DNA of 64,000 bases, taken from NCBI GenBank assembly GCA_015152555.1, contig SUTS01000005.1:62001-126000 (forward strand), read 5' to 3'. This stretch comes from Cyanobacteria bacterium SIG26. GTDB taxonomy: Bacteria > Cyanobacteriota > Vampirovibrionia > Gastranaerophilales > Gastranaerophilaceae. Of this stretch, positions 1-64,000 are shown one piece after another (the first letter of the stretch is position 1; every line of letters starts with the position of its first letter). The notes under the pieces are model-generated. The model did no database searches and was not told where the DNA came from. It saw nothing but the letters and a program-made list of their open reading frames with translations. Made by a program: the position numbers and the translations under genes.

Positions 1-500
1 ACCAAATCCAAAATAATAAATGGTACAAATATAATAAAACTTATCTCAAAAGATGTCTTTAATTCACTCAAGATATAAGCTGGTGCAATTTCCCAAATAG
101 ATAATTCATCAGGTGATTTTGGAGGAGTTTTGTGAGCTAATTCGACAAAAAAGGATAAATCACCCTCTCTAGTTTGTTTAAGCATGAATTCTTTTAAAGG
201 TTTTGAGCCTTCATGAATTGCCATAACCATATCTTGATTTTTTTGATACGGTGCAGAACCCATTTCATACATTTTTTCAAATGTTGGCCCCATAGTATAA
301 AAAGTTAGAATTATAGATAATCCAATGATAACAATTGCAGGAGGTACTTGTTGTGTACCCATTGCAGTTTTAAGCATTGCAAAAACTACAACAAATCTTA
401 AAAAACTCGTCATACTACAAAAAACAAATGGTAGTAATGAAAACATTGACATCACTATCAAAAGTTGTAATACGGGATTTAGATTTTGTAATTGATCCAT
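1..500 (-). CDS. fliP: FliP/SctR-type export gate protein (C-terminus cut by window edge)
   Basis: About 166 N-terminal residues are visible, reading leftwards off the window. The translation has the FliP/SctR signature: a first hydrophobic helix, then MTSFLRFVVVFAMLKTAMGT followed by QVPPAIVIIGL and a second helix, then a polar loop, then IWEIAPAYILSELKTSFEI and the start of a further helix (FIIFVPFIILDLV). FliP forms the core of the inner-membrane export gate of flagellar and type III secretion systems. The ATG at 500 has AAGGA about nine bases upstream. It lies 12 bases after a FliO-like gene, which favours the flagellar name FliP over SctR. Family membership is very likely; flagellar versus injectisome role is inferred. 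Confidence 0.88.
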   Translation of the reverse strand, partial: MDQLQNLNPVLQLLIVMSMFSLLPFVFCSMTSFLRFVVVFAMLKTAMGTQQVPPAIVIIGLSIILTFYTMGPTFEKMYEMGSAPYQKNQDMVMAIHEGSKPLKEFMLKQTREGDLSFFVELAHKTPPKSPDELSIWEIAPAYILSELKTSFEISFIIFVPFIILDL

Positions 501-512
501 ATTATTTTATCC

Positions 513-1019
513 TTATAATTCGTTTATTTTTTTTGCCATTTCTTGCATCATTGCACTATTTGTCAAACTACTGTGCAATTGCGATTCTCGTCTATCAATA
601 TTTTGTTTAGAAAATCTTGACGAAAATTTTTTCGCCTCATTTAACCCTTCTAAATGGATTGTTTTATCAATATTTCCATCATATATAGTATTAAGCCCAA
701 TTTCTACCTCTGGCTCAGTTTTCAAAAATCGTTCAAAGTTTTTCTCCACACCTGCTGTAACATTTTCTGAGGACAACTTTGATATAAGAGTTGTTCTATC
801 AACATCAGCAGCTATTAAAAATCTTTCATCACCTGCACGAACAACGTGTAATGATTTTCGAGGATTTAAACTCATTGAATCTTCTATAGAGAGGAATTTA
901 GTATTATCTTTACGAATACCACCAACCATCACTTTTTTATACACAAAAACGGCAAAACATATTAAACCAAGCATTGCCATCGTATAAACCGTGAAATTTA
1001 CAACATATCCGTTCATCAC
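513..1019 (-). CDS. fliO: FliO-like export apparatus assembly protein
   Basis: 168 residues. One N-terminal membrane helix (about residues 7-26, VNFTVYTMAMLGLICFAVFV) precedes a cytoplasmic domain containing SLNPRKSLHVVRAGDERFLI, which matches the FliO/YscJ-like pattern of a Pro-Arg-Lys-Ser-Leu-His strand followed by a redox-independent beta segment. FliO is a small membrane chaperone that helps FliP assemble in the flagellar export gate. It lies between a SPOA-domain switch protein and FliP, the usual flagellar order. The start is a GTG at 1019 (GGGAG eight bases upstream) or the adjacent ATG at 1016. FliO is usually found with flagella rather than injectisomes, so it is the best clue to the block's role. 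Confidence 0.75.
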   Translation of the reverse strand: MMNGYVVNFTVYTMAMLGLICFAVFVYKKVMVGGIRKDNTKFLSIEDSMSLNPRKSLHVVRAGDERFLIAADVDRTTLISKLSSENVTAGVEKNFERFLKTEPEVEIGLNTIYDGNIDKTIHLEGLNEAKKFSSRFSKQNIDRRESQLHSSLTNSAMMQEMAKKINEL

Positions 1020-1049
1020 TTCTACATCTCCCTATCTTAAAAACACAAA

Positions 1050-2219
1050 TTAAATATTATCATCTTCGAGTTCAAAATCACTGTAATCAAATTCCTCATC
1101 ACCTTCATCACCGGCAGATGGAAGCTGATTATCAATAGGTTGAGATTGAACATCTTCAACCCCTTCATTTTCGACAGATTGTTGCTTTGATCTTTGAGGG
1201 ACATCACCTTGAGCTATAACATTATTTATTTTAACTCCGTATCTATCGTTGACAATAACCAAACTTCCGCTGGCAATAGGTTTTCCTTCAACCTTTAATG
1301 TAACATTATTGTCGTAAATCGAAGTCAAATCAACAACCAACCCGTTTTCTATATCTTTCAACTCCCCGAGAGTAATTTTTACGGCATCAAATTCTGCACT
1401 CATTTCAACTTCAATACTATCCCATATATTTTGATGAGACTCTCCCATATCCTCTCCTCCATCATTATCTTGAGGTAACATCAAATCCATATTAGGACTG
1501 ATTTTCACCTCTAAAGTTTCATCATAAATTGTTAATTTCAAATGTTCAATATTACTATTTTCAAAAACAACAACATCGTCTTCTTCAAGATTTTTCAAAT
1601 CATATAACGAAAATTTAGTTTTCCCGACCAAAACTTTAGCATAAGTTGTACTATAAGGAAATAAATCCTCAGAAAACGGTGCGCCATTTGAAACAATTTG
1701 TTGAGCTTCAATTAAATCTTGTGGTAATGTAATGATAAACTTACCAACAATTTTATTATAATCATCAATATCTTTTATAATAAATGTCAAATGTATTACA
1801 TCAAAATTAGTGCGTCTTATTTGTGTAGAATCAGGCTTTTTCAAACAAGAATTCAAAGCCTCAAATACAAAATCATTAAAAGAGGTAATAACCTTTGCTT
1901 CTAATTCTGATATTTTATTTATATTAAATTTATTTTTAGCCTGTCCTAAAACCTTTGTTAAAATAAGATTTATAGCTTTGTCAGTCAATCTAAAAAAAAT
2001 ATCGTAATCATTATTAATTTTTATTTTGGTAACAAAACAAGATTCATTATCAATTAGACAATTTATATTCTTACTTATTCCAAGAAGCTCAATTCTAAAA
2101 TTTTTGTCAAAAAACTCTTCACAAGCATTTTGCACGAGTTGAGGGAAAGTTTGCTGATACCAATCAAACTCTCTGTATAATTGCTTAGTTGATATTGAAT
2201 TTTGTAACTTATCTTCCAT
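1050..2219 (-). CDS. FliM/SctQ-like switch or sorting-platform protein with two SPOA domains
   Basis: 389 residues. The N-terminal 180 residues look like a degenerate FliM/CheC-like region (LEAKVITSFNDFVFEAL near residues 106-122). Two SPOA-type beta domains follow: about 192-252 (YAKVLVGKTKFSLYDLKNL, ending EVKISPNMDLML) and about 268-338 (VEMSAEFDAVKITLGEL, ending VIVNDRYGVKINNVI). The tail is strongly acidic. Two SPOA domains in one chain is typical of SctQ-type proteins, while FliM and FliN usually carry one each. It would form the cytoplasmic C-ring or sorting platform. FliO and FliP follow 30 bases downstream. Start supported by GAGGG nine bases upstream of the ATG. Confidence 0.7.
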   Translation of the reverse strand: MEDKLQNSISTKQLYREFDWYQQTFPQLVQNACEEFFDKNFRIELLGISKNINCLIDNESCFVTKIKINNDYDIFFRLTDKAINLILTKVLGQAKNKFNINKISELEAKVITSFNDFVFEALNSCLKKPDSTQIRRTNFDVIHLTFIIKDIDDYNKIVGKFIITLPQDLIEAQQIVSNGAPFSEDLFPYSTTYAKVLVGKTKFSLYDLKNLEEDDVVVFENSNIEHLKLTIYDETLEVKISPNMDLMLPQDNDGGEDMGESHQNIWDSIEVEMSAEFDAVKITLGELKDIENGLVVDLTSIYDNNVTLKVEGKPIASGSLVIVNDRYGVKINNVIAQGDVPQRSKQQSVENEGVEDVQSQPIDNQLPSAGDEGDEEFDYSDFELEDDNI

Positions 2220-2274
2220 GACAACTATCCCTCTAAATCTCCCCGAGAATACAGGTACATATTCCCATTAATAC

Positions 2275-2304
2275 AGTATACTACATAAGAATGAATTACA
2301 TCAA
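2275..2304 (-). promoter_or_regulatory. Sigma70-like promoter for the fliM/sctQ-fliO-fliP block
   Basis: On the minus strand TTGATG (2304-2299) and TATACT (2280-2275) are separated by 18 bases, giving a predicted transcript start near 2268 and a leader of about 48 bases before the ATG at 2219. It is divergent from the riboswitch-like leader to its right. Confidence 0.5.
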
Positions 2305-2384
2305 TCTTTTAATGGATTTTAACAATAAGTCAAAATAATTTTTATGCACGATTGAAACTTTACAAATTTAATATTCTACCCAAT

Positions 2385-2505
2385 TTAAATTGACAAGGTG
2401 CTGTGGATTATTTACTATCAAACTAAGAGGAAATGGAGTGAAGATCTCCAACTGTAGCCGCAGCCGTAAAAGTCGGAACACTCAAAGAAAAGACTAAATT
2501 CCACG
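2385..2505 (+). promoter_or_regulatory. Cobalamin (AdoCbl-type) riboswitch-like aptamer
   Basis: The stretch carries the ordered conserved blocks of a short cobalamin aptamer: AAGGTGCT near 2393, TAAGAGGAAA near 2426, a TGGAG/CTCCA stem around GTGAAGAT, then AACTGTAGCCGCAGCCGTAA (compare the family core AACTGnCCCGCAACGGTAA), then AAGTCGGAACACTC in place of the usual closing block. A second hairpin (AATTCCA/TGGAATT) follows at about 2497-2521. The long peripheral arm of classical B12 riboswitches is absent, as in the shorter AdoCbl subtype. An expression-platform hairpin and a start codon follow within 75 bases. Recognition is by motif memory, not by covariance search. Confidence 0.72.
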
Positions 2506-2542
2506 TGCATATTGGAATTAGTAATAGATTTCTTTTGAAGTG

Positions 2543-2570
2543 TCCTCTAAGATTAGCTAGAGGATTTTTT
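2543..2570 (+). terminator. Riboswitch expression platform: terminator hairpin that also holds the ribosome site
   Basis: TCCTCTA (2543-2549) pairs with TAGAGGA (2558-2564) around an eight-base loop, followed by six T. The AGAGGA in the 3' arm is also the only Shine-Dalgarno candidate for the ATG at 2572, seven bases on. Folding could therefore stop transcription and hide the ribosome site together. Confidence 0.65.
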
Positions 2571-2571
2571 A

Positions 2572-3279
2572 ATGTCATTTGGAGCAACAGCAGTAAGAGC
2601 AAATAGTGCAAAAATAGGAACTTGTCCACACGGACTGCCATTAGGCGCTTGCCCAATTTGCAACGGAATGGCCGGCGGGAATTCTACAACAAAACGAGAT
2701 ATTCCGCGCAATGTTGGTGAAATGACATACAACCAATGCGCAGCAATCGGCGCAATGTTAAGAGCACAAAAGAACGCAAAAGCGCAAGCTGAAGCAGCTC
2801 AGCAACAACACCTACAAGCTATTGCTAATTTTCAAAAAACTATCGCAAATGCTCATCAACGAATAATGGATTTGGCTGCGTTAATTTCTAAAACTACACC
2901 AACAATCATTGCGTCACCTGTAAATTTTATACTCACTCAAGTTGTCGGTAGAGTTCTGAATATAATTCAAAATATTCCGAATATAATTACAAATGTTACT
3001 CAAGCTATAATCCAAAAATTTGCAGACATTTCCGACAAATTAACGGCTGTATATGGAGAATTAAAAGCCGCGATACAAGAAAAAATCTCAAAATTCGCAT
3101 CAGATTTTAAAAAGAAACTTAAATCTTTATTCTTTGTTTCAAGCTCACAAGAAACAGATGACGAAGATAAAAAAATAGATGAAGCAAAAAGAACATTTGA
3201 ACTGAAAACATTTATACACAAATTAGCTCAGAAATTTAAAAAACAAGACAAGAAGGATATAGAAAAGGATGAACATTAA
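2572..3279 (+). CDS. Lineage-specific protein with CPHG...CPxC motif, riboswitch-controlled
   Basis: 235 residues, function unknown. Near the N-terminus is a compact candidate metal site, C18-P-H20-G...C27-P-I-C30 followed by a glycine-rich turn. Residues about 58-105 are Ala/Gln-rich and helical, about 108-145 form a hydrophobic, amphipathic stretch (IIASPVNFILTQVVGRVLNI), and the C-terminal third is a highly charged Lys/Glu helix. No signal peptide is evident. It is the first gene after a cobalamin-riboswitch-like leader and overlaps the next gene by 11 bases. The riboswitch suggests a cobalamin- or cobalt-related need, but nothing in the protein resembles known B12 transport or synthesis genes, so no function is assigned. 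Confidence 0.75.
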   Translation: MSFGATAVRANSAKIGTCPHGLPLGACPICNGMAGGNSTTKRDIPRNVGEMTYNQCAAIGAMLRAQKNAKAQAEAAQQQHLQAIANFQKTIANAHQRIMDLAALISKTTPTIIASPVNFILTQVVGRVLNIIQNIPNIITNVTQAIIQKFADISDKLTAVYGELKAAIQEKISKFASDFKKKLKSLFFVSSSQETDDEDKKIDEAKRTFELKTFIHKLAQKFKKQDKKDIEKDEH

Positions 3280-4762
3280 TCCATTACATGATGCAGAAAC
3301 GATGCGTCAACACAGAAATCTAACAAACTCACAAAGAAAAAACAACATGAATACCAAAGAAGGTGTTTTGGTTAATAATTTTGTAAAAGAGAAAGAATGT
3401 AATTTTAATGATACGAAAAATTCTTATTTAATTTCTGACAAAATTTCAATGCCGAAACAACTTTACGAAGACAGAAAAATAGTAGACAAAAAGTTAATTC
3501 CAATAAGCACAATTGCAATAGCTGTAATGGCATCTGTTGCAAGCTTAACAGCATTTGTCAATCATAGTGCTAAAGTTGCAACAAATTTAGCTAAAGAAAA
3601 ATGGTTACCGGCAGTTACCAGAAACGTTCAATTAAGTAACGAGCTTCATCAAATTGTCTACCAAATCGTTCAAAACCCTAACCGCAAAACATTTATTGCA
3701 GGAGCCGGGGTTTTAGCTCTATCGGCGATGGCTTTTATGGGAAAAACTTTTTTTGACGGATACAAAGATATTTGGGTAAAGCGTAAAGAAGCAAATATTC
3801 AAAAAAACTTACAAGAAAACTTAATCTCCGTTGAAACCCAATCATTTTCAGGGAAAATGCAAATTATTAGAAGCATGTTATCAAAATATGCAACCGATTT
3901 TGAAAAATACATCTCACCTGATAATGAAAAAATCCTCCCAAATTTTGGTAGAAAAAAATATGCAAATATACCATTTTTATCTAAAAACACACCTCAAAAA
4001 CCACAAGAAAAGTCCGGAATTGGTAATATTATACTTGGTATAGGTACATTTGCCGGAATCGTTGGATTAGGATTTTTATCACTAAAAAATCTATCAAAAA
4101 GCAAACTTCATCTGCAAAAATATCTTGAAGATGCAAAAGAGGGAATAACTCGTCTTGTATCGAGTTCAACTGAGTCAACTAAGGATATTGATAAAGTTAA
4201 TTTAGAACAAATGTTGGTTGCCGCAGAAGCATCTGATGATTTTGTAAAAACACAAATTAACGCACTTAAATGGGGAACCACAGAAGAAAAACAAGCTTTA
4301 ATAGAAAAAATTATCACAAAAATCAAAACCTCAACAACAAAAGTTAATCCAAATATCGGAGGAGACGGCACCCCAAAACCTGCATTCAATTCATTTGTTG
4401 AGGATTATCGCGCATTCTTCTATAACTGGCTACTCGACACGGATAACCCTCAATTCAAACAACTATTTTTAGGAGTTACCGGAATCACTGCAGTAAGTTA
4501 TGGTGGCAAACTTACCGGAGATGCGATCAAAGAAGTTCAAGTAAAAAAAATCAACGCAGACACAGAATTGGAATTACAAAAACGTTTAGTTTCAACAGAA
4601 TTACGCAATTTCAAATCAAAAAAAGATTCCGCAATAAAACCACTCGTACAAGAATTTTACAAACACGTCGATAGTGGTAAATGCACAAAAGAAGAACTTA
4701 AAACAATGGCCGAAAATATTTTATTTGAAATTAAAAACGGTCCGCCATTTGTTTATTCTTAG
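3269..4762 (+). CDS. Multi-pass membrane protein of unknown function
   Basis: 497 residues. Four hydrophobic stretches are visible: about 77-97 (PISTIAIAVMASVASLTAFV), 141-160 (TFIAGAGVLALSAMAFMG), 251-272 (IGNIILGIGTFAGIVGLGFL) and near 395-415 (LFLGVTGITAVSYGG), separated by charged helical segments. The third is glycine-zipper-like. The start overlaps the preceding gene by 11 bases (frame shift), implying translational coupling. No family is recognised. Its general build, a polar N-terminus followed by Ala/Gly-rich helices and Lys/Glu-rich linkers, resembles the protein at 30661-31656, which likewise sits second in a coupled pair. Confidence 0.75.
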   Translation: MNINPLHDAETMRQHRNLTNSQRKNNMNTKEGVLVNNFVKEKECNFNDTKNSYLISDKISMPKQLYEDRKIVDKKLIPISTIAIAVMASVASLTAFVNHSAKVATNLAKEKWLPAVTRNVQLSNELHQIVYQIVQNPNRKTFIAGAGVLALSAMAFMGKTFFDGYKDIWVKRKEANIQKNLQENLISVETQSFSGKMQIIRSMLSKYATDFEKYISPDNEKILPNFGRKKYANIPFLSKNTPQKPQEKSGIGNIILGIGTFAGIVGLGFLSLKNLSKSKLHLQKYLEDAKEGITRLVSSSTESTKDIDKVNLEQMLVAAEASDDFVKTQINALKWGTTEEKQALIEKIITKIKTSTTKVNPNIGGDGTPKPAFNSFVEDYRAFFYNWLLDTDNPQFKQLFLGVTGITAVSYGGKLTGDAIKEVQVKKINADTELELQKRLVSTELRNFKSKKDSAIKPLVQEFYKHVDSGKCTKEELKTMAENILFEIKNGPPFVYS

Positions 4763-4770
4763 GGGGTATA

Positions 4771-5265
4771 ATGTTATCAGTTAATTATTCGATACAAAAT
4801 TCATACCAACAAATTTATCCGCAAGGGGCGTATATGGCGCCACAAATGCCGACTGCTCAAAGAAATTATTGTGTATTTGACCAAAATAAAGTCGACTACT
4901 TTGTTAAACAAAAAGAACAATCAATCCCTTATTTAACAGAAGTATTAAAACACTCAAATAATGAAACTCAAATTGTCGAAACACTATACATAATGGACAG
5001 AATGATTGATAACGGAACTAAAGGTATAGATAAATTATACCCATTTTTTGCAAGATTTAATAATACAGAGTCTCCAAATATTCAAACATTTTTAGCAGGA
5101 ATATATAGGAAAACCCAAGTTCCTGATGCTTTTGGCCCTTTAGTAAATATGCTAATTCAAAATTCTTTAAAGCCACACAACCCAAACCAAACATTCGATC
5201 CTAATGAAGAAATTGGCGGCGCAATTTTGAGTTACATCAACGATAGATTTAATAAAAACCAATAA
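4771..5265 (+). CDS. Small helical (HEAT-like) protein, third gene of riboswitch operon
   Basis: 164 residues, unknown. The first 30 residues are Tyr/Gln/Pro-rich and probably disordered. Residues about 40-130 read as paired helices (QSIPYLTEVLKHSNNETQIV, IDKLYPFFARF, AFGPLVNMLIQ) like short HEAT repeats, suggesting a protein-binding scaffold. AGGGGG next to the preceding stop codon serves as ribosome site; the gap to the upstream gene is eight bases, so it belongs to the same transcript. It converges on the regulator at 5268-5684 with only two bases between stops. Confidence 0.7.
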   Translation: MLSVNYSIQNSYQQIYPQGAYMAPQMPTAQRNYCVFDQNKVDYFVKQKEQSIPYLTEVLKHSNNETQIVETLYIMDRMIDNGTKGIDKLYPFFARFNNTESPNIQTFLAGIYRKTQVPDAFGPLVNMLIQNSLKPHNPNQTFDPNEEIGGAILSYINDRFNKNQ

Positions 5266-5267
5266 AA

Positions 5268-5684
5268 TCAGCTCAAGATTTGAAAAGGACATTTAGTACA
5301 ATGAGCTTTTGGATGTAAGATTAAATTATCCTCTAAATCGTACATTCTCGCGATTCTAGTATCTAACAACGCACCACAACGCGGACATTTTAAACCGCCG
5401 GCACCGTTTAAGATCAATTGTTTTAAACTTTCTATGATTTCAGGAGATACAATATCACTTACAATATCTTTCTCAAATTTTTTAATCTCATGGGGCTCAC
5501 ATTTTAAAGCTTTTGCAAGAGCTTGTCTTACTGTAACAGCTAAAAACAATTCTTTGCCGGCCTCAACTTCTTCTATTATTGTCAAAGGAACATTGGCGCT
5601 AATTGCCAAACCTTTTTGAGTAAGTCCTAATTCTTCACGCTTAATTTGTATAAATCTTGCTAATGTTTTCATGCCTTTTATCAT
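5268..5684 (-). CDS. XRE-family helix-turn-helix protein with C-terminal zinc ribbon
   Basis: 138 residues. Residues about 8-62 are a Cro/CI-type helix-turn-helix (FIQIKREELGLTQKGLAISA, then a second helix pair). The C-terminus has two Cys pairs, C100-P-R-C103 and C129-T-K-C132, a probable structural zinc ribbon. It is likely a DNA-binding regulator whose target is not evident. The first ATG (5684) lacks a Shine-Dalgarno site; a second ATG four codons later has AAAAGG very close. Either start keeps the domain whole. Confidence 0.8.
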   Translation of the reverse strand: MIKGMKTLARFIQIKREELGLTQKGLAISANVPLTIIEEVEAGKELFLAVTVRQALAKALKCEPHEIKKFEKDIVSDIVSPEIIESLKQLILNGAGGLKCPRCGALLDTRIARMYDLEDNLILHPKAHCTKCPFQILS

Positions 5685-5873
5685 ATCATAAACTATTAAA
5701 ATTGTAGATTATTAAGAAATGTAACACCTAAAAACAAAGCTAAAGCCCAATAAATTCAGGACTTTTCAAAAATAACACTACAAATTACTAAACAAAAAGG
5801 CAATTTCTTTAAAAGAAAAATCTTTATATAAGTACGAGGTAAAAAGTAAAAGATAGAAAGTACGAGGAAAGTT

Positions 5874-7037
5874 ATGGCTGTTACAAATGACACTATTGCA
5901 AATATGCCGTATTGGAATATTTTGCCAATGGGCGTGAGCAATTATGGAGGAGACACACAAGTTTACACGGTAGAACCTTATTTAGGTGGCAAAATCGGGA
6001 TGGCATTAAATGGAGCAGCAGAGGCTCAAATTCCACCATTTAATTATTCGCCATATACAGGTATTCCTATAGATAGCGCACAAGTTGATGCATTAGCAAG
6101 AGCTTGGACAGCTCCGGTAGCTGCAAATATGAATAGTTCAAAATTCCAAACAGTATCAAGTTTAATAACATCAACGAAACAAAAATTAACGTCAAAACTT
6201 GGAACTGAAGGTATAACAGATGAATCAAAGCAACAAATAGAAGCTTTATTGCAAAAATTAGACGAATTAGAAGCACAATTAAACGAAGCTAAAAATATCC
6301 AAGATGCGACAGAACAATTCAACAAATTGCACGAAATAGAAGTTGCTGCAAGAGGAGTATTGTCAGATGCCGCACAAATAACGGTACAAACAAATGAGCC
6401 AAATGGAGTTGAAGACAACGAAGAAGTTGACAACGAAGAAGAAGAAGAAGAAGTTGTTAACAGCGAAGAAGTAACGACAAATACTGAAAACAATGTTGTG
6501 AACAATGTAGAACCACAAGGTGCTAACGGAGAATTAGATGTTGACTTTGACGCAATGGCTGATGATCCAGCAGCTCGAACGATTGCACAAAACTTTAGAG
6601 ATGCTATCAATTATACAAATTGGCTAGGTATTACAGGTACGGACGATGAAAAATTCGATGCAGCTTGTGAAGCAATTACTCCAGAAAACGTTGTGGCTGT
6701 TATGTTAGCATACAACAAATTCCACTCAACAGAAGATGGCGAATCATTTATGGAAGCATTTATGTATGACGCTGACGGCGATCAAAAGCCAAAATTTGGT
6801 AAACACATCGCAAATTGCTTGAAAGAAGTTACAATCGCATTAGGCATTTATGACGAATGTGACGCAGATTTTACAGAAATCTATGACGAGTTAGGTGATT
6901 TCTCAATCGATAATACAATCTATGAATGCTATGACAGAATTTTAGAAAGAATCTGTAAAGCAGCTGGTGATAGCAAATATGCAACCAGAACAAGCGGAGA
7001 ATCAAAACTTCCGGCAGCAAAACAAGCCGAAGAATAA
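5874..7037 (+). CDS. Acidic protein of unknown function
   Basis: 387 residues, no recognised domain and no signal peptide. Residues about 1-80 are Tyr/Pro/Gly-rich, about 85-160 are predicted coiled coil (EALLQKLDELEAQLNEAKN), about 180-205 are a Glu/Asp/Val run, and the C-terminal half is compact and acidic with several Cys and Tyr (NTIYECYDRILERICKAAGD). GAGGAAAG lies six bases before the ATG. A strong terminator follows about 110 bases after the stop, so it appears to be a single-gene transcript. A structural or exported role is possible but not shown. Confidence 0.72.
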   Translation: MAVTNDTIANMPYWNILPMGVSNYGGDTQVYTVEPYLGGKIGMALNGAAEAQIPPFNYSPYTGIPIDSAQVDALARAWTAPVAANMNSSKFQTVSSLITSTKQKLTSKLGTEGITDESKQQIEALLQKLDELEAQLNEAKNIQDATEQFNKLHEIEVAARGVLSDAAQITVQTNEPNGVEDNEEVDNEEEEEEVVNSEEVTTNTENNVVNNVEPQGANGELDVDFDAMADDPAARTIAQNFRDAINYTNWLGITGTDDEKFDAACEAITPENVVAVMLAYNKFHSTEDGESFMEAFMYDADGDQKPKFGKHIANCLKEVTIALGIYDECDADFTEIYDELGDFSIDNTIYECYDRILERICKAAGDSKYATRTSGESKLPAAKQAEE

Positions 7038-7147
7038 TTGAAATTCGCCGAAAAGAATTTATCCAGATTCCTCAGGTAAATGAGAAATGTGAAAAGTAAG
7101 AAGAAAGAAATCTCATTAGGTTAGGTATGTAGTGTAGAAAATATATC

Positions 7148-7176
7148 CCCCGAGATCAACTCGGGGTTTTTCTTTT
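7148..7176 (+). terminator. Intrinsic terminator after the acidic protein gene
   Basis: CCCCGAG (7148-7154) pairs with CTCGGGG (7160-7166) around a five-base loop, followed by TTTTTCTTTT. Confidence 0.9.
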
Positions 7177-7211
7177 GTAAATATTTGCTAAATTATTTTT
7201 AGTGTCATGTA

Positions 7212-7240
7212 TTGATTTTTTTTCTTGAACATATTATTAT
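7212..7240 (+). promoter_or_regulatory. Sigma70-like promoter of rpsO
   Basis: TTGATT (7212-7217), a 17-base spacer and TATTAT (7235-7240). The predicted start near 7247 leaves a leader of about 50 bases. Confidence 0.6.
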
Positions 7241-7250
7241 TCTTGATGTA

Positions 7251-7274
7251 GAGTGCTTACGCCAATAATCACTC
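7251..7274 (+). promoter_or_regulatory. rpsO: rpsO leader hairpin, candidate S15 autoregulatory site
   Basis: GAGTG (7251-7255) pairs with CACTC (7270-7274), and an inner TTA/TAA pairing follows across a C/T mismatch, with a CGCCAA loop. The element lies just upstream of the ribosome site AAAAGGA. S15 represses its own mRNA through leader structures in several phyla, by unrelated folds; this role is inferred. Confidence 0.35.
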
Positions 7275-7296
7275 AACAAGAAAAGGAAAAACTAAT

Positions 7297-7566
7297 ATGT
7301 CAATTAACTTAAAAAACAAACAAGAAATCGTTAAGGCTTACGGTAAAAACGAAAAAGATACCGGCTCTGCTGCAGTTCAAATCGCTATGATGACTAAAAA
7401 AATCAGCGAATTAACAGAACACTTGAAATCTAACAAAAAAGATTTCGCTACAAAAAGAGGTCTTTTAATGATGGTAGGTAAAAGAAAAAGATTACTTGCT
7501 TACGTAAAAGCTCAAAACCTTGACGAATACAGAGAATTGATTAAAAAATTAGGTATCAGAGGTTAA
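7297..7566 (+). CDS. rpsO: 30S ribosomal protein S15
   Basis: 89 residues, the full usual S15 length. Recognisable S15 features include [20 protein letters not shown] (helices 1-2), HLKSNKKDF and the conserved [13 protein letters not shown] segment that binds 16S rRNA at the 20/21/22 helix junction. It is a primary binding protein of the small-subunit platform. It has its own promoter, a short leader hairpin and a terminator, so it is monocistronic here rather than paired with pnp as in many bacteria. Confidence 0.97.
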
Positions 7567-7585
7567 TCTGAAAAAACTTTAAAAA

Positions 7586-7613
7586 GGCCGACCCTCAAAA
7601 GTCGGTCTTTTTA
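7586..7613 (+). terminator. Intrinsic terminator of rpsO
   Basis: GGCCGAC (7586-7592) pairs with GTCGGTC (7601-7607), allowing a G-T pair, around an eight-base loop and followed by TTTTT. Confidence 0.88.
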
Positions 7614-7642
7614 GTAAAATTGTTTATTATTTGGAGAAGAAA

Positions 7643-8839
7643 ATGAAAGCTTTAAAGTCGCAACGATTACATATTGGGATTTTTGGGAAAACAAATGTCG
7701 GGAAATCGTCTTTTGTAAATAAAATTACGGGACAAGAGGTTTCTATCGTTTCAGATATTGCGGGTACGACTACTGATGTAGTTGAAAAATCAATGGAGTT
7801 TTTACCTGTTGGGCCTGTAACGTTTTTGGACACAGCGGGGATTAATGACAATTCCGCATTAGGTTTTGAGCGAATTGACCGGACTAAAAAGGTTATAAAC
7901 CGAACAGATGTAGCGGTGATTATTTGTGATTATAATGGTCTTGATGGAACTGAAATCGAATTAATTGCACAGTTAGAAGAATTAAAGATTCCGCATATAA
8001 TTGTTGTTAATAAGACAGATATTGAGCCGGTTAGCGACATTGTTTTAGAAGATTTAAAATCAACATGCAAACATATTTTAGTAACATCAACAATAACAGA
8101 TAATGATATAGTTTTTAAGTTCAAAGAAATGTTAGTAAAATTATTACCTGATGAATTTGTAAATACTCCTAAAATAACAGGAGATTTGATCGATGAAAGA
8201 AGCACGGTTATTTTAGTTGTACCTATTGATAAACAAGCGCCCAAAGGCAGATTAATACTACCGCAAGTTCAAACAATAAGGGACCTATTAGACAATAATT
8301 GCATAACACTAGTAGTCAAAGAAACAGAATTAAAAGCGGCATTGGATAATTTAAAAAAATTACCTGATTTAGTTGTGACCGATTCACAAGCATTTAAACC
8401 GGTATCAGAAATTGTACCTAATGAAGTGCCTTTAACATCCTTTTCGATTTTATTCGCGAGGTTAAAAGGTGATTTAGACGCATTTATCCAAGGCGCAAAA
8501 AATATCGAAAACCTAAAAGATGGCGATAAAGTATTAATATTGGAAAGTTGTACTCATCACGCGATAGAAGACGATATCGGAAGAGTAAAAATACCTAATC
8601 TATTAAAAGCAAAAACGGGAAAAGATTTGATTATAGACAATTTTGCAGGACACGATTTCCCTGACATTTCTCAATACACACTTGTAATCCATTGTGGAGG
8701 ATGTATGACAAACAGGCGCGAAATTTTATCGAGAATTCTAATTGCAAATGATAAAAAAATACCTATTACAAACTATGGCATTGTAATTTCGTATTGTTTA
8801 GGCATTTTACCTCGCGCAATAGAGGTTTTTAACAAATAA
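7643..8839 (+). CDS. hydF: [FeFe]-hydrogenase maturation GTPase HydF
   Basis: 398 residues. An N-terminal Era-like GTPase domain has G1 GKTNVGKSS, G3 DTAG and G4 NKTD. The middle dimerisation region is followed by the C-terminal iron-sulfur domain with C-T-H-H near residue 302 and H-C-G-G-C near 350-355, the three-cysteine set that binds the [4Fe-4S] cluster of HydF. HydF is the scaffold on which HydE and HydG build the 2Fe subcluster of [FeFe]-hydrogenase. An upstream TTG is in frame at 7631, but the ATG at 7643 with GGAG six bases before it is the better start. No hydE, hydG or hydrogenase gene is in the window. Confidence 0.95.
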   Translation: MKALKSQRLHIGIFGKTNVGKSSFVNKITGQEVSIVSDIAGTTTDVVEKSMEFLPVGPVTFLDTAGINDNSALGFERIDRTKKVINRTDVAVIICDYNGLDGTEIELIAQLEELKIPHIIVVNKTDIEPVSDIVLEDLKSTCKHILVTSTITDNDIVFKFKEMLVKLLPDEFVNTPKITGDLIDERSTVILVVPIDKQAPKGRLILPQVQTIRDLLDNNCITLVVKETELKAALDNLKKLPDLVVTDSQAFKPVSEIVPNEVPLTSFSILFARLKGDLDAFIQGAKNIENLKDGDKVLILESCTHHAIEDDIGRVKIPNLLKAKTGKDLIIDNFAGHDFPDISQYTLVIHCGGCMTNRREILSRILIANDKKIPITNYGIVISYCLGILPRAIEVFNK

Positions 8840-8846
8840 TATACAA

Positions 8847-9065
8847 TTACAAATCAACCTTAGATACATCAACTAAATATAAAAAATCTAAATCCAAGGC
8901 TTTAGCAATTTTTTCAAGGGTTGAAATATTAGGAGAAACTTGACCTGTTTCAATTTTCCAAATGGTATTTTTGTTAACACCTGCGCGAAATGCTAATTCT
9001 TCCTGAGAAAACCCTTTCTTACTTCGCTCTAACTTGACTTTATTGCATATTTTCTTACTTATCAT
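8847..9065 (-). CDS. Small XRE-family transcriptional regulator
   Basis: 72 residues, essentially one Cro/CI-type helix-turn-helix (KLERSKKGFSQEELAFRAGV, then NKNTIWKIETGQVSPN). It is the size of phage- and plasmid-type single-domain repressors. It is divergent from a small gene at 9164 and the shared intergenic region contains an AT-rich palindrome over that gene's -10 box, so autoregulation and repression of the neighbour are likely. It converges on hydF with seven bases between stops. Confidence 0.85.
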   Translation of the reverse strand: MISKKICNKVKLERSKKGFSQEELAFRAGVNKNTIWKIETGQVSPNISTLEKIAKALDLDFLYLVDVSKVDL

Positions 9066-9086
9066 ACTTAAACCAACCTTTATAAC

Positions 9087-9132
9087 ATTATAATAAGATA
9101 TTGACTTATTTTGTTCAACTTATTATAATAAG
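9087..9132. promoter_or_regulatory. Divergent promoter/operator of the XRE module
   Basis: On the plus strand TTGACT (9101-9106), a 17-base spacer and TATAAT (9124-9129) form a near-consensus promoter. A perfect 14-base palindrome CTTATTATAATAAG (9119-9132) covers its -10 box. Eleven bases of the same sequence (ATTATAATAAG) recur at 9087-9097, in the position expected for the opposing promoter's -10 region. The pair of sites looks like an operator for the XRE repressor. Confidence 0.6.
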
Positions 9133-9163
9133 ACTGTACCTACCTAAAATAAGATTGGAATAT

Positions 9164-9436
9164 ATGGACAGCATTTATAGACTTTACAAACGAACATTTA
9201 AAAACTATTATCTTAGAAATTTCACAGAAGATGACTTGAATAATTCAATCAAAAATAATTATAAAAAGGCTAATATAGCACTAACCAAAGGATATATTGA
9301 ATTATGTTTATTATATGACAGCTTAATTTTATTAAGAAAAAAACATAATAATAATTATAATATATACAGATACTCTGTCATAACAAACAAACTTTGTTGC
9401 GAGATTCAAAAGGTTCTTGATAGTATATGTAATTAG
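9164..9436 (+). CDS. Small protein of unknown function paired with XRE regulator
   Basis: 90 residues, mostly helical and basic, rich in Asn, Lys, Tyr and Leu (RLYKRTFKNYYLRNFTEDDL; YIELCLLYDSLILLRKKHNN). No signal peptide or known family is seen. The ATG at 9164 is chosen because it lies about 35 bases downstream of the predicted -10 box; an in-frame ATG at 9101 would overlap the -35 element. Divergent pairing with a small repressor under an operator recalls toxin-antitoxin or phage switch modules, but nothing in the protein identifies it as a toxin. Confidence 0.6.
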   Translation: MDSIYRLYKRTFKNYYLRNFTEDDLNNSIKNNYKKANIALTKGYIELCLLYDSLILLRKKHNNNYNIYRYSVITNKLCCEIQKVLDSICN

Positions 9437-9454
9437 TTTTTAACCAAACTAATT
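9431..9454. terminator. Hairpin spanning the stops of two convergent genes
   Basis: AATTAGTTT (9431-9439) pairs perfectly with AAACTAATT (9446-9454) around a six-base loop. It includes the stop codons of both the 90-residue gene and folE2. T-rich sequence follows on the plus strand. Confidence 0.4.
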
Positions 9455-10231
9455 CTTAGTTTCTTTTTGATACGCCCAAGCTGAATGATTATGTATACTT
9501 TCAAAAGCTTCACAATCAACTTCAAATTCGTTAATTATAGGATGATTACGTAATTTTACAACTACATCTCGTAAAACATCTTCTACAAATTTAGGGTTTT
9601 CCCATGCTTTTTCAGTCACATATTTTTCATCTTGACGTTTCAATAGCGGATGAACAGGGCAAGAAGCGCAAGATTCAATAAGCTCAATCAAATCCTCTAA
9701 CCAAATATGTTCGCTTTCATCATAAGAAATTCTTACAGAAATTATTGCGCGCTGATTGTGAGCTCCATATTGAGAAATTTCTTTAGAGCAAGGACAAAGA
9801 GTTGTTACTGGAACTTTTACGCCCAGAATAAATTTGTACTTTCCATTATCTATTCGTCCTTCAAATGCACAATCATAACACATTGGAGCAGACATCTGGG
9901 ATACAGGGGCTTCTTTATTGACAAAATATTTAAAATTAAACTCGAGTTCACCGCTTTTTGCGTCGAGTCTTTTGATTACTTCCTCTAAGCATCCTCTTAT
10001 ATCGACTCCGAGAAGTTTTTTAGATCTCCATTCGTTAAGAACTTCTACAAAACGACTCATATGTGTACCTTTATAATCTTTTGGTAGAGATACACAAACG
10101 CGAGCTTTTGCATAAACAACTTTGTCTGTCGCATTTTTTCGTTGAACAACCAATGGTAACTCGACATGTTTTATGCCAACTTTTTGAATATCTACATTTC
10201 TATTATCCTGTGAATTTTGTACGTCTTTCAT
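9449..10231 (-). CDS. folE2: GTP cyclohydrolase FolE2 (type IB)
   Basis: 260 residues, normal length. The family signatures are present: a conserved metal-site cysteine in TTLCPCSKEISQYGAHNQRA, the segment ESCASCPVHPLLKRQDEKYV, and the closing FEVDCEAFESIHNHSAWAY. FolE2 makes 7,8-dihydroneopterin triphosphate from GTP, the entry step of folate synthesis and of the 7-deazaguanine (queuosine) pathway, and can work with Mn when zinc is short. It follows mazG by eight bases with ribosome site AGGTGGA, so the two are one operon. queC lies about 18 kb away. Confidence 0.95.
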   Translation of the reverse strand: MKDVQNSQDNRNVDIQKVGIKHVELPLVVQRKNATDKVVYAKARVCVSLPKDYKGTHMSRFVEVLNEWRSKKLLGVDIRGCLEEVIKRLDAKSGELEFNFKYFVNKEAPVSQMSAPMCYDCAFEGRIDNGKYKFILGVKVPVTTLCPCSKEISQYGAHNQRAIISVRISYDESEHIWLEDLIELIESCASCPVHPLLKRQDEKYVTEKAWENPKFVEDVLRDVVVKLRNHPIINEFEVDCEAFESIHNHSAWAYQKETKN

Positions 10232-10239
10232 TTATCCAC

Positions 10240-11013
10240 CTATATATTGTTTAATTCTTTTTTCGCTTGTTTCCATAGTGCATCATATTCTTCAAAAGAA
10301 TATTCGGTTAATGGTTTTGTCGCCAATTCTTCCATTTTGCGGAATCTTTTTTCGAATTTTTTGTTAGCTTTTAACAAAGCTTGTTCAGCATCAATTTTAT
10401 GCCAACGCGCTAAATTAACAGTAGCAAACAAAATATCTCCAAACTCTTCTTCCATGTGAGATTTATCATTTTCTTTAGTCGCGTCTTTGAATTCTTCAAA
10501 TTCAGACATAATACATTCATATAAAGAGTCTTCATTTGGCCATTCAAATCCGACTTTAATAGCTTTTTTGGAAATCTTTTGAGCTGAAATTAATGCGGCT
10601 TGAGCTCGAGAAATACCATCCATTACAGATTTTCTATGTGATTTTTCTTCTGCTTTTAATTTTTCCCAAGCGTCAACGACGCCATCGGCGCTTTTAATAT
10701 TTGCATCACCAAAAACGTGTGGATGTCGATGAATTAATTTATCTTTCAATTCTTTTGCTACATCGTCAAGATTAAAATCGCCGTTTTCTGATGCGATTTG
10801 TGAATGTAATAAAACTTGCAATAAAACATCACCTAATTCTTCGCGCAAATGAGTCATATCATTATCGTCGATTGCATCAACAGCTTCGTAGGCTTCTTCA
10901 ATCATGTTTGTGCGCAAAGTTGAATGTGTTTGTTCTCTATCCCAAGGGCAACCATCCGGCGCTCTTAAACGTCTTACAACTTCTATTAATTCTTCCAGAT
11001 TTTTATATTTCAT
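10240..11013 (-). CDS. mazG: Nucleoside triphosphate pyrophosphohydrolase MazG
   Basis: 257 residues, the size of full two-domain MazG. The N-terminus has the LRAPDGCPWDREQTHSTLR block, then EEAYEAVDAID and REELGDVLLQVLLHSQIA, which carry the acidic metal ligands. The second domain repeats the motif at EEEFGDILFATVNLARW. MazG hydrolyses NTPs/dNTPs to monophosphates and pyrophosphate, a housecleaning role. No Shine-Dalgarno site precedes the ATG; a TGTTAAAAT extended -10 lies six bases upstream, so the transcript may begin at the start codon. Confidence 0.94.
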   Translation of the reverse strand: MKYKNLEELIEVVRRLRAPDGCPWDREQTHSTLRTNMIEEAYEAVDAIDDNDMTHLREELGDVLLQVLLHSQIASENGDFNLDDVAKELKDKLIHRHPHVFGDANIKSADGVVDAWEKLKAEEKSHRKSVMDGISRAQAALISAQKISKKAIKVGFEWPNEDSLYECIMSEFEEFKDATKENDKSHMEEEFGDILFATVNLARWHKIDAEQALLKANKKFEKRFRKMEELATKPLTEYSFEEYDALWKQAKKELNNI

Positions 11014-11019
11014 ATTCTA

Positions 11020-11028
11020 ATTTTAACA
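11020..11028 (-). promoter_or_regulatory. Extended -10 element placing mazG transcript start at its ATG
   Basis: Minus-strand TGT TAAAAT (11028-11020) is followed after six bases (TAGAAT) by the ATG at 11013. With usual spacing the transcript is leaderless. Confidence 0.45.
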
Positions 11029-11107
11029 CAAATCATTCAAAAGGTGGATTTAAAATTTTAACACTATGTTAGACTGTATACGTGGATAGTCAAGAAAGAG
11101 GTTTTAT

Positions 11108-11635
11108 ATGTCAACAATAGAAAGAATCACACAGTTAAGCCATCGTATTTTCAATACGAGCGTAACCGAAAAATCAGTAGCAAGACATTCAAATCCTTTT
11201 GCAGGCTCAAATTTCCAAAAAAACATCTTATCTGAATTAAATAAAGATGTTTTTGTTTCAAGCCTAGCAAAAGATAAAGTAAGTTTAAACGATAAATTGA
11301 CAGCGAGCTCAAAAAGAATTTACTCTACATTTGTAGGTTCAATCAGCGACTTTGGCAGCAGATTAATCGATGGTATCGAATCAATTAAAGCATTCGGTTC
11401 TAGAATGAAAGAGGGATTAGTTACTACTTGGAATAAAATCCAAGAAATTGGTAACACTGAAGTTTCACTAGAAGGAACTAAAGAATTCTTATCAAGAGAT
11501 ATCAAATCATTTATGATAAATGGCAGACAAAGAGAAATTACAAAAATGTCAAAAATGGATCCTCATACTGAAGTTAAGCCAATGTTGATGGATGCATTAT
11601 CATCATTAGAAGCAGACATGGTACACGCTGCGTAG
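11108..11635 (+). CDS. Lineage-specific helical protein
   Basis: 175 residues, unknown. N-terminal region contains HSNPFAGSNFQKNIL, a short Asn-Pro-Phe motif followed by amphipathic helix; residues about 70-125 contain regularly spaced Phe/Ile/Gly (FVGSISDFGSRLIDGIESIK). No membrane helix or signal sequence. AAAGAGG lies eight bases upstream of the ATG. The next gene follows after 11 bases with a strong ribosome site, so they are cotranscribed. A scaffold or exported role cannot be told from sequence. Confidence 0.7.
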   Translation: MSTIERITQLSHRIFNTSVTEKSVARHSNPFAGSNFQKNILSELNKDVFVSSLAKDKVSLNDKLTASSKRIYSTFVGSISDFGSRLIDGIESIKAFGSRMKEGLVTTWNKIQEIGNTEVSLEGTKEFLSRDIKSFMINGRQREITKMSKMDPHTEVKPMLMDALSSLEADMVHAA

Positions 11636-11646
11636 GAGGAAATTAA

Positions 11647-12036
11647 ATGGAAAGAAGTAGTTTCAAAAATAATAAAAATTTCAACAGAGTAAGCGATATT
11701 ATTGAATCTCTAACAATCAATCCTAGCTCAGATTCAATCGCAGTATTGGAAGAAATCGGCACAAATTCATCAATAGATGAAGTTAGAGAATTGACATCAC
11801 GTGCCTTAGTTAAAAGAAATGAATACGACTCTTTAAACGTAGTAATTTCAAGCAGAGGCAAAGGCATCAATGATATGTCTACATTTGTTGCAATGAGCAC
11901 AATCAATGAATTATTATCATTAGAAAATAAAGAAGAAGCAATGAGAGTTTTGGAAAACACAATTTCATCAGAAGGTTTTGATGAAGAAGTAAAAGAAAAT
12001 GCTCGTTCAGTAAAAGCTTTAATGGCATTAAGCTAA
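11647..12036 (+). CDS. Small helical-repeat protein
   Basis: 129 residues, unknown. Residues about 15-125 look like three helical hairpins of HEAT-like type (SDSIAVLEEIGTNSSIDEVR; STFVAMSTINELLSLENKEE; NTISSEGFDEEVKENARSV). AGGAGG sits seven bases before the ATG. It forms a two-gene operon with the preceding gene and is followed by a strong terminator. Similar short HEAT-like proteins end the riboswitch operon (4771-5265). Confidence 0.7.
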   Translation: MERSSFKNNKNFNRVSDIIESLTINPSSDSIAVLEEIGTNSSIDEVRELTSRALVKRNEYDSLNVVISSRGKGINDMSTFVAMSTINELLSLENKEEAMRVLENTISSEGFDEEVKENARSVKALMALS

Positions 12037-12054
12037 TTAGGTTAAAAATATAGC

Positions 12055-12083
12055 AAAAATCCCGCAAATTGCGGGATTTTTTT
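12055..12083 (+). terminator. Intrinsic terminator of the 11.1-12.0 kb operon
   Basis: AAAAATCCCGC (12055-12065) pairs with GCGGGATTTTT (12071-12081) around AAATT, followed by more T. It may work in both directions. Confidence 0.9.
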
Positions 12084-12150
12084 ATTGCAAATTAAAGCCC
12101 TAAAACCAAACCGGAATTAGGACTAAAATCATCAAATATTTTAAATTATT

Positions 12151-12438
12151 TTATTCGTCAGAACCTTCATCAACAGATTTTCCATCTTTTTGTTTTGAAA
12201 TCAAATCCTGTAATTTATCTTTAATCTCGTCACCCTTTTTTTGAAGGTCAGATACTACATCATCTGCTTTTGTTTGAATTTGTTTAGCTGTTTCATCAGC
12301 TCTTTTTGCCATTTCTTGAGCTTTATCAGCTAAAATCTTTCTTGTTTCTTCACCTGACTTTGGTGCTAATAATAAACCTGCTAATGCTCCAATAGCACCA
12401 CCAACAATAAATCCTGCTAAAAATCTTGAAGTTGACAT
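12151..12438 (-). CDS. YtxH-domain small membrane protein
   Basis: 95 residues from the ATG at 12438, which has AAAGGAGAA six bases upstream; an in-frame ATG 27 bases earlier lacks one. The N-terminal FLAGFIVGGAIGALAGLLLA membrane helix, followed by PKSGEETRK, is the YtxH (gas-vesicle-like/GvpP) signature. A long Lys/Asp/Gln helical tail follows. YtxH proteins are stress-associated in Bacillus but lack a defined biochemical role. It is the last of four small membrane-protein genes in a row. Confidence 0.85.
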   Translation of the reverse strand: MSTSRFLAGFIVGGAIGALAGLLLAPKSGEETRKILADKAQEMAKRADETAKQIQTKADDVVSDLQKKGDEIKDKLQDLISKQKDGKSVDEGSDE

Positions 12439-12509
12439 ATATAATTCTCCTTTGTTCTGTCTCACATAATTTTAAATCTGAATTAACGATATTACATTAC
12501 CTAAAAGTT

Positions 12510-12875
12510 CTATTTTCTTTTTAATAATGAATATACAGTCATAAAACCTTTCAAAAATCCACCTAATAAATTTCCGGAAAGGGCTTTTGTTTTTGTTATA
12601 GCATTTTCTATACCATTTTTAACATTACCGACACCTTCATCAGTACTTTGTACTATTGAATTAATAGAATGCAATGTTTCATTCAATTCTTTTAGAGTAG
12701 GTTTTAATTCTGTGTTTAATAATATAGACGTTTCGTTAACATTTTTAGCCAACTCAGACAAATCTTTAATTAACTTAACCAAGAAATATCCAATTACTGC
12801 TAAAACTATCGCAGTTACAGCAACTAAAAATGTTAAACCATTGTTTAAAATAATTTGTGATAATTCAATATCCAT
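12510..12875 (-). CDS. DUF948-type small membrane protein
   Basis: 121 residues. One N-terminal membrane helix (about 14-36, LTFLVAVTAIVLAVIGYFLV) is followed by a coiled-coil segment (LIKDLSELAKNVNETSILLN, LKELNETLHSINSIVQ) and a basic hydrophobic C-terminus. This build matches DUF948 (YtxG-like), which commonly neighbours YtxH, as it does here on both sides. Likely a membrane-anchored coiled-coil partner; function unknown. Confidence 0.75.
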   Translation of the reverse strand: MDIELSQIILNNGLTFLVAVTAIVLAVIGYFLVKLIKDLSELAKNVNETSILLNTELKPTLKELNETLHSINSIVQSTDEGVGNVKNGIENAITKTKALSGNLLGGFLKGFMTVYSLLKRK

Positions 12876-12892
12876 AAATTTCCCTTTATTAA

Positions 12893-13216
12893 TTAATAAT
12901 CGAATTCGTTTTCGCTACCGTTTTCAATATCTTCTAAAACTTTAGCTTTATGCATTTTTTTAGATTTAACCGAATTATTCAATCGTCTAAGTTGTTTTTC
13001 CATTTTATACTTCATCAAATCAACTGATTCAAGGGCCTGTTTTTTAGCCTCAGCAATCTGAGGAGCGTGTTTGTCATACAGCTCATCAATTGTTTCCATC
13101 AATTCTTTTCTTGATTCTTCACCTGATTTTGGCGCAAAAAGAACTCCGGCAACAATACCTCCGACAACACCTGCGATAACACCCATTGAAAACATAAATG
13201 TTTTATTTTTACTCAT
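12893..13216 (-). CDS. Second YtxH-domain small membrane protein
   Basis: 107 residues. The helix MFSMGVIAGVVGGIVAGVLF followed by APKSGEESRKEL is a YtxH signature nearly superimposable on the one at 12151-12438 and evidently its paralogue. The C-terminal part differs, being basic then acidic. Seventeen bases separate it from the DUF948-type gene downstream, indicating one operon. Confidence 0.85.
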   Translation of the reverse strand: MSKNKTFMFSMGVIAGVVGGIVAGVLFAPKSGEESRKELMETIDELYDKHAPQIAEAKKQALESVDLMKYKMEKQLRRLNNSVKSKKMHKAKVLEDIENGSENEFDY

Positions 13217-13311
13217 AGTCGTAAACCTCGCCTTTCAATTTTAAGGTAATTGTAGCATATTTTTACGTTAATTTCAAGAAGATATTTAGGCAAGATTTTC
13301 AATAACCGGCA

Positions 13312-13674
13312 TTATTTTTTTAGAGTTTTTAATAATTTTCTCAACGTTAAAACAACATCTATAACCGACAATATTTTTCGACCCGGAAGCTTCATCAACT
13401 TAAACAATAATGAAGTTATTAGTGTTTTTTTGATTCCACAAATACAATCATTTTTGGTATCGCCGATAAAATTTTTTGTTGCATCAAGTTTTGAGGATAT
13501 CATTTCTGCAATAGCTCTAACTTGAGTAACCGTAGAAATAATTTCAGGTGAAATCTGATTTACAGAAAGATTAATTTGCTCGACTTGTCTAATAAGCTTT
13601 TTTATCGCGGAAATAATCCAACCCGCAACTATCAATTCAGCAACAAATACTATTGTAAAAAATACTGCTAACAT
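13312..13674 (-). CDS. Second DUF948-like small membrane protein
   Basis: 120 residues: an N-terminal membrane helix (LAVFFTIVFVAELIVAGWII), a coiled-coil region (IRQVEQINLSVNQISPEII) and a basic, hydrophobic C-terminus with LPGRKILSVIDVVLTLRKLL. It has the same domain order as the DUF948-type protein at 12510-12875 but is divergent in sequence. It opens the alternating series DUF948, YtxH, DUF948, YtxH. Confidence 0.65.
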   Translation of the reverse strand: MLAVFFTIVFVAELIVAGWIISAIKKLIRQVEQINLSVNQISPEIISTVTQVRAIAEMISSKLDATKNFIGDTKNDCICGIKKTLITSLLFKLMKLPGRKILSVIDVVLTLRKLLKTLKK

Positions 13675-13759
13675 CTTTCAACTTTTCTTACTTTTGTATT
13701 ATATTAATAACATAATATAATACGAGTAAGAAATTTTGAATACGTCTAAAGGACTATTT

Positions 13760-15094
13760 ATGGGAAAAATAAGATTTTATATAACATTATTAATTGCAAG
13801 ATTAATTTATTTAGCAATCAAATTGCTTAACAAATCCTCCGGCACATCATTTGTCGGAATGGTGTCATTAAAATTATGTCCAAAATTTTTAACATATTGT
13901 AAAAAATATATTAAAAAAAGCACGGTTGCAGTAACCGGTACAAACGGCAAAACTACAACTTCGGGAATGCTTGCTCATATATTTGGATATAATAATAACG
14001 TTATCCATAATGCTAAAGGCGCAAATATGCTGACAGGAGTTGCTAATATGTTTGCCCTTAAGATTAAACCATTTAAAAATTTTGACTATGCAGTAATTGA
14101 ATCTGACGAAGCTTACCTAAGAAAACTATATGATTTTTATAAATCAGATTACTTAATAGTAACAAACTTATTCAGAGACCAACTTGATAGATACGGGGAA
14201 TTAACAACCACCGCAAATTATATTAAAGAAGCCATAGAAAAAAACTCAGATTTAACATTAATTTTAAACGCAGATGACCCTATTGTTTCTCGTTTTGGAG
14301 TTGATAAAAAAGCAAAATATTTTGGTTTTGAACATGTAGAATTTTGTTCAGACACACACGGCTCAACATCTGATGAACCTGCAGAAATTTTTAATTGCAG
14401 TTGTGGCAATCCTTTAAGTTACAGTATTAGTTTCTTAGCTCAAGAAGGACATTATCAATGCAAACACTGTTTATACTCTCGACCTGAGCCGGATTACAAA
14501 GGGTTCGTAAAAGTACATGATTCCTTTTCTGAATTAACCGTAGAATTTGACGGTAACAAATATGACTTTAAAATTAATCAGATAGGTTTATATAATGCAT
14601 ATAATGCATTAGGTGCAATTGCATGTGCTTTTGAAAACGGATTTAACTATAAAACAATCAGAAAAGCTGTTTCTACTTATAAATCAGTGTTCGGCAGAGC
14701 AGAAAGACGTATAATTAATGGACACGATGTATTAATCCAATTAATTAAAAACCCTACAGGAGCTAACGAGGTTTTAAAAACAGTTGATTTAGAAGCTAAT
14801 ATAGTTATAGCAATTAACGATAATTTTGGTGACGGTCGCGATATTTCGTGGTTATGGGACAGTGATTTTGAGCAATTAAAAGGTGTAAAAAAACTTCTTA
14901 TAACTTCAGGAAGCCGAGCTTATGATATGGCACTTAGACTAAAATATGCAGGAATTCCTCAAGAAAAAATAATCGTAGAAGAAGATATCAAAAAAGCTAT
15001 TGAATTAGCTATCAAACCGGAAGATGACACCGATAGAGTTACCATCTTACCGTCGTATACAGCATTATTAAAGATTAATAAAATAAAATTTTAG
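13760..15094 (+). CDS. murT: MurT-type Mur ligase (lipid II isoglutaminyl synthase subunit)
   Basis: 444 residues from the ATG at 13760, which has AAAGGA six bases upstream; a TTG at 13736 is in frame but less likely. The P-loop TVAVTGTNGKTTTSGMLA is followed by the central Mur ligase domain with a four-cysteine zinc ribbon (C-S-C...C-K-H-C, about residues 214-243) that is diagnostic of MurT, and the C-terminal DUF1727 domain (DGRDISWLWDSDFE). MurT with the glutaminase GatD amidates D-glutamate of lipid II. A gatD gene usually sits next to murT; here pdxJ follows instead. Confidence 0.9.
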   Translation: MGKIRFYITLLIARLIYLAIKLLNKSSGTSFVGMVSLKLCPKFLTYCKKYIKKSTVAVTGTNGKTTTSGMLAHIFGYNNNVIHNAKGANMLTGVANMFALKIKPFKNFDYAVIESDEAYLRKLYDFYKSDYLIVTNLFRDQLDRYGELTTTANYIKEAIEKNSDLTLILNADDPIVSRFGVDKKAKYFGFEHVEFCSDTHGSTSDEPAEIFNCSCGNPLSYSISFLAQEGHYQCKHCLYSRPEPDYKGFVKVHDSFSELTVEFDGNKYDFKINQIGLYNAYNALGAIACAFENGFNYKTIRKAVSTYKSVFGRAERRIINGHDVLIQLIKNPTGANEVLKTVDLEANIVIAINDNFGDGRDISWLWDSDFEQLKGVKKLLITSGSRAYDMALRLKYAGIPQEKIIVEEDIKKAIELAIKPEDDTDRVTILPSYTALLKINKIKF

Positions 15095-15106
15095 AAAGGA
15101 CACAAT

Positions 15107-15817
15107 ATGCTTTTAGGTGTAAATATTGATCACGTCGCAACATTAAGAAACGCAAGAGGAGGAATAGAACCTGATCCAATTATAGCCGCAGAAATTTGCG
15201 AAAACAATGGAGCAACATCAATTACAACTCACTTAAGAGAAGATAGACGACACATCAAAGATAATGATGTACGCACACTAATCAAGACCTTAAAAACCAA
15301 CCTCAATCTTGAAATGGCAGTAACAGATGAAATGCAAAAAATCGCATTAGAAATCAGACCAAATTCTGTTTGCTTAGTGCCTGAAAAACGAGAAGAAGTT
15401 ACAACCGAAGGTGGCCTAGATGTAGCCGGACAATTAAACAAAATAACAGAATTTGTAAAACCATTAAAAGATGCAGGGATTTTAGTCAGCTTGTTTATTG
15501 ACCCTTCAGAAGAACAAGTTATCGCCAGTTCAAAAACAGGTGCCCAATTTATAGAAATGCATACAGGCACATACGCAAACGCATTTGGAACAGAAAAAGA
15601 GACAGAGGCTTTTGAAGCATTAAAAAACTCCGCAAAATTAGCACAGTCACTAGGTTTAAAAGTCAACGCAGGACACGGATTAAACTATGAAAATGTCCAT
15701 AGAATGCATGAAATAGAAGGCTTATACGAACTAAATATCGGACACAGTATCATTTCAAAAGCAGTATTTGAGGGACTTGGTATTGCGGTTCAAAAAATGT
15801 CAGATTTAATTAAATAA
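15107..15817 (+). CDS. pdxJ: Pyridoxine 5'-phosphate synthase PdxJ
   Basis: 236 residues, normal length for this TIM barrel. Signatures include LGVNIDHVATLRNARGG at the N-terminus, TTHLREDRRHIKD, the catalytic-region EMAVTDEM with CLVPEKREEVTTEGGLD, and GLKVNAGHGLNYENV near the end. PdxJ condenses 1-deoxyxylulose 5-phosphate with 3-amino-2-oxopropyl phosphate to make pyridoxine phosphate, the DXP-dependent vitamin B6 route. It lies 12 bases downstream of murT with AGAAAGGA as ribosome site, in one operon with the next gene. Confidence 0.96.
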   Translation: MLLGVNIDHVATLRNARGGIEPDPIIAAEICENNGATSITTHLREDRRHIKDNDVRTLIKTLKTNLNLEMAVTDEMQKIALEIRPNSVCLVPEKREEVTTEGGLDVAGQLNKITEFVKPLKDAGILVSLFIDPSEEQVIASSKTGAQFIEMHTGTYANAFGTEKETEAFEALKNSAKLAQSLGLKVNAGHGLNYENVHRMHEIEGLYELNIGHSIISKAVFEGLGIAVQKMSDLIK

Positions 15818-15829
15818 GGATTTACAGAA

Positions 15830-16156
15830 ATGAAAAAATCAAATGAAGAAATAATTGAAGAAATGCAACTTGTTGTACAACAAATGGTTATAGACGATTT
15901 GGAAGAAAATCCGGATTGCGCAGATGAGTACTTTGATTGTCAATGTTGCGGCAAAAACAAATGCTTGGCAGGTTCAATACAATATGGTGAATACCGCTTA
16001 TGCAATGACTGCGTATTACTGGCTGAGACAGGCTTTGCTCTTGGTAAATTCACAGACATTCAATCTTTAATTGACGCAATGGAAGATTCAAGACTGGAAG
16101 AAATCTGCCAATTTATTAAAGACGAAGAGAGTCGAAAAAGTAGCTTTGAAAACTAA
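15830..16156 (+). CDS. Small protein with a four-cysteine zinc-finger-like motif
   Basis: 108 residues, unknown family. Acidic helices at each end flank C-Q-C-C-G-K-N-K-C and C-N-D-C (residues about 37-63), a treble-clef or zinc-ribbon-like knuckle. No membrane segment. It follows pdxJ by 12 bases (AAGGA ribosome site) and its stop overlaps the stop of convergent rlmN by four bases. It could be a zinc-dependent adaptor; nothing more can be claimed. Confidence 0.75.
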   Translation: MKKSNEEIIEEMQLVVQQMVIDDLEENPDCADEYFDCQCCGKNKCLAGSIQYGEYRLCNDCVLLAETGFALGKFTDIQSLIDAMEDSRLEEICQFIKDEESRKSSFEN

Positions 16157-17169
16157 ACTTTTCCACGCAATTGACCACAAGCAGCGTCAATATCAGCACC
16201 GCGTTCCAAACGCACGGTAACTTTTTTACCTGCGTGCTCCATCAAGTATTTGAATTTCATAATTGCATTATTACTTGGGCGCTTATAATCATTCTTTTCG
16301 GTCGGATTATACGGTATTAAATTAATATTACACTTTATATCTTTCAAATATGCCGCCAACTGTTTTGCTGACTCAACTGTGTCATTCAAATCTTTTATCA
16401 ACAAATATTCAATCGTAATTCTTCTACCGGTTTTTTCAACGTAATATTTTAACGCACTATGAAGCTCATCCATATTATATTTACCTTCAATCGGCATCAA
16501 TTTCAAACGAGTATCATGATTTGACGCATGAAGCGACAACGCTAATGTAGATTGCATGTCTAAATCAGCCAAACGTCTAATTTGCGGGACAATTCCGGAT
16601 GTTGATAATGTAAGTCTGCGAGCACCAATTTGGAAATTTTCATTAAATATTTCCATAGCTTTTAACACGTTATCTAAATTCAATAAAGGTTCACCTTGCC
16701 CCATAAATACAACATTAGTAACCTTTAGCCCTGTATCGCGCTGAATTGTAAGAACTTGTTCAATAATTTCTTGATATGACAAATTCCTGATAAAACCTCT
16801 TTTTCCTGTTGCACAGAAACTACAATTAACCGCACAACCTACCTGAGAACTCACACAAGCCGTCAAATTCGCACGGTTATCAAATCTCATCAAAACTGTC
16901 TCAACACATTCACCGTCAGGAAATTCCAATAAATACTTTATAGTTCCATCTGAACTAACTTGTTTAACTTTGATTTTTATATCGGTAATTTTTGCAACTT
17001 TTTTCAATTCTTCACGAAATTTTATAGACAAATCAGTCATTTCATCAATTTCTGTCACAGATTTTAAATAAATCCAATTATGAATTTGCCTTGCTCTAAA
17101 TTTTGTTACACCAAGTTCATCTGTTATTTTTTCTATTTCTTGTAAACTTAAACCTGATAAAGTTTTCAT
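16153..17169 (-). CDS. rlmN: Dual-specificity RNA methyltransferase RlmN
   Basis: 338 residues. The radical-SAM cluster motif C-A-V-N-C-S-F-C is followed by ATGKRGFIRNLSYQEI; VFMGQGEPLLNLDNV and GLKVTNVVF are characteristic of RlmN, as are the N-terminal FRARQIHNWIY and the C-terminal TVRLERGADIDAACGQL, which carries the second catalytic cysteine. RlmN methylates C2 of A2503 in 23S rRNA and A37 of some tRNAs. It overlaps the upstream YkgJ-type gene by four bases, so translation is coupled. Confidence 0.97.
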   Translation of the reverse strand: MKTLSGLSLQEIEKITDELGVTKFRARQIHNWIYLKSVTEIDEMTDLSIKFREELKKVAKITDIKIKVKQVSSDGTIKYLLEFPDGECVETVLMRFDNRANLTACVSSQVGCAVNCSFCATGKRGFIRNLSYQEIIEQVLTIQRDTGLKVTNVVFMGQGEPLLNLDNVLKAMEIFNENFQIGARRLTLSTSGIVPQIRRLADLDMQSTLALSLHASNHDTRLKLMPIEGKYNMDELHSALKYYVEKTGRRITIEYLLIKDLNDTVESAKQLAAYLKDIKCNINLIPYNPTEKNDYKRPSNNAIMKFKYLMEHAGKKVTVRLERGADIDAACGQLRGKV

Positions 17170-17849
17170 ACTTGTTTATTTCCTTCGATATTATTTTTAT
17201 AAAATTCAACGATTTCAGCCAATGCATTTAGTTTAAGCAAAACACGTTCAGATTTCAATTTCCAATCAAAAAAACCACAAGTAGGCGGCAAAAATGCTAG
17301 CGGATTATCAGGAAAATCTTTACAAATTTGAGGTCTATTATTATAATCAGGGCAACGATTATCCTCAGTTACACGCGGACAATGATAAAAATAAAACCCT
17401 TCACTAAAATTTTCCATTAAAAAATCAACATACTCAGGATAGATTTTCTTAACATCATCCAAAAACTTGTAAGGCTCAAAAACGGATATAAACTGAGATG
17501 CAAACTCATCACCTGATTCAGCTTTTTGCTTAAGTTGGGAATAAGAAAATTCGCTACAAGCAAACCTGCAACACGCACCACAACCAACACAACAAGAATT
17601 TTTACGATTATTTTTAACTAGTTGCAAAGGTTTTGAAACATCATTTTTTAAAACATTATCTAAATATTTTAAAACACTATTTTGCCAAGATTTACCCTCA
17701 GAATTATCCTGATAAACGTCAAAAATCTCACCTTGAAAATTCTCAGGTTTCAATTTTAAAACCGCATCTTCAATATCAGAAGCGCACTCCAAAAAAATTT
17801 TACGATAATCATTTTTTAAATTATTATACGACTCTGACAAATTTTTCAT
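17166..17849 (-). CDS. YkgJ-family cysteine-cluster protein
   Basis: 227 residues. The central CVGCGACCRFACSEFSYSQ and later CPRVTEDNRCPDYNNRP with QICKDFP give the eight-cysteine pattern of the YkgJ (putative zinc/iron-chelating) family. These soluble proteins are widespread but lack an established activity; metal binding is inferred from cysteines. It is the middle of a tight minus-strand operon: phosphoesterase, this gene (two bases later), rlmN (four-base overlap). Confidence 0.88.
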   Translation of the reverse strand: MKNLSESYNNLKNDYRKIFLECASDIEDAVLKLKPENFQGEIFDVYQDNSEGKSWQNSVLKYLDNVLKNDVSKPLQLVKNNRKNSCCVGCGACCRFACSEFSYSQLKQKAESGDEFASQFISVFEPYKFLDDVKKIYPEYVDFLMENFSEGFYFYHCPRVTEDNRCPDYNNRPQICKDFPDNPLAFLPPTCGFFDWKLKSERVLLKLNALAEIVEFYKNNIEGNKQV

Positions 17850-17851
17850 AA

Positions 17852-18589
17852 TTATAAATGACGCTCTGCAGGATTCAATAACAAATCAGCCAACCTGTCA
17901 GCTCCAATAAAACCTCGTTGGGAAACGATTTGAGCAGCCAACTTATTATCATAAGGTATGAATCTATGGCGAACTTCAAACGAACCTTGGTTAAAATCAA
18001 CAATTGCATAACATGCACGAGGCTCTGATGTCATCGGACGACCTACACTACCAACATTAACAACAGTTTGGCCAGTATTTGTCTGATAACCGCAAGGAAC
18101 ATGAGTGTGCCCACATAAAATCAATTTTTCTTGAGTTCCCTCAATAATTTCTTCAACCACATCTAATGACATTTCCGGCAAAATATCTTCATTATTTGCT
18201 CGAGGAGAACCATGTACTAACAAAACAGTCGTTCCGTCAACCTCCAAACTTAACATTGGAGGCAAATTAGCTAAAAACGCCCGATGAGCATCATCTAAAA
18301 CTTGAACATCATCAGCAATAGCATTTGCCATAACCGGATATTGAGCTTCTAAAAACTCTGCAACCTCAGGACCATATTGAGCAATCATTTTATCAGTATT
18401 ACCTTGAATTACAGTCCAAGTTCCATCTTGAGCCATAACATATTCCGTAACTTCTTTCGGTTGAGGTCCGGCTAAAGCTATATCACCCAAGCAAAAAACA
18501 TGTTCACACCCCTGTTCCATTACATCATTCATAACAGCTTCTAAGGCTTGCACGTTAGCATGTAAATCAGATAAAACTGCAATTCTCAT
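17852..18589 (-). CDS. Calcineurin-like metallophosphoesterase
   Basis: 245 residues. The five metal-site motifs are in order: SDLHAN (residues 7-12), CLGDIALAGP, IQGNTDKM, LLVHGSP and CGHTHVP. This is the YfcE/MJ0936-like class acting on phosphodiesters; the substrate is not evident. The ATG at 18589 has AGAGGG eight bases upstream. It is divergent from ispG with only 39 bases between starts, so their promoters overlap. Confidence 0.9.
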   Translation of the reverse strand: MRIAVLSDLHANVQALEAVMNDVMEQGCEHVFCLGDIALAGPQPKEVTEYVMAQDGTWTVIQGNTDKMIAQYGPEVAEFLEAQYPVMANAIADDVQVLDDAHRAFLANLPPMLSLEVDGTTVLLVHGSPRANNEDILPEMSLDVVEEIIEGTQEKLILCGHTHVPCGYQTNTGQTVVNVGSVGRPMTSEPRACYAIVDFNQGSFEVRHRFIPYDNKLAAQIVSQRGFIGADRLADLLLNPAERHL

Positions 18590-18613
18590 AATTTTAACCC
18601 TCTCGTTTTTATG

Positions 18614-18622
18614 TGATACAAT
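18614..18622 (+). promoter_or_regulatory. Extended -10 element of ispG, leaderless arrangement
   Basis: TGA TACAAT (18614-18622) is followed by six bases and the ATG at 18629. A TTTAAC at about 18593 is the nearest -35-like element, 18 bases upstream. Confidence 0.45.
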
Positions 18623-18628
18623 TATTGT

Positions 18629-19684
18629 ATGATAAAAAGAAGAAAATCAAAAGAAATAACCATCGGAAATGTAAAAATTGGTAATAATAATCCGATTAGC
18701 GTTCAATCTATGTGCAACACAGACACTAGAAATATCGAACAAACAATAACTCAAATAAAAGAATTGGCAGGAGCCGGTTGCGAATTAGTAAGACTTGCCG
18801 TATTAAATAGCGATGCTGCAGATGCAATAAAAGAATTGGTTAAACTTTCACCAATCCCATTAATCGCTGATATTCATTTTGATTACAGATTAGCGATTCA
18901 ATGTATTAATAACGGGATTTCCGCATTAAGACTTAATCCAGGCAATATTGGTAAACGTGAAAATATAGAAAAAGTTGTAAATTTAGCAAAACAACAAAAT
19001 ATTCCTATTAGAATAGGAGTTAATGCAGGTTCGTTAGAAAAAGATTTACTGGAAAAAGATATAACTTTATCTGAAAAAATGGTAGAAAGCGCAATGCGAC
19101 ATATAAAAATCCTTGAAGAATTAGACTTTGACCTGATCAAAGTATCCCTAAAATCTTCTGATGTAATGACAACCATTGACGCATACAAACTTATTTCAGA
19201 AAAAATCGACTACCCGCTACATTTAGGAGTTACAGAAGCCGGAACCCTTAAAGGCGGACTGATAAAATCATCAATAGGTTTAGGCGCACTACTTTCAGAA
19301 GGTATTGGAGATACAATAAGAGTCTCGCTAACAGAAAACCCTATTGAAGAAGTTTTTGCAGGGTTTGAAATTTTAAAAAGCTTAAAACTACGCCAAAAAG
19401 GGGTAAATTTTATATCCTGCCCGACTTGCGGAAGAACACAAATAGATTTAATATCTCTTGCAAAGCAAGTTGAAAATCGATTTAAAAACCTTGATAAAAA
19501 TATCACTATTGCCACTATGGGTTGCGCAGTAAATGGGCCTGGAGAAGCACGACACGCCGATTTTGGCATAGCCGGCGGAATAAATGAAGGTTATATCTTC
19601 AAAAAAGGTGAAGTTATTGCAAAAGTTCCGGAAGCAGATTTACTTGATAAACTTGAAGAAATAATACAGAAATCTTACGAATAA
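18629..19684 (+). CDS. ispG: 4-hydroxy-3-methylbut-2-en-1-yl diphosphate synthase IspG
   Basis: 351 residues, the short bacterial form without the plant insert. N-terminal VQSMCNTDTRNIEQT and LIADIHFDYRLAIQ belong to the TIM barrel; the C-terminal domain has CPTCGRTQIDLI and ATMGCAVNGPGEARHADFG with the three cysteines and glutamate that bind the [4Fe-4S] cluster. IspG performs the penultimate step of the methylerythritol phosphate isoprenoid pathway, which agrees with use of the DXP-dependent PdxJ. No Shine-Dalgarno site is seen; an extended -10 (TGATACAAT) ends six bases before the ATG, suggesting a leaderless mRNA. Confidence 0.97.
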   Translation: MIKRRKSKEITIGNVKIGNNNPISVQSMCNTDTRNIEQTITQIKELAGAGCELVRLAVLNSDAADAIKELVKLSPIPLIADIHFDYRLAIQCINNGISALRLNPGNIGKRENIEKVVNLAKQQNIPIRIGVNAGSLEKDLLEKDITLSEKMVESAMRHIKILEELDFDLIKVSLKSSDVMTTIDAYKLISEKIDYPLHLGVTEAGTLKGGLIKSSIGLGALLSEGIGDTIRVSLTENPIEEVFAGFEILKSLKLRQKGVNFISCPTCGRTQIDLISLAKQVENRFKNLDKNITIATMGCAVNGPGEARHADFGIAGGINEGYIFKKGEVIAKVPEADLLDKLEEIIQKSYE

Positions 19685-19767
19685 TCTGTAACCCCATTTG
19701 TAAATAATTTATAATATTATTGCCAGATTACTAAAAAAAAACTATAATGTTAAAAAAAGAGGTGGCT

Positions 19768-20088
19768 ATGAAAAAACTTTTGTTACTTATGATAATTGCA
19801 ATAGCAGCACAAACAAATTGTAACGCAGCTATTTCAGTTGATCAAACAACAAATCCTACAGTATTAAAAAACTCAGGATATTCGACTACAACAACAGAAA
19901 TGGTAAATATATCTAAAGCCAGAGCAAATGGACAAGAATATTATACTGACGATGAGTTGGCATACAAAAACCAAAACTGGTTTGTAAAATTCTGGAGAAA
20001 ATTATATGTCTATACAGATCCTGCGGCAGAGGATTACTCACTTTATCATCACGATACAAAAACAACTCCACATTACACAGATTTCTAA
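19768..20088 (+). CDS. Small secreted protein of unknown function
   Basis: 106 residues from the ATG at 19768 (AGAGG six bases upstream; an in-frame ATG at 19747 is less likely). Residues 1-20 are a signal peptide (KKLLLLMIIAIAAQTNCNA), probably cut near NCNA-AIS. The mature part is polar with Trp/Tyr-rich C-terminus (WFVKFWRKLYVYTD). The 3' 83 bases overlap the start of the next gene in another frame. Confidence 0.7.
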   Translation: MKKLLLLMIIAIAAQTNCNAAISVDQTTNPTVLKNSGYSTTTTEMVNISKARANGQEYYTDDELAYKNQNWFVKFWRKLYVYTDPAAEDYSLYHHDTKTTPHYTDF

Positions 20089-20746
20089 ACTGTCAATTTT
20101 ATTGGGAGCTACAATATTTTTACTTGGCATTTGCTGTAACAACACGGCAAATGCTATTGAATTTGGGCAAATTAAATATAATAACAATAACGAAATTATA
20201 GATTACTCAAAAATTAATAAAAACGAAAAACAACAATTAGCTGACAACTACCTTACCAAAGCACTAACAACAAAAGATTTAAATGAAATAAAAACATACC
20301 TTAAAAAAGCGGCAGCAGAATATTTCATAATGACAAAACTTGAGCCCGAAAACATTTATCCGGTAATTCAATTAGCAAGAATTTATGACTATCTTGGAGA
20401 AAACAGCTATTCAAAAGCATATTTTTTTAGAGCATTAAAAATCAATAAAAATGATGCGGCTACAAACTATTATTTTGGAGAATTTTACTACACCAGAGAA
20501 GATTATAAACGCGCATTGTTTTTCTACCAAAGAGCATTCAAAAACGGTCAATCTGAAAATTACGCGGTCTTAATCAAAATGGCTATAATGTATGAAAAAC
20601 TTGGAGATTTATTAAGAGCAAACCAATATTACAAAAAAGCTTTTTTAGCAAATCCAAACAACGAATTTTTACCTGAAAAAATCAGAGAACTTGAGAATAT
20701 TAAATATATAGATTCAGGTTATTATACGAGGTCTGTCAAATACTAA
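20006..20746 (+). CDS. Secreted or membrane-anchored TPR protein
   Basis: 246 residues. A hydrophobic segment (about 30-50, LSILLGATIFLLGICCNNTA) ends in an ANA-IEF signal-cleavage-like site. Residues about 75-230 are TPR-type helical hairpins (YPVIQLARIYDYLGENSYSK, NYYFGEFYYTREDYKRALFF, AVLIKMAIMYEKLGDLLRAN). It is likely a periplasmic interaction scaffold. The ATG at 20006 has GGAG nine bases before it, but lies 83 bases inside the previous gene; an internal TTG closer to the hydrophobic segment is an alternative start. Confidence 0.75.
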   Translation: MSIQILRQRITHFIITIQKQLHITQISKLSILLGATIFLLGICCNNTANAIEFGQIKYNNNNEIIDYSKINKNEKQQLADNYLTKALTTKDLNEIKTYLKKAAAEYFIMTKLEPENIYPVIQLARIYDYLGENSYSKAYFFRALKINKNDAATNYYFGEFYYTREDYKRALFFYQRAFKNGQSENYAVLIKMAIMYEKLGDLLRANQYYKKAFLANPNNEFLPEKIRELENIKYIDSGYYTRSVKY

Positions 20747-20747
20747 G

Positions 20748-22676
20748 ATGAGAAAAAAACAAATAGCTATAGCTATCATATTAAGTTTATCAGCATTTGC
20801 ACTCACAACCATATACGCAAATGCAACAGAACCTGCTGTTACTTTTTTAGAGGAAAACCAAACCCCGCAAAGACCACAGACATTCATCCCTTTAAATCTT
20901 AACCCAAACGAAGTTGTATTTAAAGCAAACAGCACAAGAATACATGCCATAGACCCAATACTTGGCGCAAACTTTTTCCCCGGAGGAAGAGGTGCAAATA
21001 AAATGGTTATTTATACCAAAGATTTCGGGCTGCACACAGGAACAAATGAATTCGGCACAGAAGCAATCGTAGAAGGTAATACAGTAATAGCATTAAGCGG
21101 AGCTGATTCAACAATACCTGATAACGGTGTTGTAATAAGCGGGCACGGAATTGCCAAAAATTGGATTTCACAAAATATTACTGTCGGCTCAAAAGTATAC
21201 ATAGATGAAGAAAATAACATATTAAATATTTATACGACATCAGAAAGTTATACTTACGAAGCTCGTGAAAAAATAAAAGAAGCTTTATCTATTATTGATT
21301 TTTACAAAACAACAACCTCAAATTATGATTGGCAAAAACCAATGCAGCATATACAAACCGCAGAAAACTATATAAATATAGCCGAACATGAAACAAAAAA
21401 CAGCACTATCTTACAACAATACACAAAAGAAGCTATTGATTCAGCAAATCAAGCTCTAAAAACATCTTTACCATATATCAAAACAGAACTCAAAGGTACA
21501 TGGCTAAGACCAACAGAAACAAGTCGCGAGCAAATTATAGAAACTCTTGAAAAAATCCAATCAAGCGGATTTAATAGTATTTTTTTAGAAACATATTTCC
21601 ACGGAAATACAATTTTCCCTAGTAAAACAATGAATAAATACGGATTTACTGTTCAAAACCCAATATTTGAAGGATTTGACCCGCTCGAAGTTTGGATAAA
21701 AGAAGCTCACAAACGTGATATTAAAGTTCATATTTGGTTCCAATCATTTTATGTAGGTAACAAACCTCCAGAAAACTGTGCTTCAAGTATACTTTCAGTA
21801 AGACCGGATTGGGGAAACAAAACAAAACAATACGCAAACGAACCAACTGCCACACGTTCTATATCCGAGCACAATGGATATTTTATAGATCCTGCAAATC
21901 CTGAAATTCACGAATTTTTACTTGAATTAGTAAGTGAAATTATCGAAAACTATAACCCTGACGGAATCAATCTTGATTATATCAGGTATCCAAATAATAA
22001 TACAGACAAAGCAGAAGCTGCGTGGGGATTTACAGATTACGCCAGAAATGAGTTTAAAACCCAATACGGAATTGACCCTGTAGATTTAACTACGGCTGAT
22101 GTTCAATGGTTTGACTGGAACCAATATCGCCGAGACAATATAACAAAATTTGTGAAAAAAGTCGGGGAATTATGTAAAAAAGAAAAGGTCTATTTGAGTG
22201 CGGTAATATTCCCTGACATTGCATCAGCATTATCATCAAAGCAACAAGATTGGAGAACATGGTCGATAAACGGTTATATAAACGGATTTACACCTTTATT
22301 TTTGACATACGACCAAAGTATGTTAGCATCAATGATGCACGATGTAATTTCAGTTAAAGCACCTACAACAGAATTATATGCGGGGTTATTTGTAACATTT
22401 ATGGGAGGAGCACCAGAAGACCTTGTAAGACAGATCTACCAAACTCGTCGAATGTTTGCAAATGGAGTTATTCTATTTGACTATGCTCACACCACCCCAC
22501 TATACACAACAACACTTATGGCAGGAGCATTTAATGAAAATAAAAAAATTAAATTAACTGAAACAAATAAAAAACGAAAATGGTTTAAACGCAACGAAGA
22601 AAAACAAAGCCAACAACCTACAAAAAGAATTCAAACCAATTCTAAAAACAAAGGAACTTGGGTATTTAGTAAATAA
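20748..22676 (+). CDS. GHL10 (DUF187) glycosyl hydrolase-like secreted protein
   Basis: 642 residues. Signal peptide residues 1-26 (IAIAIILSLSAFALTTIYANA). An N-terminal domain (about 40-150) has the GANFFPGGRGANKMVIYT and PDNGVVISGHG motifs seen before GHL10 domains in cyanobacterial proteins. A helical linker follows, then the GHL10 TIM barrel from about 246 (ELKGTWLRPTETSREQI; GINLDYIRYPNNN near 405; LYAGLFVTFMG) to about 600. The basic tail is low complexity. The family is thought to act on cell-wall or other polysaccharides; the substrate is unknown. No ribosome site is seen; its ATG is one base after the upstream stop, so translation is probably coupled. Confidence 0.85.
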   Translation: MRKKQIAIAIILSLSAFALTTIYANATEPAVTFLEENQTPQRPQTFIPLNLNPNEVVFKANSTRIHAIDPILGANFFPGGRGANKMVIYTKDFGLHTGTNEFGTEAIVEGNTVIALSGADSTIPDNGVVISGHGIAKNWISQNITVGSKVYIDEENNILNIYTTSESYTYEAREKIKEALSIIDFYKTTTSNYDWQKPMQHIQTAENYINIAEHETKNSTILQQYTKEAIDSANQALKTSLPYIKTELKGTWLRPTETSREQIIETLEKIQSSGFNSIFLETYFHGNTIFPSKTMNKYGFTVQNPIFEGFDPLEVWIKEAHKRDIKVHIWFQSFYVGNKPPENCASSILSVRPDWGNKTKQYANEPTATRSISEHNGYFIDPANPEIHEFLLELVSEIIENYNPDGINLDYIRYPNNNTDKAEAAWGFTDYARNEFKTQYGIDPVDLTTADVQWFDWNQYRRDNITKFVKKVGELCKKEKVYLSAVIFPDIASALSSKQQDWRTWSINGYINGFTPLFLTYDQSMLASMMHDVISVKAPTTELYAGLFVTFMGGAPEDLVRQIYQTRRMFANGVILFDYAHTTPLYTTTLMAGAFNENKKIKLTETNKKRKWFKRNEEKQSQQPTKRIQTNSKNKGTWVFSK

Positions 22677-22687
22677 GAATCCGCGAC

Positions 22688-24046
22688 TTAAAATTTATGA
22701 ACGATGAGCGCATAAACATCATTAAACACTACAAATACCATAAATAATATTAACAGTAAAAAGAATACTGAACTGATTTTATTTATAGTTTCTTCATTTA
22801 AAGGTCTACCTCTCAATTTTTCAATCAATAAGAACATAAAATGTCCGCCATCAAGTGCCGGAATTGGTAGGAAATTAACCAATGCCAAATCAAGAGAAAT
22901 CATCGCCGTTAATAATAAACCTGAGAAAAATCCACTATTTTGAATTACATCACCACCAATTTTTGTTATAACAACAATACCATGCAAATCTTGCATCGGG
23001 ATTTTTCCGCTAAACAACATCCACAAGCCATAAACAAGCATATAAGTTTGTTCCCACAAATACGCGAGGGAACCTTTTATCGCTTGTCCAAAGCCTTTTG
23101 TTTTAACCATTACTTGCTTTGATACTAATTCAACACCTAAAATACCTTTCTGGTCAGAATACGCCGATTTTAATTCAACTTCTTCACCATCTCTTAAAAC
23201 AACCATATTAATAGGTCTTTTAGAATCTGAAATTGCATAAGCAATATCAGTTAAAGTTACAGTCCCATCTGAAATATAAGTCTTTTTATCAACTAACTGA
23301 TTACGTAAATTTATTTGAGCCTCAGACAATCCAATTTGATTATCTTTATATTTTTTAAAACCTTTTAAAACATCGTTATCAATTACTAAAGCTGCCTCAT
23401 CTTTTCTTTGAGGTAGAAGAACTTTAGTACCGAAAGCTATCAACTCATCTTGTTGAATTGTTTTATTTAAAGTTTTCAAAGAATTTAAATTCTCATTAAC
23501 AAATTCTTGATCAACTTTACCATCAAACAACTTACTTTTTTGACAGAAAATAGTAAACGCGCTTGGGTTACTAATCTCTGAACCATTTATTTTAATAACT
23601 TGATCACCGGCTTTTAATCCTGATTGAATAGCAGATTCATATTTAACTTTATTTATATAAATATCAGCTTGTCCAAGAGGTAATTGCCCCCAAATACAAG
23701 CCGTAATCAAAACAAACAGAAATGCAGTAATTATATTTGCGATTACACCTGCAGAAATTACAACCATTCTTTGCCAAACGGGTTTATTCATAAATCTTTC
23801 GGAAGAATCTAACGGTACATCAGAATCTTTTTCATCATCAGGAAAAGAAACATAACCACCCAATAAAAATGCGTGGACAACAACATCTACATCTCCAACT
23901 TTTTTACTCCATAAGGTCGGACCTATCGGCAACCCGAACCCAAACTTTGATACTTTAATCCCTAATGCACGAGCTGCAAAAAAATGCCCCGCTTCATGCA
24001 CCAAAACTAAAAAACTTAAAAGTAAAATCATTATAACTATAGACAT
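22688..24046 (-). CDS. rseP: Site-2 protease RseP
   Basis: 452 residues from the ATG at 24046, preceded by GAGGAA five bases upstream; an in-frame upstream ATG at 24088 falls inside a repeat and is rejected. The first helix contains the zinc motif HEAGH, the last membrane segments contain NFLPIPALDGGHFMFLL with the third zinc ligand, and a PDZ-like domain (about 160-320) lies between. RseP-type intramembrane proteases cut anti-sigma factors and signal-peptide remnants. The PDZ region seems longer than usual. It follows pheS across an 81-base gap that holds a GC-rich hairpin repeat. Confidence 0.93.
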   Translation of the reverse strand: MSIVIMILLLSFLVLVHEAGHFFAARALGIKVSKFGFGLPIGPTLWSKKVGDVDVVVHAFLLGGYVSFPDDEKDSDVPLDSSERFMNKPVWQRMVVISAGVIANIITAFLFVLITACIWGQLPLGQADIYINKVKYESAIQSGLKAGDQVIKINGSEISNPSAFTIFCQKSKLFDGKVDQEFVNENLNSLKTLNKTIQQDELIAFGTKVLLPQRKDEAALVIDNDVLKGFKKYKDNQIGLSEAQINLRNQLVDKKTYISDGTVTLTDIAYAISDSKRPINMVVLRDGEEVELKSAYSDQKGILGVELVSKQVMVKTKGFGQAIKGSLAYLWEQTYMLVYGLWMLFSGKIPMQDLHGIVVITKIGGDVIQNSGFFSGLLLTAMISLDLALVNFLPIPALDGGHFMFLLIEKLRGRPLNEETINKISSVFFLLLILFMVFVVFNDVYALIVHKF

Positions 24047-24073
24047 TATATTCCTCTTCTTTATAAACTTATT

Positions 24074-24111
24074 CCCTCGCCCCTGCATCAGGGAGAGGGT
24101 TAGGGTGAGGG
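24074..24111. repeat. GC-rich intergenic hairpin repeat between pheS and rseP
   Basis: CCCTCGCCCCTG (24074-24085) pairs with CAGGGAGAGGG (24089-24099) around a short loop, followed by TTAGGGTGAGGG. It is strikingly G/C-rich against the surrounding AT-rich sequence and resembles a short repeat I have seen in intergenic regions of unrelated bacteria. Confidence 0.6.
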
Positions 24112-24127
24112 TTTATCTCATTTACCC

Positions 24128-25168
24128 CTACCCCTTAAATTGTTCCAAAAATCTTACATCATTGTTAAAGAACAATCTGATATCATCTACGGCATATTTT
24201 AGCATTGCAAGTCTTTCAACCCCCATACCAAATGCAAAACCTGAATACACATCAGGGTCAATACCAACACCACGTAATACATTAGGGTCAACCATACCTG
24301 CACCTAAAATTTCTAACCAACCGGTACCGGAACAAGTTCTGCAACCTTTACCTTCACACATAATACACTGAACATCAACTTCTGCTGATGGTTCTGTAAA
24401 TGGGAAAAAGCTATTTCTAAAACGGGTTGGACGACTTGCCCCAAAATAAATTCTAATAAATTCGTTTAAAACACCTTTCAAATCACCAAAAGTAATGTCT
24501 TTATCCACATAAAGTCCCTCAATTTGATGGAAGAAATTATTTTTACGTGAATTGATATTTTCATTTCTATAAACTCTGCCCGGTGCAATAATTCTAATAG
24601 GAGGTTTTTGACCTTCCATAACGTGAACTTGAGCACCTGAAGTTTGACTTCGCAATACAACATTTTCACCAACATTTGTATAGAAAGTATCTTGAACATC
24701 ACGAGCAGGATGATCTTTAGGAACATTCAACATATCGAAATTAAAATACTCAGTTTCAACCTCTGGGGAATCAGAATTTGGCGCAACTGAAAAACCTAAA
24801 CTTTGAAATATAGAAACAATCTCATTTGTTGTTGAAGTTAATGGGTGAACATGACCATGTGGTACAAACTGCCCTGGCAAAGTTACATCAATTCTTTCTT
24901 TTTCTAATTTTTTATTTAATTCTTGTTCATAGAACAATTGGAATTTTTCAGAAATAGAAGACTCCAACTTTTGGGTAATATTATTAGCCAAAGCCCCAAC
25001 AACGCGCTTATCCTCATCAGATAAGTCCTTCAAGCCTTTTTTTATTTCATTAAACTCACCTTTACGACTCAAATATTTAAATTTAATATCTTCTAAATCT
25101 TTCACGGTAGAAGCTTTATCAATATCCGCCACAGCGTCTGTATAAATTTTTTCTAATTGTTCTTTCAT
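24128..25168 (-). CDS. pheS: Phenylalanine-tRNA ligase alpha subunit PheS
   Basis: 346 residues. An N-terminal coiled coil (LEDIKFKYLSRKGEFNEIKK) precedes the class II catalytic core: motif 1 region GHVHPLTSTTNEIVSIFQSL, DMLNVPKDHPARDVQDTFYT, motif 2 APGRVYRNENINSRKNNFFH and motif 3 GFAFGMGVERLAMLKY. A small cysteine set (CIMCEGKGCRTCSGTGW) is present, as in many PheS. pheT, usually adjacent, is not here; rseP follows instead. AGGTGA seven bases upstream supports the ATG. Interleaved inverted repeats lie immediately upstream. Confidence 0.96.
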   Translation of the reverse strand: MKEQLEKIYTDAVADIDKASTVKDLEDIKFKYLSRKGEFNEIKKGLKDLSDEDKRVVGALANNITQKLESSISEKFQLFYEQELNKKLEKERIDVTLPGQFVPHGHVHPLTSTTNEIVSIFQSLGFSVAPNSDSPEVETEYFNFDMLNVPKDHPARDVQDTFYTNVGENVVLRSQTSGAQVHVMEGQKPPIRIIAPGRVYRNENINSRKNNFFHQIEGLYVDKDITFGDLKGVLNEFIRIYFGASRPTRFRNSFFPFTEPSAEVDVQCIMCEGKGCRTCSGTGWLEILGAGMVDPNVLRGVGIDPDVYSGFAFGMGVERLAMLKYAVDDIRLFFNNDVRFLEQFKG

Positions 25169-25180
25169 TTTATCACCTAT

Positions 25181-25254
25181 TTATGAGATTCTTCGGCTAT
25201 TACATGTCATTCTGAGCGAAGCGAAGAATCTCATAACCTGTCGCCTCAGAATGA
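25181..25254. repeat. Two interleaved inverted repeats in the pheS leader
   Basis: A 15-base arm TTATGAGATTCTTCG (25181-25195) matches its perfect complement at 25222-25236. A second pair, TCATTCTGAG (25207-25216) and CTCAGAATGA (25245-25254), is interleaved with it in the order A-B-A'-B'. The core TCATTCTGAGCGAAGCGAAG resembles a short repeat found in many unrelated genomes. The order allows a pseudoknot or competing hairpins in the mRNA leader. Confidence 0.65.
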
Positions 25255-25261
25255 TATATTA

Positions 25262-25894
25262 TCAATAATTTATTATATCATTATATTTTTTTTCAAATCC
25301 TATAGTAGTTTTTGGGCCATGACCCGGATAAACATCCACACCATCTTGGAGTTTGAACAATTTATTATTAATACTATCCGCGATCACTTTCATATTTCCA
25401 CCCGGCAAATCACATCTACCAATGCTTCCATAAAATAATGTGTCTCCGGAAAATAATTTATCACCAATCAAGTAACAAACTCCGCCTTCGGTATGCCCCG
25501 GAGTTGAAATTACTTTTATAGAAGTTTTGCCAATATTAAACTCATCACCATCTTGAAGGAAATTAGTAATTTCCGGCACCTCTGCACTCATAAAACCACC
25601 AAACATTCTCAACATATCCGGTAACATTTTAACCTGATAATCGTCATCTTTTGAAACAAAAACTTTTACATTATCAAAAGCGTCTTTAAAACCATCAACA
25701 CCTAACAAATGATCAAAATGACCATGAGTAAGTAAAATATATTTCAAATTAACATTTTCGGCTTTTATTGAATTAATAAACTCATCCCTGGAGGATGAAC
25801 AATCAATAAGTACTGCTTCTTTTGATTCATCATCAATAATCAAGTAATTATTAGCATCAACAGGGCCTTCGACAAAAGTTTTTATGGTAACCAC
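25262..25894 (-). CDS. Metallo-beta-lactamase-fold hydrolase (GloB-like)
   Basis: 210 residues. The metal motif T-H-G-H-F-D-H, STPGHTEGGVCYLI, FSGDTLFYGSIGRCDLPGG and VYPGHGPKT are in the order of the small GloB/YcbL class of glyoxalase II-like hydrolases. It may hydrolyse glutathione- or other thioesters or related ester metabolites; substrate is unproved. The start is a GTG at 25894 whose GGGGG ribosome site overlaps the stop codon of kdsA, so the two are coupled. Confidence 0.9.
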   Translation of the reverse strand: MVTIKTFVEGPVDANNYLIIDDESKEAVLIDCSSSRDEFINSIKAENVNLKYILLTHGHFDHLLGVDGFKDAFDNVKVFVSKDDDYQVKMLPDMLRMFGGFMSAEVPEITNFLQDGDEFNIGKTSIKVISTPGHTEGGVCYLIGDKLFSGDTLFYGSIGRCDLPGGNMKVIADSINNKLFKLQDGVDVYPGHGPKTTIGFEKKYNDIINY

Positions 25895-25899
25895 GAAAC

Positions 25900-26724
25900 T
25901 TACCCCCTAACGACTTCAAAAATCTTTTTACAAGTCGCAAATAATTCTTTAGCATCATTTAACGCAACCATATTAGGGCCATCGCACAATGCTTTTTCAG
26001 GTTCAGGATGAACTTCAAAGAATAAAACATTTGCACCAACAGCCATAGCAGCTTTTGCCAAAACAGGAACAAATCGTCTATCTCCACCGGAGCAATTACC
26101 ATTTGCACCAGGCAATTGAACGCTATGAGTTGCATCAAAAACAACAGGATAGCCAAAAGATTGCATAATCGGTATCCCTCTAAAATCAGTTACCAAATTA
26201 TTGTATCCGAACGATGAGCCCCTATCGGTCAATAAAATATTCGTATTACCGGAATCCTCAACCTTTTTAACTAAACTCCCCATTTGCTCGGGGGCCAAAA
26301 ATTGACCTTTTTTAATATTGACAATCTTGCCGGTTTTAGCCGCAGCAACGAGCAAATCTGTTTGTCTACATAAAAATGCAGGAATTTGTATAATATCAGC
26401 GACTTCAGCAGCGACTTGCGCCTGTTCCGGTGTATGAATATCAGTTACAATCGGTACATCATACTTTTCTTTTACTTCCTGCAACATTTTCAAACCTTTT
26501 TCTAATCCAGGACCTCTAAATGAAGTAATGGATGAGCGATTGGCTTTGTCAAAAGAAGATTTGAATACAAAATTTATACCCAAATCTTTTGTAATTTCTT
26601 TCAAACCTTTTGCAGTTTCATCTAAAATTTCTTGGCTTTCAATAGCACACGGACCAGCAAGAATAGTTAATTTATCCCCACCAATCTCAAAATCCCTTAA
26701 TTTAATTCTCTTAATATTTTCCAT
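25900..26724 (-). CDS. kdsA: 3-deoxy-8-phosphooctulonate synthase KdsA
   Basis: 274 residues, full length. ILAGPCAIESQEILDETAKG, FKSSFDKANRSS, FRGPGLEKGL, VTDIHTPEQA and FDATHSVQLPGA are KDO8P synthase signatures. The cysteine in GPCAIES marks the metal-dependent subclass (the metal-independent subclass has Asn). The enzyme joins phosphoenolpyruvate and arabinose 5-phosphate for KDO of lipopolysaccharide, so the organism has an LPS outer membrane. A promoter places the transcript start at the ATG. Confidence 0.97.
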   Translation of the reverse strand: MENIKRIKLRDFEIGGDKLTILAGPCAIESQEILDETAKGLKEITKDLGINFVFKSSFDKANRSSITSFRGPGLEKGLKMLQEVKEKYDVPIVTDIHTPEQAQVAAEVADIIQIPAFLCRQTDLLVAAAKTGKIVNIKKGQFLAPEQMGSLVKKVEDSGNTNILLTDRGSSFGYNNLVTDFRGIPIMQSFGYPVVFDATHSVQLPGANGNCSGGDRRFVPVLAKAAMAVGANVLFFEVHPEPEKALCDGPNMVALNDAKELFATCKKIFEVVRG

Positions 26725-26730
26725 AGCTAA

Positions 26731-26759
26731 ATTATATAAAAAAGAAAGATAAAATACAA
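26731..26759 (-). promoter_or_regulatory. Promoter of kdsA, predicted leaderless transcript
   Basis: Minus-strand TTGTAT (26759-26754), a 17-base spacer and TATAAT (26736-26731) are followed by only six bases (TTAGCT) before the ATG at 26724. There is no Shine-Dalgarno site. Confidence 0.65.
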
Positions 26760-26784
26760 GATTTCTACTTAACTATTTGTATAA

Positions 26785-27522
26785 TTATTCAACAATTACA
26801 CGAGCCGGGAAATTACTTTTTAATAAATCATTAGCAGCTCTTTGGGCGTTTTCACGAGAAGAATAAGAACCAACTTGTAAAGTATAATAACCACCCATAT
26901 CTCTAATAAATGGAGTTAACCCTAATCCTGCATCTTGGATTATTGTTTTTGCAACTTCAGCTTGCTTGTCTGTTGAATAATAGCCGACTACAACTTTTGC
27001 AGATATTGCATCTTGAGGTGCAACAGTTTTTACTGCCTGATCCTCAATTGATTGAGTAGCTTGATTTGTTACTTGTTCTATTTTTTGCACAACATTATCT
27101 GATTTTTTAAAATAATCTTTTGAAGAAATTCTATCAATCAGTTCTTTTTCAGCTTTTTCAGCTTCAATTTGTCCAACAGTTTTATTATTTTGTTGAGGTA
27201 AAATAACTCTCTCATCTAACTCCGGCGAAAACATACCTTCCTCAGTTAAGTTTTTACCTTCATCTTCCATTTTTATTGCTCGTAAACGTTCATCTATTGC
27301 AGAACGTTCAACTTCTTCAACAACGTTATTTTCAGAACCCGCGATTGCAACATCTACATTTGGCGAAAGTAACTTTGCAAATCCCAAAAGTATTATCACA
27401 CCCACAAAAAAGACTGCAACAAAAATTGTCAAATCTCTATTCGGAGCCTTGTGAACTTTTTTCTTATATTCATTATATGAAAAATGTGCAGATTGATCAG
27501 ATTTATCAGTAGTTTTAAGCAT
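26785..27522 (-). CDS. SPOR-domain membrane protein
   Basis: 245 residues. A cytoplasmic basic N-terminus, one membrane helix (about 32-52, LTIFVAVFFVGVIILLGFAK), a long Glu/Lys/Gln-rich periplasmic linker and a C-terminal SPOR domain (about 172-245, VVGYYSTDKQAEVAKTII ... YYTLQVGSYSSRENAQRAAN). SPOR domains bind denuded glycan strands at division sites, so a role in cell division or septal wall processing is likely. Its ATG overlaps the stop of the upstream gene by one base (TAATG), a coupling signal. Confidence 0.88.
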   Translation of the reverse strand: MLKTTDKSDQSAHFSYNEYKKKVHKAPNRDLTIFVAVFFVGVIILLGFAKLLSPNVDVAIAGSENNVVEEVERSAIDERLRAIKMEDEGKNLTEEGMFSPELDERVILPQQNNKTVGQIEAEKAEKELIDRISSKDYFKKSDNVVQKIEQVTNQATQSIEDQAVKTVAPQDAISAKVVVGYYSTDKQAEVAKTIIQDAGLGLTPFIRDMGGYYTLQVGSYSSRENAQRAANDLLKSNFPARVIVE

Positions 27523-28076
27523 TACACACCTCTTACTTTTGTACTTGCAAGGACTATATCCTCTAATTCTTCACTATAATTCTTCATAACTTCTTGAGCA
27601 AATTCCTTTATATCCCAAATACCTAAATCACTTTCCAAACCGGAAACAGGAATTGGAGCACCTTCTGATAAAATATTTACCCCTGTATGAATTAATACAG
27701 AAGTCATTGATTTAGTAGCAATAGAAACAGATAGTTTTTTATTATTTACAAATAAATCATCCCCGCTTCTTTTAACCTGAAAACCTCTTGCCTCCAAGGC
27801 TTCTTTTATACAAGTGATAAGAAGTCTCTGTCTTAAAACTCCTTCAACAAGCTCAATATTGAATTGTTCAGATATAAAACTAAGCATAAATTTACTGTAA
27901 ATAGGCTCATCATTTATAACATCTTCAATATCAACCATTTCTGTGAGTTTAACCTCACATTCCCCACAAAACGCGACAATTGCATCACCTTGAATTTTAT
28001 AATTCTTATAAATCCAATGAGGAACCAATTGTGAACCTATATATTTTACATTTTCTTCAACAAACAAAGTCTTCAT
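27522..28076 (-). CDS. DUF366-family protein next to queC
   Basis: 184 residues. KYIGSQLVPHWIYKNYKIQG, DAIVAFCGECEVKLTEMVD and ISTKSMTSVLIHTGVNI-like segments match my memory of DUF366, a conserved family of unknown activity. No membrane segment. It sits four bases downstream of queC, and its stop overlaps the SPOR gene start. Constant proximity to queC would point to nucleoside or RNA modification, but that is only a context inference. AGGAAA precedes the ATG. Confidence 0.7.
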   Translation of the reverse strand: MKTLFVEENVKYIGSQLVPHWIYKNYKIQGDAIVAFCGECEVKLTEMVDIEDVINDEPIYSKFMLSFISEQFNIELVEGVLRQRLLITCIKEALEARGFQVKRSGDDLFVNNKKLSVSIATKSMTSVLIHTGVNILSEGAPIPVSGLESDLGIWDIKEFAQEVMKNYSEELEDIVLASTKVRGV

Positions 28077-28080
28077 TTTC

Positions 28081-28746
28081 CTAAAAAAGTTCCTTTATAT
28101 ATTTTTCATCATTATTAGCTTTTAAGGCATTTTTTAATCTCATACACGACTCACAAATCCCACAATGTTTCTCCCCTTGTTGATAGCAACTTCTTGTTAA
28201 TTCAAGAGGTATACCATTATTTAAAGCTAACATGACTATATCATTTTTAATATATTTTATCAAGGGCGCAACTACTTTCGGTTGTTTTCTTGTGGAAAAC
28301 TTGAATTCCTCATTTATTGCATCAATAAATTCTTGAGTGTTATCTGGAAAAGTTTGACCTTCTTCTTTATTTGCACCAATCAGAATATAATCATACCCGA
28401 AAGAATCTGCAAAACAAGCTGCTATGTTTAAAAATAACCCATTTCGGTTAGGTACCCAAACCGATTTTGCACTATCACTCAAATCAGTTAATTGGTTACC
28501 TACAGGAATATTTCTATCTGAAACCAAAGCCGTAAAAGTAATATCTTTTAACCAATCTAGTGTTATAACTTTTAAATCAATACCATAATAATCACAAATT
28601 TTTTGAGAAGCGTTAATTTCTTCCTTTGCAGATTTATGTCCATAATCAAATGTCAAAGCCAATTCAATATTAAGTTCTTCTTTTTTTAATCCTAAACTGA
28701 CTAATGAATCTAAACCTCCGGATAATAAAATCAAAGACTTTACCAT
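28081..28746 (-). CDS. queC: 7-cyano-7-deazaguanine (preQ0) synthase QueC
   Basis: 221 residues from the ATG at 28746 (GAGGAA seven bases upstream). The N-type ATP pyrophosphatase motif LLSGGLDSLVSL opens the protein; DYGHKSAKEEINAS, VWVPNRNGLFLNIAACFADS and GANKEEGQTFPDN follow; the C-terminus has the zinc site C-Y-Q-Q-G-E-K-H-C-G-I-C-E-S-C. QueC converts 7-carboxy-7-deazaguanine to preQ0 for queuosine. A longer frame starting at 28893 overlaps the HEAT gene and is rejected. Confidence 0.96.
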   Translation of the reverse strand: MVKSLILLSGGLDSLVSLGLKKEELNIELALTFDYGHKSAKEEINASQKICDYYGIDLKVITLDWLKDITFTALVSDRNIPVGNQLTDLSDSAKSVWVPNRNGLFLNIAACFADSFGYDYILIGANKEEGQTFPDNTQEFIDAINEEFKFSTRKQPKVVAPLIKYIKNDIVMLALNNGIPLELTRSCYQQGEKHCGICESCMRLKNALKANNDEKYIKELF

Positions 28747-28750
28747 AAAG

Positions 28751-29728
28751 TTATTCCTCATCCCCGAAATCATCATCACAATCTTCATATTCTTCAATGA
28801 TAGAAACAGCTTCTTCTTTAAGAGCATCCGAATAAGCTTTAGAATTGATAACCTCATCCAAAATCCTTCTGTCAGACATATTATACAATGCAATCATAGC
28901 ATTCTTTTTAACCTCGAAGTCCAAATCATTCTCTAAAACATCTTTAATCGTATCATACGCTTTTGGATGTTCACTATCCATCAATGCTTCAATTGCATTA
29001 ATTCTTACTTGAGTAGACTCATCTGATAATGAATTTTTCAATGCCCTAAACACTCTTTCATTATCACAAAAACCAACCTTGATTAGAGCTTCAATTGCGC
29101 GCTCTTTTAAAAACGAAAACTTGTCCATAATACCCTGTTTCGCTTCCAAAATCCCAACCAAAGGATCCAATGCCCTTTCATCTCCTAACAATCCTAAAGC
29201 TGAAACCGCAGATTCTCTAAGATAGATAGATTTTTCATCCTCATCTTGAACGACATCGATTAATGGTTCTACGGCAAACCTATCACCAAGCTTGCCCAAA
29301 GCATCCGCACAAGCCAACCTTACTCGGTAATTTTCATTTTTATTATTTAAACAATATAAAAGAGAAGATACAATACTCGAATTCTTTTGATTAGCAATAG
29401 CTTTTGCGCACATCACCCGCACATTGTTATACTTTTCTTTAACTTCTTCATCTGCATTTTTGGTATTTTTCAACAATAAAATATCAACAAGATACTCCAA
29501 ACTGGACGGATCACGATATCTATCGGTACATTTAATTAAATGAACTATAACCTCAGGCTCTTGGGCATATATTAACATATAATTATATATTGAAATCAAA
29601 TCGCTTTTGCAATAATCAACAGCCAGCTTCTCAATGTTCAGAATAACTGTTTCAAAATCAATATCACTAAACAAGCCACAAGCCTTTGCTATCTGCTCTA
29701 AATTCAAATCAGTATTGCTACTCACCAT
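28751..29728 (-). CDS. HEAT-repeat protein upstream of queC
   Basis: 325 residues from the ATG at 29728, which has GAGGG five bases upstream; an in-frame start at 29839 would add a hydrophobic extension without a ribosome site. From about residue 60 the sequence is a series of about 30-residue HEAT repeats (VRLACADALGKLGDRFAVEP, LRESAVSALGLLGDERALDP, VRINAIEALMDSEHPKAYDT). The tail is very acidic. Such proteins are binding scaffolds, sometimes for phycobilin lyase-like roles in Cyanobacteria. It is the first gene of the queC operon. Confidence 0.85.
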   Translation of the reverse strand: MVSSNTDLNLEQIAKACGLFSDIDFETVILNIEKLAVDYCKSDLISIYNYMLIYAQEPEVIVHLIKCTDRYRDPSSLEYLVDILLLKNTKNADEEVKEKYNNVRVMCAKAIANQKNSSIVSSLLYCLNNKNENYRVRLACADALGKLGDRFAVEPLIDVVQDEDEKSIYLRESAVSALGLLGDERALDPLVGILEAKQGIMDKFSFLKERAIEALIKVGFCDNERVFRALKNSLSDESTQVRINAIEALMDSEHPKAYDTIKDVLENDLDFEVKKNAMIALYNMSDRRILDEVINSKAYSDALKEEAVSIIEEYEDCDDDFGDEE

Positions 29729-29902
29729 TTGCCCTCTGTTATTTGCATAATATAATAAATAACTTATTAATTCAATAATATATAAAGTGTAATTATTAAT
29801 AGGAGATAATACAATTAATTGTAACAGTTTTGTAAACATCTATCAAAAAATATTTTTCTTTGACTTAAAATTATTGTGTAGCAGTTATTAAAATGGTGCG
29901 AA

Positions 29903-30661
29903 ATGAAAATAGACTCAATTAGAAATTATCCCATCTATTCTCTAGAAAAGCATAGGTCGAAGAGTGGCATGCTTGAGAATAGAGAGAATACAGGTTTATG
30001 TGAAAATAAGAAATTAAATAGAGGATATTATAGCGGCAGCTTTACGGGTAATAACGGAGCTGCCGTTAAACTTCTTGATAAAGTATTAAACAAAGTAAAT
30101 CCTTTATGCGATGGTGATACCGTTATTGCTCAAAACTTAGTTGCATTAGTATTAGCATCTTGTTTTAGACCAGTCGCAATTATGGCATTACCTGGTGACA
30201 AAAAAGACAAAAAAGATAAACAATATGCTTCAGCACACTCAATCGCATCAGGCCTTATAGGTTTTGGATTTTCAAGTATCATTATGTATCCTTTAGGCCA
30301 AGGGGTTAGAAAAGTCAAAAAAGCTGTAAAAGCAGCAAGAAAAGGAAACTTTGATCTATTATCAGAAAAAACAATCAACAAATTTAAAGAAATTTATAAC
30401 ATTAAAAACCTAAAAGATTTAGAAAAATCAAAAGCTTTCCAAAACACAACAAAACTTTTGGATATGGCTCCGGACGTATTTGTGTTTGGTATTTTAAAAG
30501 CTTGTTTGACAATTGCACTTATCCCGCCAATTCTTAAATATTTTGGTTGGGAAAAATCAAAACCTAAACAACAAGACAATACACAACAAAACTCAACCAA
30601 CATTATGAGTACGTCTTTACCTAAACCGGACATCACTAAATTTGTAGGAGGGCAAAAATAA
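29903..30661 (+). CDS. Membrane-associated protein of unknown function, coupled pair gene 1
   Basis: 252 residues. Residues about 43-55 (YYSGSFTGNNGAAVKLLD) lead into hydrophobic stretches near 72-95 (VALVLASCFRPVAIMALPG), 112-130 (SGLIGFGFSSIIMYPLG) and 198-215 (FGILKACLTIALIPPILKYF), separated by Lys-rich segments (KKDKKDKQ, RKVKKAVKAARKG). No family is recognised. Its stop and the next ATG overlap (TAATG), so both are translated together. Similar in build to the riboswitch operon's membrane protein. Confidence 0.72.
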   Translation: MKIDSIRNYPIYSLEKHRSKSGMLENRENTGLCENKKLNRGYYSGSFTGNNGAAVKLLDKVLNKVNPLCDGDTVIAQNLVALVLASCFRPVAIMALPGDKKDKKDKQYASAHSIASGLIGFGFSSIIMYPLGQGVRKVKKAVKAARKGNFDLLSEKTINKFKEIYNIKNLKDLEKSKAFQNTTKLLDMAPDVFVFGILKACLTIALIPPILKYFGWEKSKPKQQDNTQQNSTNIMSTSLPKPDITKFVGGQK

Positions 30662-31656
30662 TGAATATCACATTTAATCCTAACAATTTAAGCTCTCAAT
30701 ACAAATATAATAATACAAAACAGAATACAAAATATTCACAACCTACATTTACATCTGTGAACGTACCAACAGATTCAAGATTACTAAACCCTGTAAAAAA
30801 TGTTTTGGGCGGATTAACAGATGGCATTGCTAAATTTTACACCGCAAAAATATATACATCTCCAATTGCTCGTAAGATGGCAAAAAAAGCTGAAAACTGG
30901 GATGGAGTTGTTAACGGAATGCAAATTGCAGGCTCAGCAATTATTTCCGGAATGTATATGACAAAAACATTAACCAATGATAAACTCGATGAAAAAAGGA
31001 AAAAGACTCTTTCAATTAACCAAGGTTTAACATTCGGTTTATCAACAGGTTGCGGTATGTGGCTAGATAGCAAACTTGATAATCAATGGGAAAAATTTAC
31101 TCAAAATTACGCAAGCAGACAACTTAACGATGAAAATCTAAAAAATAAAATAAACATTATTAATGCCGAATATATTGAAGAAGCTGAACAAGAATACGGC
31201 AAAAAATTCAAAGATTTGACAAAAAAAGAACGTCCAAAAAATATTACGACAGAAAAATACTTCTCTACACTTTTGGACATCAAACAAATCAAAAAATTTG
31301 AAGACTTAGAAACTCTAAAAACTATAGATTTGAACAATTTTGATAATAATGCGAAACAAATTGTTGAAGACATGAAAATACCGGAAGGCATACAAGAAGC
31401 AAATGGTATCAAACTATTACGAAAAGTCTTAAAACAAGAAAATATAAATAACCTTGAAGATTTAGTAAAATTCAAATCTCGTCAAGAATTGAGCAGTAGT
31501 TTTGGCACAAATTTAAGAGGTATGAATGTATTGAAAAAGATTATGGTATTCGGTACAGTATACAGATTCTTAGGTCCGGTAGCCGTAACTCCTATAGCGA
31601 ACTGGATCGGAAACAATCTATTGCACCGCAATAACGAAACAAAAAAATCAGCATAA
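30661..31656 (+). CDS. Membrane-associated protein of unknown function, coupled pair gene 2
   Basis: 331 residues. The N-terminus is Asn/Thr/Tyr-rich (FNPNNLSSQYKYNN) with SQPTFTSVN, followed by hydrophobic regions near 85-105 (NGMQIAGSAIISGMYMTKTL) and 118-135 (QGLTFGLSTGCGMWLDS), a charged helical middle, and a C-terminal hydrophobic stretch (VFGTVYRFLGPVAVTPIANW). The arrangement recalls the preceding gene, suggesting distant duplication. AGGAGG lies within the 3' end of the upstream gene. Function unknown. Confidence 0.72.
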   Translation: MNITFNPNNLSSQYKYNNTKQNTKYSQPTFTSVNVPTDSRLLNPVKNVLGGLTDGIAKFYTAKIYTSPIARKMAKKAENWDGVVNGMQIAGSAIISGMYMTKTLTNDKLDEKRKKTLSINQGLTFGLSTGCGMWLDSKLDNQWEKFTQNYASRQLNDENLKNKINIINAEYIEEAEQEYGKKFKDLTKKERPKNITTEKYFSTLLDIKQIKKFEDLETLKTIDLNNFDNNAKQIVEDMKIPEGIQEANGIKLLRKVLKQENINNLEDLVKFKSRQELSSSFGTNLRGMNVLKKIMVFGTVYRFLGPVAVTPIANWIGNNLLHRNNETKKSA

Positions 31657-31684
31657 GATTTCTGCATATAATATATAAACAACC

Positions 31685-31712
31685 AAAGGGCCTTGCTAAT
31701 GCAAGGCCCTTT
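31685..31712. terminator. Bidirectional terminator hairpin
   Basis: AAAGGGCCTTGC (31685-31696) pairs perfectly with GCAAGGCCCTTT (31701-31712) around TAAT, between the convergent 30661 (plus) and 31730 (minus) genes. Confidence 0.85.
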
Positions 31713-31729
31713 AATTATATTCTAAAAAA

Positions 31730-32218
31730 TTACAATTTTTTTCTACTACAAAAATAAGGATTATTTTGATATTTTGCCCAAGTAATAAACGGTTTGTTAC
31801 CGCTAATCGTAGTTGTACCGGCTGTGACATATTTTATTTCACCGGTTTTTGGGTCAACCTGTTCAACAAATAACTCCAAATCATGCCTTATAATATCTTT
31901 TGAGCGAACCTTCATAGCTTCATATAATTCATCCATTTGGACATTTGTAAACCTACAACTTAACTGATATTTATCTTGACCGGAAGAAATTGTTTCTTCA
32001 TAAAGACAATAACGATTCCTCCATCCGTGAATTTGTCGCTTAGTCGTAAAAGATTTTCCTTCATAATCAGAATAAACTGTTTCCTCGTATTTTTGACAAT
32101 CTTCAAATGCATTAATAAATTTTTTAGAGAATTTTGTATATTCAGCAGCCTGAACACTGGTAACACAAAATATAAAAATTCCAAACACAATACCAAAAAT
32201 TTTATTTAAACGTGTCAT
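31730..32218 (-). CDS. Small secreted protein of unknown function
   Basis: 162 residues. The signal peptide FGIVFGIFIFCVTSVQA ends at about residue 24 (VQA-AEY). The mature domain has four cysteines (near 38, 71, 87 and 157), enough for two disulfides, and a Tyr/Lys-rich surface. No family is recognised. It stands alone, with GGAGG 8 bases upstream of the ATG and a terminator hairpin after the stop. Confidence 0.75.
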   Translation of the reverse strand: MTRLNKIFGIVFGIFIFCVTSVQAAEYTKFSKKFINAFEDCQKYEETVYSDYEGKSFTTKRQIHGWRNRYCLYEETISSGQDKYQLSCRFTNVQMDELYEAMKVRSKDIIRHDLELFVEQVDPKTGEIKYVTAGTTTISGNKPFITWAKYQNNPYFCSRKKL

Positions 32219-32356
32219 TATTATTCCTCCAATAATAGTATAGCAGTATTATTATAAAATTTGCAATTACGTTAACTTTTTATAATTTTCAAAACAAAAT
32301 TAAAATCTCATTAGTTTGTAGGATTACAAAAAAAATGAAAGTGATAATATAACAAT

Positions 32357-32427
32357 ATACTCCTTAGAGACTAAGATACACATATCCCTAATCAACAGCT
32401 ATGCACCTCAGTACATAGCTTTTTTTT
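32357..32427 (+). ncRNA. Candidate small RNA ending in an orphan terminator
   Basis: A strong plus-strand terminator, AGCTATG (32397-32403) with CATAGCT (32414-32420) and seven T, has no plus-strand gene to serve. Upstream are an extended -10 (TGATAATAT, 32342-32350) and TATACT (32356-32361). A second hairpin CTTAG/CTAAG lies at the RNA's 5' part, and CTCCTT there could pair with ribosome sites. The inferred RNA is about 60-70 bases. Evidence is positional only. Confidence 0.35.
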
Positions 32428-32434
32428 ATTATTT

Positions 32435-32863
32435 CTAACCGCGCAACTTCTGAAAAAAATCTTTTAAAATACTATCACACTGTTCTTCCATTATGCCGCC
32501 ATAAACATCTATTTTTGGGCCTGAAATTTGACGTAAATCAATTTTAGAAGTAAATGCACCATAAACAGAATCATAGCTTCCAAAATAAACAGTTTTTATT
32601 CTGGATTGTAAAATTGCCCAACCACACATAGGACAAGGCTCCAATGTTACATACAACTCACATCCATCAAGCCGCCAATTATTTAAAACTGATTCTGCCT
32701 GTTTAATTGCTAAAATTTCAGCATGAGCAGTTACATCATTATCTTTTTCACGAGAATTGCAGGCCGCGGCAATAACTTTTCCTTCTTTTACAATCACAGC
32801 CCCAACAGGAATCTCACCTTGAGATTGTTTAGCAATATCCAACGCCAATGACATAAATTCCAT
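32435..32863 (-). CDS. tadA: tRNA-specific adenosine deaminase TadA
   Basis: 142 residues. GEIPVGAVIVKEGKVIAAAC, T-A-H-A-E-I-L-A-I and TLEPCPMCGWAILQSRI carry the zinc ligands (His and two Cys) and the catalytic Glu of the cytidine-deaminase fold. TadA converts A34 to inosine in tRNA-Arg(ACG). It begins two bases after the stop of the histidine kinase gene, so it is cotranscribed with the two-component system. Confidence 0.95.
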   Translation of the reverse strand: MEFMSLALDIAKQSQGEIPVGAVIVKEGKVIAAACNSREKDNDVTAHAEILAIKQAESVLNNWRLDGCELYVTLEPCPMCGWAILQSRIKTVYFGSYDSVYGAFTSKIDLRQISGPKIDVYGGIMEEQCDSILKDFFQKLRG

Positions 32864-32865
32864 AA

Positions 32866-34554
32866 TTATATTTCCTTAAAAAGCCCTATAGTTATAGTTG
32901 CACAGAAACCATATTCTTCATCAGAAGATAATCTAATAGAACCACCCATTGCTTCAATCAAACCCTTAACAATAAACAATCCTAACCCTGACCCTCTTGT
33001 TGTTCGTGTCATATTATCATCTAAACGAACAAACTTTTCAAATAAAGAATTCAATTTTTTAACAGGTATAACCTCGCATTTATTTTTAACTTGAATTACA
33101 GCAACCCCATCGGATTGTTGAACCTCAACTATTATTTGGGTTTCCGGAGTAGCATATTTTACGGCATTTTCAAACAAATTAACCAAGACTTGCTCCAAGC
33201 GACCTTTATCAGCATACACTTGAGGGAAATCATCCGGTAAAGTTACAACAATTTCATGCCCGTCATTTTTACGTAACAAGAGTTGAGATTGTTCTAAAAC
33301 TTCATTTAGCCAAACTGGCCCATTATTTGTCTGGAGCCTCATACCTTCAATATCAGGTATCGTTAACAAATCCTCTATTAAACGTTTTAATCGTTCTGAT
33401 TGCTCTTTGATTATACGCAGAGATTTTTGTTTTGTTTCTTCATCAATAACAATATCTTGTCTCATAAGACGAGAAGTATACCCTTGAATGCTTGTTAAAG
33501 GGGTACGAAGTTCATGACTTACAGTATCAATTAAATTTGAACGAAATTCGTTCAATTGTTTCAATTCAATATTCTTACGTTTTAATTGTATATAAGACTT
33601 ATGGATTTCAGAAGCCATATTATTAAATTCATTTGCCAAAAACACTATTTCATAAGGTGTAAAAGTTGTAGTAAGTAAACGAATTTGACGTTGGTAATTA
33701 CCTTTTGAAAGCGCAATAACAGCTTTAAACAACTGACGTATATTTATGTACAAATAATAAATATAAAAACCAATTAAAAGCATCATAGATAAAATTGCAA
33801 CAAGAACCGATAAAATAATTTTCACACGGTTATCCAAGATAGCTTTTTTAGTGATTCTGTCAGTAGTATTAACAACAACCGTCAACTCAGGATTTTTACG
33901 ATATAAATAAACAATCGGCCTATTTTTTTCATCACCAAAAATTACCGGAACATTCTCAATTTTATCAGATGGAATTAAATCTAAAGTTTCTTGAAATGCA
34001 TCAGGAGTAAAATTATGAGAAGAAATTAAATGGTTTCTTTTATCCATAATATAAACTTGGCGCCCATCATTTTCTAAAGATTTAAACAAATTTGAATCCC
34101 AATTTGAAGTGCTAAAAACAACAACCAAAAATGAACCATCTTTCATTTTTGTAGATAACACTGGTTTTTCTTGCATTCCGGCTTCTAAAGCGATTTTTTC
34201 AAACTCTTGTTGAGATTTCGCAATAATAATTTTTTCACAATCAGTATAACGATTTGAAAAATCTTTAATAAATTTAACTTTAGAGACCTCAGACGGCAAA
34301 TATTCCAAAGTATCTGCAATCTGTCCGAGAGTTAACTCATTGGTTTTTATCAAAAAGTCAATCTCGTCTGAAACCATACTTGCAACAAGTATTGCAGATT
34401 CTCTTAATTGATGCCTCACTGAATGTTGATTTATATTATTAATAATAAAACCACTAATAGAAATCGGAATTACGACCGCAATAAAAAAAACGATTGCAAT
34501 TTGTTCGATAATTTTTAATTTTTTTAATTCGTAACTATACTTTTTCATAATCAC
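32866..34554 (-). CDS. Membrane sensor histidine kinase
   Basis: 562 residues. Two membrane helices (about 16-40 and 245-270) enclose a large periplasmic sensor region; a HAMP-like linker (about 270-325) precedes the HisKA H-box DTVSHELRTPLTSIQGY (phospho-His near residue 349) and an HATPase_c domain with N box NLFENAVKYA and G box RGSGLGLFIVKGLIEAMGG. The signal is unknown. Translation starts at GTG (34554), overlapping the regulator's stop by four bases, or at ATG 34548. Confidence 0.94.
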   Translation of the reverse strand: MIMKKYSYELKKLKIIEQIAIVFFIAVVIPISISGFIINNINQHSVRHQLRESAILVASMVSDEIDFLIKTNELTLGQIADTLEYLPSEVSKVKFIKDFSNRYTDCEKIIIAKSQQEFEKIALEAGMQEKPVLSTKMKDGSFLVVVFSTSNWDSNLFKSLENDGRQVYIMDKRNHLISSHNFTPDAFQETLDLIPSDKIENVPVIFGDEKNRPIVYLYRKNPELTVVVNTTDRITKKAILDNRVKIILSVLVAILSMMLLIGFYIYYLYINIRQLFKAVIALSKGNYQRQIRLLTTTFTPYEIVFLANEFNNMASEIHKSYIQLKRKNIELKQLNEFRSNLIDTVSHELRTPLTSIQGYTSRLMRQDIVIDEETKQKSLRIIKEQSERLKRLIEDLLTIPDIEGMRLQTNNGPVWLNEVLEQSQLLLRKNDGHEIVVTLPDDFPQVYADKGRLEQVLVNLFENAVKYATPETQIIVEVQQSDGVAVIQVKNKCEVIPVKKLNSLFEKFVRLDDNMTRTTRGSGLGLFIVKGLIEAMGGSIRLSSDEEYGFCATITIGLFKEI

Positions 34555-35270
34555 ACTCGAGCAAACGGAGTTAATTTATACCCTACATTGGTAACCGTAT
34601 GCAAATATACAGGTTGTTTTGCATTAGCTTCAATTTTATTGCGCAATCCACCAACATGTACTCTTAACATACGCACATCCTCATTACTATCATAACCCCA
34701 AACCTCATCTAATAAAGTTGCCAAAGTTACAGGATTATTAAAATGTTGCATTAAGCAATATAAAATTTCAAATTCAGTAGGAGTTAATTTTACTCGACGA
34801 TTAACAATAACAGCTTCCAAGGATTCAGGGAAAATTTCAATATCACCACATTTTAATATTTCATTTGATAACGAATTTTCTTCCTCAACCACTACGGAAT
34901 TTCGTCTTAATAACACTCTAATTCTTAATAATACCTCTTGAATATCAAAAGGTTTGACCAAATAATCATCAGCCCCACAATCAAAACCGGAAGTTTTATC
35001 CTCTATCGTACCTTTTGCAGTTAGCATCAGAATAGGAATAGCCAATTTTGCTTGCCTAATATTTTTACAAACATCAAACCCGTTCATTTTAGGCATCATA
35101 ACATCCAACAGAATCAAATCATAAGTATTATTTAAAGCTTTATTTAAGCCTTCAAGGCCATCTTTTGCAGTATCCACAAAATACCCGCTACTTGCGATAT
35201 CAAACTCTAACAACTCTCTGATCTCATCATCATCATCAACAATTAAAATTCGTTTTTGTACTTCTGGCAT
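34551..35270 (-). CDS. OmpR-family response regulator
   Basis: 239 residues. The receiver domain has the acidic pair in ILIVDDDDEIRELL, phospho-acceptor Asp in DLILLDVMMPKMNG (residue about 56) and Lys in DYLVKPFDIQEVL. The C-terminal winged helix (about 135-235) has LTPTEFEILYCLMQHFNNPV and RVHVGGLRNKIEA. It pairs with the kinase whose gene overlaps by four bases. The general type resembles cyanobacterial RpaA/RpaB-like regulators, but orthology is not established. AAGGGAG precedes the ATG. Confidence 0.94.
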   Translation of the reverse strand: MPEVQKRILIVDDDDEIRELLEFDIASSGYFVDTAKDGLEGLNKALNNTYDLILLDVMMPKMNGFDVCKNIRQAKLAIPILMLTAKGTIEDKTSGFDCGADDYLVKPFDIQEVLLRIRVLLRRNSVVVEEENSLSNEILKCGDIEIFPESLEAVIVNRRVKLTPTEFEILYCLMQHFNNPVTLATLLDEVWGYDSNEDVRMLRVHVGGLRNKIEANAKQPVYLHTVTNVGYKLTPFARV

Positions 35271-35368
35271 AAAAACTCCCTTATTTATGTGTTAATTGTA
35301 CAAAACATCCATATATTTTTCAAGAAAATACACTGATAAATGTTAAGAAAATGAAAATATAAAGCTAA

Positions 35369-36571
35369 TTAATCAGGGATTACGAATGTTTGTTTTTCAA
35401 ACCGTGGTTCATATTTTGTTAACTCCCAAGGACTAATTTGGGATAGTTTAAAATCATCTTCTGCACCAGGGAAATCTTCAATTTGTCTTTTAGCAAACGC
35501 TCTTTCCGCATACAAAGACACTAATTCTTTTGCAAATTTATTATTATTTTCAGCATATTCTATTAAACTATCATAAAGGTCAATCGCTCCGACGTAATCT
35601 CCCGCCAAATAAGAGACATAAGCTTTATCACTTGTAATATAGAACCATTTATTTATATCGTTTTGATCTAACGAAGCTAATAAATTATCATAATCATAAA
35701 TTATTCCATCTGTAATATTATTTTCTATTTTAAACATAGATTTTATCCAAACCAATTGAGATTCTTCATCTATATTTGTTTTTTTATTAGTTGCAAGTTC
35801 GTTAAACAAATCAATTGCCTCATTAGGATTTGATAATTGTTTTTTCAAATACAATATATTACCAAGCCTAATTATATCCTTTTTAACATCAAAATTTTCG
35901 CCTGATAATTTCACACTTTTCTCATAATCAGAAAGAGCACCCTTCAAATCTTTTGACATATATTTTGCAACGGCAGAATAATCATAATTATCTACATTTA
36001 AAGGATAAAACCAACTATAAAACTTTAACACCTTAAGAGCAGAAGAATAATTATGTTTCTTGTAAACATTAACTTTTATAGATTGCTGTAGAAACAAAGC
36101 CGGCAAAAACAACAACCCTACTAAACAAATAATTACAACAGCTCGTCCAATATAAATTTTCCTGTAATTCCTAAATTTTTCCTTAGAAATCGGAGGTCGA
36201 AACTTTATTAAATCATATTTACCAAAGCGACTTTCTAAGTAATTATTATATTTTTTTGAACAAATTACCCTTACTCCACAAACAATAAAAAGCCATATCA
36301 ATTCCGCAATTATAAAATTCAAAATCGTTATTTGGAAATGAATAAATACCAAATATATAATTACGGTCGCCCAAATATAAGATCTTTTTATAAATTTATC
36401 CATTTCAAAACGATATTCCAATGTTCGGCCAACATCTTTTTTAGGAATTGATTTATTATAAAAGCACCCGTTATTGCGCAAGAAACAATAATTTCTAAAG
36501 ACAGAATTTCCTGACTTATCAACATAATATAATATAGGATTTGCAATTGAATTTAATATTTTTCTTAACAT
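35369..36571 (-). CDS. TPR-containing membrane protein of unknown function
   Basis: 400 residues. Two closely spaced hydrophobic helices near 65-100 (YIWATVIIYLVFIHFQITIL, NFIIAELIWLFIVCGV) and a third near 135-150 (VVIICLVGLLFLPALFL) anchor the protein; the remainder is TPR-like helical repeats (NYDYSAVAKYMSKDLKGALS; AYVSYLAGDYVGAIDLYDSL; AYAERAFAKRQIEDFPGAED). A periplasmic or cytoplasmic scaffold is likely. It starts 17 bases after the DUF429-like gene. Confidence 0.75.
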   Translation of the reverse strand: MLRKILNSIANPILYYVDKSGNSVFRNYCFLRNNGCFYNKSIPKKDVGRTLEYRFEMDKFIKRSYIWATVIIYLVFIHFQITILNFIIAELIWLFIVCGVRVICSKKYNNYLESRFGKYDLIKFRPPISKEKFRNYRKIYIGRAVVIICLVGLLFLPALFLQQSIKVNVYKKHNYSSALKVLKFYSWFYPLNVDNYDYSAVAKYMSKDLKGALSDYEKSVKLSGENFDVKKDIIRLGNILYLKKQLSNPNEAIDLFNELATNKKTNIDEESQLVWIKSMFKIENNITDGIIYDYDNLLASLDQNDINKWFYITSDKAYVSYLAGDYVGAIDLYDSLIEYAENNNKFAKELVSLYAERAFAKRQIEDFPGAEDDFKLSQISPWELTKYEPRFEKQTFVIPD

Positions 36572-36588
36572 AATATATTCGCTACAAA

Positions 36589-37260
36589 TTAAACTAAAAC
36601 ACTATGATTATTTAATTTTCTTTCAAAATCATACACCTCAGTGGAGATATTCAAATTTTCTTTTAAATCAATAACATCCATCCCTCTAAAATTATATATT
36701 ACATCAATTTTATCAGGATTTTTGGCATATTCTTTAGCTAAAACAGCACCCAAAATAGCCTCCAAATGGGACATCGGCATCATATTTACAGGTAAATCTT
36801 CAAACCCCCACTCATATTTTAACGCCTGCTGTAAAAACTTACAATCAGCAGGAGACCTATCCTTATAACACGAATTCAAATGCATACTTTGTCTTGTCAT
36901 ATAAATATCAAAACGATTTACTGTAATTCCTCTTGCGACTAATTCCTTAAAATATTCACTACCGCGATTTGAATGTCTTTGAGTCCAATTATCTCTATTC
37001 GGAATCAATTTATTTGTTGAAACGAATTGATATGGTTTAGCTAAAACTCTCCACTTACCTTCCAACATTGTTCTATCAGAAGGTATTGAAACGCAAATTT
37101 TAGAATCCTTTAATGAAGAAAAATTTTCAAAAAAGAACATTACATCATTCATTTTATACAATTTATCGATTAAAATAATTTTATTATCTTCATCTATTAC
37201 AGCTACCCCTGAATCCATTGTTGAACCTGAAGCCAAAGATAACCCGATATAATAATTCAT
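36589..37260 (-). CDS. DUF429-like (RNase H-fold) protein
   Basis: 223 residues. The N-terminus YIGLSLASGSTMDSGVAVID and the region KICVSIPSDRTMLEG fit an RNase H-like/DUF429 domain in which acidic and Arg residues line an active site (SNRGSEYFKELVARGITVNR). Enzymatic activity is not established for the family and my assignment is tentative. AGGAG six bases before the ATG. It follows map by nine bases in a minus-strand operon. Confidence 0.55.
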   Translation of the reverse strand: MNYYIGLSLASGSTMDSGVAVIDEDNKIILIDKLYKMNDVMFFFENFSSLKDSKICVSIPSDRTMLEGKWRVLAKPYQFVSTNKLIPNRDNWTQRHSNRGSEYFKELVARGITVNRFDIYMTRQSMHLNSCYKDRSPADCKFLQQALKYEWGFEDLPVNMMPMSHLEAILGAVLAKEYAKNPDKIDVIYNFRGMDVIDLKENLNISTEVYDFERKLNNHSVLV

Positions 37261-37269
37261 TCAAATCTC

Positions 37270-38022
37270 CTAATTCATCAATTTTGTAGTAATTAACGGC
37301 CCATCATCTGTTGCGATAACGGTATGCTCAAAATGCGCAGAAGGTTTACCATCTTTTGTACTAACAGTCCATCCGTCTTGTTCCACAAAAACATCATCAC
37401 CGCCTAAATTAAACATCGGCTCAATTGCAATTGCAATATTTGGGCGGATTAAAGTATTATCACCCACACTGTAATTGAACAAAAACGGATCCTCATGCAT
37501 TTCATGCCCGACACCGTGACCGCCATATTGACGAACAATACCCATATTTTCCCTAATAGCAACAGATTCTATCGCTTTTGAAATATCATCCAAAACATTA
37601 CCCGGACACATTTTTTCAATACCGGCATATAAAGATTCTTCTGTAGCCTTCATTAGTCTTTTTATATCATCAGAAACATTACCAACTGCATAAGACCACG
37701 CACTATCTCCAACTAAACCGCCATAAGTCGCGCCAACATCGATTGCAATTATATCACCTTCTTTTAATATAACATCTTCAGAAGGAATACCGTGTACGAC
37801 TTGTTGATTAATTGAGGTACAAATACACGCAGGAAACCCACTATAACCTAAAAATGTCGGAATAGCACGATTCTCTTTTATAATATTCATTGCGATATTA
37901 TCTAATTCTTTTGTTGAAATTCCCGGCTCTACAACCTCTTTCATTTTTTGATGGACAAGCGCAACAATATGTCCGGCATGTCTCATTCTTTTAATTTCAT
38001 CTCTTGATTTTTTATTTATCAT
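37270..38022 (-). CDS. map: Type I methionine aminopeptidase
   Basis: 250 residues from the ATG at 38022 (AGGAAAAAT upstream; the in-frame ATG at 38061 lacks one). The five metal ligands of MetAP1 are present: D in IAIDVGATYGG, D in VGDSAWSY, H in QYGGHGVGHEMHED, E in IEPMF and E in AHFEHTV. It removes N-terminal Met from new proteins. It lies 54 bases after tmk and is probably cotranscribed with it and the DUF429-like gene. Confidence 0.96.
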   Translation of the reverse strand: MINKKSRDEIKRMRHAGHIVALVHQKMKEVVEPGISTKELDNIAMNIIKENRAIPTFLGYSGFPACICTSINQQVVHGIPSEDVILKEGDIIAIDVGATYGGLVGDSAWSYAVGNVSDDIKRLMKATEESLYAGIEKMCPGNVLDDISKAIESVAIRENMGIVRQYGGHGVGHEMHEDPFLFNYSVGDNTLIRPNIAIAIEPMFNLGGDDVFVEQDGWTVSTKDGKPSAHFEHTVIATDDGPLITTKLMN

Positions 38023-38076
38023 AATTTTTCCTACTCTTACATCCAGATTAGCACAAAACACAAGCTAAAATCAAAT

Positions 38077-38688
38077 TTATAAAAGGCCTTCAACAATATT
38101 TATAACATCAATTTTAACTTTATCTATAGATTTTGTAGAATCAACGACTTTGATACGTTCAGGTTCTTGTTTAGCGATTTCTAAATACCCGTTACGAACC
38201 CTATTAAAAAATTCTTTACCTGCACTTTCCATACGATCTTTCTCTTGCCCTACCCTTTGCATAGAAGTTTCAATATCAACATCAAAGACCAACGTCAAAT
38301 CAGGCTTTCTATTATTTGTTGCAAGCGCATTAAGCTTATTAATTTGTTCAATATCTAACCCTCTGCCATAACCTTGATAAGCCACAGAACTATCAGTATG
38401 CCTGTCACAAAGAACAATCTTACCTTTTTCTATTGCAGGATTCACAATAACATCAATATTTTGGGCTCTATCTGCTAAAAACAAGAATGATTCACATCTG
38501 TCAGAAACTTCTCCATCATAGTTCAACAAAATTTCTCTGACTTTTTCACCCAAACCTTTACCCCCGGGTTCCCTTGTCACAACAACTTCATAACCTTTTT
38601 GTTCTAAATATTCTTTTAATAAATTCAACTGAGTTGTTTTTCCACAACCATCAGCACCCTCAAATGTAATAAATAAACCTTTTTCCAT
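38077..38688 (-). CDS. tmk: Thymidylate kinase
   Basis: 203 residues. P-loop FEGADGCGKTTQLNLL, DR motif in VLCDRHTDSSVAYQGYGRGL and REPGG near residue 40 are Tmk signatures; the LID lacks extra residues. It phosphorylates dTMP to dTDP. AGAGGGA precedes the ATG. It is the first gene after the RNase P RNA terminator. Thymidine salvage (tdk at 57680) feeds the same pool. Confidence 0.97.
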   Translation of the reverse strand: MEKGLFITFEGADGCGKTTQLNLLKEYLEQKGYEVVVTREPGGKGLGEKVREILLNYDGEVSDRCESFLFLADRAQNIDVIVNPAIEKGKIVLCDRHTDSSVAYQGYGRGLDIEQINKLNALATNNRKPDLTLVFDVDIETSMQRVGQEKDRMESAGKEFFNRVRNGYLEIAKQEPERIKVVDSTKSIDKVKIDVINIVEGLL

Positions 38689-38731
38689 AAATCCCTCTTT
38701 TTAAAATTTATTATAGCGCAAAAATATTGAA

Positions 38732-38760
38732 AAATGACGAACCTCTAAGATCCGTCATTT
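38732..38760 (-). terminator. Intrinsic terminator downstream of RNase P RNA
   Basis: On the minus strand AAATGACG pairs with CGTCATTT around a 13-base loop and is followed by a T-rich tract. It is placed just after the RNA's 3' end and before tmk. Confidence 0.75.
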
Positions 38761-38769
38761 ATAAAAAAT

Positions 38770-39110
38770 AAAGTAGCCCGTAAGCCGTGTTCTGTTTTAG
38801 ATAATCATCTGTCTGGTATTAGGATTACTCCTAATCTCTAGCGATTTTTCCGAAGTTGGCGAACAACCTTTATAACCTTCGAGTCAATCTTGCATCCAAC
38901 CGGGGTTTACCTAGCTGATACCTCTCGATATCACTGGTGAAGCTCTTAACTCACCGTTGCACCATCGCCTGTGACATATAGTCCATCGGCAGTCTACATT
39001 TCTGTGGCACTATCCACCGACTCACATCGTCCGGAGTTTCTCCGGCGGCCTGTTCTGAGATGCACGGACTTTCCTCACCTGAAATTCAGGCGCGATTATC
39101 CGACTACTTT
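38770..39110 (-). ncRNA. rnpB: RNase P RNA (bacterial type A)
   Basis: About 341 bases on the minus strand. The ends pair as helix P1 (AAAGTAG with CTACTTT). The conserved cores are present: GAGGAAAGTCCGTGC (CR I), CACAGAAA (CR II/III), and ACAGAACACGGCTTACG (CR V) near the 3' end. RNase P RNA is the catalytic subunit that removes 5' leaders from tRNA precursors. It begins seven bases after the stop of the pre-pilin gene, so the promoter must lie inside that gene or the RNA is processed from a common transcript. Confidence 0.95.
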
Positions 39111-39116
39111 ATTATT

Positions 39117-39815
39117 CTATTCAGTTATATCTTTGTTAACCGATACCGCATTTATAGCCCAAGTATCAGCCTTATCAATTTGGACACCACCGTCTGTGGT
39201 TACTTGAATAGTAAACCTATCACGGCTACTTGATGTCGACTCTACTTTACACTCTAGTCCATCATCGTATTTACAAGGCATAGTACTTGCATAAGTTGAA
39301 TCACCTTTATTTGGTCCGGCAGTTCCATTAACATCGACAACGATTGCAAGCTTACTCAGTTCTCCTGTCATATTAAAACCGCTATCATCCATATCTATCC
39401 ACCACATTATGCCATCACCTGTGCTATGGACCGCGTAAAAGTCAAAACCGTCGTCTACGTTGATAGAAAGCTTATCATAAAACAAAGTTGCAAATTTTTC
39501 TGTTACATCAAGATCACATGTTATAGCACCGGTATTTTCAGCACCGCCCCATTTGACACAATTTGCGTATCCACACTCATCATCAAATCCGATTCTCGGA
39601 TCAGAAGCCGCAGTTTTATCAGGATAACAAGCTTCATCATTTATCAAATCACTAACAACAGCTTGTACCGCATAAAAAGCACGTTTAGCCATCAAGGTAT
39701 TTTGATTTGGGAGCGAATTAAAAATAATTGGCATTAAAATTGCACACAATACAGCGATAACACCGAGAGCAACTAACAATTCAGTAAGAGTAAAAGCTTT
39801 ATAAAATCTTTTCAT
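39117..39815 (-). CDS. Type IV pre-pilin-like protein
   Basis: 232 residues. After a six-residue leader the class III signal KAFTLTELLVALGVIAVLCA is cut before Phe; residue +5 is the conserved Glu, and the hydrophobic helix follows. The globular part has several cysteines and Asp/Asn-rich loops (DLINDEACYPDKTAASDPRI; DDGFDFYAVHSTGDGIMWW). The -1 residue is Ala rather than the usual Gly. Probably a minor pseudopilin-type exported protein. GAGGAT precedes the ATG. Confidence 0.85.
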   Translation of the reverse strand: MKRFYKAFTLTELLVALGVIAVLCAILMPIIFNSLPNQNTLMAKRAFYAVQAVVSDLINDEACYPDKTAASDPRIGFDDECGYANCVKWGGAENTGAITCDLDVTEKFATLFYDKLSINVDDGFDFYAVHSTGDGIMWWIDMDDSGFNMTGELSKLAIVVDVNGTAGPNKGDSTYASTMPCKYDDGLECKVESTSSSRDRFTIQVTTDGGVQIDKADTWAINAVSVNKDITE

Positions 39816-39861
39816 ATTAATATCCTCAACTCAAAATATATTCTTATTATATCATATACAG

Positions 39862-39890
39862 TTGTATTTTTCAACACGATATGTTATACT
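39862..39890 (+). promoter_or_regulatory. Sigma70-like promoter of the structured-leader gene
   Basis: TTGTAT (39862-39867), a 17-base spacer and TATACT (39885-39890). The start predicted near 39897 gives a leader of about 180 bases. Confidence 0.6.
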
Positions 39891-39896
39891 GGTAGT

Positions 39897-40078
39897 AGTT
39901 AGAAAACCAAAGAGGGCTTTAAATTTGTAATGGATTGTAAATTTTTATTTACAAAATAGCAAAATAATCCATTCAGACGAGTTAATAACACATCACACAT
40001 TTTATAATGTGTAAAACACGAAAACACGAATATTTAGGATTTATGCATCCTTAAATAGAAGTAAAAGGGTTAGTGACT
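39897..40078 (+). promoter_or_regulatory. Long structured 5' leader, possibly a regulatory RNA
   Basis: An outer pair AATGGATT (39929-39936) and AATCCATT (39966-39973) encloses a hairpin GTAAAT/ATTTAC (39937-39942, 39947-39952). A CACATT/AATGTG hairpin follows near 39996-40012, and AGGAT/ATCCT (near 40037-40052) ends just before the ribosome site AAAAGGG. No known riboswitch was recognised. Confidence 0.45.
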
Positions 40079-40468
40079 ATGGTCGATAACAGATCAGCAG
40101 GTTACTTTGGTATAGGCGGAGCTTTTAATTTTAAAAGCGGAGATATATCAGGTACAGCTGCAAAACTATCAGATGATAAAATGGGCCAAGGCGGCGAATA
40201 TTTTTCTCAACGAGGTGGTGAGGAAGAAATGCCTATGCCTAACAATCAATATATGGATCAAAGTGCGGTTTTGCGCGCAACACTTAATTCTCTTGCAATG
40301 ATGAATGTTGCAAACGTTTTGAACGCAAAAAAACGTAAAGCTGTAATGGATGAAGAAGACAAAATTACACAAGACTTGAAAGAAGTCTTAAAACTAAAAA
40401 AAGAAAAACTACTAGCCCAAAATAATTATCACGATGACGAAGATTTATTTGATGACGAAGAAGAATAA
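40079..40468 (+). CDS. Small acidic-tailed protein of unknown function
   Basis: 129 residues. The N-terminus has AGYFGIGGAFNFKSGDIS, a glycine/aromatic motif; residues about 60-85 form a helix rich in Ala/Met/Asn (RATLNSLAMMNVANVLNA); the C-terminus is charged helical ending in an Asp/Glu run. No signal peptide. The ATG at 40079 is chosen (AAAAGGG ten bases before); a GTG two codons upstream is an alternative. It is transcribed from a promoter with a long structured leader. Confidence 0.65.
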   Translation: MVDNRSAGYFGIGGAFNFKSGDISGTAAKLSDDKMGQGGEYFSQRGGEEEMPMPNNQYMDQSAVLRATLNSLAMMNVANVLNAKKRKAVMDEEDKITQDLKEVLKLKKEKLLAQNNYHDDEDLFDDEEE

Positions 40469-40478
40469 AAACTTCTTA

Positions 40479-40625
40479 TTACTTATTTTGTTGAGTCAAA
40501 TAAACTTCCGCTAACTTTCCTGAACGCGGTTTTTGAAAACGAATTTCACGTTTTTCAGGTTCTTTCGGCTTGAATTCATCTTTTTGATACCCATACAAAA
40601 ATTTCATAAATTCTTTACTGTACAT
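40479..40625 (-). CDS. 48-residue small protein
   Basis: An ATG at 40625 with AAGGAG five bases upstream opens a 48-codon frame ending at TAA 40479-40481. The product is basic and helical (MYSKEFMKFLYGYQKDEFKP; IRFQKPRSGKLAEVYLTQQN), without a membrane segment. A perfect ribosome site and regular codon use support a real gene. It converges on the preceding plus-strand gene. Confidence 0.55.
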   Translation of the reverse strand: MYSKEFMKFLYGYQKDEFKPKEPEKREIRFQKPRSGKLAEVYLTQQNK

Positions 40626-40868
40626 AATACTCCTTACACACATGAGCAATTTAAAACTTCACACATATATATAAAAACATGTTTTATGAAAAAATTGCGT
40701 AATATAAACAAAATGTTACAAACTTAGTATTTGAAATATTACCCTGTTGAATAAGTAGTTTTACTAATGTTTTAAACATCATAAAAAGTAAATAATCTGG
40801 TATAAGTTTGTTTTTTAAATAAAACTTTTGTTTATTTTGAACAAAACTCATAAAACAAGGAGGTAAAA

Positions 40869-42878
40869 ATGTCAATTAAAAAACTAACTGTGGCAGCTGC
40901 GATTGCCGTAGGAATAGCAACGTGTTCCTTGACATCAGTAATGGCAGCTTGCCCGTGCAACACGCAAGTACCGGCTGAGAATTTACCGGTAGTAACAGGT
41001 CCTGCATGCCCTGTTGCAACCCCATTACCACAGCCAAAATGTAACAAATGCCAAAAAGCAATACCTGATTGCGGTTGCAAAAAACCGGATCCATGTCCGG
41101 TACAAAAAAACGATTGCGGTTGCCCTGATGAAATCAGTTGCGACAAACCTGCAGTACCATCTGCAGCCATCTGCCCACAAACTGATAAACCGTCAAGAAC
41201 AGATATGAAACAAGTTTATGGTTATCCTCAAGCAGTTTACGGGACAAACAATTATGTCGGCGAACCTGCGAACTCAATTTTCTCAACAGAAGCAAGAGTT
41301 CAAGGTTGTAGTGCAAGCCGATTATCACCAAACATTAGCGGCTCTACAGTTGCAACAGACGGAACAATTACCGGAGCAGCAACTCAAATGCCATGCCTGA
41401 ACGAATTACCAAACAGATACAACGGCATCATGATTGACAGAAACGAACGTCAAATGGACGGAAACGCATGTCCAATTGATATTCAAACATCAAATTCAAT
41501 TAATGCATTGAAAAAAACATTAGTACCGTACGAAATTCCACAACAAATTCAGAATATTACAGGAGCTGCAGCACCAATGGGCGGATGTATGTTTCCTGAT
41601 GTCCCAAGTAGTCACTGGGCAGCTTGCGATATTGATAAACTAGCTATTAATGACGTTGTTGTCGGCTATCCAAACGGTTTATTCAAACCTAATCAACACA
41701 TTTCTCGCGCAGAATTTGCAACAATGTTGGTTAAAGGTTTTAATTTGAATTGTGATATGAACAGACAAGCGATGTTCACAGACGTACCACGTGACAACTG
41801 GGCTAACGCAGCAATTGCAAAAGCTGTTGATGAAGACTTATTAGCAGGTTACCCAAACAGAACATTCAGACCTAACGCAAATGTAACACGTGTGGAAGCA
41901 TTAACATCAATTGCAAAAGGTATGGATTGTGATATTGACCAATGCAAAGCAGACGAAATCTTGAGCCGTTATGCAGACGGTAACAAAATACCAGGATGGG
42001 CAAGAATTCCTGTGGCAAAATCATTAGAAAACGGAGCTCTAAAAGATTCTCCTGTTCCAAATATGATTTTACCGAATAAAGACGCATCTCGTGCAGATGT
42101 TGCATCAATGATGCAAACCGTACGTGTAGCACTTGGTTACGATACTAACCCAAAAACAGCTAATAATATTTGTCCGGCTTGTCCTATCGAGAAAAACGCT
42201 CTAATAGAACGCGAAGAAATCGTTAAAATTCCGACATTAAAATTATCAATGATTGACCAAATTACGGCAAAATCTTCACACGTCGGTCAATATTTTAGAG
42301 CAAACACACTTGAAGATGTAACAATAAATGGCGTAACATACCCTTGCGGCTCAACAGTTACAGGTCAAGTTGTAGAAGTTATAAGACCGTCAGGTTGCGA
42401 TAAAGGCGCTTTAAAATTAGCATTTACAAGCATTAAAAACGGCGATTGTGATACAAAATTACCGAAACAAATTTTACACGCACAAGTAAACAAATCTAAA
42501 AACGTCAACCCAGTTGCAAGACTTGTTGAAATGCCATTCACTTGGGCCGGTTCCCTTGTAGGTATTGTAGGTAGAACTGCAGGTGGTATCTTAACCAACG
42601 TCGGAAATGCAGCCGAAAATATTTCAAACGATGCAGGTTATATGCTTGGTCACGTATTCCAAGGCCAATTTGGTGCAGCAGCAAGAAACTTGGGAGACGG
42701 ATTATTTGAAACAGTAAAAGCTCCTGTCGACGTTGCTAGAACAGCATTATCAGGTACAGTTGGTCTATTCCAAACAACAGGTGATGAATTTGCTTACCTT
42801 GTTGATCCTCGCGGATACAAAATATCAGCAGTAAATCCTAGGGAACACGTTACTATTGCTTTCGGATGTAATGAATAG
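40869..42878 (+). CDS. SLH-domain envelope protein
   Basis: 669 residues. Signal peptide about 1-27 (TSVMA-ACPC). Residues about 28-105 are Cys/Pro-rich with many CxC and CxxC pairs (CNKCQKAIPDCGCKKPDPC). About 240-420 contain at least two S-layer homology modules (FPDVPSSHWAACDIDKLAIN...VGYPNGLFKPNQHISRAEFA; FTDVPRDNWANAAIAKAVDE). The C-terminal 220 residues have a beta-rich segment (VTGQVVEVIRPSG) and an amphipathic Gly/Ala-rich region. SLH modules anchor proteins to peptidoglycan-linked polymers; cyanobacterial SLH proteins can link outer membrane and wall. Cotranscription with neighbours is not evident; a terminator follows. Confidence 0.88.
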   Translation: MSIKKLTVAAAIAVGIATCSLTSVMAACPCNTQVPAENLPVVTGPACPVATPLPQPKCNKCQKAIPDCGCKKPDPCPVQKNDCGCPDEISCDKPAVPSAAICPQTDKPSRTDMKQVYGYPQAVYGTNNYVGEPANSIFSTEARVQGCSASRLSPNISGSTVATDGTITGAATQMPCLNELPNRYNGIMIDRNERQMDGNACPIDIQTSNSINALKKTLVPYEIPQQIQNITGAAAPMGGCMFPDVPSSHWAACDIDKLAINDVVVGYPNGLFKPNQHISRAEFATMLVKGFNLNCDMNRQAMFTDVPRDNWANAAIAKAVDEDLLAGYPNRTFRPNANVTRVEALTSIAKGMDCDIDQCKADEILSRYADGNKIPGWARIPVAKSLENGALKDSPVPNMILPNKDASRADVASMMQTVRVALGYDTNPKTANNICPACPIEKNALIEREEIVKIPTLKLSMIDQITAKSSHVGQYFRANTLEDVTINGVTYPCGSTVTGQVVEVIRPSGCDKGALKLAFTSIKNGDCDTKLPKQILHAQVNKSKNVNPVARLVEMPFTWAGSLVGIVGRTAGGILTNVGNAAENISNDAGYMLGHVFQGQFGAAARNLGDGLFETVKAPVDVARTALSGTVGLFQTTGDEFAYLVDPRGYKISAVNPREHVTIAFGCNE

Positions 42879-42917
42879 AAAGTAAAACCGAACAACAGTT
42901 GATTTCATCACCAAAGA

Positions 42918-42952
42918 AAGATGTTTGCAAAATTGCAAGCATCTTTTCTTTT
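42918..42952 (+). terminator. Intrinsic terminator of the SLH gene
   Basis: AAGATGTTTGCA (42918-42929) pairs with TGCAAGCATCTT (42934-42945) with one G-T pair, around AAAT, followed by TTCTTTT. Confidence 0.85.
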
Positions 42953-42984
42953 AGTATGTTATAATTACGTATAAAAGGAACAGT

Positions 42985-43728
42985 ATGCCACATTTTTTTA
43001 TCAATACAAATAACATAACAGACAACTTCGTAAAAATTTCCGATAAAGAAAATTATCAGCACATTGCAAGAGCTTTGCGCGCAAAAATCGGGGAAACTCT
43101 TTTATTGATTGACGAAAACCAAATCCAATATGAAACAACAATTAAAGAAATCACAAACAAAGACATCATTTCTGTTATTAACAAACATTATCCTTCAAAA
43201 AGATTTTTGGATTTTGATCTATATTTAGCACAAAGCCCACTAAGAAGCGACGCTCAATCTCTTGTTATAGAAAAAGCAACCGAACTGGGTGTAAACGGGA
43301 TATATCCGATTTTAACAGATAATTGTGCATTAAATAAATCAGTTATCGAAAAAAAAGTTCCAAAGTGGCAAAAAATAATGTATGAATCTTCAAAACAATG
43401 TGAACGCGCAATCATCCCAAATTGCTTTGATGTAACAACAATCGAAAAACTTATTACAGAAAATAATTTCGACAAAATAATAGTATTTTGTGAACGAATT
43501 GCCGACAAAACCATAAGAGATTCATTTAAACAAACTCCTATTCAAAAAGGAGATAAGATTTTAGTTATTATCGGACCTGAAGGTGGTTTTTCTCAAAAAG
43601 AATTCGATTATTTTAAATCGCAAAATTTAGAAATGCTAACTTTAGGAGATTTGATTTTACGAGCAGAATCGGCTGTGATTGTAGGACTGGGGAATATCAT
43701 ATATGAATATTCAAACTTTAGCAGATAA
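42985..43728 (+). CDS. rsmE: 16S rRNA m3U1498 methyltransferase RsmE
   Basis: 247 residues. N-terminal PUA-like region with HIARALRAKIGETLLLI, then the SPOUT (knotted) domain with LVIEKATELGVNGIYPI, ERAIIPN, ILVIIGPEGGFSQKEFDYF and LTLGDLILRAESAVIVGL. RsmE methylates N3 of U1498 in helix 44. Its last 26 bases overlap the start of cca in another frame. AAAAGGA ribosome site. Confidence 0.95.
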   Translation: MPHFFINTNNITDNFVKISDKENYQHIARALRAKIGETLLLIDENQIQYETTIKEITNKDIISVINKHYPSKRFLDFDLYLAQSPLRSDAQSLVIEKATELGVNGIYPILTDNCALNKSVIEKKVPKWQKIMYESSKQCERAIIPNCFDVTTIEKLITENNFDKIIVFCERIADKTIRDSFKQTPIQKGDKILVIIGPEGGFSQKEFDYFKSQNLEMLTLGDLILRAESAVIVGLGNIIYEYSNFSR

Positions 43729-45112
43729 AATAAAAAACGATGCATTATTAAACAACCTAATAAGTTTTTTTTCTAATGAGATTTATCTTGTAGGTGGTTC
43801 CGTAAGAGATGCCCTCATGGGAATTGAAACTCACGACAGGGATTTAATCGTAACAGATATTGATGCTAAAGATTTTTCAGAACAAGTTGCCGTTTTTTTT
43901 AGCGGAACCCTAATCCCACTTGATGAAACAAACAAAATATATCGAGTTGTATTACCGGATAAAATAAACTATTTTGATATTACAAACCCTGTTGAAAATT
44001 CATTAAAAAAAGATATTTTGCGCAGAGATTTAACAATTAATGCCGTCGCAATTAATATCAGAACAGGAGAAATCATAGATTATTGTCAAGGTCTAAATGA
44101 CATACAAACCAAAACATTAAAAGCTGTGTGCGAACAAAATTTCATTGATGACCCTTTAAGGATATTACGTTTATTCAGATTTTATTCTATATTAGGATTC
44201 AAAATTCATCCGCAAACTTATGAATATATAAAAAAACACAATCATCTTATTTCTAATCCCGCGAAAGAAAGAATCCAATATGAAATAATGAAACTTTTTA
44301 GCGGGGAATATGCACACGAAACTTTGTTAAAAATGGATGAGTGCGGACTTTTGGAGCTATTATTCCCATTTGTAAAGGAATTAAAACAAGTTCCGCCAAA
44401 TTTGCACCATCATCTTAATTTATTTCACCATAGTGTAGAAACAGTAAAACAAGTTGGTATTCTCTACAAAAATTCTACAACAGAAGTTTCTGAACACTTA
44501 AACAAAATTGATTTTGGGGGTTTTTCAAGAATTGCACATCTACGATTGGCGGCATTTATGCACGATATTGGCAAATTTGCGACTTGGACAATTGAAGAAG
44601 ATACAGGACGCCATAGATTTATCAAACACGAAGATGTTGGGGCAAAACAAGTAATTCCTCTACTCAAACAAATGTGTTTTTCAAACAAACAAATTGAATA
44701 TATTGCATATATTATAAAAAAACACATGTATCCAACCGCAGTAGTTTCCGCGCCTGAGGTTAATGAAAAAGTAATGATGCGCTACGTAAGAAAATCCGAA
44801 GCTTGCGCAATTGATAATATTATAATCGCACAGGCTGACAGACTTTCTGCACTTGGACCCGAAATCACACAGGAAATCGTTACCGAAAATATAACCTCTC
44901 TTAATAAACTTTTAAAATTTTATCTTGAAGCAAAAGATACCCTATCTCCAATACCAAAATTACTGAACGGTAATGAAGTTATGGAAATTTTAAACATCAA
45001 ACCATCTCCATTATTAGGAGAAATTTTAAACGCTTTAAATGAAGCTCAAATTTCCGGAGATATCATAACAAAAGAACAAGCCATGGATTTTGTTAAAAAC
45101 TTTTCTTCATAA
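43703..45112 (+). CDS. cca: CCA-adding tRNA nucleotidyltransferase with HD domain
   Basis: 469 residues. Class II nucleotidyltransferase signature LVGGSVRDALMGIETHDRDL, then LRRDLTINAVAINIRTGEII, and the neck DDPLRILRLFRFYSILGF; the second half has an HD-type motif AAFMHDIGKFATW. It adds CCA to tRNA 3' ends; the HD domain is found in bacterial CCA and poly(A) polymerase-like enzymes. Overlap with rsmE by 26 bases suggests coupling. Confidence 0.93.
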   Translation: MNIQTLADKIKNDALLNNLISFFSNEIYLVGGSVRDALMGIETHDRDLIVTDIDAKDFSEQVAVFFSGTLIPLDETNKIYRVVLPDKINYFDITNPVENSLKKDILRRDLTINAVAINIRTGEIIDYCQGLNDIQTKTLKAVCEQNFIDDPLRILRLFRFYSILGFKIHPQTYEYIKKHNHLISNPAKERIQYEIMKLFSGEYAHETLLKMDECGLLELLFPFVKELKQVPPNLHHHLNLFHHSVETVKQVGILYKNSTTEVSEHLNKIDFGGFSRIAHLRLAAFMHDIGKFATWTIEEDTGRHRFIKHEDVGAKQVIPLLKQMCFSNKQIEYIAYIIKKHMYPTAVVSAPEVNEKVMMRYVRKSEACAIDNIIIAQADRLSALGPEITQEIVTENITSLNKLLKFYLEAKDTLSPIPKLLNGNEVMEILNIKPSPLLGEILNALNEAQISGDIITKEQAMDFVKNFSS

Positions 45113-45166
45113 CTATTTTTTATGCTAAAATTTTGTCATAAGAGGTAAAAATTAGAGGTAAGGGAT

Positions 45167-48100
45167 ATGAACAACGGATTAAAAAAAGCTTTAATTAGCT
45201 TAGGTTATGTTTTAGGCGGGATTTACGTACTATTTTTAGCACTACCATTGATTATTTCACCAATAATCAACTCATACTGTGATGATATTGAAAATATTAT
45301 TAAAACAACCACAGGATTCGATGCAAAAATTGATAAGATTTCAATAATAACAACTCCAAACTTCACAGCAGGAGCAAAAATTAAAAATATCACATTAAGC
45401 CTACCTGATAGCAAAACTCCATTTTTAGCGGCAGAAAATGCATCAGCACGAATGGCATTATTACCTTTGTTAGCAAAAAAAATACAACTTGCAAATATTT
45501 CTGTTGATACAGTTGCTGCTGATATTGTAATAAAAAAAGACGGATCCCTTTTGTTGATGGATTACTTACCGGAAAACGAAGACTCTGCACCCTCCGAAGA
45601 AATTGCATTACCACTAGGTATAAAACTTTCAAATAGATTACCCGACATTAAAGTAAACGACTATAGCCTATATTTTACAGATATGCGCAATGGCAGAAAA
45701 TATGGAATGGAGGGCGAGAGGTTCCGTGCAACAAATATCATATTAGATAAACACTTTAAAATGTCTACAAACGGAAAAATAAACTTAGCAGATGCAACAA
45801 TATCAAATTTTGATATTAAAATTGATAATAAAATTATGCCTGACATTCAACTACATAATCTGGTATTTCCCCCAAAAGAAACTGTCCTTGAACAAAATAC
45901 AAGCTCCACTCCAGCACCACAATTGACTGTAAATATTATAGATATTTTTGAAACAATTTATAAAAACAAATTTCACGCGGATTTAACAACCGACATAAAA
46001 ACATCCGGAACTCTAAAAACACCTCAAATTAAAGGCTTAATATCAATTGATGAATTAACTGTTGCCGTAGACGAAAAATTATTGCCGGAAAGTTATTTTA
46101 AAATAAATTTTAAAGGCCAAAAATCCGATATCGATTCCATTTTTTATTCTTCACAAGACAAAAATGAAAAAACACAAATTATCGGTGAAATCTCAACAGG
46201 AAAAAAACCTTCTATCGATATGACTTTTCGTTCCAATACAAAATTTAACAACATTTTTCAGTTAATCGACAGTATTGCAAATTCTTTCGGGTTTAATGAT
46301 TTAAACACCTTAAGCGCAACTGGGGGAATTGATGCCGATTTTAATATAACCTCTAATTTAAAAAAGATAACATCTAACGGATATTTAAAAGTTATCCCAT
46401 CAACAATAAAATATGATTTATATAATATTACCATTGACGATATTAATGCAGATATAAATTTTGATAACAACAATATAGAAATTAAAAAAGCAGGGTTGAC
46501 AATCCTTGGTCACCCGCTCAATTTATACGGTTCAATAAAAAATGATACAACAACAGATTTAACACTTAATGCCGACAAACTTTCAATAAAAGGCTTATTA
46601 GCAACTGCCGGTCAACTTGCACTATTAAAAGAAAATGATATCAAAAACGGCAATATCAGCTTAAACGCTACAGCAAAAGGGGATTTTAAAAACTTAAAAC
46701 CCGAACTAAACTCTCAAATTGCTAATATCAATATATTAAACAAACCAACCAACACAAAAATCGCATTGACAGAGACTATTATAAAATTTCTATACGACGG
46801 TAAAACTGCTTATGGAAACGTTAACATAAACAACTTTGCTATAATCAATCCCTTGGCAACAATCAAAATCCCCACTACAAATGTATTAATTGATAGTAAA
46901 AATATTGCACTACAAAACTCATACATTATGTTAAATAATTCCAGAATAGATCTGAGCGGTGCAATCTCAGATTATCTAAACAACAAAATGAACATCAATT
47001 TAAGTGCAAAAGGCACATTAAACGCTTCAGATGTCGCATCAATGCTACCTAAAGAATTTTCATCACTATTATCTTATAAAGGTGCAATGCCACTTTCTGT
47101 AGATATAAACGGCAATTCAAAAGTTCAAAATATAAACGCACAATTAAACGCCGATCCTAATAATTATATAGCACTAGCAGACATTGATTTACTTAAAAAT
47201 CAAAACACTAAAATTCATTCAAATATAGAAATTATCGGCGATACATTAAATTTTATAAACACCGGAATTTCAAATAATTCTTCACAAATTGCAAAACTTA
47301 GCGGGAATATAACCAAATTATATTCAACCCCGAAATTAAATATTGGTATCAATGTACCAAATCAAGTATCATTTCCGATTTGGGGAGTACCAAATTCAAA
47401 CATTAGCGCAATAGGTTCAGCTGCAATAACCGGAGATATCACAAACCCACAAATGTCAGGAACAATAAATGTAAGCGATATCTCAATGAAGGATATGGAT
47501 TTTTCTATATCTCATTTATCAGCAGACTTAGCAGGAGCTATTCTGAATGGTACAGCAAGAGCTAAGCAATTTAAATTCGGAGGAATTGTAGCAACAGATT
47601 TGGCTGGAAAATTCACACTAAAAGATTACAACATATTTTCACTAATAAATGCAACAGGGAAAGCTTTTGACGGAGATATCAGCGGTAATCTATCATACAC
47701 AATAAACAACGCAAAAACAGCAGTAGATTTTAAAGGCGAAAAATTAAACTCAACCAAAGCAGTTGAAGGTGCAGTAGGAATCCCTAATGCTTTGACCGGC
47801 CTGATGAATTTTGACGGGAAATTAACAATGCAAGGAATTACTGACAAAGAAATCATAAACTCTTTAAATGGTAATATTAATTTTGATATTGGCGAAGGTA
47901 AATTTATCAGTATCGGTAAATTAGAAAATCTGGTAGCTGCACAAAACGTTTCCGCAAATTCCATTCTCAAATCTGCATTATCAGCAATATCATCACTAAC
48001 AACAATACAAGAAGCAGATAAATATAAATATATAAACGGGAATCTGACATTTGCAAACGGAGCTGCCAAAATCAATAAAATCAATGTTGCAGGCCCACTT

Positions 48101-48610
48101 ATGGCATATTATGTTAATGGAACATTTAATATCTTGCCAAACACAGCTAACATGATAATACTTGGAAGATTAGATTCAAAAGTTGTTTCACTACTTGGGC
48201 CGTTAGGAGAACTTTCTGCAGAAAAATTATTATCTTATATTCCTAAATTTGGCTCAATGACCGCAAATATGTTAAACCAACTAACAACCAACCCTGCAAA
48301 TGAAAACTTATCTCTAATACCAGCATTATCAAGCGGAAGCACAAATTATAAAGACTTCAAAGTTATATTTAACGGTTCTGTAACAAGTGCTTCATCTATG
48401 AAAAGCTTTAAATGGTTATCAACCTGCGATACTACAGAAATTGACATTAAAGATGAATTAAACAAAGCTCAAGAAACAATCAAAACAAATGTCCAAAACG
48501 TAAAAAAAGACTTTGAACAAGCAAAAGCAGATATCCAAAAAGCAAAAGAACAAGCAAAACAAAGTTCAGAAAATTTAAAAAACCTATTTAAAAACGTTAT
48601 TAAAAACTAA
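45167..48610 (+). CDS. Large AsmA/TamB-like membrane protein
   Basis: 1147 residues. One N-terminal membrane helix (about 9-33, LGYVLGGIYVLFLALPLIIS) is followed by a long repetitive beta-rich region in which domains of the kind ATGGIDADFNITSNLKKITS and NISLNATAKGDFKNLKPELN recur, as in AsmA, TamB and YhdP proteins that form lipid-conducting grooves between the membranes. The C-terminus is a Lys/Glu/Gln coiled coil (AKADIQKAKEQAKQSS). It stands alone with a ribosome site AAGGGAT and its own terminator. Role in lipid or outer-membrane traffic is inferred from family. Confidence 0.8.
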   Translation: MNNGLKKALISLGYVLGGIYVLFLALPLIISPIINSYCDDIENIIKTTTGFDAKIDKISIITTPNFTAGAKIKNITLSLPDSKTPFLAAENASARMALLPLLAKKIQLANISVDTVAADIVIKKDGSLLLMDYLPENEDSAPSEEIALPLGIKLSNRLPDIKVNDYSLYFTDMRNGRKYGMEGERFRATNIILDKHFKMSTNGKINLADATISNFDIKIDNKIMPDIQLHNLVFPPKETVLEQNTSSTPAPQLTVNIIDIFETIYKNKFHADLTTDIKTSGTLKTPQIKGLISIDELTVAVDEKLLPESYFKINFKGQKSDIDSIFYSSQDKNEKTQIIGEISTGKKPSIDMTFRSNTKFNNIFQLIDSIANSFGFNDLNTLSATGGIDADFNITSNLKKITSNGYLKVIPSTIKYDLYNITIDDINADINFDNNNIEIKKAGLTILGHPLNLYGSIKNDTTTDLTLNADKLSIKGLLATAGQLALLKENDIKNGNISLNATAKGDFKNLKPELNSQIANINILNKPTNTKIALTETIIKFLYDGKTAYGNVNINNFAIINPLATIKIPTTNVLIDSKNIALQNSYIMLNNSRIDLSGAISDYLNNKMNINLSAKGTLNASDVASMLPKEFSSLLSYKGAMPLSVDINGNSKVQNINAQLNADPNNYIALADIDLLKNQNTKIHSNIEIIGDTLNFINTGISNNSSQIAKLSGNITKLYSTPKLNIGINVPNQVSFPIWGVPNSNISAIGSAAITGDITNPQMSGTINVSDISMKDMDFSISHLSADLAGAILNGTARAKQFKFGGIVATDLAGKFTLKDYNIFSLINATGKAFDGDISGNLSYTINNAKTAVDFKGEKLNSTKAVEGAVGIPNALTGLMNFDGKLTMQGITDKEIINSLNGNINFDIGEGKFISIGKLENLVAAQNVSANSILKSALSAISSLTTIQEADKYKYINGNLTFANGAAKINKINVAGPLMAYYVNGTFNILPNTANMIILGRLDSKVVSLLGPLGELSAEKLLSYIPKFGSMTANMLNQLTTNPANENLSLIPALSSGSTNYKDFKVIFNGSVTSASSMKSFKWLSTCDTTEIDIKDELNKAQETIKTNVQNVKKDFEQAKADIQKAKEQAKQSSENLKNLFKNVIKN

Positions 48611-48631
48611 AATTATAAATATATAACAAAT

Positions 48632-48667
48632 AAAAGCGCTATAAGTAAAGACTTGTAGCGCTTTTTA
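48632..48667 (+). terminator. Intrinsic terminator of the AsmA-like gene
   Basis: AAAAGCGCTA (48632-48641) pairs with TAGCGCTTTT (48656-48665); an inner AGT/ACT pair lies in the loop. Confidence 0.85.
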
Positions 48668-48780
48668 GCACCATATCTAAAAAGATTAAGAATTGTAACA
48701 AAACCTCTAAAAACATTAAAGATTGTAGAAAACTTGCCGATATAAAGAGTATAGGAAACAAAGACGAAAGGAATAAGCCA

Positions 48781-50130
48781 ATGGGCATGTCAGCATCACA
48801 AGCAAGATTTTTATGTTTAACGGCGCGTAAGAGCAACGTAGAATTTGAAGGTCAACAAATTAACCAACAAAGAACTTCATTATCTAACACATCTGGTGCA
48901 TATTATAGTGAACTTTGCAACATGTCTGTTCCTACTCCGCCATCTTTAGATGAATTCACCAAAGTAAGTTATGTATTCAATGATGGTGCGTTCAGCAACA
49001 CTATTACATCTATGATTGCAAAACAAGGTGGTAAATATTCAATTAGCTATATTCAACAATGGCAAGATGATTATTCAATTGTATCTGCAGCTTCAAGCGT
49101 TGTTTCTCGTAACCAAACTGATAGCACTAATTGGGTTCTATTATCAGAAGAAGAAAAAAATAATATCAAATATTTTTACATTACAAATTTAGAATTTGAT
49201 GAATATATTGAAGTACACAAAGAAAACCGAATTGATGGAGGAGGCATAGAATACTACTATTGTGCAGACCCTAACAACACTGACGAAAAAACATATATAG
49301 ATATAAATGAACACAACAAGGTTACCGCAGCACTTGTAGATGAAAATGCGGATAATCCGAAAGATGCAGTTACTTTATTAAAGAAAGATCCATCTGGAAA
49401 TTATTTTAAAGAAGGAACAATAACTACCTACACATACTCAATTGGTTCTGCTAAATTAAGAAAACTTGGCAGCACTCCAACAGACAAAGAGAACGATCCA
49501 TATCTAAGAAATCTTTCTGATGAGCAAATCAAAGATTTAATGGCACAAGAAGGATACTATAAAGACCTATTAAACGAAAAAAACGGTAACCTCACAAATC
49601 TTGAAGATTACTATGTACGTTATATAAAAGATGCTACAACCGGCGCTTATGTTCCATACTTCTACAGCGCATCAGACATTGAAAGCGAAAAATATAACGA
49701 TACAGGACTTGCAACTGAAGGTATGAACTGCTACACAATTGGTTCTGCAACAAAAACCAAAGAAGTTTTAAACCAATTTGCAAAAGTTGAAAAAGATTCA
49801 ACAGGTCGCTATATTGGTATAAAAATTTACACTGATGACAAATTTAATGAAGAAACCGCGATTGAATACTCATTAACAACAAATACAACAACAGATGAAG
49901 CAGCATACGAAGATGCAATGAACAAATATAATTATGAACAATTCCAATACGATCAAAAAGTCCAAGAAATCAATTCTAAAATCGAAATTATCCAACAACA
50001 AGATAAGAGTTTAGAACTTGAATTAAAACACTTAGATACAGAACAAAGCGCAATCGACGCAGAATTAGATGCCGTTAAAAAGGTTATCTCTAAAAACGTT
50101 GATTCATCATTCAAAACATTCAGCGCATAA
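48781..50130 (+). CDS. Lineage-specific protein with MGMSASQAR N-terminus
   Basis: 449 residues. The N-terminal segment SASQARFLCLTARKSNVEFE followed by a Gln-rich helix (EGQQINQQRTSLSNTSGAYY) resembles the start of flagellar rod/hook-type proteins in being a helical segment with polar residues; I recall many homologues with this N-terminus only in gut Melainabacteria. A charged, mixed middle domain and a C-terminal coiled coil (SLELELKHLDTEQSAIDAEL) follow. No signal peptide. Possibly an exported helical-bundle protein; function unknown. AGGAATAAGCC precedes the ATG. Confidence 0.7.
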   Translation: MGMSASQARFLCLTARKSNVEFEGQQINQQRTSLSNTSGAYYSELCNMSVPTPPSLDEFTKVSYVFNDGAFSNTITSMIAKQGGKYSISYIQQWQDDYSIVSAASSVVSRNQTDSTNWVLLSEEEKNNIKYFYITNLEFDEYIEVHKENRIDGGGIEYYYCADPNNTDEKTYIDINEHNKVTAALVDENADNPKDAVTLLKKDPSGNYFKEGTITTYTYSIGSAKLRKLGSTPTDKENDPYLRNLSDEQIKDLMAQEGYYKDLLNEKNGNLTNLEDYYVRYIKDATTGAYVPYFYSASDIESEKYNDTGLATEGMNCYTIGSATKTKEVLNQFAKVEKDSTGRYIGIKIYTDDKFNEETAIEYSLTTNTTTDEAAYEDAMNKYNYEQFQYDQKVQEINSKIEIIQQQDKSLELELKHLDTEQSAIDAELDAVKKVISKNVDSSFKTFSA

Positions 50131-50151
50131 TCCAAATAATAATATATACAA

Positions 50152-50176
50152 AAAAGAAGCCTTAAAAGGCCTCTTT
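50152..50176 (+). terminator. Intrinsic terminator after 48781 gene
   Basis: A GCCTT/AAGGC stem inside an AAAAGA...TCTTTT frame (about 50152-50176), ending in eight T, lies 20 bases past the stop. Confidence 0.75.
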
Positions 50177-50203
50177 TTTTTGCTTTCAGATATATAATTC
50201 AAT

Positions 50204-51541
50204 TTATCCCTGTAAATATTTAAAATATAGATAGAATGAACTCAAAACTAAAGAAATCATAGTAACCAATATACCATATTTCATAAATCTGATAAATGAA
50301 ATCTTATGTCCCTTTGATGCCGCAGTTTCACTAACCAAAACATTTGCAGCAGCACCAATAATAGTCAAGTTACCACCTAAACAAGCACCCAAAGATAATG
50401 CCCACCATAAAGCTTGATTATTACCGGTAATTGCATTAGGATTTGCCGGATTTACAAGCTCTTCGATTAATGGAGCCATTGTTGCAGTATAAGGAATATT
50501 ATCAATTATACCTGACAAAATACCGGAAGCCCAAAGAATTACCATAGTTGCGACATCTAAACTTCCTTTTGTCAAAATTATCAATTGATCTGCTAAATAT
50601 TTTATACCGCCATTTGCTTCAAATCCGCCGATAATTATAAACAAACCGATAAAGAAAAATATTGTCAACCATTCTACATCACGATAAATTTCTTTTGGTT
50701 TTTCAAACAATAATAAAAATGAAGCACCGGCTACAGCAAACACAAATGCTGAGATATGAGTAATATCATGAGTTACAAAACCTAAAATTACAAGTGCTAA
50801 AGTCACAACTGAACGAATCATTAACTTTCTATCAGTAATAGTTTTTGAGTTATCTAGATTAGCAATATAATTCATTTTCTCAGGTGTAGCCTTTAAACCT
50901 TTTCTAAATAAAAAGACTAAAGTCCCGATAGCAACTAAAAATATTACAAAAATAACCGGAGTTAATTCAACCACAAAATCCATAAAACTAAGACCTGCAC
51001 GAGTTCCGATAATAATATTCGGAGGATCACCAATCAATGTTGCAGTACCGCCGATATTTGACGCCATAACTTCAGTAATCAAAAACGGAACAGGATCAAC
51101 CTCAAATTCTTTTGCAATAACAAAAGTAATAGGCATCATTAAAACAACAGTTGTAACATTATCTAAAAAAGCCGAAGCTACTGCAGTAAAAGCAGCTAAT
51201 GCAAATAACACAGTTTTCGGATGACCTTTAGTTGCTCGCAACAATCCGATTGCCATCCATTTAAATACGCCACTTCTACTTGCAATATTTACAATAATCA
51301 TCATACCGATAAGTAAGAAAATTACTTCAAAATCAACATGTTCAAATACCCCTTTTACATAAGTCATTTTTTCCGTATCTAAATGACCAACCAAAGGAAT
51401 TAATCCCAATAACATTGTAATTGACGCACCTAAAAGCGCGACAACAGATTTTTGGATTTTTTCACTGGCAATAAAAACATACGCAATTAAAAGAATTGCA
51501 CCGGAAATTATCATGCCATGTGACTGGATAAAATCTAACAT
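50204..51541 (-). CDS. ArsB/NhaD-type ion transporter
   Basis: 445 residues with about 11 membrane helices. SAFLDNVTTVVLMMPITFVI and IGGTATLIGDPPNIIIGTRA, with the second-half equivalents SGIIDNIPYTATMAPLIEEL and LGGNLTIIGAAANVLVSETA, are the paired discontinuous-helix motifs of the ArsB/NhaD (ion transporter superfamily) class. Whether it carries Na+/H+, arsenite or dicarboxylate cannot be told; no arsenic gene is near. It is divergent from hppA. Confidence 0.85.
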   Translation of the reverse strand: MLDFIQSHGMIISGAILLIAYVFIASEKIQKSVVALLGASITMLLGLIPLVGHLDTEKMTYVKGVFEHVDFEVIFLLIGMMIIVNIASRSGVFKWMAIGLLRATKGHPKTVLFALAAFTAVASAFLDNVTTVVLMMPITFVIAKEFEVDPVPFLITEVMASNIGGTATLIGDPPNIIIGTRAGLSFMDFVVELTPVIFVIFLVAIGTLVFLFRKGLKATPEKMNYIANLDNSKTITDRKLMIRSVVTLALVILGFVTHDITHISAFVFAVAGASFLLLFEKPKEIYRDVEWLTIFFFIGLFIIIGGFEANGGIKYLADQLIILTKGSLDVATMVILWASGILSGIIDNIPYTATMAPLIEELVNPANPNAITGNNQALWWALSLGACLGGNLTIIGAAANVLVSETAASKGHKISFIRFMKYGILVTMISLVLSSFYLYFKYLQG

Positions 51542-51574
51542 TTTCGTCTCCCTTTTAAATTCTACACAATCTTG

Positions 51575-51583
51575 ATTATATCA
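51575..51583 (-). promoter_or_regulatory. Extended -10 promoter of the ion transporter
   Basis: Minus-strand TGA TATAAT (51583-51575), with ATG at 51541 preceded by AAGGGAGA. No clear -35 element. Confidence 0.45.
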
Positions 51584-51672
51584 CAAAGATTTTTATATTA
51601 AAAAAATACTCAAAAACTTCAATAATAAAATAATACAATCCACCATTTTCCTTATTGATTTATGTTAAAAAA

Positions 51673-51701
51673 TTGTTTAAAATTTGATTATTAATTATAA
51701 T
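51673..51701 (+). promoter_or_regulatory. Sigma70-like promoter of hppA
   Basis: TTGTTT (51673-51678), 17-base spacer and TATAAT (51696-51701); start predicted near 51708, with ribosome site AAAAGGAGAG at about 51726. Confidence 0.65.
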
Positions 51702-51739
51702 AAAAAAGTGAACATTTTGTAGAAAAAAGGAGAGCTTAA

Positions 51740-54175
51740 ATGATTAAGAAATTATTATCTCCAATGTCATTATTAGCAGGATTTGCGATGATGTTTGTTG
51801 GAGTTTCACCTGCACTTGCAAGTGAAGCCGATTTAGTTGTTCCAAGTATTCAAACAATATCACCAAGTAGTTATACATTATTACTAATTGGGCTTGGAAT
51901 TTCAGTAATCGGATTAATTTTTGGGTTAGTTGAATTCCTAAAAATTAAAAATCTTGATGTCCATAAAGCTATGGCAGAAGTGGGCAACACAATTTTTGAG
52001 ACTTGTAAAACATATTTAGTTCAACAAGGTAAATTCCTATTTGTATTAGAAGTTTTAATCGGTTTATGTATCGCATTTTACTTCGGATACTTACAACAAA
52101 TGGAATTAAGCGGAGTTTTAACCATTTTAGGATGGTCAGTAATTGGTATTCTTGGATCTTATGCTGTAGCTTGGTTCGGTATCAGAATGAACACATTAGC
52201 AAACTCAAGAACAGCATTTACCGCACTTAAGGGAAATCCTCTAAATATTATGAATATACCATTGAAGGCCGGTATGAGTATCGGTGTTTTGTTAGTATCT
52301 GTAGAACTTATTATGATGCTAACAATTTTATTGTTTGTACCTGGCGAAATTGCAGGTGCGTGTTTTATCGGTTTTGCAATCGGTGAATCTTTAGGTGCTT
52401 CTGCATTACGTGTTGCAGGTGGTATCTTCACAAAAATAGCAGATATTGGTTCTGATTTGATGAAAATCCAATTTGGTATTAAAGAAGATGACCCTAGAAA
52501 TCCTGGTGTAATCGCTGATTGTACAGGTGATAATGCGGGTGATTCTATTGGACCTACAGCTGATGGTTTTGAAACTTATGGTGTAACTGGTGTTGCTTTA
52601 GTTTCATTTATTTTACTTGCTGTTATGGGACAACAAAATCAGGTTCAATTATTGGCTTGGATTTTTGTAATGAGATTTTTAATGATTGTTACATCAGTTG
52701 TTGCGTACTGGTTTAATGGAATTTGGGACAAATTTGTTTATGCGCCTAAAGCAAAATCTTTTGATTTTGAAACCCCACTAACAAGACTTGTATGGATAAC
52801 ATCTGTATTATCTATTGCAATGACTTTTGGTGTAAGTTATTGGTTATTAAGTGATATTGGCAATAATATTTGGCTTGTTCTTTCTTGTATCATTTCTTGT
52901 GGTACATTGGGTGCAGCATTAATACCTGAATTTACAAAAATATTCACATCACCAAAAGCAAAACACACAGAAGAAGTTGTTACAGCTTCTCGAGAAGGAG
53001 GTTCTTCATTAACAATCCTATCAGGTATTGTTTCAGGAAACTTCTCAGGATTTTGGATCGGTATGGTAATTGTACTATTGATGGCTTTAGCTTACGTTGC
53101 AAGTACATACATTCCATCTGGCGAAGAAGGGTTAATGATTTATCCATCTGTATTTGCGTTTGGCTTAGTGGCATTTGGTTTCTTGGGAATGGGACCTGTT
53201 ACAATTGCGGTTGACTCTTATGGTCCGGTAACAGACAACGCTCAATCTGTTTACGAATTATCATTGATTGAAGAAATCCCTAATATCAAAGAAGAAATCA
53301 AAAACGAATACGGCTTTGAAGCTGATTTTGAAAACGCAAAACAATATTTAGAGGAAAATGATGGTGCCGGTAATACATTTAAGGCAACTTCAAAACCTGT
53401 ACTTATTGGTACTGCTGTTGTTGGAGCTACAACAATGATTTTCTCATTAATTTTGGTTATTCAAAACACATTGGGAATTCAACCAGAGTCAATCCTTAAC
53501 TTGTTAAATCCGTATACTTTATTAGGATTATTGACAGGTGGAGCGGTAATTTATTGGTTCAGCGGAGCTTCAATGCAAGCGGTTACAACAGGTGCTTATC
53601 GCGCAGTTGAATATATTAAAGAAAACATAAAATTAGACAATGCAGATGAAAAGTGTGCAAATGTAGCGAACTCAAAAGAAGTTGTAAAAATTTGTACTCA
53701 ATATGCTCAAAAAGGTATGGTTAATATCTTTATCGCATTATTTGCATTTGCGCTAGCTCTTGCGTGTTTATCAGCACCTGGTAAAACAACACAACTTGCA
53801 GTATCATTCTTTGTAAGTTACTTGATTGCCATTGCAGTATTTGGCTTATTCCAAGCCGTATTTATGGCAAACGCAGGCGGATGTTGGGATAACGCTAAGA
53901 AAATCGTTGAAGTTGACCTTAAAGAAAAAGGTACTGTACTTCACGAAGCTACAGTTGTAGGCGATACAGTTGGCGACCCATTCAAAGATACATCTTCTGT
54001 TGCGATGAACCCAATTATTAAGTTCACAACTTTATTTGGTTTATTGGCAATGGAAATCGCAATTAATGAATCATTCAGAGAAATTGCCCCAATTGTTGGC
54101 GCAGTATTCTTAGTAATTGCACTGATCTTTGTAATTCGCTCATTCTATGCGATGAGAATACCTATGGGTAAATAA
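51740..54175 (+). CDS. hppA: Membrane-bound proton/sodium pyrophosphatase, divergent K+-independent type
   Basis: 811 residues, about 16 membrane helices. An N-terminal segment with a signal-like helix (about 1-28) comes first. The substrate site is seen in DDPRNPGVIADCTGDNAGDS, then IGPTADGFETYGVTGVALV, and near the C-terminus CWDNAKKIVE with VGDTVGDPFKDTSSVAMNP. The potassium-switch position in GNTFKA (near residue 548) is Lys, the residue that marks K+-independent enzymes (GNTTAA in K+-dependent ones). It pumps H+ or Na+ using pyrophosphate. The divergent first motif (DCTGDNAGDS instead of DNVGDNVGDC) puts it in an atypical clade. Confidence 0.93.
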   Translation: MIKKLLSPMSLLAGFAMMFVGVSPALASEADLVVPSIQTISPSSYTLLLIGLGISVIGLIFGLVEFLKIKNLDVHKAMAEVGNTIFETCKTYLVQQGKFLFVLEVLIGLCIAFYFGYLQQMELSGVLTILGWSVIGILGSYAVAWFGIRMNTLANSRTAFTALKGNPLNIMNIPLKAGMSIGVLLVSVELIMMLTILLFVPGEIAGACFIGFAIGESLGASALRVAGGIFTKIADIGSDLMKIQFGIKEDDPRNPGVIADCTGDNAGDSIGPTADGFETYGVTGVALVSFILLAVMGQQNQVQLLAWIFVMRFLMIVTSVVAYWFNGIWDKFVYAPKAKSFDFETPLTRLVWITSVLSIAMTFGVSYWLLSDIGNNIWLVLSCIISCGTLGAALIPEFTKIFTSPKAKHTEEVVTASREGGSSLTILSGIVSGNFSGFWIGMVIVLLMALAYVASTYIPSGEEGLMIYPSVFAFGLVAFGFLGMGPVTIAVDSYGPVTDNAQSVYELSLIEEIPNIKEEIKNEYGFEADFENAKQYLEENDGAGNTFKATSKPVLIGTAVVGATTMIFSLILVIQNTLGIQPESILNLLNPYTLLGLLTGGAVIYWFSGASMQAVTTGAYRAVEYIKENIKLDNADEKCANVANSKEVVKICTQYAQKGMVNIFIALFAFALALACLSAPGKTTQLAVSFFVSYLIAIAVFGLFQAVFMANAGGCWDNAKKIVEVDLKEKGTVLHEATVVGDTVGDPFKDTSSVAMNPIIKFTTLFGLLAMEIAINESFREIAPIVGAVFLVIALIFVIRSFYAMRIPMGK

Positions 54176-54195
54176 GGAAAATTAAATCCTGAGAT

Positions 54196-54228
54196 AAAGG
54201 CGGCGGTTGAAATATTCAACCGCCGCTT
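54196..54228. terminator. Bidirectional terminator between hppA and the 779-residue gene
   Basis: GCGGCGGTTGAA (54200-54211) pairs with TTCAACCGCCGC (54215-54226) around ATA, flanked by AAAG and CTTT. Serves both convergent genes. Confidence 0.88.
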
Positions 54229-54233
54229 TAATA

Positions 54234-56573
54234 TTATTTAGCACGTCTATGATATTTCATACTCGAACGATTTGATCCGGCATATCCCTCATATTGATGT
54301 AATTTATAATCATGAGAGACCGTAATATTATTATCAGTACCGGTTGTTGAAACTTCTGAATGCTCTAACGTATAGACTTCGGCAAAACGTTTATTCATCA
54401 AATCTTCACCGTTTTGGTCTGTAACACTGACTAATACATAATGCGGACCAGACCCTTGAAGTTCAGATTTCTTAATATCTTTACCATCTTTTGTTTTACC
54501 ATTAGCAATTTCTTCATCCGTTAATTTACGATATGTATACGTATTTAACTTTCCATTTGTATTATCAGTCATTATAATTTCTTCAGGCGCAGCATAATTA
54601 TTATCAGTACCAAGAGTTACTTTTAATTCTCCGGCTTCTTCAGCAATAACAAACTGGGCTCTACCAGATGGCGCATTTACATTATTAAAATCAACAGGCT
54701 TGCTTGCTCCGTGACGAGCTAATAATGCGTGATCAACCGCTAAACCTCGACCTGCAACATGTGATGTTGTTGGTTCCGGAACCGGTGGCGGAGTCGGTGG
54801 TGTTGGAGGCTCATCAGGCGGAGTTTCCGGTTTTTCCGGTTCCTCAGGCTCCGTAGGAATTTGGTCATAAACTTCTTTTAATTGAACCAATGAAGTATAA
54901 GCCGCTAACAACTCTTCCGTGTTTGCCTTTGTTGATTGTTTACCTATTGCTGCATTTAATACAGCATTTTTTATACGATTATCAATATCTTTATTACCGG
55001 TAATTTCCATATCCATAATTTCAAGCATAACCGCTCTATTATCATCATCTTTGATTAATGTAACATTGCCACTATCAATCACTTCATCAATAGGAATACC
55101 CATAAACGCATCTTCCGTTTGAGGTTTACAAGTAACAAAAGCCGCAAGACCCGCTAATGCCGGACCTGCTAATTGACCTACTATCGGAAGTTTTGCTACG
55201 GCCTCAGCTGTAGCTACTGCTATATCAGAAGCTTTATCCGTCGATACAAACGGAGTATTAATAACCTCTTGACGATACTCAGTTATGATATTTCCAAAAG
55301 CGTCTAATGTTTCTATCTTCTTAGTAATAATTTCCGCATTATTACCATTAGCTATTGCTTCTGCATAGGCTTCTGCCGTGTCTGTTTTTATATCAGTAGC
55401 TTTATGATCAATTGCCCAACTAATTAAGTTTCCAACTAAGGCAGAACCTGCCGCAATACCTGCAGCCTTCATTTTCTTCCAGAAAGTACCTTCAACACCG
55501 AAACCTAATGTTTTAACAAAGTCTTTTACTTTGCCTTCTTTTTCATTAATGGTTTTTGCAAGTGCCTTTGATTCATCAATATTAAATCTATGATCTGAGC
55601 CGGAATAATTGACCAAAACATCTTGGATTGCTCTGGCATTAGGCGGCTTATCAAAATCGGGAACAGGAAAACCATGCTCATCAACCATACCTTCACCGGT
55701 TTTTGGATCCACTTTCTGTTCAAACATATTTAAAAATCCACCATACTCAGCTAATACTTGCTTATAAGCATAGTCATCGCCTTCTTCTAAAGCAGCAATT
55801 AAAATCTGCTTAGCATGGTTATATAAACTATCTAAAACAGGCCATTCGTCCTCAGAAAAAACTTTCACAGAATCTGCAAGATGTGCAAACTCAGGATGTT
55901 CTTTAAAATATTGCACTTTTTCAGGTTCTGACATAAACACCATCTGAACGTTATTTACATTAGTCATATTTTTGACATTATTTTCAGCAGCTTTTCGTAT
56001 ACCTTTAACACCTTTACCTTCTGCTGTTCTTTGACGCACTTTTTCTGCTTCATATTTTAAGAGCTCAGCTTGATAATCTGCATTTGCTTGTTGATATGAA
56101 GTTCTTGCAGTTTGCCTTGCCGCTTGATATTCCCCATAAGAGGCATAATCTTCAGGCTTAATATCATTATAAGCATCTTTTAAATCATCCATTCTATCCT
56201 TCAAATCATCAACGCGATCTTTTAAGGCTTCAAATTCCGCCTTAGTCATAGTAGTATTACCGAATGTTGCTTTAATTGTTGCGTCATTTGTAAAAGCTTG
56301 TTGATCTGAAATCATATTATTTTTATCATTATTAGCCGCTTGGTTATCAACATGATTAATAACACGACCATTCAAATCATCATGATGAATTACTGTATAA
56401 TCAGTTTTGACAGTCTGACCTGCCAAAGCTTGTGCCAGTTGGGCATTTAATTGCATTAAAGCTTGTCTTTCAGTAGCATCAACACCATCTTGCCTAATAG
56501 CTCTTATCTGAGCTCTCAAATCTGCAACTGTAGGCTGTTTTTGCCCTGTCCCGCTAACATTTTGTTGTCCCAT
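54234..56573 (-). CDS. Large protein with coiled coil, two hydrophobic helices and Pro-rich linker
   Basis: 779 residues, no known family. Residues about 1-175 are polar, Gln-rich and coiled coil (RVDDLKDRMDDLKDAYNDIK). The middle has two hydrophobic segments (about 370-390, AAGIAAGSALVGNLISWAID; about 460-485, LPIVGQLAGPALAGLAAFVT). A Glu/Pro run (about 600-630, EPEEPEKPETPPDEPPTPPT) links to a C-terminal domain of about 150 residues that is beta-like (HYVLVSVTDQNGEDLMNKRF). There is no signal peptide, so export, if any, would be by a signal-independent route. The build recalls secreted pore or effector proteins, but this is speculation. AAGGACAAG precedes the ATG. Confidence 0.65.
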   Translation of the reverse strand: MGQQNVSGTGQKQPTVADLRAQIRAIRQDGVDATERQALMQLNAQLAQALAGQTVKTDYTVIHHDDLNGRVINHVDNQAANNDKNNMISDQQAFTNDATIKATFGNTTMTKAEFEALKDRVDDLKDRMDDLKDAYNDIKPEDYASYGEYQAARQTARTSYQQANADYQAELLKYEAEKVRQRTAEGKGVKGIRKAAENNVKNMTNVNNVQMVFMSEPEKVQYFKEHPEFAHLADSVKVFSEDEWPVLDSLYNHAKQILIAALEEGDDYAYKQVLAEYGGFLNMFEQKVDPKTGEGMVDEHGFPVPDFDKPPNARAIQDVLVNYSGSDHRFNIDESKALAKTINEKEGKVKDFVKTLGFGVEGTFWKKMKAAGIAAGSALVGNLISWAIDHKATDIKTDTAEAYAEAIANGNNAEIITKKIETLDAFGNIITEYRQEVINTPFVSTDKASDIAVATAEAVAKLPIVGQLAGPALAGLAAFVTCKPQTEDAFMGIPIDEVIDSGNVTLIKDDDNRAVMLEIMDMEITGNKDIDNRIKNAVLNAAIGKQSTKANTEELLAAYTSLVQLKEVYDQIPTEPEEPEKPETPPDEPPTPPTPPPVPEPTTSHVAGRGLAVDHALLARHGASKPVDFNNVNAPSGRAQFVIAEEAGELKVTLGTDNNYAAPEEIIMTDNTNGKLNTYTYRKLTDEEIANGKTKDGKDIKKSELQGSGPHYVLVSVTDQNGEDLMNKRFAEVYTLEHSEVSTTGTDNNITVSHDYKLHQYEGYAGSNRSSMKYHRRAK

Positions 56574-56758
56574 TTTTCTTGTCCTTTCAAATATTTCTAC
56601 ATCTTTGGATATATTATCGACATTTTTAATGTATTTCTTTAATACAAACTAAAAACGTACCCATCCAAGAGAACTAAAAACCCAATAAAGACAGGGTAAT
56701 CCGCCAGATTTACAAAACGTAACATAAACCACCGATATCGCAATATAATAATAATTTA

Positions 56759-56787
56759 TTGCCCCTAATAAAAAATTTTGCTAAAAT
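56759..56787 (+). promoter_or_regulatory. Promoter of TrmB-type regulator, predicted leaderless
   Basis: TTGCCC (56759-56764), a 17-base spacer and TAAAAT (56782-56787), followed by seven bases and the ATG at 56795. No Shine-Dalgarno site. Confidence 0.6.
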
Positions 56788-56794
56788 CATAAAC

Positions 56795-57595
56795 ATGGAT
56801 AATTTAATTGAAAAATTAAAAGAATTTGGCTTTAATTCTTATGAAGCAAAAGTTTATATTGCACTATTAAAAAAATACCCCGCAACAGGGTATGAGGTTG
56901 CACAAAATGCCAATATTCCACAATCAAGAGCCTATGATGCTTTAAAGTCGCTATGCACAGAAAGCATTGTTATTGCAACAAATGATAAACCTCAAAAATA
57001 TAATCCGGTATCTCCAAAAGAATTAACTAAACGCTTTAAACGAAAAATCAATTCAACAATTGATTATCTTGAAAAAAAATTACCGAAAGTTAAACAAGAT
57101 TATAATGAACCAATCCATCAAATATCCGACTACGACAGTAACATAGAAAAACTGAAAGAAATTATAAATAATTCTAAACAAACAATTTATCTTGAAATAT
57201 GGAACGAAGATTTTAAACAAATAGAAAAAGAATTAACAGAAGCCTACGATAGAGGAGTCGATGTCAAAATAGTTGGATATGACAATATCAATTATATTTG
57301 TGCAACGGTTTATAATCATGACGGAGCCCGAGATATAGAATATGCAACAGGAAGCAGAATGGTTTATATTTTGTCGGATAACAATGAATGTTTATTCGGC
57401 AGGATTGAATTACAAGTTATTTGGACCCAAAATTGTGATATCGCATACTTGTTAAAAGAATTTATTACCCACGATATGTATCTGTTGGATGTATACCAAA
57501 GATTTCCTGAACAACTTAAATACTTTTACGGCACAGGATTTAAAAAACTTAAAGATAAAATCCTTGATAAAAAATCTGTTTATAACAATCGTTAA
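56795..57595 (+). CDS. TrmB-family transcriptional regulator
   Basis: 266 residues from ATG 56795; an upstream in-frame TTG (56759) coincides with the -35 element and is rejected. Residues about 1-75 are a winged helix (LKEFGFNSYEAKVYIALLKK, GYEVAQNANIPQSRAYDAL) of the TrmB type; a coiled linker and a PLD-like or ligand-binding C-terminal domain (IYLEIWNEDFKQIEKELTEA, RGVDVKIVGYDN) follow. TrmB regulators sense sugars or other metabolites, mostly studied in archaea. The ligand and targets are unknown; tdk is the next gene, transcribed in the same direction. Confidence 0.85.
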   Translation: MDNLIEKLKEFGFNSYEAKVYIALLKKYPATGYEVAQNANIPQSRAYDALKSLCTESIVIATNDKPQKYNPVSPKELTKRFKRKINSTIDYLEKKLPKVKQDYNEPIHQISDYDSNIEKLKEIINNSKQTIYLEIWNEDFKQIEKELTEAYDRGVDVKIVGYDNINYICATVYNHDGARDIEYATGSRMVYILSDNNECLFGRIELQVIWTQNCDIAYLLKEFITHDMYLLDVYQRFPEQLKYFYGTGFKKLKDKILDKKSVYNNR

Positions 57596-57679
57596 CATTT
57601 ATAAATTTTTTCTTTCAAATTTTGATTTTAAGATTTATAATTATGAAGAAGAAACATGATTTTTGGGAAGTGAAGAAAA

Positions 57680-58294
57680 ATGAGCGGGTATAGTTTTGAA
57701 ATTATTACAGGACCAATGAGTTGTGGTAAGACCGAGGAACTTTTGCGACGTATCAGACGTTGTATTATTGCAAAGAAAAAAGTTAAAGTTATATCACCTG
57801 ATGTTGATACCAGAGCAAAAGGTGATTATATAGAATCAAGAAACGGTTTATGGCTTGATGCGATAAAAGTAAAACATTCCGTCCAAATCTTAAGTTGCGT
57901 AAAAGATGCCGAAGTTGTTGCTATAGATGAATTACAGTTTTTTGATTCAAATATTACAAAAGTTATTACACAATTAATGAATGACGGCAAAAAAGTAATA
58001 GGAACAGGCTTAGAATTAGATTTTAAAGCTGATCCGTTCGGTTCAATGCCGGAATTAATGTGTATTGCAACAAAAATAGATAAACTGCACGCAGTATGCA
58101 TGAAATGCGGTTGCGAAAACGCTACAAGAACTCAAAGGCTTATCGATGGGAAACCTGCAGATAAAAGTTCGCCACTCATTATGATTGGCGGAGACGAAAC
58201 TTATGAAGCCAGATGCATTAAATGTTATGAATTACCTGACATAAAAGCAAAACAAAGAACTTTAGGTTTAAAATTATTACAATTTAACAAATAA
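57680..58294 (+). CDS. tdk: Thymidine kinase
   Basis: 204 residues. Type II thymidine kinase: P-loop ITGPMSCGKTEELLRRI, DELQFFD Walker B region, LELDFKADPF and a four-cysteine zinc domain (C-M-K-C-G-C and C-I-K-C). It phosphorylates salvaged thymidine. The ATG has GGGAAG 12 bases upstream. A terminator immediately follows. Together with tmk it covers thymidine salvage to dTDP. Confidence 0.96.
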   Translation: MSGYSFEIITGPMSCGKTEELLRRIRRCIIAKKKVKVISPDVDTRAKGDYIESRNGLWLDAIKVKHSVQILSCVKDAEVVAIDELQFFDSNITKVITQLMNDGKKVIGTGLELDFKADPFGSMPELMCIATKIDKLHAVCMKCGCENATRTQRLIDGKPADKSSPLIMIGGDETYEARCIKCYELPDIKAKQRTLGLKLLQFNK

Positions 58295-58318
58295 AAAACT
58301 CCTTAATAGGAGTTTTTT
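58293..58318 (+). terminator. Intrinsic terminator of tdk
   Basis: AAAAAACTCC (58293-58302) pairs with GGAGTTTTTT (58309-58318) around TTAATA. Confidence 0.92.
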
Positions 58319-58397
58319 ATTTATCACCTCAACCTATTAACCGAAATATCGGTTTTAAATTTCACTTTTTATATTATATATGTTAATATAAACACAT

Positions 58398-58464
58398 AAT
58401 AATCCTAATAATCGGAACTTTCTAGAAAAATTTTCGTCTGATAAATAAGAAGGATTATTGGAGG
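58398..58464 (+). promoter_or_regulatory. ctpA leader hairpin next to ribosome site
   Basis: AATAATCCT (58398-58406) matches its complement AGGATTATT (58451-58459) directly adjoining the ribosome site GGAGG (58460-58464). Pairing could affect access to the ribosome site. Confidence 0.35.
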
Positions 58465-58475
58465 TGTAAATAAGA

Positions 58476-59696
58476 ATGAGAAAACTAATGAAAAAAAGTA
58501 TAATATTTTTAAGCGCATTTATATTTTTATTTGGTTGGGTAATAAAAACCAATGTACAGGCATCAACTCCTGAAGAATTATACGATAATGTTTGGAGACT
58601 TATAAATTCAAAGTATGTAGACCAAACAAACAATGAACAGGATTGGGGCAAATGGCGCCACAAATACGATAAAGTTTTAAAAACAGATGAAGATGCTTAT
58701 GTTGCAATAGACACAATGGTAGCAAGTTTAAATGATCCATATACCAAATTTTTGACACCAAAAGATTTTGCAGAAGAAACCAGTTCGATTAAAGGTTCAT
58801 TAAAAGGTATCGGTATCCAAATCGGGGTTAAAGACGGCAAGCTTATGGTAATCGCCCCAATCGAAGATACACCGGCAGAGAAAGCGGGATTACTTGCTGA
58901 TGATGAAATTTTGTCAATCAATGGAAAAAGTACTAAAGGTATTACTGTAGATAAAGCGGCTGAGCAAATCAGAGGAGAAGAGGGAACTCAAGTTACATTA
59001 CTAATTAAACGTAAAGATTGCGAACCTAAAGAATACACAATTACCCGTGCAGAAATTGAAATAAAATCTATTTCGCAAAAGATACCTGAAAATATAACAA
59101 TGCCTAAAGATATTAGTTATATTAGATTGAGCTCATTTATCAGCAGAAACGCATCAAGAGAATTTGCAGAAATTATAACCAATTCTCCTGACAAAAAAGC
59201 ATTTATTATAGATTTAAGATCAAATCCGGGCGGACTTTTAAGTAATGCTATTTACATTTCAGATATGTTCTTAGATGGCGGCGCAATCGTAAGCACAGTT
59301 GATCGCGACGGATACAAAGAAACAAGTAAAGCATCTCGCGGAGTGTTAACAACAAAACCTGTAGTTGTACTTTTAAACAAAGGTTCCGCTTCTGCAAGTG
59401 AGATTTTCTCAGGCGCAATAAAAGATAACAAACGAGGTGTTCTAATAGGAACACAATCATTTGGTAAGGGTTTAGTTCAGGAAATTAACAAACTACCAAA
59501 CAGCGCAGGTATCAACATTACTATCCAAAAATACTTAACGCCAAATGGTACAGATATCCACAAAAAAGGAATCACTCCCGATATCGTTATAGAATTAAAA
59601 GAAGAAGATATTAAAAACAAAAACGACGTACAATTAAAAAAAGCAATAGAAGTTGCAAGACAATTATCTAACGGAACATACGTTGTAAAAAAATAA
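58476..59696 (+). CDS. ctpA: C-terminal processing peptidase (S41, CtpA-like)
   Basis: 406 residues. Signal peptide or anchor 1-29 (SIIFLSAFIFLFGWVIKTNV). PDZ domain about 95-180 (GIGIQIGVKDGKLMVIAPIE, GLLADDEILSINGKST). The protease domain has the catalytic Ser in LLNKGSASASEIFSG and Lys in GTQSFGKGLVQ. CTPs trim C-termini of exported proteins in the periplasm; in Cyanobacteria one matures photosystem II D1, which does not apply here. Own ribosome site GGAGG and terminator. Confidence 0.93.
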   Translation: MRKLMKKSIIFLSAFIFLFGWVIKTNVQASTPEELYDNVWRLINSKYVDQTNNEQDWGKWRHKYDKVLKTDEDAYVAIDTMVASLNDPYTKFLTPKDFAEETSSIKGSLKGIGIQIGVKDGKLMVIAPIEDTPAEKAGLLADDEILSINGKSTKGITVDKAAEQIRGEEGTQVTLLIKRKDCEPKEYTITRAEIEIKSISQKIPENITMPKDISYIRLSSFISRNASREFAEIITNSPDKKAFIIDLRSNPGGLLSNAIYISDMFLDGGAIVSTVDRDGYKETSKASRGVLTTKPVVVLLNKGSASASEIFSGAIKDNKRGVLIGTQSFGKGLVQEINKLPNSAGINITIQKYLTPNGTDIHKKGITPDIVIELKEEDIKNKNDVQLKKAIEVARQLSNGTYVVKK

Positions 59697-59719
59697 AACA
59701 TAATACAATACATAAATAC

Positions 59720-59752
59720 AAAGGCTGAATTATTCATTCAGCCTTTATTTTT
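59720..59752. terminator. Intrinsic terminator after ctpA
   Basis: AAAGGCTGAAT (59720-59730) pairs with ATTCAGCCTTT (59736-59746) around TATTC, followed by ATTTTTAT. Confidence 0.9.
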
Positions 59753-59804
59753 ATATAAAAAAAAGGCATCCGAAAACGCCTGATGATTAGTTGATATAAT
59801 AAGT

Positions 59805-60830
59805 CTATTTTAAAACATATTTTGCTTTATATTCATCATACACCTGTGAAAAACCAGTATTATCATACGATTTCATCTGGCGTAAAAACTCGTGTCTATC
59901 AATATTTGTATTTCCTTTCAAGATAGAGGCTGCAATATTGGAACAATGATCCGAAATTCTTTCAAAATCATTAAACAATTCAGAAATCAGAAAATCCAAA
60001 TCTATTGGACATTGTCCATATTGAATACGTTTAATATGCCTATTTTTAGCATTTAAAATCAATTTATCAATCACTTGTTCTAATGGCTCAATTCGAGCGG
60101 CAAGAAGATTATTATTATGAGTAAAAGCTTCTGTCGTCAAGAATAACACTTCTAAAATCGCACTGACAATTACTCGAATATCTTCAACCAATTCTGAAGG
60201 TAATTCCATTTCCTTTTCAGATTTATTTTGTGCAATATTAAGAATATTTATAGCATGATCACCAATTCGCTCATAATCACCTATAGTCAAAAGCATTCTT
60301 GCAATAGCATTACCGGTATCTTCTGATAATTCTTTTTCTGAAGCTTTTATCAAATAATTTTCTAATTTATCCTCATACAGATCAATAAGTTTTTCATTCT
60401 TATTAATTACATCAGCTTTTTTATCCGAATAGTTTTTTAACAATTTCGTTGCATACAAGACATTATTTTTAACACACTTTGCCATTTTAACAACATTTTG
60501 ATGAGCTTCTATTAATGCTAAATCCCCAGATAACAACAATCTTTCATCAAGCACAACCTCTTGTTTTTGAGGCTTAGAATCTTTCACCAAGTAATTGGCA
60601 ATATTTTCTAACAGCTTAATAAATGGGAACAACATTATTGTTGTCGCAATATTAAAAGTTGAGTGTAAAACCGCAATTCCTGCAGGATTTATATTTTGAT
60701 TCATAAACGGCAGATTAAACAATAACTTACCCAATTCAAATATTAATAAAAATACAACCACTGCAAAAACATTTATTATACTGATTATTAAATATTTGCT
60801 GAAGTAATTTGTTTTTATTAACAACTCTAT
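59805..60830 (-). pseudogene. N-terminally truncated Na+/phosphate cotransporter-PhoU fusion
   Basis: About 339 residues. The visible protein begins with only the last membrane helices of a NptA-type transporter (SIINVFAVVVFLLIFELGKL; GIAVLHSTFNIATTIMLFPF) and continues into a full PhoU-like helical domain pair (EAHQNVVKMAKCVKNNVLYA; LTIGDYERIGDHAINILNIA; FERISDHCSNIAASILKGN). Full NptA proteins are about 200 residues longer, with two QSSSA repeat motifs, absent here. An in-frame TAG lies just before the TTG at 60824. Either a decayed transporter or a shortened membrane-tethered PhoU protein. The reading frame past the truncation is intact. Confidence 0.7.
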
Positions 60831-61089
60831 CTAAGCAACCACTAACATGAGAATTTCTACGCTCATGACAAGCAGAAAGTTCATAGTTACGGTTATTCGA
60901 CGCAACAATGACATTTTCATTATGTTCTTGTTCTATGGATAATTCAAAATCAGGTAATGTAATTTCATCTACAATAACTTGATTATTATTTAAATTAACA
61001 AGCATATCTGTAGAATCACTATGCGCATTTGCACTTAGTGTAATAAAAAAAGATACAACTATTAAAAATAATTTCAAAAAATTTTTCAC
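60831..61089 (-). CDS. Doubtful small secreted peptide gene upstream of truncated transporter
   Basis: A GTG at 61089 opens a frame whose first 24 residues look like a signal peptide (FLKLFLIVVSFFITLSANA), followed by acidic sequence and two cysteines (NYELSACHERRNSHVSGCLD). It then runs into the truncated transporter in another frame. TAAAAT ends six bases before the GTG, and no ribosome site is seen, so a leaderless start is conceivable. It may be the 5' part of a gene fused by deletion. Confidence 0.35.
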
Positions 61090-61202
61090 ATAAACATTTT
61101 AACATAAATAATTTAATTTCAAGTTAACTATTTGTTTACAAAAAATGAACAAAACAATAACTAACATCGTTATAAACATGTGAAGTCTGAAAGGAGAATA
61201 CT

Positions 61203-61760
61203 ATGAAAAAGATTATTTGTTTAATAGCACTTGCAGTTGCAATTGTGGGTACACCAAGTATAGCAGCTCCCGGAGGACATGGAGGAGGGCCTGGAGGTCA
61301 CGGAGGTGGAGGCAGGGGACCTGCAATGCATGCCGGCGGAGGAATGCGCGGTCCATCTCATGCGAGAGGAGGCATGCACAGAACTCCTATGCGTGGCGGT
61401 GTTTCCATGCACAGACCACCAGCAGGAGGCGGACATCGCCCGCCAAGTCACGGAATACATAGACCACCTATACACGGACATCACCATATAGGTCACCACA
61501 GACCTCTACCACCTATTCATAGGCCAAGACCATACTATTACTATAGTCCTTATTTTTACTCTTCATTATATTATCCATACTATTCAACATACTATACATA
61601 TTATCCAAACACATATTATCCTACAACTTACTATGACGGAGTAACTCCGGTTGGAGGAACAGTGGTAGTGCGGGATAATTATGCAGGCATAAATACTGCA
61701 GCAAACGTCATGAACGCTGCCGCTAACGTTGCAACAGCAATCAGATATATTACTTGGTAG
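61203..61760 (+). CDS. Gly/His/Tyr-rich secreted protein
   Basis: 185 residues. Signal peptide 1-21 (LIALAVAIVGTPSIAA). Mature sequence in three blocks: Gly/His/Met/Arg/Pro-rich (about 22-70), His/Pro-rich (RPPIHGHHHIGHHRPLPPIH, about 85-105), and Tyr-rich (YYYYSPYFYSSLYYPYYSTY, about 110-145), ending in a short hydrophobic Ala/Asn-rich helix. His clusters could bind metal. Low complexity in DNA makes overlapping frames look coding. AAAGGAG seven bases before the ATG. Confidence 0.75.
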   Translation: MKKIICLIALAVAIVGTPSIAAPGGHGGGPGGHGGGGRGPAMHAGGGMRGPSHARGGMHRTPMRGGVSMHRPPAGGGHRPPSHGIHRPPIHGHHHIGHHRPLPPIHRPRPYYYYSPYFYSSLYYPYYSTYYTYYPNTYYPTTYYDGVTPVGGTVVVRDNYAGINTAANVMNAAANVATAIRYITW

Positions 61761-61764
61761 TATA

Positions 61765-62460
61765 TTAATAACTCATTCGCCAACCATTTAACATTATAAA
61801 ACCAAAACACGCATCAGGCTGACCGCTCAAACAATTATTTCTATATATATGAAGCTGAGGCACATTATCTCCTGTATCAGGATCAGTATAGTCATTATAT
61901 AAAACAAAAGATGCATTTGGTGAAATTTTTGCCTGACGTGAAATATAAAAAGCAAATAAATCACGACCTACAATATTAGGTTTTTTATCACCATTTAAAT
62001 CAATGTAAAACTCTCCATAAACAGCATCCAGCACAAGATTGTCATCAACATCATAGAACTCACCATGATTAAACAATACAGTTGCACCGTTTTTTAACAA
62101 TGCTGTTGTCTGACGAGTTAGTTCATATTCGCCACCATTTAAAGTTTTGTATTTTTTTAAAACTTCATCCGGCCAACAGGTTTTATTAGTATAATCACAA
62201 ACTCGAACTACATCAAAATTGTTTTCTAATAATTTTACTGGATTACTAAAATCAGTATCTTCAAGTGTTTTAGTCCTTTTAGCAATCAATTGAGCATCCG
62301 CAGCTTGTTTAACAGACTGAACAAAGCCTTTTAAATTTGCCGTAAGCATAGTTTTATTTATACTGTTCATCATAGCGGGAATTGCCATTGCCGCAATAAT
62401 GCCGACAATACCCATTGCAACAAGTAATTCTGTTAATGTAAAAGCTTTTTTATTTTTCAT
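61765..62460 (-). CDS. Type IV pre-pilin-like protein (third of tandem set)
   Basis: 231 residues. Pre-pilin signal KKAFTLTELLVAMGIVGIIA, cut before Phe with Ala at -1. The globular domain shares with the neighbouring pilins the motif DLNGDKKPNIVGRDLFAFYI and a closing C-x-S-G-Q...C-F-G-F-I-M segment ending NGWRMSY. AAGGAT precedes the ATG. Eighteen bases after the previous pilin, so cotranscribed. Confidence 0.88.
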   Translation of the reverse strand: MKNKKAFTLTELLVAMGIVGIIAAMAIPAMMNSINKTMLTANLKGFVQSVKQAADAQLIAKRTKTLEDTDFSNPVKLLENNFDVVRVCDYTNKTCWPDEVLKKYKTLNGGEYELTRQTTALLKNGATVLFNHGEFYDVDDNLVLDAVYGEFYIDLNGDKKPNIVGRDLFAFYISRQAKISPNASFVLYNDYTDPDTGDNVPQLHIYRNNCLSGQPDACFGFIMLNGWRMSY

Positions 62461-62478
62461 AAACTATCCTTTTAAATC

Positions 62479-63168
62479 TTAGTAATCCATATTCCAATTG
62501 TTTTGCATTAAATAATCAAAACAATTATACGTTGCTAAAAGTACAGATTGTCCTTTACACAAAGTTTGTGCAACAGCTTTAGTATTGATATTATTGAAAT
62601 CTTGTCTTGAAACTATATGACCTTTTCTTGTTATATAAAAACAAAACGCATCACGACCTGCAATATTTGGGGCTTCAACACCATTTAAATCCGCACAAAT
62701 TTTTATTATTGCCGCATCTTCTCTTGGGGTACCCTCATAAATCACTTTCAAATCATCTTCCGAAACATTTTCAGCTCCAAGCATTATACCATTTTTTAAT
62801 TTTGCAAAAGCTACCCCAGGAACCCAATCTGCTGTAGCACTGTCACTTAATCCTCTATATTTACTTGTGGTATTCCAACATTGGGCAACATTTGTTTCAT
62901 TACAAACTTTTGCAGTATCAAACTTTGCACTGCTGAATAATGTCCCGGCATCACCAAACGCAGTAAGTGACAAGTCTTTTGTTTTTCCCTCACTCATCTG
63001 ATCTATTATTGCATATTCAACAGATGAAATAAGACCTCTTAACTTCGTAGTATACATTTCTTTATTAATTTCTTTTACAATAACAGGTATGGTTAAAGCA
63101 GCAACCGTACCTACAATAACCATCGCCATTAATAATTCTGTTAATGTAAAAGCTTTTTTATTTTTCAT
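62479..63168 (-). CDS. Type IV pre-pilin-like protein (second of tandem set)
   Basis: 229 residues. Signal KKAFTLTELLMAMVIVGTVA, Ala at -1. It carries DLNGVEAPNIAGRDAFCFYI and a C-terminal C-x-x-G-Q...C-F-D-Y-L-M-Q-N-N-W segment, clearly paralogous with the third pilin. AAGGAG precedes the ATG. It begins nine bases after the first pilin's stop. Confidence 0.88.
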   Translation of the reverse strand: MKNKKAFTLTELLMAMVIVGTVAALTIPVIVKEINKEMYTTKLRGLISSVEYAIIDQMSEGKTKDLSLTAFGDAGTLFSSAKFDTAKVCNETNVAQCWNTTSKYRGLSDSATADWVPGVAFAKLKNGIMLGAENVSEDDLKVIYEGTPREDAAIIKICADLNGVEAPNIAGRDAFCFYITRKGHIVSRQDFNNINTKAVAQTLCKGQSVLLATYNCFDYLMQNNWNMDY

Positions 63169-63177
63169 ATAACTCCT

Positions 63178-63861
63178 TTAAAATTTATCAATATAATTTG
63201 GGTCAAATCCGGAACGCTCAACCAAAGCATAACATGCCTGACCTGAGCCATTCAGACATAATGTTTTCAATTCTGAAGATTCTTTTGCCGTATACTCTTG
63301 AAACGCACCGACATCACCCATACGTATACCATTTTCCAAATCATCCTCCGGCGCAATATCTAATACGAAATAATCTATACCGATAATATTTGGTTCTTCA
63401 GGTCCATTTAAATCAACCACAAAATACCTAAACATTGAACTTTTATATATGCCGATATAAACACCGTTTTTTAATAAAACCTGACTTGTTGGAGTTGTAC
63501 TGCCTCCAGCAACACTTGGAGCAATCATGTGCGAAAAAGTATAAGCAACATATTCACCGTTATCATTTACCGAACGGAAAATATTTTGCCCCTCTTTTAC
63601 ATAATCAAAATTCTTAGTCAAAAAAAGTTTTGGATTATTATAAACATTGGCATCTTCAAGCGTTTTCGCACGTGTACGTATCAAATCTTGTTGCACTACA
63701 TCGCTCAAATTAACAACCGTACTTTGTAACAAAGCCATATTTGCACGCATCTTCATATCTTTTATAAAACCGGGAAGAACTAATGTCGCAACAACAGCTA
63801 CAATCGATAAAGTTATTAAAACTTCCGACAGGGTAAATCCTATACGTTTAAAATTTTTCAT
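63178..63861 (-). CDS. Type IV pre-pilin-like protein (first of tandem set)
   Basis: 227 residues from ATG 63861 (GAGGA six bases before); an in-frame TTG at 63867 is rejected. Signal KRIGFTLSEVLITLSIVAVV has the classical Gly at -1, unlike the other three in the window. Shared DLNGPEEPNIIGIDYFVLDI motif and closing C-L-N-G-S-G-Q-A-C-Y. Likely major or minor pilin of the same appendage or pseudopilus. Confidence 0.88.
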   Translation of the reverse strand: MKNFKRIGFTLSEVLITLSIVAVVATLVLPGFIKDMKMRANMALLQSTVVNLSDVVQQDLIRTRAKTLEDANVYNNPKLFLTKNFDYVKEGQNIFRSVNDNGEYVAYTFSHMIAPSVAGGSTTPTSQVLLKNGVYIGIYKSSMFRYFVVDLNGPEEPNIIGIDYFVLDIAPEDDLENGIRMGDVGAFQEYTAKESSELKTLCLNGSGQACYALVERSGFDPNYIDKF

Positions 63862-63982
63862 AACCAATCCTCATAATATTATATACTTATTTTAACATTA
63901 TTTCGCAAAAAGTTCAATCTTCTTGACGAAGGATTTTGAGCAAGTTACAATTAATTTGTATATAAGGTGAAGGGAGTAGAAT

Positions 63983-64000
63983 ATGACTAATATACAAGTT
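63983..64000 (+). CDS. Start of a gene running off the right edge
   Basis: ATG at 63983 with AAGGGAG nine bases upstream opens a frame with six codons visible (MTNIQV). Divergent from the pilins. Product unknown. Confidence 0.45.

Follow-up and report, generated by a model that had tools for sequence, protein, structure and literature searches.

The 182 nucleotides upstream of a small gene in a gut bacterium that is related to cyanobacteria but not photosynthetic appear to be mainly a compact promoter region, and we consider it fairly likely that the conserved site P1 within it is a core promoter, belonging to a class that serves many genes in this lineage. The region spans positions 39897-40078 of the window (i.e., the whole stretch of 64,000 nucleotides analysed), and all evidence presented here is sequence-based. 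By this evidence the promoter class to which P1 belongs is apparently undescribed.

The gene begins at ATG 40079, where ATGGT(A/C/T)GA is found in 81/81 family loci; an alternative start at GTG 40073 was merely the choice of the ORF lister, and the family loci all use the ATG. As the first-pass annotation had it, the product is small (129 aa) and ends in an acidic tail. Searches of the protein against Pfam, NCBIfam, PHROGs and PADLOC gave nothing above cut-off (the best Pfam hit, DUF3802, was below it), a PDB search with the 129-aa protein found no related solved structure, and the predicted structure (pLDDT 63.8, pTM 0.25) consists of a low-confidence long helix after a poorly predicted N-terminus. 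The gene is present in one copy per genome in 66 out of 98 related genomes, and the named records that contain it include many Gastranaerophilales/Melainabacteria. Scanning genome contigs for the gene yielded 222 stretches; we retained the best 80, which together with the window's own locus make up 81 loci, and as the upstream DNA of one of them (L097) is cut off, 80 were usable. All counts out of 80 below thus refer to a set drawn from the best 80 of 222.

All 80 loci with enough upstream DNA carry a conserved, near-gapless element corresponding to window positions 39936-40008. It is made up of a TGTAAA/TTTACA dyad, TAGCAAAATAAT..ATTYAG..GAGTTAAWA and then a -10-like TATAAT at fixed spacing, and 21 of its columns are invariant among 50 non-redundant copies. 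The alignment was anchored on the TAGCAAA heptamer, which lies 72-162 nt upstream of the ATG in 80/80 loci (best 80 of 222), no locus having been excluded for want of it. Counting the T of TAGCAAA as 0, the aligned columns read TGTAAA-n6-TTWACA from -21 to -4, TAGCAAAATAATnYATTYAGnnGAnTTAAWA from 0 to +30, and TATAAT from +46 to +51 (T77 A78 T64 A70 A58 T78 of the 80 loci). Within P1, TAGCAAA, G22, A23, T25, T26 and A30 are invariant in all 80. The features discussed here are listed in Table 1.

Table 1. Features upstream of and including the 129-aa protein gene, in window coordinates; promoters and start sites are predictions.
Feature	Position	Strand	Remarks
Promoter of the divergent pilin-like gene, TTGAAA-17-TATAAT	39846-39874	-	11/12 match
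P0, outer promoter, extended -10 TG-T-TATACT	39882-39890	+	Equivalent in 46/80 relatives; expected start near 39897
Dyad TGTAAA-n6-TTTACA	39936-39953	+	High conservation across 80 loci
P1, copy of the genome-wide motif	39957-39987	+	TAGCAAA, -35-like, 39957-39963; GAGTTAATA, -10-like, 39979-39987; predicted start ~39992
Inverted repeat ACACATT-TTAT-AATGTGT around the P2 -10	39995-40012	+	RNA role without support
P2, -10-like TATAAT at +46	40003-40008	+	Fixed distance, 80 loci; predicted start 40014-40016, A of AAACACG
Leader hairpin before the ribosome site	40031-40056	+	Individual folds in relatives; leader mean z -1.95
Ribosome-binding site AAAGGG	40064-40069	+	Sequence
129-aa protein gene	40079-40468	+	Low-confidence N-terminus, conserved FNFKSGD, long helix 61-123, acidic tail

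P1 is one copy of a motif with the consensus TRGCAAAAAnATTTTTnAGRGGTTTTAT, which is found upstream of genes in the source genome and three others. Because a strict pattern allowing up to 3 mismatches found the window copy alone, a looser model was used; another pattern search gave 46 matches vs. 36 in a reversed control, and its matches therefore served as leads, judged by context. A sequence-only model of the element scored the element itself at 72.8 bits in its own genome, followed by sites of 27.8, 20.2, 20.1 and 18.2 before other genes. Further sites came from stretches of this and other genomes picked regardless of content. A matrix built from 18 sites was then tested, with training sites excluded from the counts. 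Sites scoring at least 20 were located 28-80 nt before a same-strand start in 5/6 cases in the second sample of the source genome, 8/8 in genome G051 and 3/5 in genome G057, compared to a background of 2.2-2.5%; the reversed-sequence control contained 2, 0 and 0 such high-scoring sites, respectively. As counter-evidence, 4 of the 12 sites scoring at least 16 in that second sample had no called start behind them (start calls come from a simple script, meaning that individual ones may be wrong). Around 17 sites precede genes in 45% of the source genome, which extrapolates very roughly to 40.

The motif was also present in a sample of a second family (f6; G071), and was not seen in 140 kb of family f7 (G064) or in 140 kb of a further family from the class (G082). 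Upstream of window-gene homologues from other genera or families, it scored at least 12 in 9 out of 20 further loci (including L127-L130), and at four f6 loci the scores were 10.6-14.1. For another motif gene, with homologues at 27-41% identity, the motif was kept in 5/6 distinct loci, and a T-run ended 0-2 nt before TAGC in its own copy and in 4/5 distinct relative copies. A second motif gene left a mixed footprint, with a site at L281, L284 and L285 and none at threshold at L282, L283, L286-L291 and L293. A weaker copy (TATCAAAAAATATTTTTCTTTGACTTAAAATT, score 13.4) lies elsewhere in the window (29840-29902, plus strand), 62 nt upstream of the gene for a 252-aa protein that starts MKIDSIRNYPIYS.

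Where genes begin relative to the motif suggests where transcription would start. Among 40 sites, the start codon was found 34-38 nt behind the motif in six cases, in none at 39-47, and otherwise mostly at 48-75, with outliers at 87, 93 and 122 and a single one at 30 (L198, probably a false match). A ribosome site was found in 1/6 genes at start distances of 34-38 vs. 22/30 at 45-80. This gap and this split are what one would expect from a transcription start near +35, with a transcript either leaderless or long enough to have room for a ribosome site; it is from start-codon distances and ribosome sites that we infer the start for the whole P1 class. Members of the class have a TAGCAAA box, around 17 bases and a GTTTTAT or GAGTTAAWA box, and would start transcription some 35 bases downstream of the T in TAGCAAA. 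The separation of TAGCAA and TTTTAT/TTTAAT by around 17 bases fits a sigma-type promoter, and for promoters of alternative-sigma classes a start 5-9 nt after the second box is expected. We observed a pair of boxes whose spacing is nearly fixed and which recurs on the coding strand ahead of many genes; given this motif, spacing and position, P1 probably serves as a core promoter for an alternative sigma factor. What counts against this is that the second box of the window family is GAGTTAAWA, while the commoner form elsewhere is GTTTTAT.

An alternative, which we consider rather unlikely, is that the motif is a transcription-factor site governing a regulon, and that the real promoters are ordinary sigma-70 ones nearby, such as P2 and P0. 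In the window family, an ordinary TATAAT indeed stands at a fixed distance and the dyad adjoins the motif; the A/T tracts of the motif are nearly palindromic, and TGTAA/TTACA was enriched 5' of other motif copies (14/30 vs. 139/607 AT-rich controls). However, no TATAAT-like box occurs at a common offset among the 40 sites (a box at fixed offset behind every copy was rejected, as the offsets scatter), and starts 34-38 nt behind the motif, together with abutting terminators, leave scant room for another promoter. The dyad is so placed that it would help P1, and is probably a regulator site or an upstream promoter element; in some relatives it would fall on the expected start of P0.

The -10 boxes of P2 and P0 resemble those of sigma-70/SigA promoters (TTGACA/TATAAT), and P2 follows the SigA -10 profile in having positions 1, 2 and 6 strongest (T77, A78 and T78 of 80), with a poor -35 region. 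By contrast, the column counts of P1 do not fit TTGACA and TATAAT: TAGCAA matches TTGACA at 3/6 positions, and the second box mostly has T instead of A at position 2. The genome encodes seven genes with sigma-70 region 2, namely RpoD, two further RpoD-like, one FliA-like, one SigB/SigF-like and two ECF-like (names given by best-scoring models, several below cut-off). To our knowledge, the closest described match to the P1 motif is the TAGGC/GGTAA promoter of SigF. Cyanobacterial SigF-type (group 3) promoters, e.g., that of Synechocystis pilA1, have TAGGC around -32 and GGTAA around -12, and Synechocystis sigF is autoregulated (PMC2758279). TAGCA and GGTTTTA here resemble these boxes in sequence and spacing, and the source genome does encode a SigB/SigF-like factor. 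On the other hand, the boxes are similar without being identical, the spacer with its A/T tracts is conserved here, and the genes behind the motif are not those of pili; furthermore, the SigF-like gene here has no upstream motif copy.

The first-pass annotation had read the region as a long, multi-hairpin leader transcribed from a good promoter and likely to be regulatory. The hairpins it drew (the AATGGATT/AATCCATT nest, ACACATT/AATGTGT and one before the ribosome site) are all in the sequence, and the 182 nt fold better than their shuffles (-32.3 kcal/mol vs. -22.65 +/- 3.28; z -2.94; 1/200 shuffles as good). Its remark that no known RNA family matches also agrees with our Rfam search, which returned no match over the leader. 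A single conserved RNA structure is nevertheless contradicted by the comparison of 50 non-redundant relatives, for which RNAalifold returned zero consensus pairs. Specifically, compensating changes were absent from the large nest, and the AATGGATT helix did no better than shuffled or slid versions: the outer helix pairs in 59.1% of cells vs. 58.0% when shuffled, and the inner dyad in 76.7% vs. 76.1%. We thus rejected the nested hairpin as a conserved RNA. The hairpin at 39995-40012 beats shuffles, but its covariation (0.238) is equalled on sliding by -2 (0.237) or +2 (0.244) columns, because its arms alternate CACA/GTGT, and as an RNA element it is ambiguous and was set aside. Over 39932-40012, neither compensatory changes nor a match to a described RNA family was found. 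The region resembles known structured 5' leaders (riboswitch, thermosensor and attenuator classes) in having a hairpin near the ribosome site, and differs from them in that the element has no conserved structure or Rfam match. Counting against a pure promoter-DNA reading, shuffled versions of the element fold somewhat less well than the element itself (mean z -1.36). Given the fixed spacing, the -10-like profile, the terminators that abut it in some relatives and the occurrence of the motif before unrelated genes, we interpret the conserved stretch as promoter DNA; most of the supposed leader would then be promoter, and the last hairpin alone appears to behave as an RNA structure.

As for the promoter at its head, scanning the plus strand gave none, and the best match lay on the opposite strand, before a divergent pilin-like gene (39117-39815; N-methylation motif present); what stands of the claim is the extended -10 site P0. 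An equivalent (TGnTAnnnT, at least 5/6; shuffle rate 7%) was found in 41 of the 54 loci with the divergent pilin-like neighbour and 5 of the 26 without it, i.e., in 46 of the 80 drawn from the best 80 of 222, and a long transcript through the element may therefore also be made, with P0 as an optional extra promoter. The other 34 of these 80 loci retain the element, which is thus kept even where the promoter that would place it in a leader is missing. Of the 26 loci without the pilin neighbour, 7 had a called terminator-like hairpin, and we counted three of these: at L080, L108 and L109 it stops 24-35 nt short of TAGC and abuts the dyad. Those at L072, L075, L078 and L082 were rejected as weak, 84-104 nt away and apparently part of an RNase P RNA gene. 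In the window, a bacterial class A RNase P RNA (38765-39111, minus strand) adjoins the pilin-like gene, and an AdoCbl-II cobalamin riboswitch lies at 2411-2491 (plus strand). The regulatory-leader reading is thus upheld as far as P0 and the hairpin before the ribosome site go, while the conserved part has the marks of promoter DNA. That a long P0 transcript carries a structured cis-regulatory RNA strikes us as very improbable, since the fold of the window stretch, the frequency of P0 and, by eye, CGGATT/AATCCG in place of TGGATT/AATCCA in several relatives are outweighed by the missing consensus structure, helices that equal controls, the blank Rfam search and the retention of the element where P0 is lacking.

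The promoter reading leaves a short mRNA leader of around 64-87 nt from P1 or P2, with one hairpin before the ribosome site. P2, an ordinary-looking -10 just behind the expected P1 start, would itself start near 40015. AAACACG follows its -10 in most relatives, at variable distance (window 40013-40027), and may be a conserved initial transcribed sequence. In the 59 of 80 loci where the stretch between the P2 start (+57) and the ATG is 45 bases or longer, its mean z was -1.95, compared to -1.36 for the element, -0.56 for upstream sequence and -0.28 for the coding start. When relatives were folded individually, the stem persisted while its sequences varied; MAFFT and RNAalifold on 24 leader sequences recovered no pair. 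Leaders shorter than 30 bases, found in 15/80 loci (best 80 of 222), have no room for the hairpin. We take it to be real yet inessential and, because relatives with very short leaders do without it, probably a generic stabiliser or a modest control of translation.

The products of motif genes may share a further feature. Many of them start with M(K/N/Q)(I/V), soon followed by (V/I)(N/S)F(K/T)(G/A), and in the window protein FNFKSGD is almost invariant. The tag pattern occurred in 11/383 genes within residues 1-45 vs. 4/369 within residues 46-90. A motif score of at least 13 was reached by 3/11 tagged genes vs. 4/371 other genes in the first source-genome sample (p 0.0006), which fed the matrix; 2/7 vs. 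11/357 in the second (p 0.022, but p 0.21 at score 14), which holds two training sites, both among untagged genes; and 3/6 vs. 9/212 in G051 (p 0.0023). In G057, the strict pattern was found in 0/6 motif genes (p 1), and a looser one, set after the earlier samples had been seen, in 2/6 vs. 31/349 (p 0.10). The association between tag and motif is therefore suggestive, not settled. Among the homologues at 27-41% identity mentioned above, all 5 motif-bearing loci have an N-terminal (V/I)(N/S)FTG. A (V/I/L)(N/S/T)F(K/T/S/Q)(G/A)-like tag was also seen behind the motif at L140, L141, L147, L165, L133, L137, L175, L183, L184 and L186, and where homologues were compared, tagged proteins had diverged fast except in the tag.

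We tentatively propose, as a possibility well short of probable, that families f1 and f6 of this order possess an undescribed promoter class with a dedicated sigma factor, serving very roughly 40 genes per genome with fast-evolving, tagged products, that the tag may sort or export these products, and that the window gene is the most conserved member. Within the collection of papers searched, neither Gastranaerophilales regulons nor Melainabacteria N-terminal motifs or alternative sigma factors gave any paper, and broader searches gave nothing on the subject. With the promoter reading, a single odd leader becomes a testable promoter class in a gut lineage for which regulatory data hardly exist, and the tagged, fast-evolving proteins behind the motif become candidate secreted or localised products of Gastranaerophilales.
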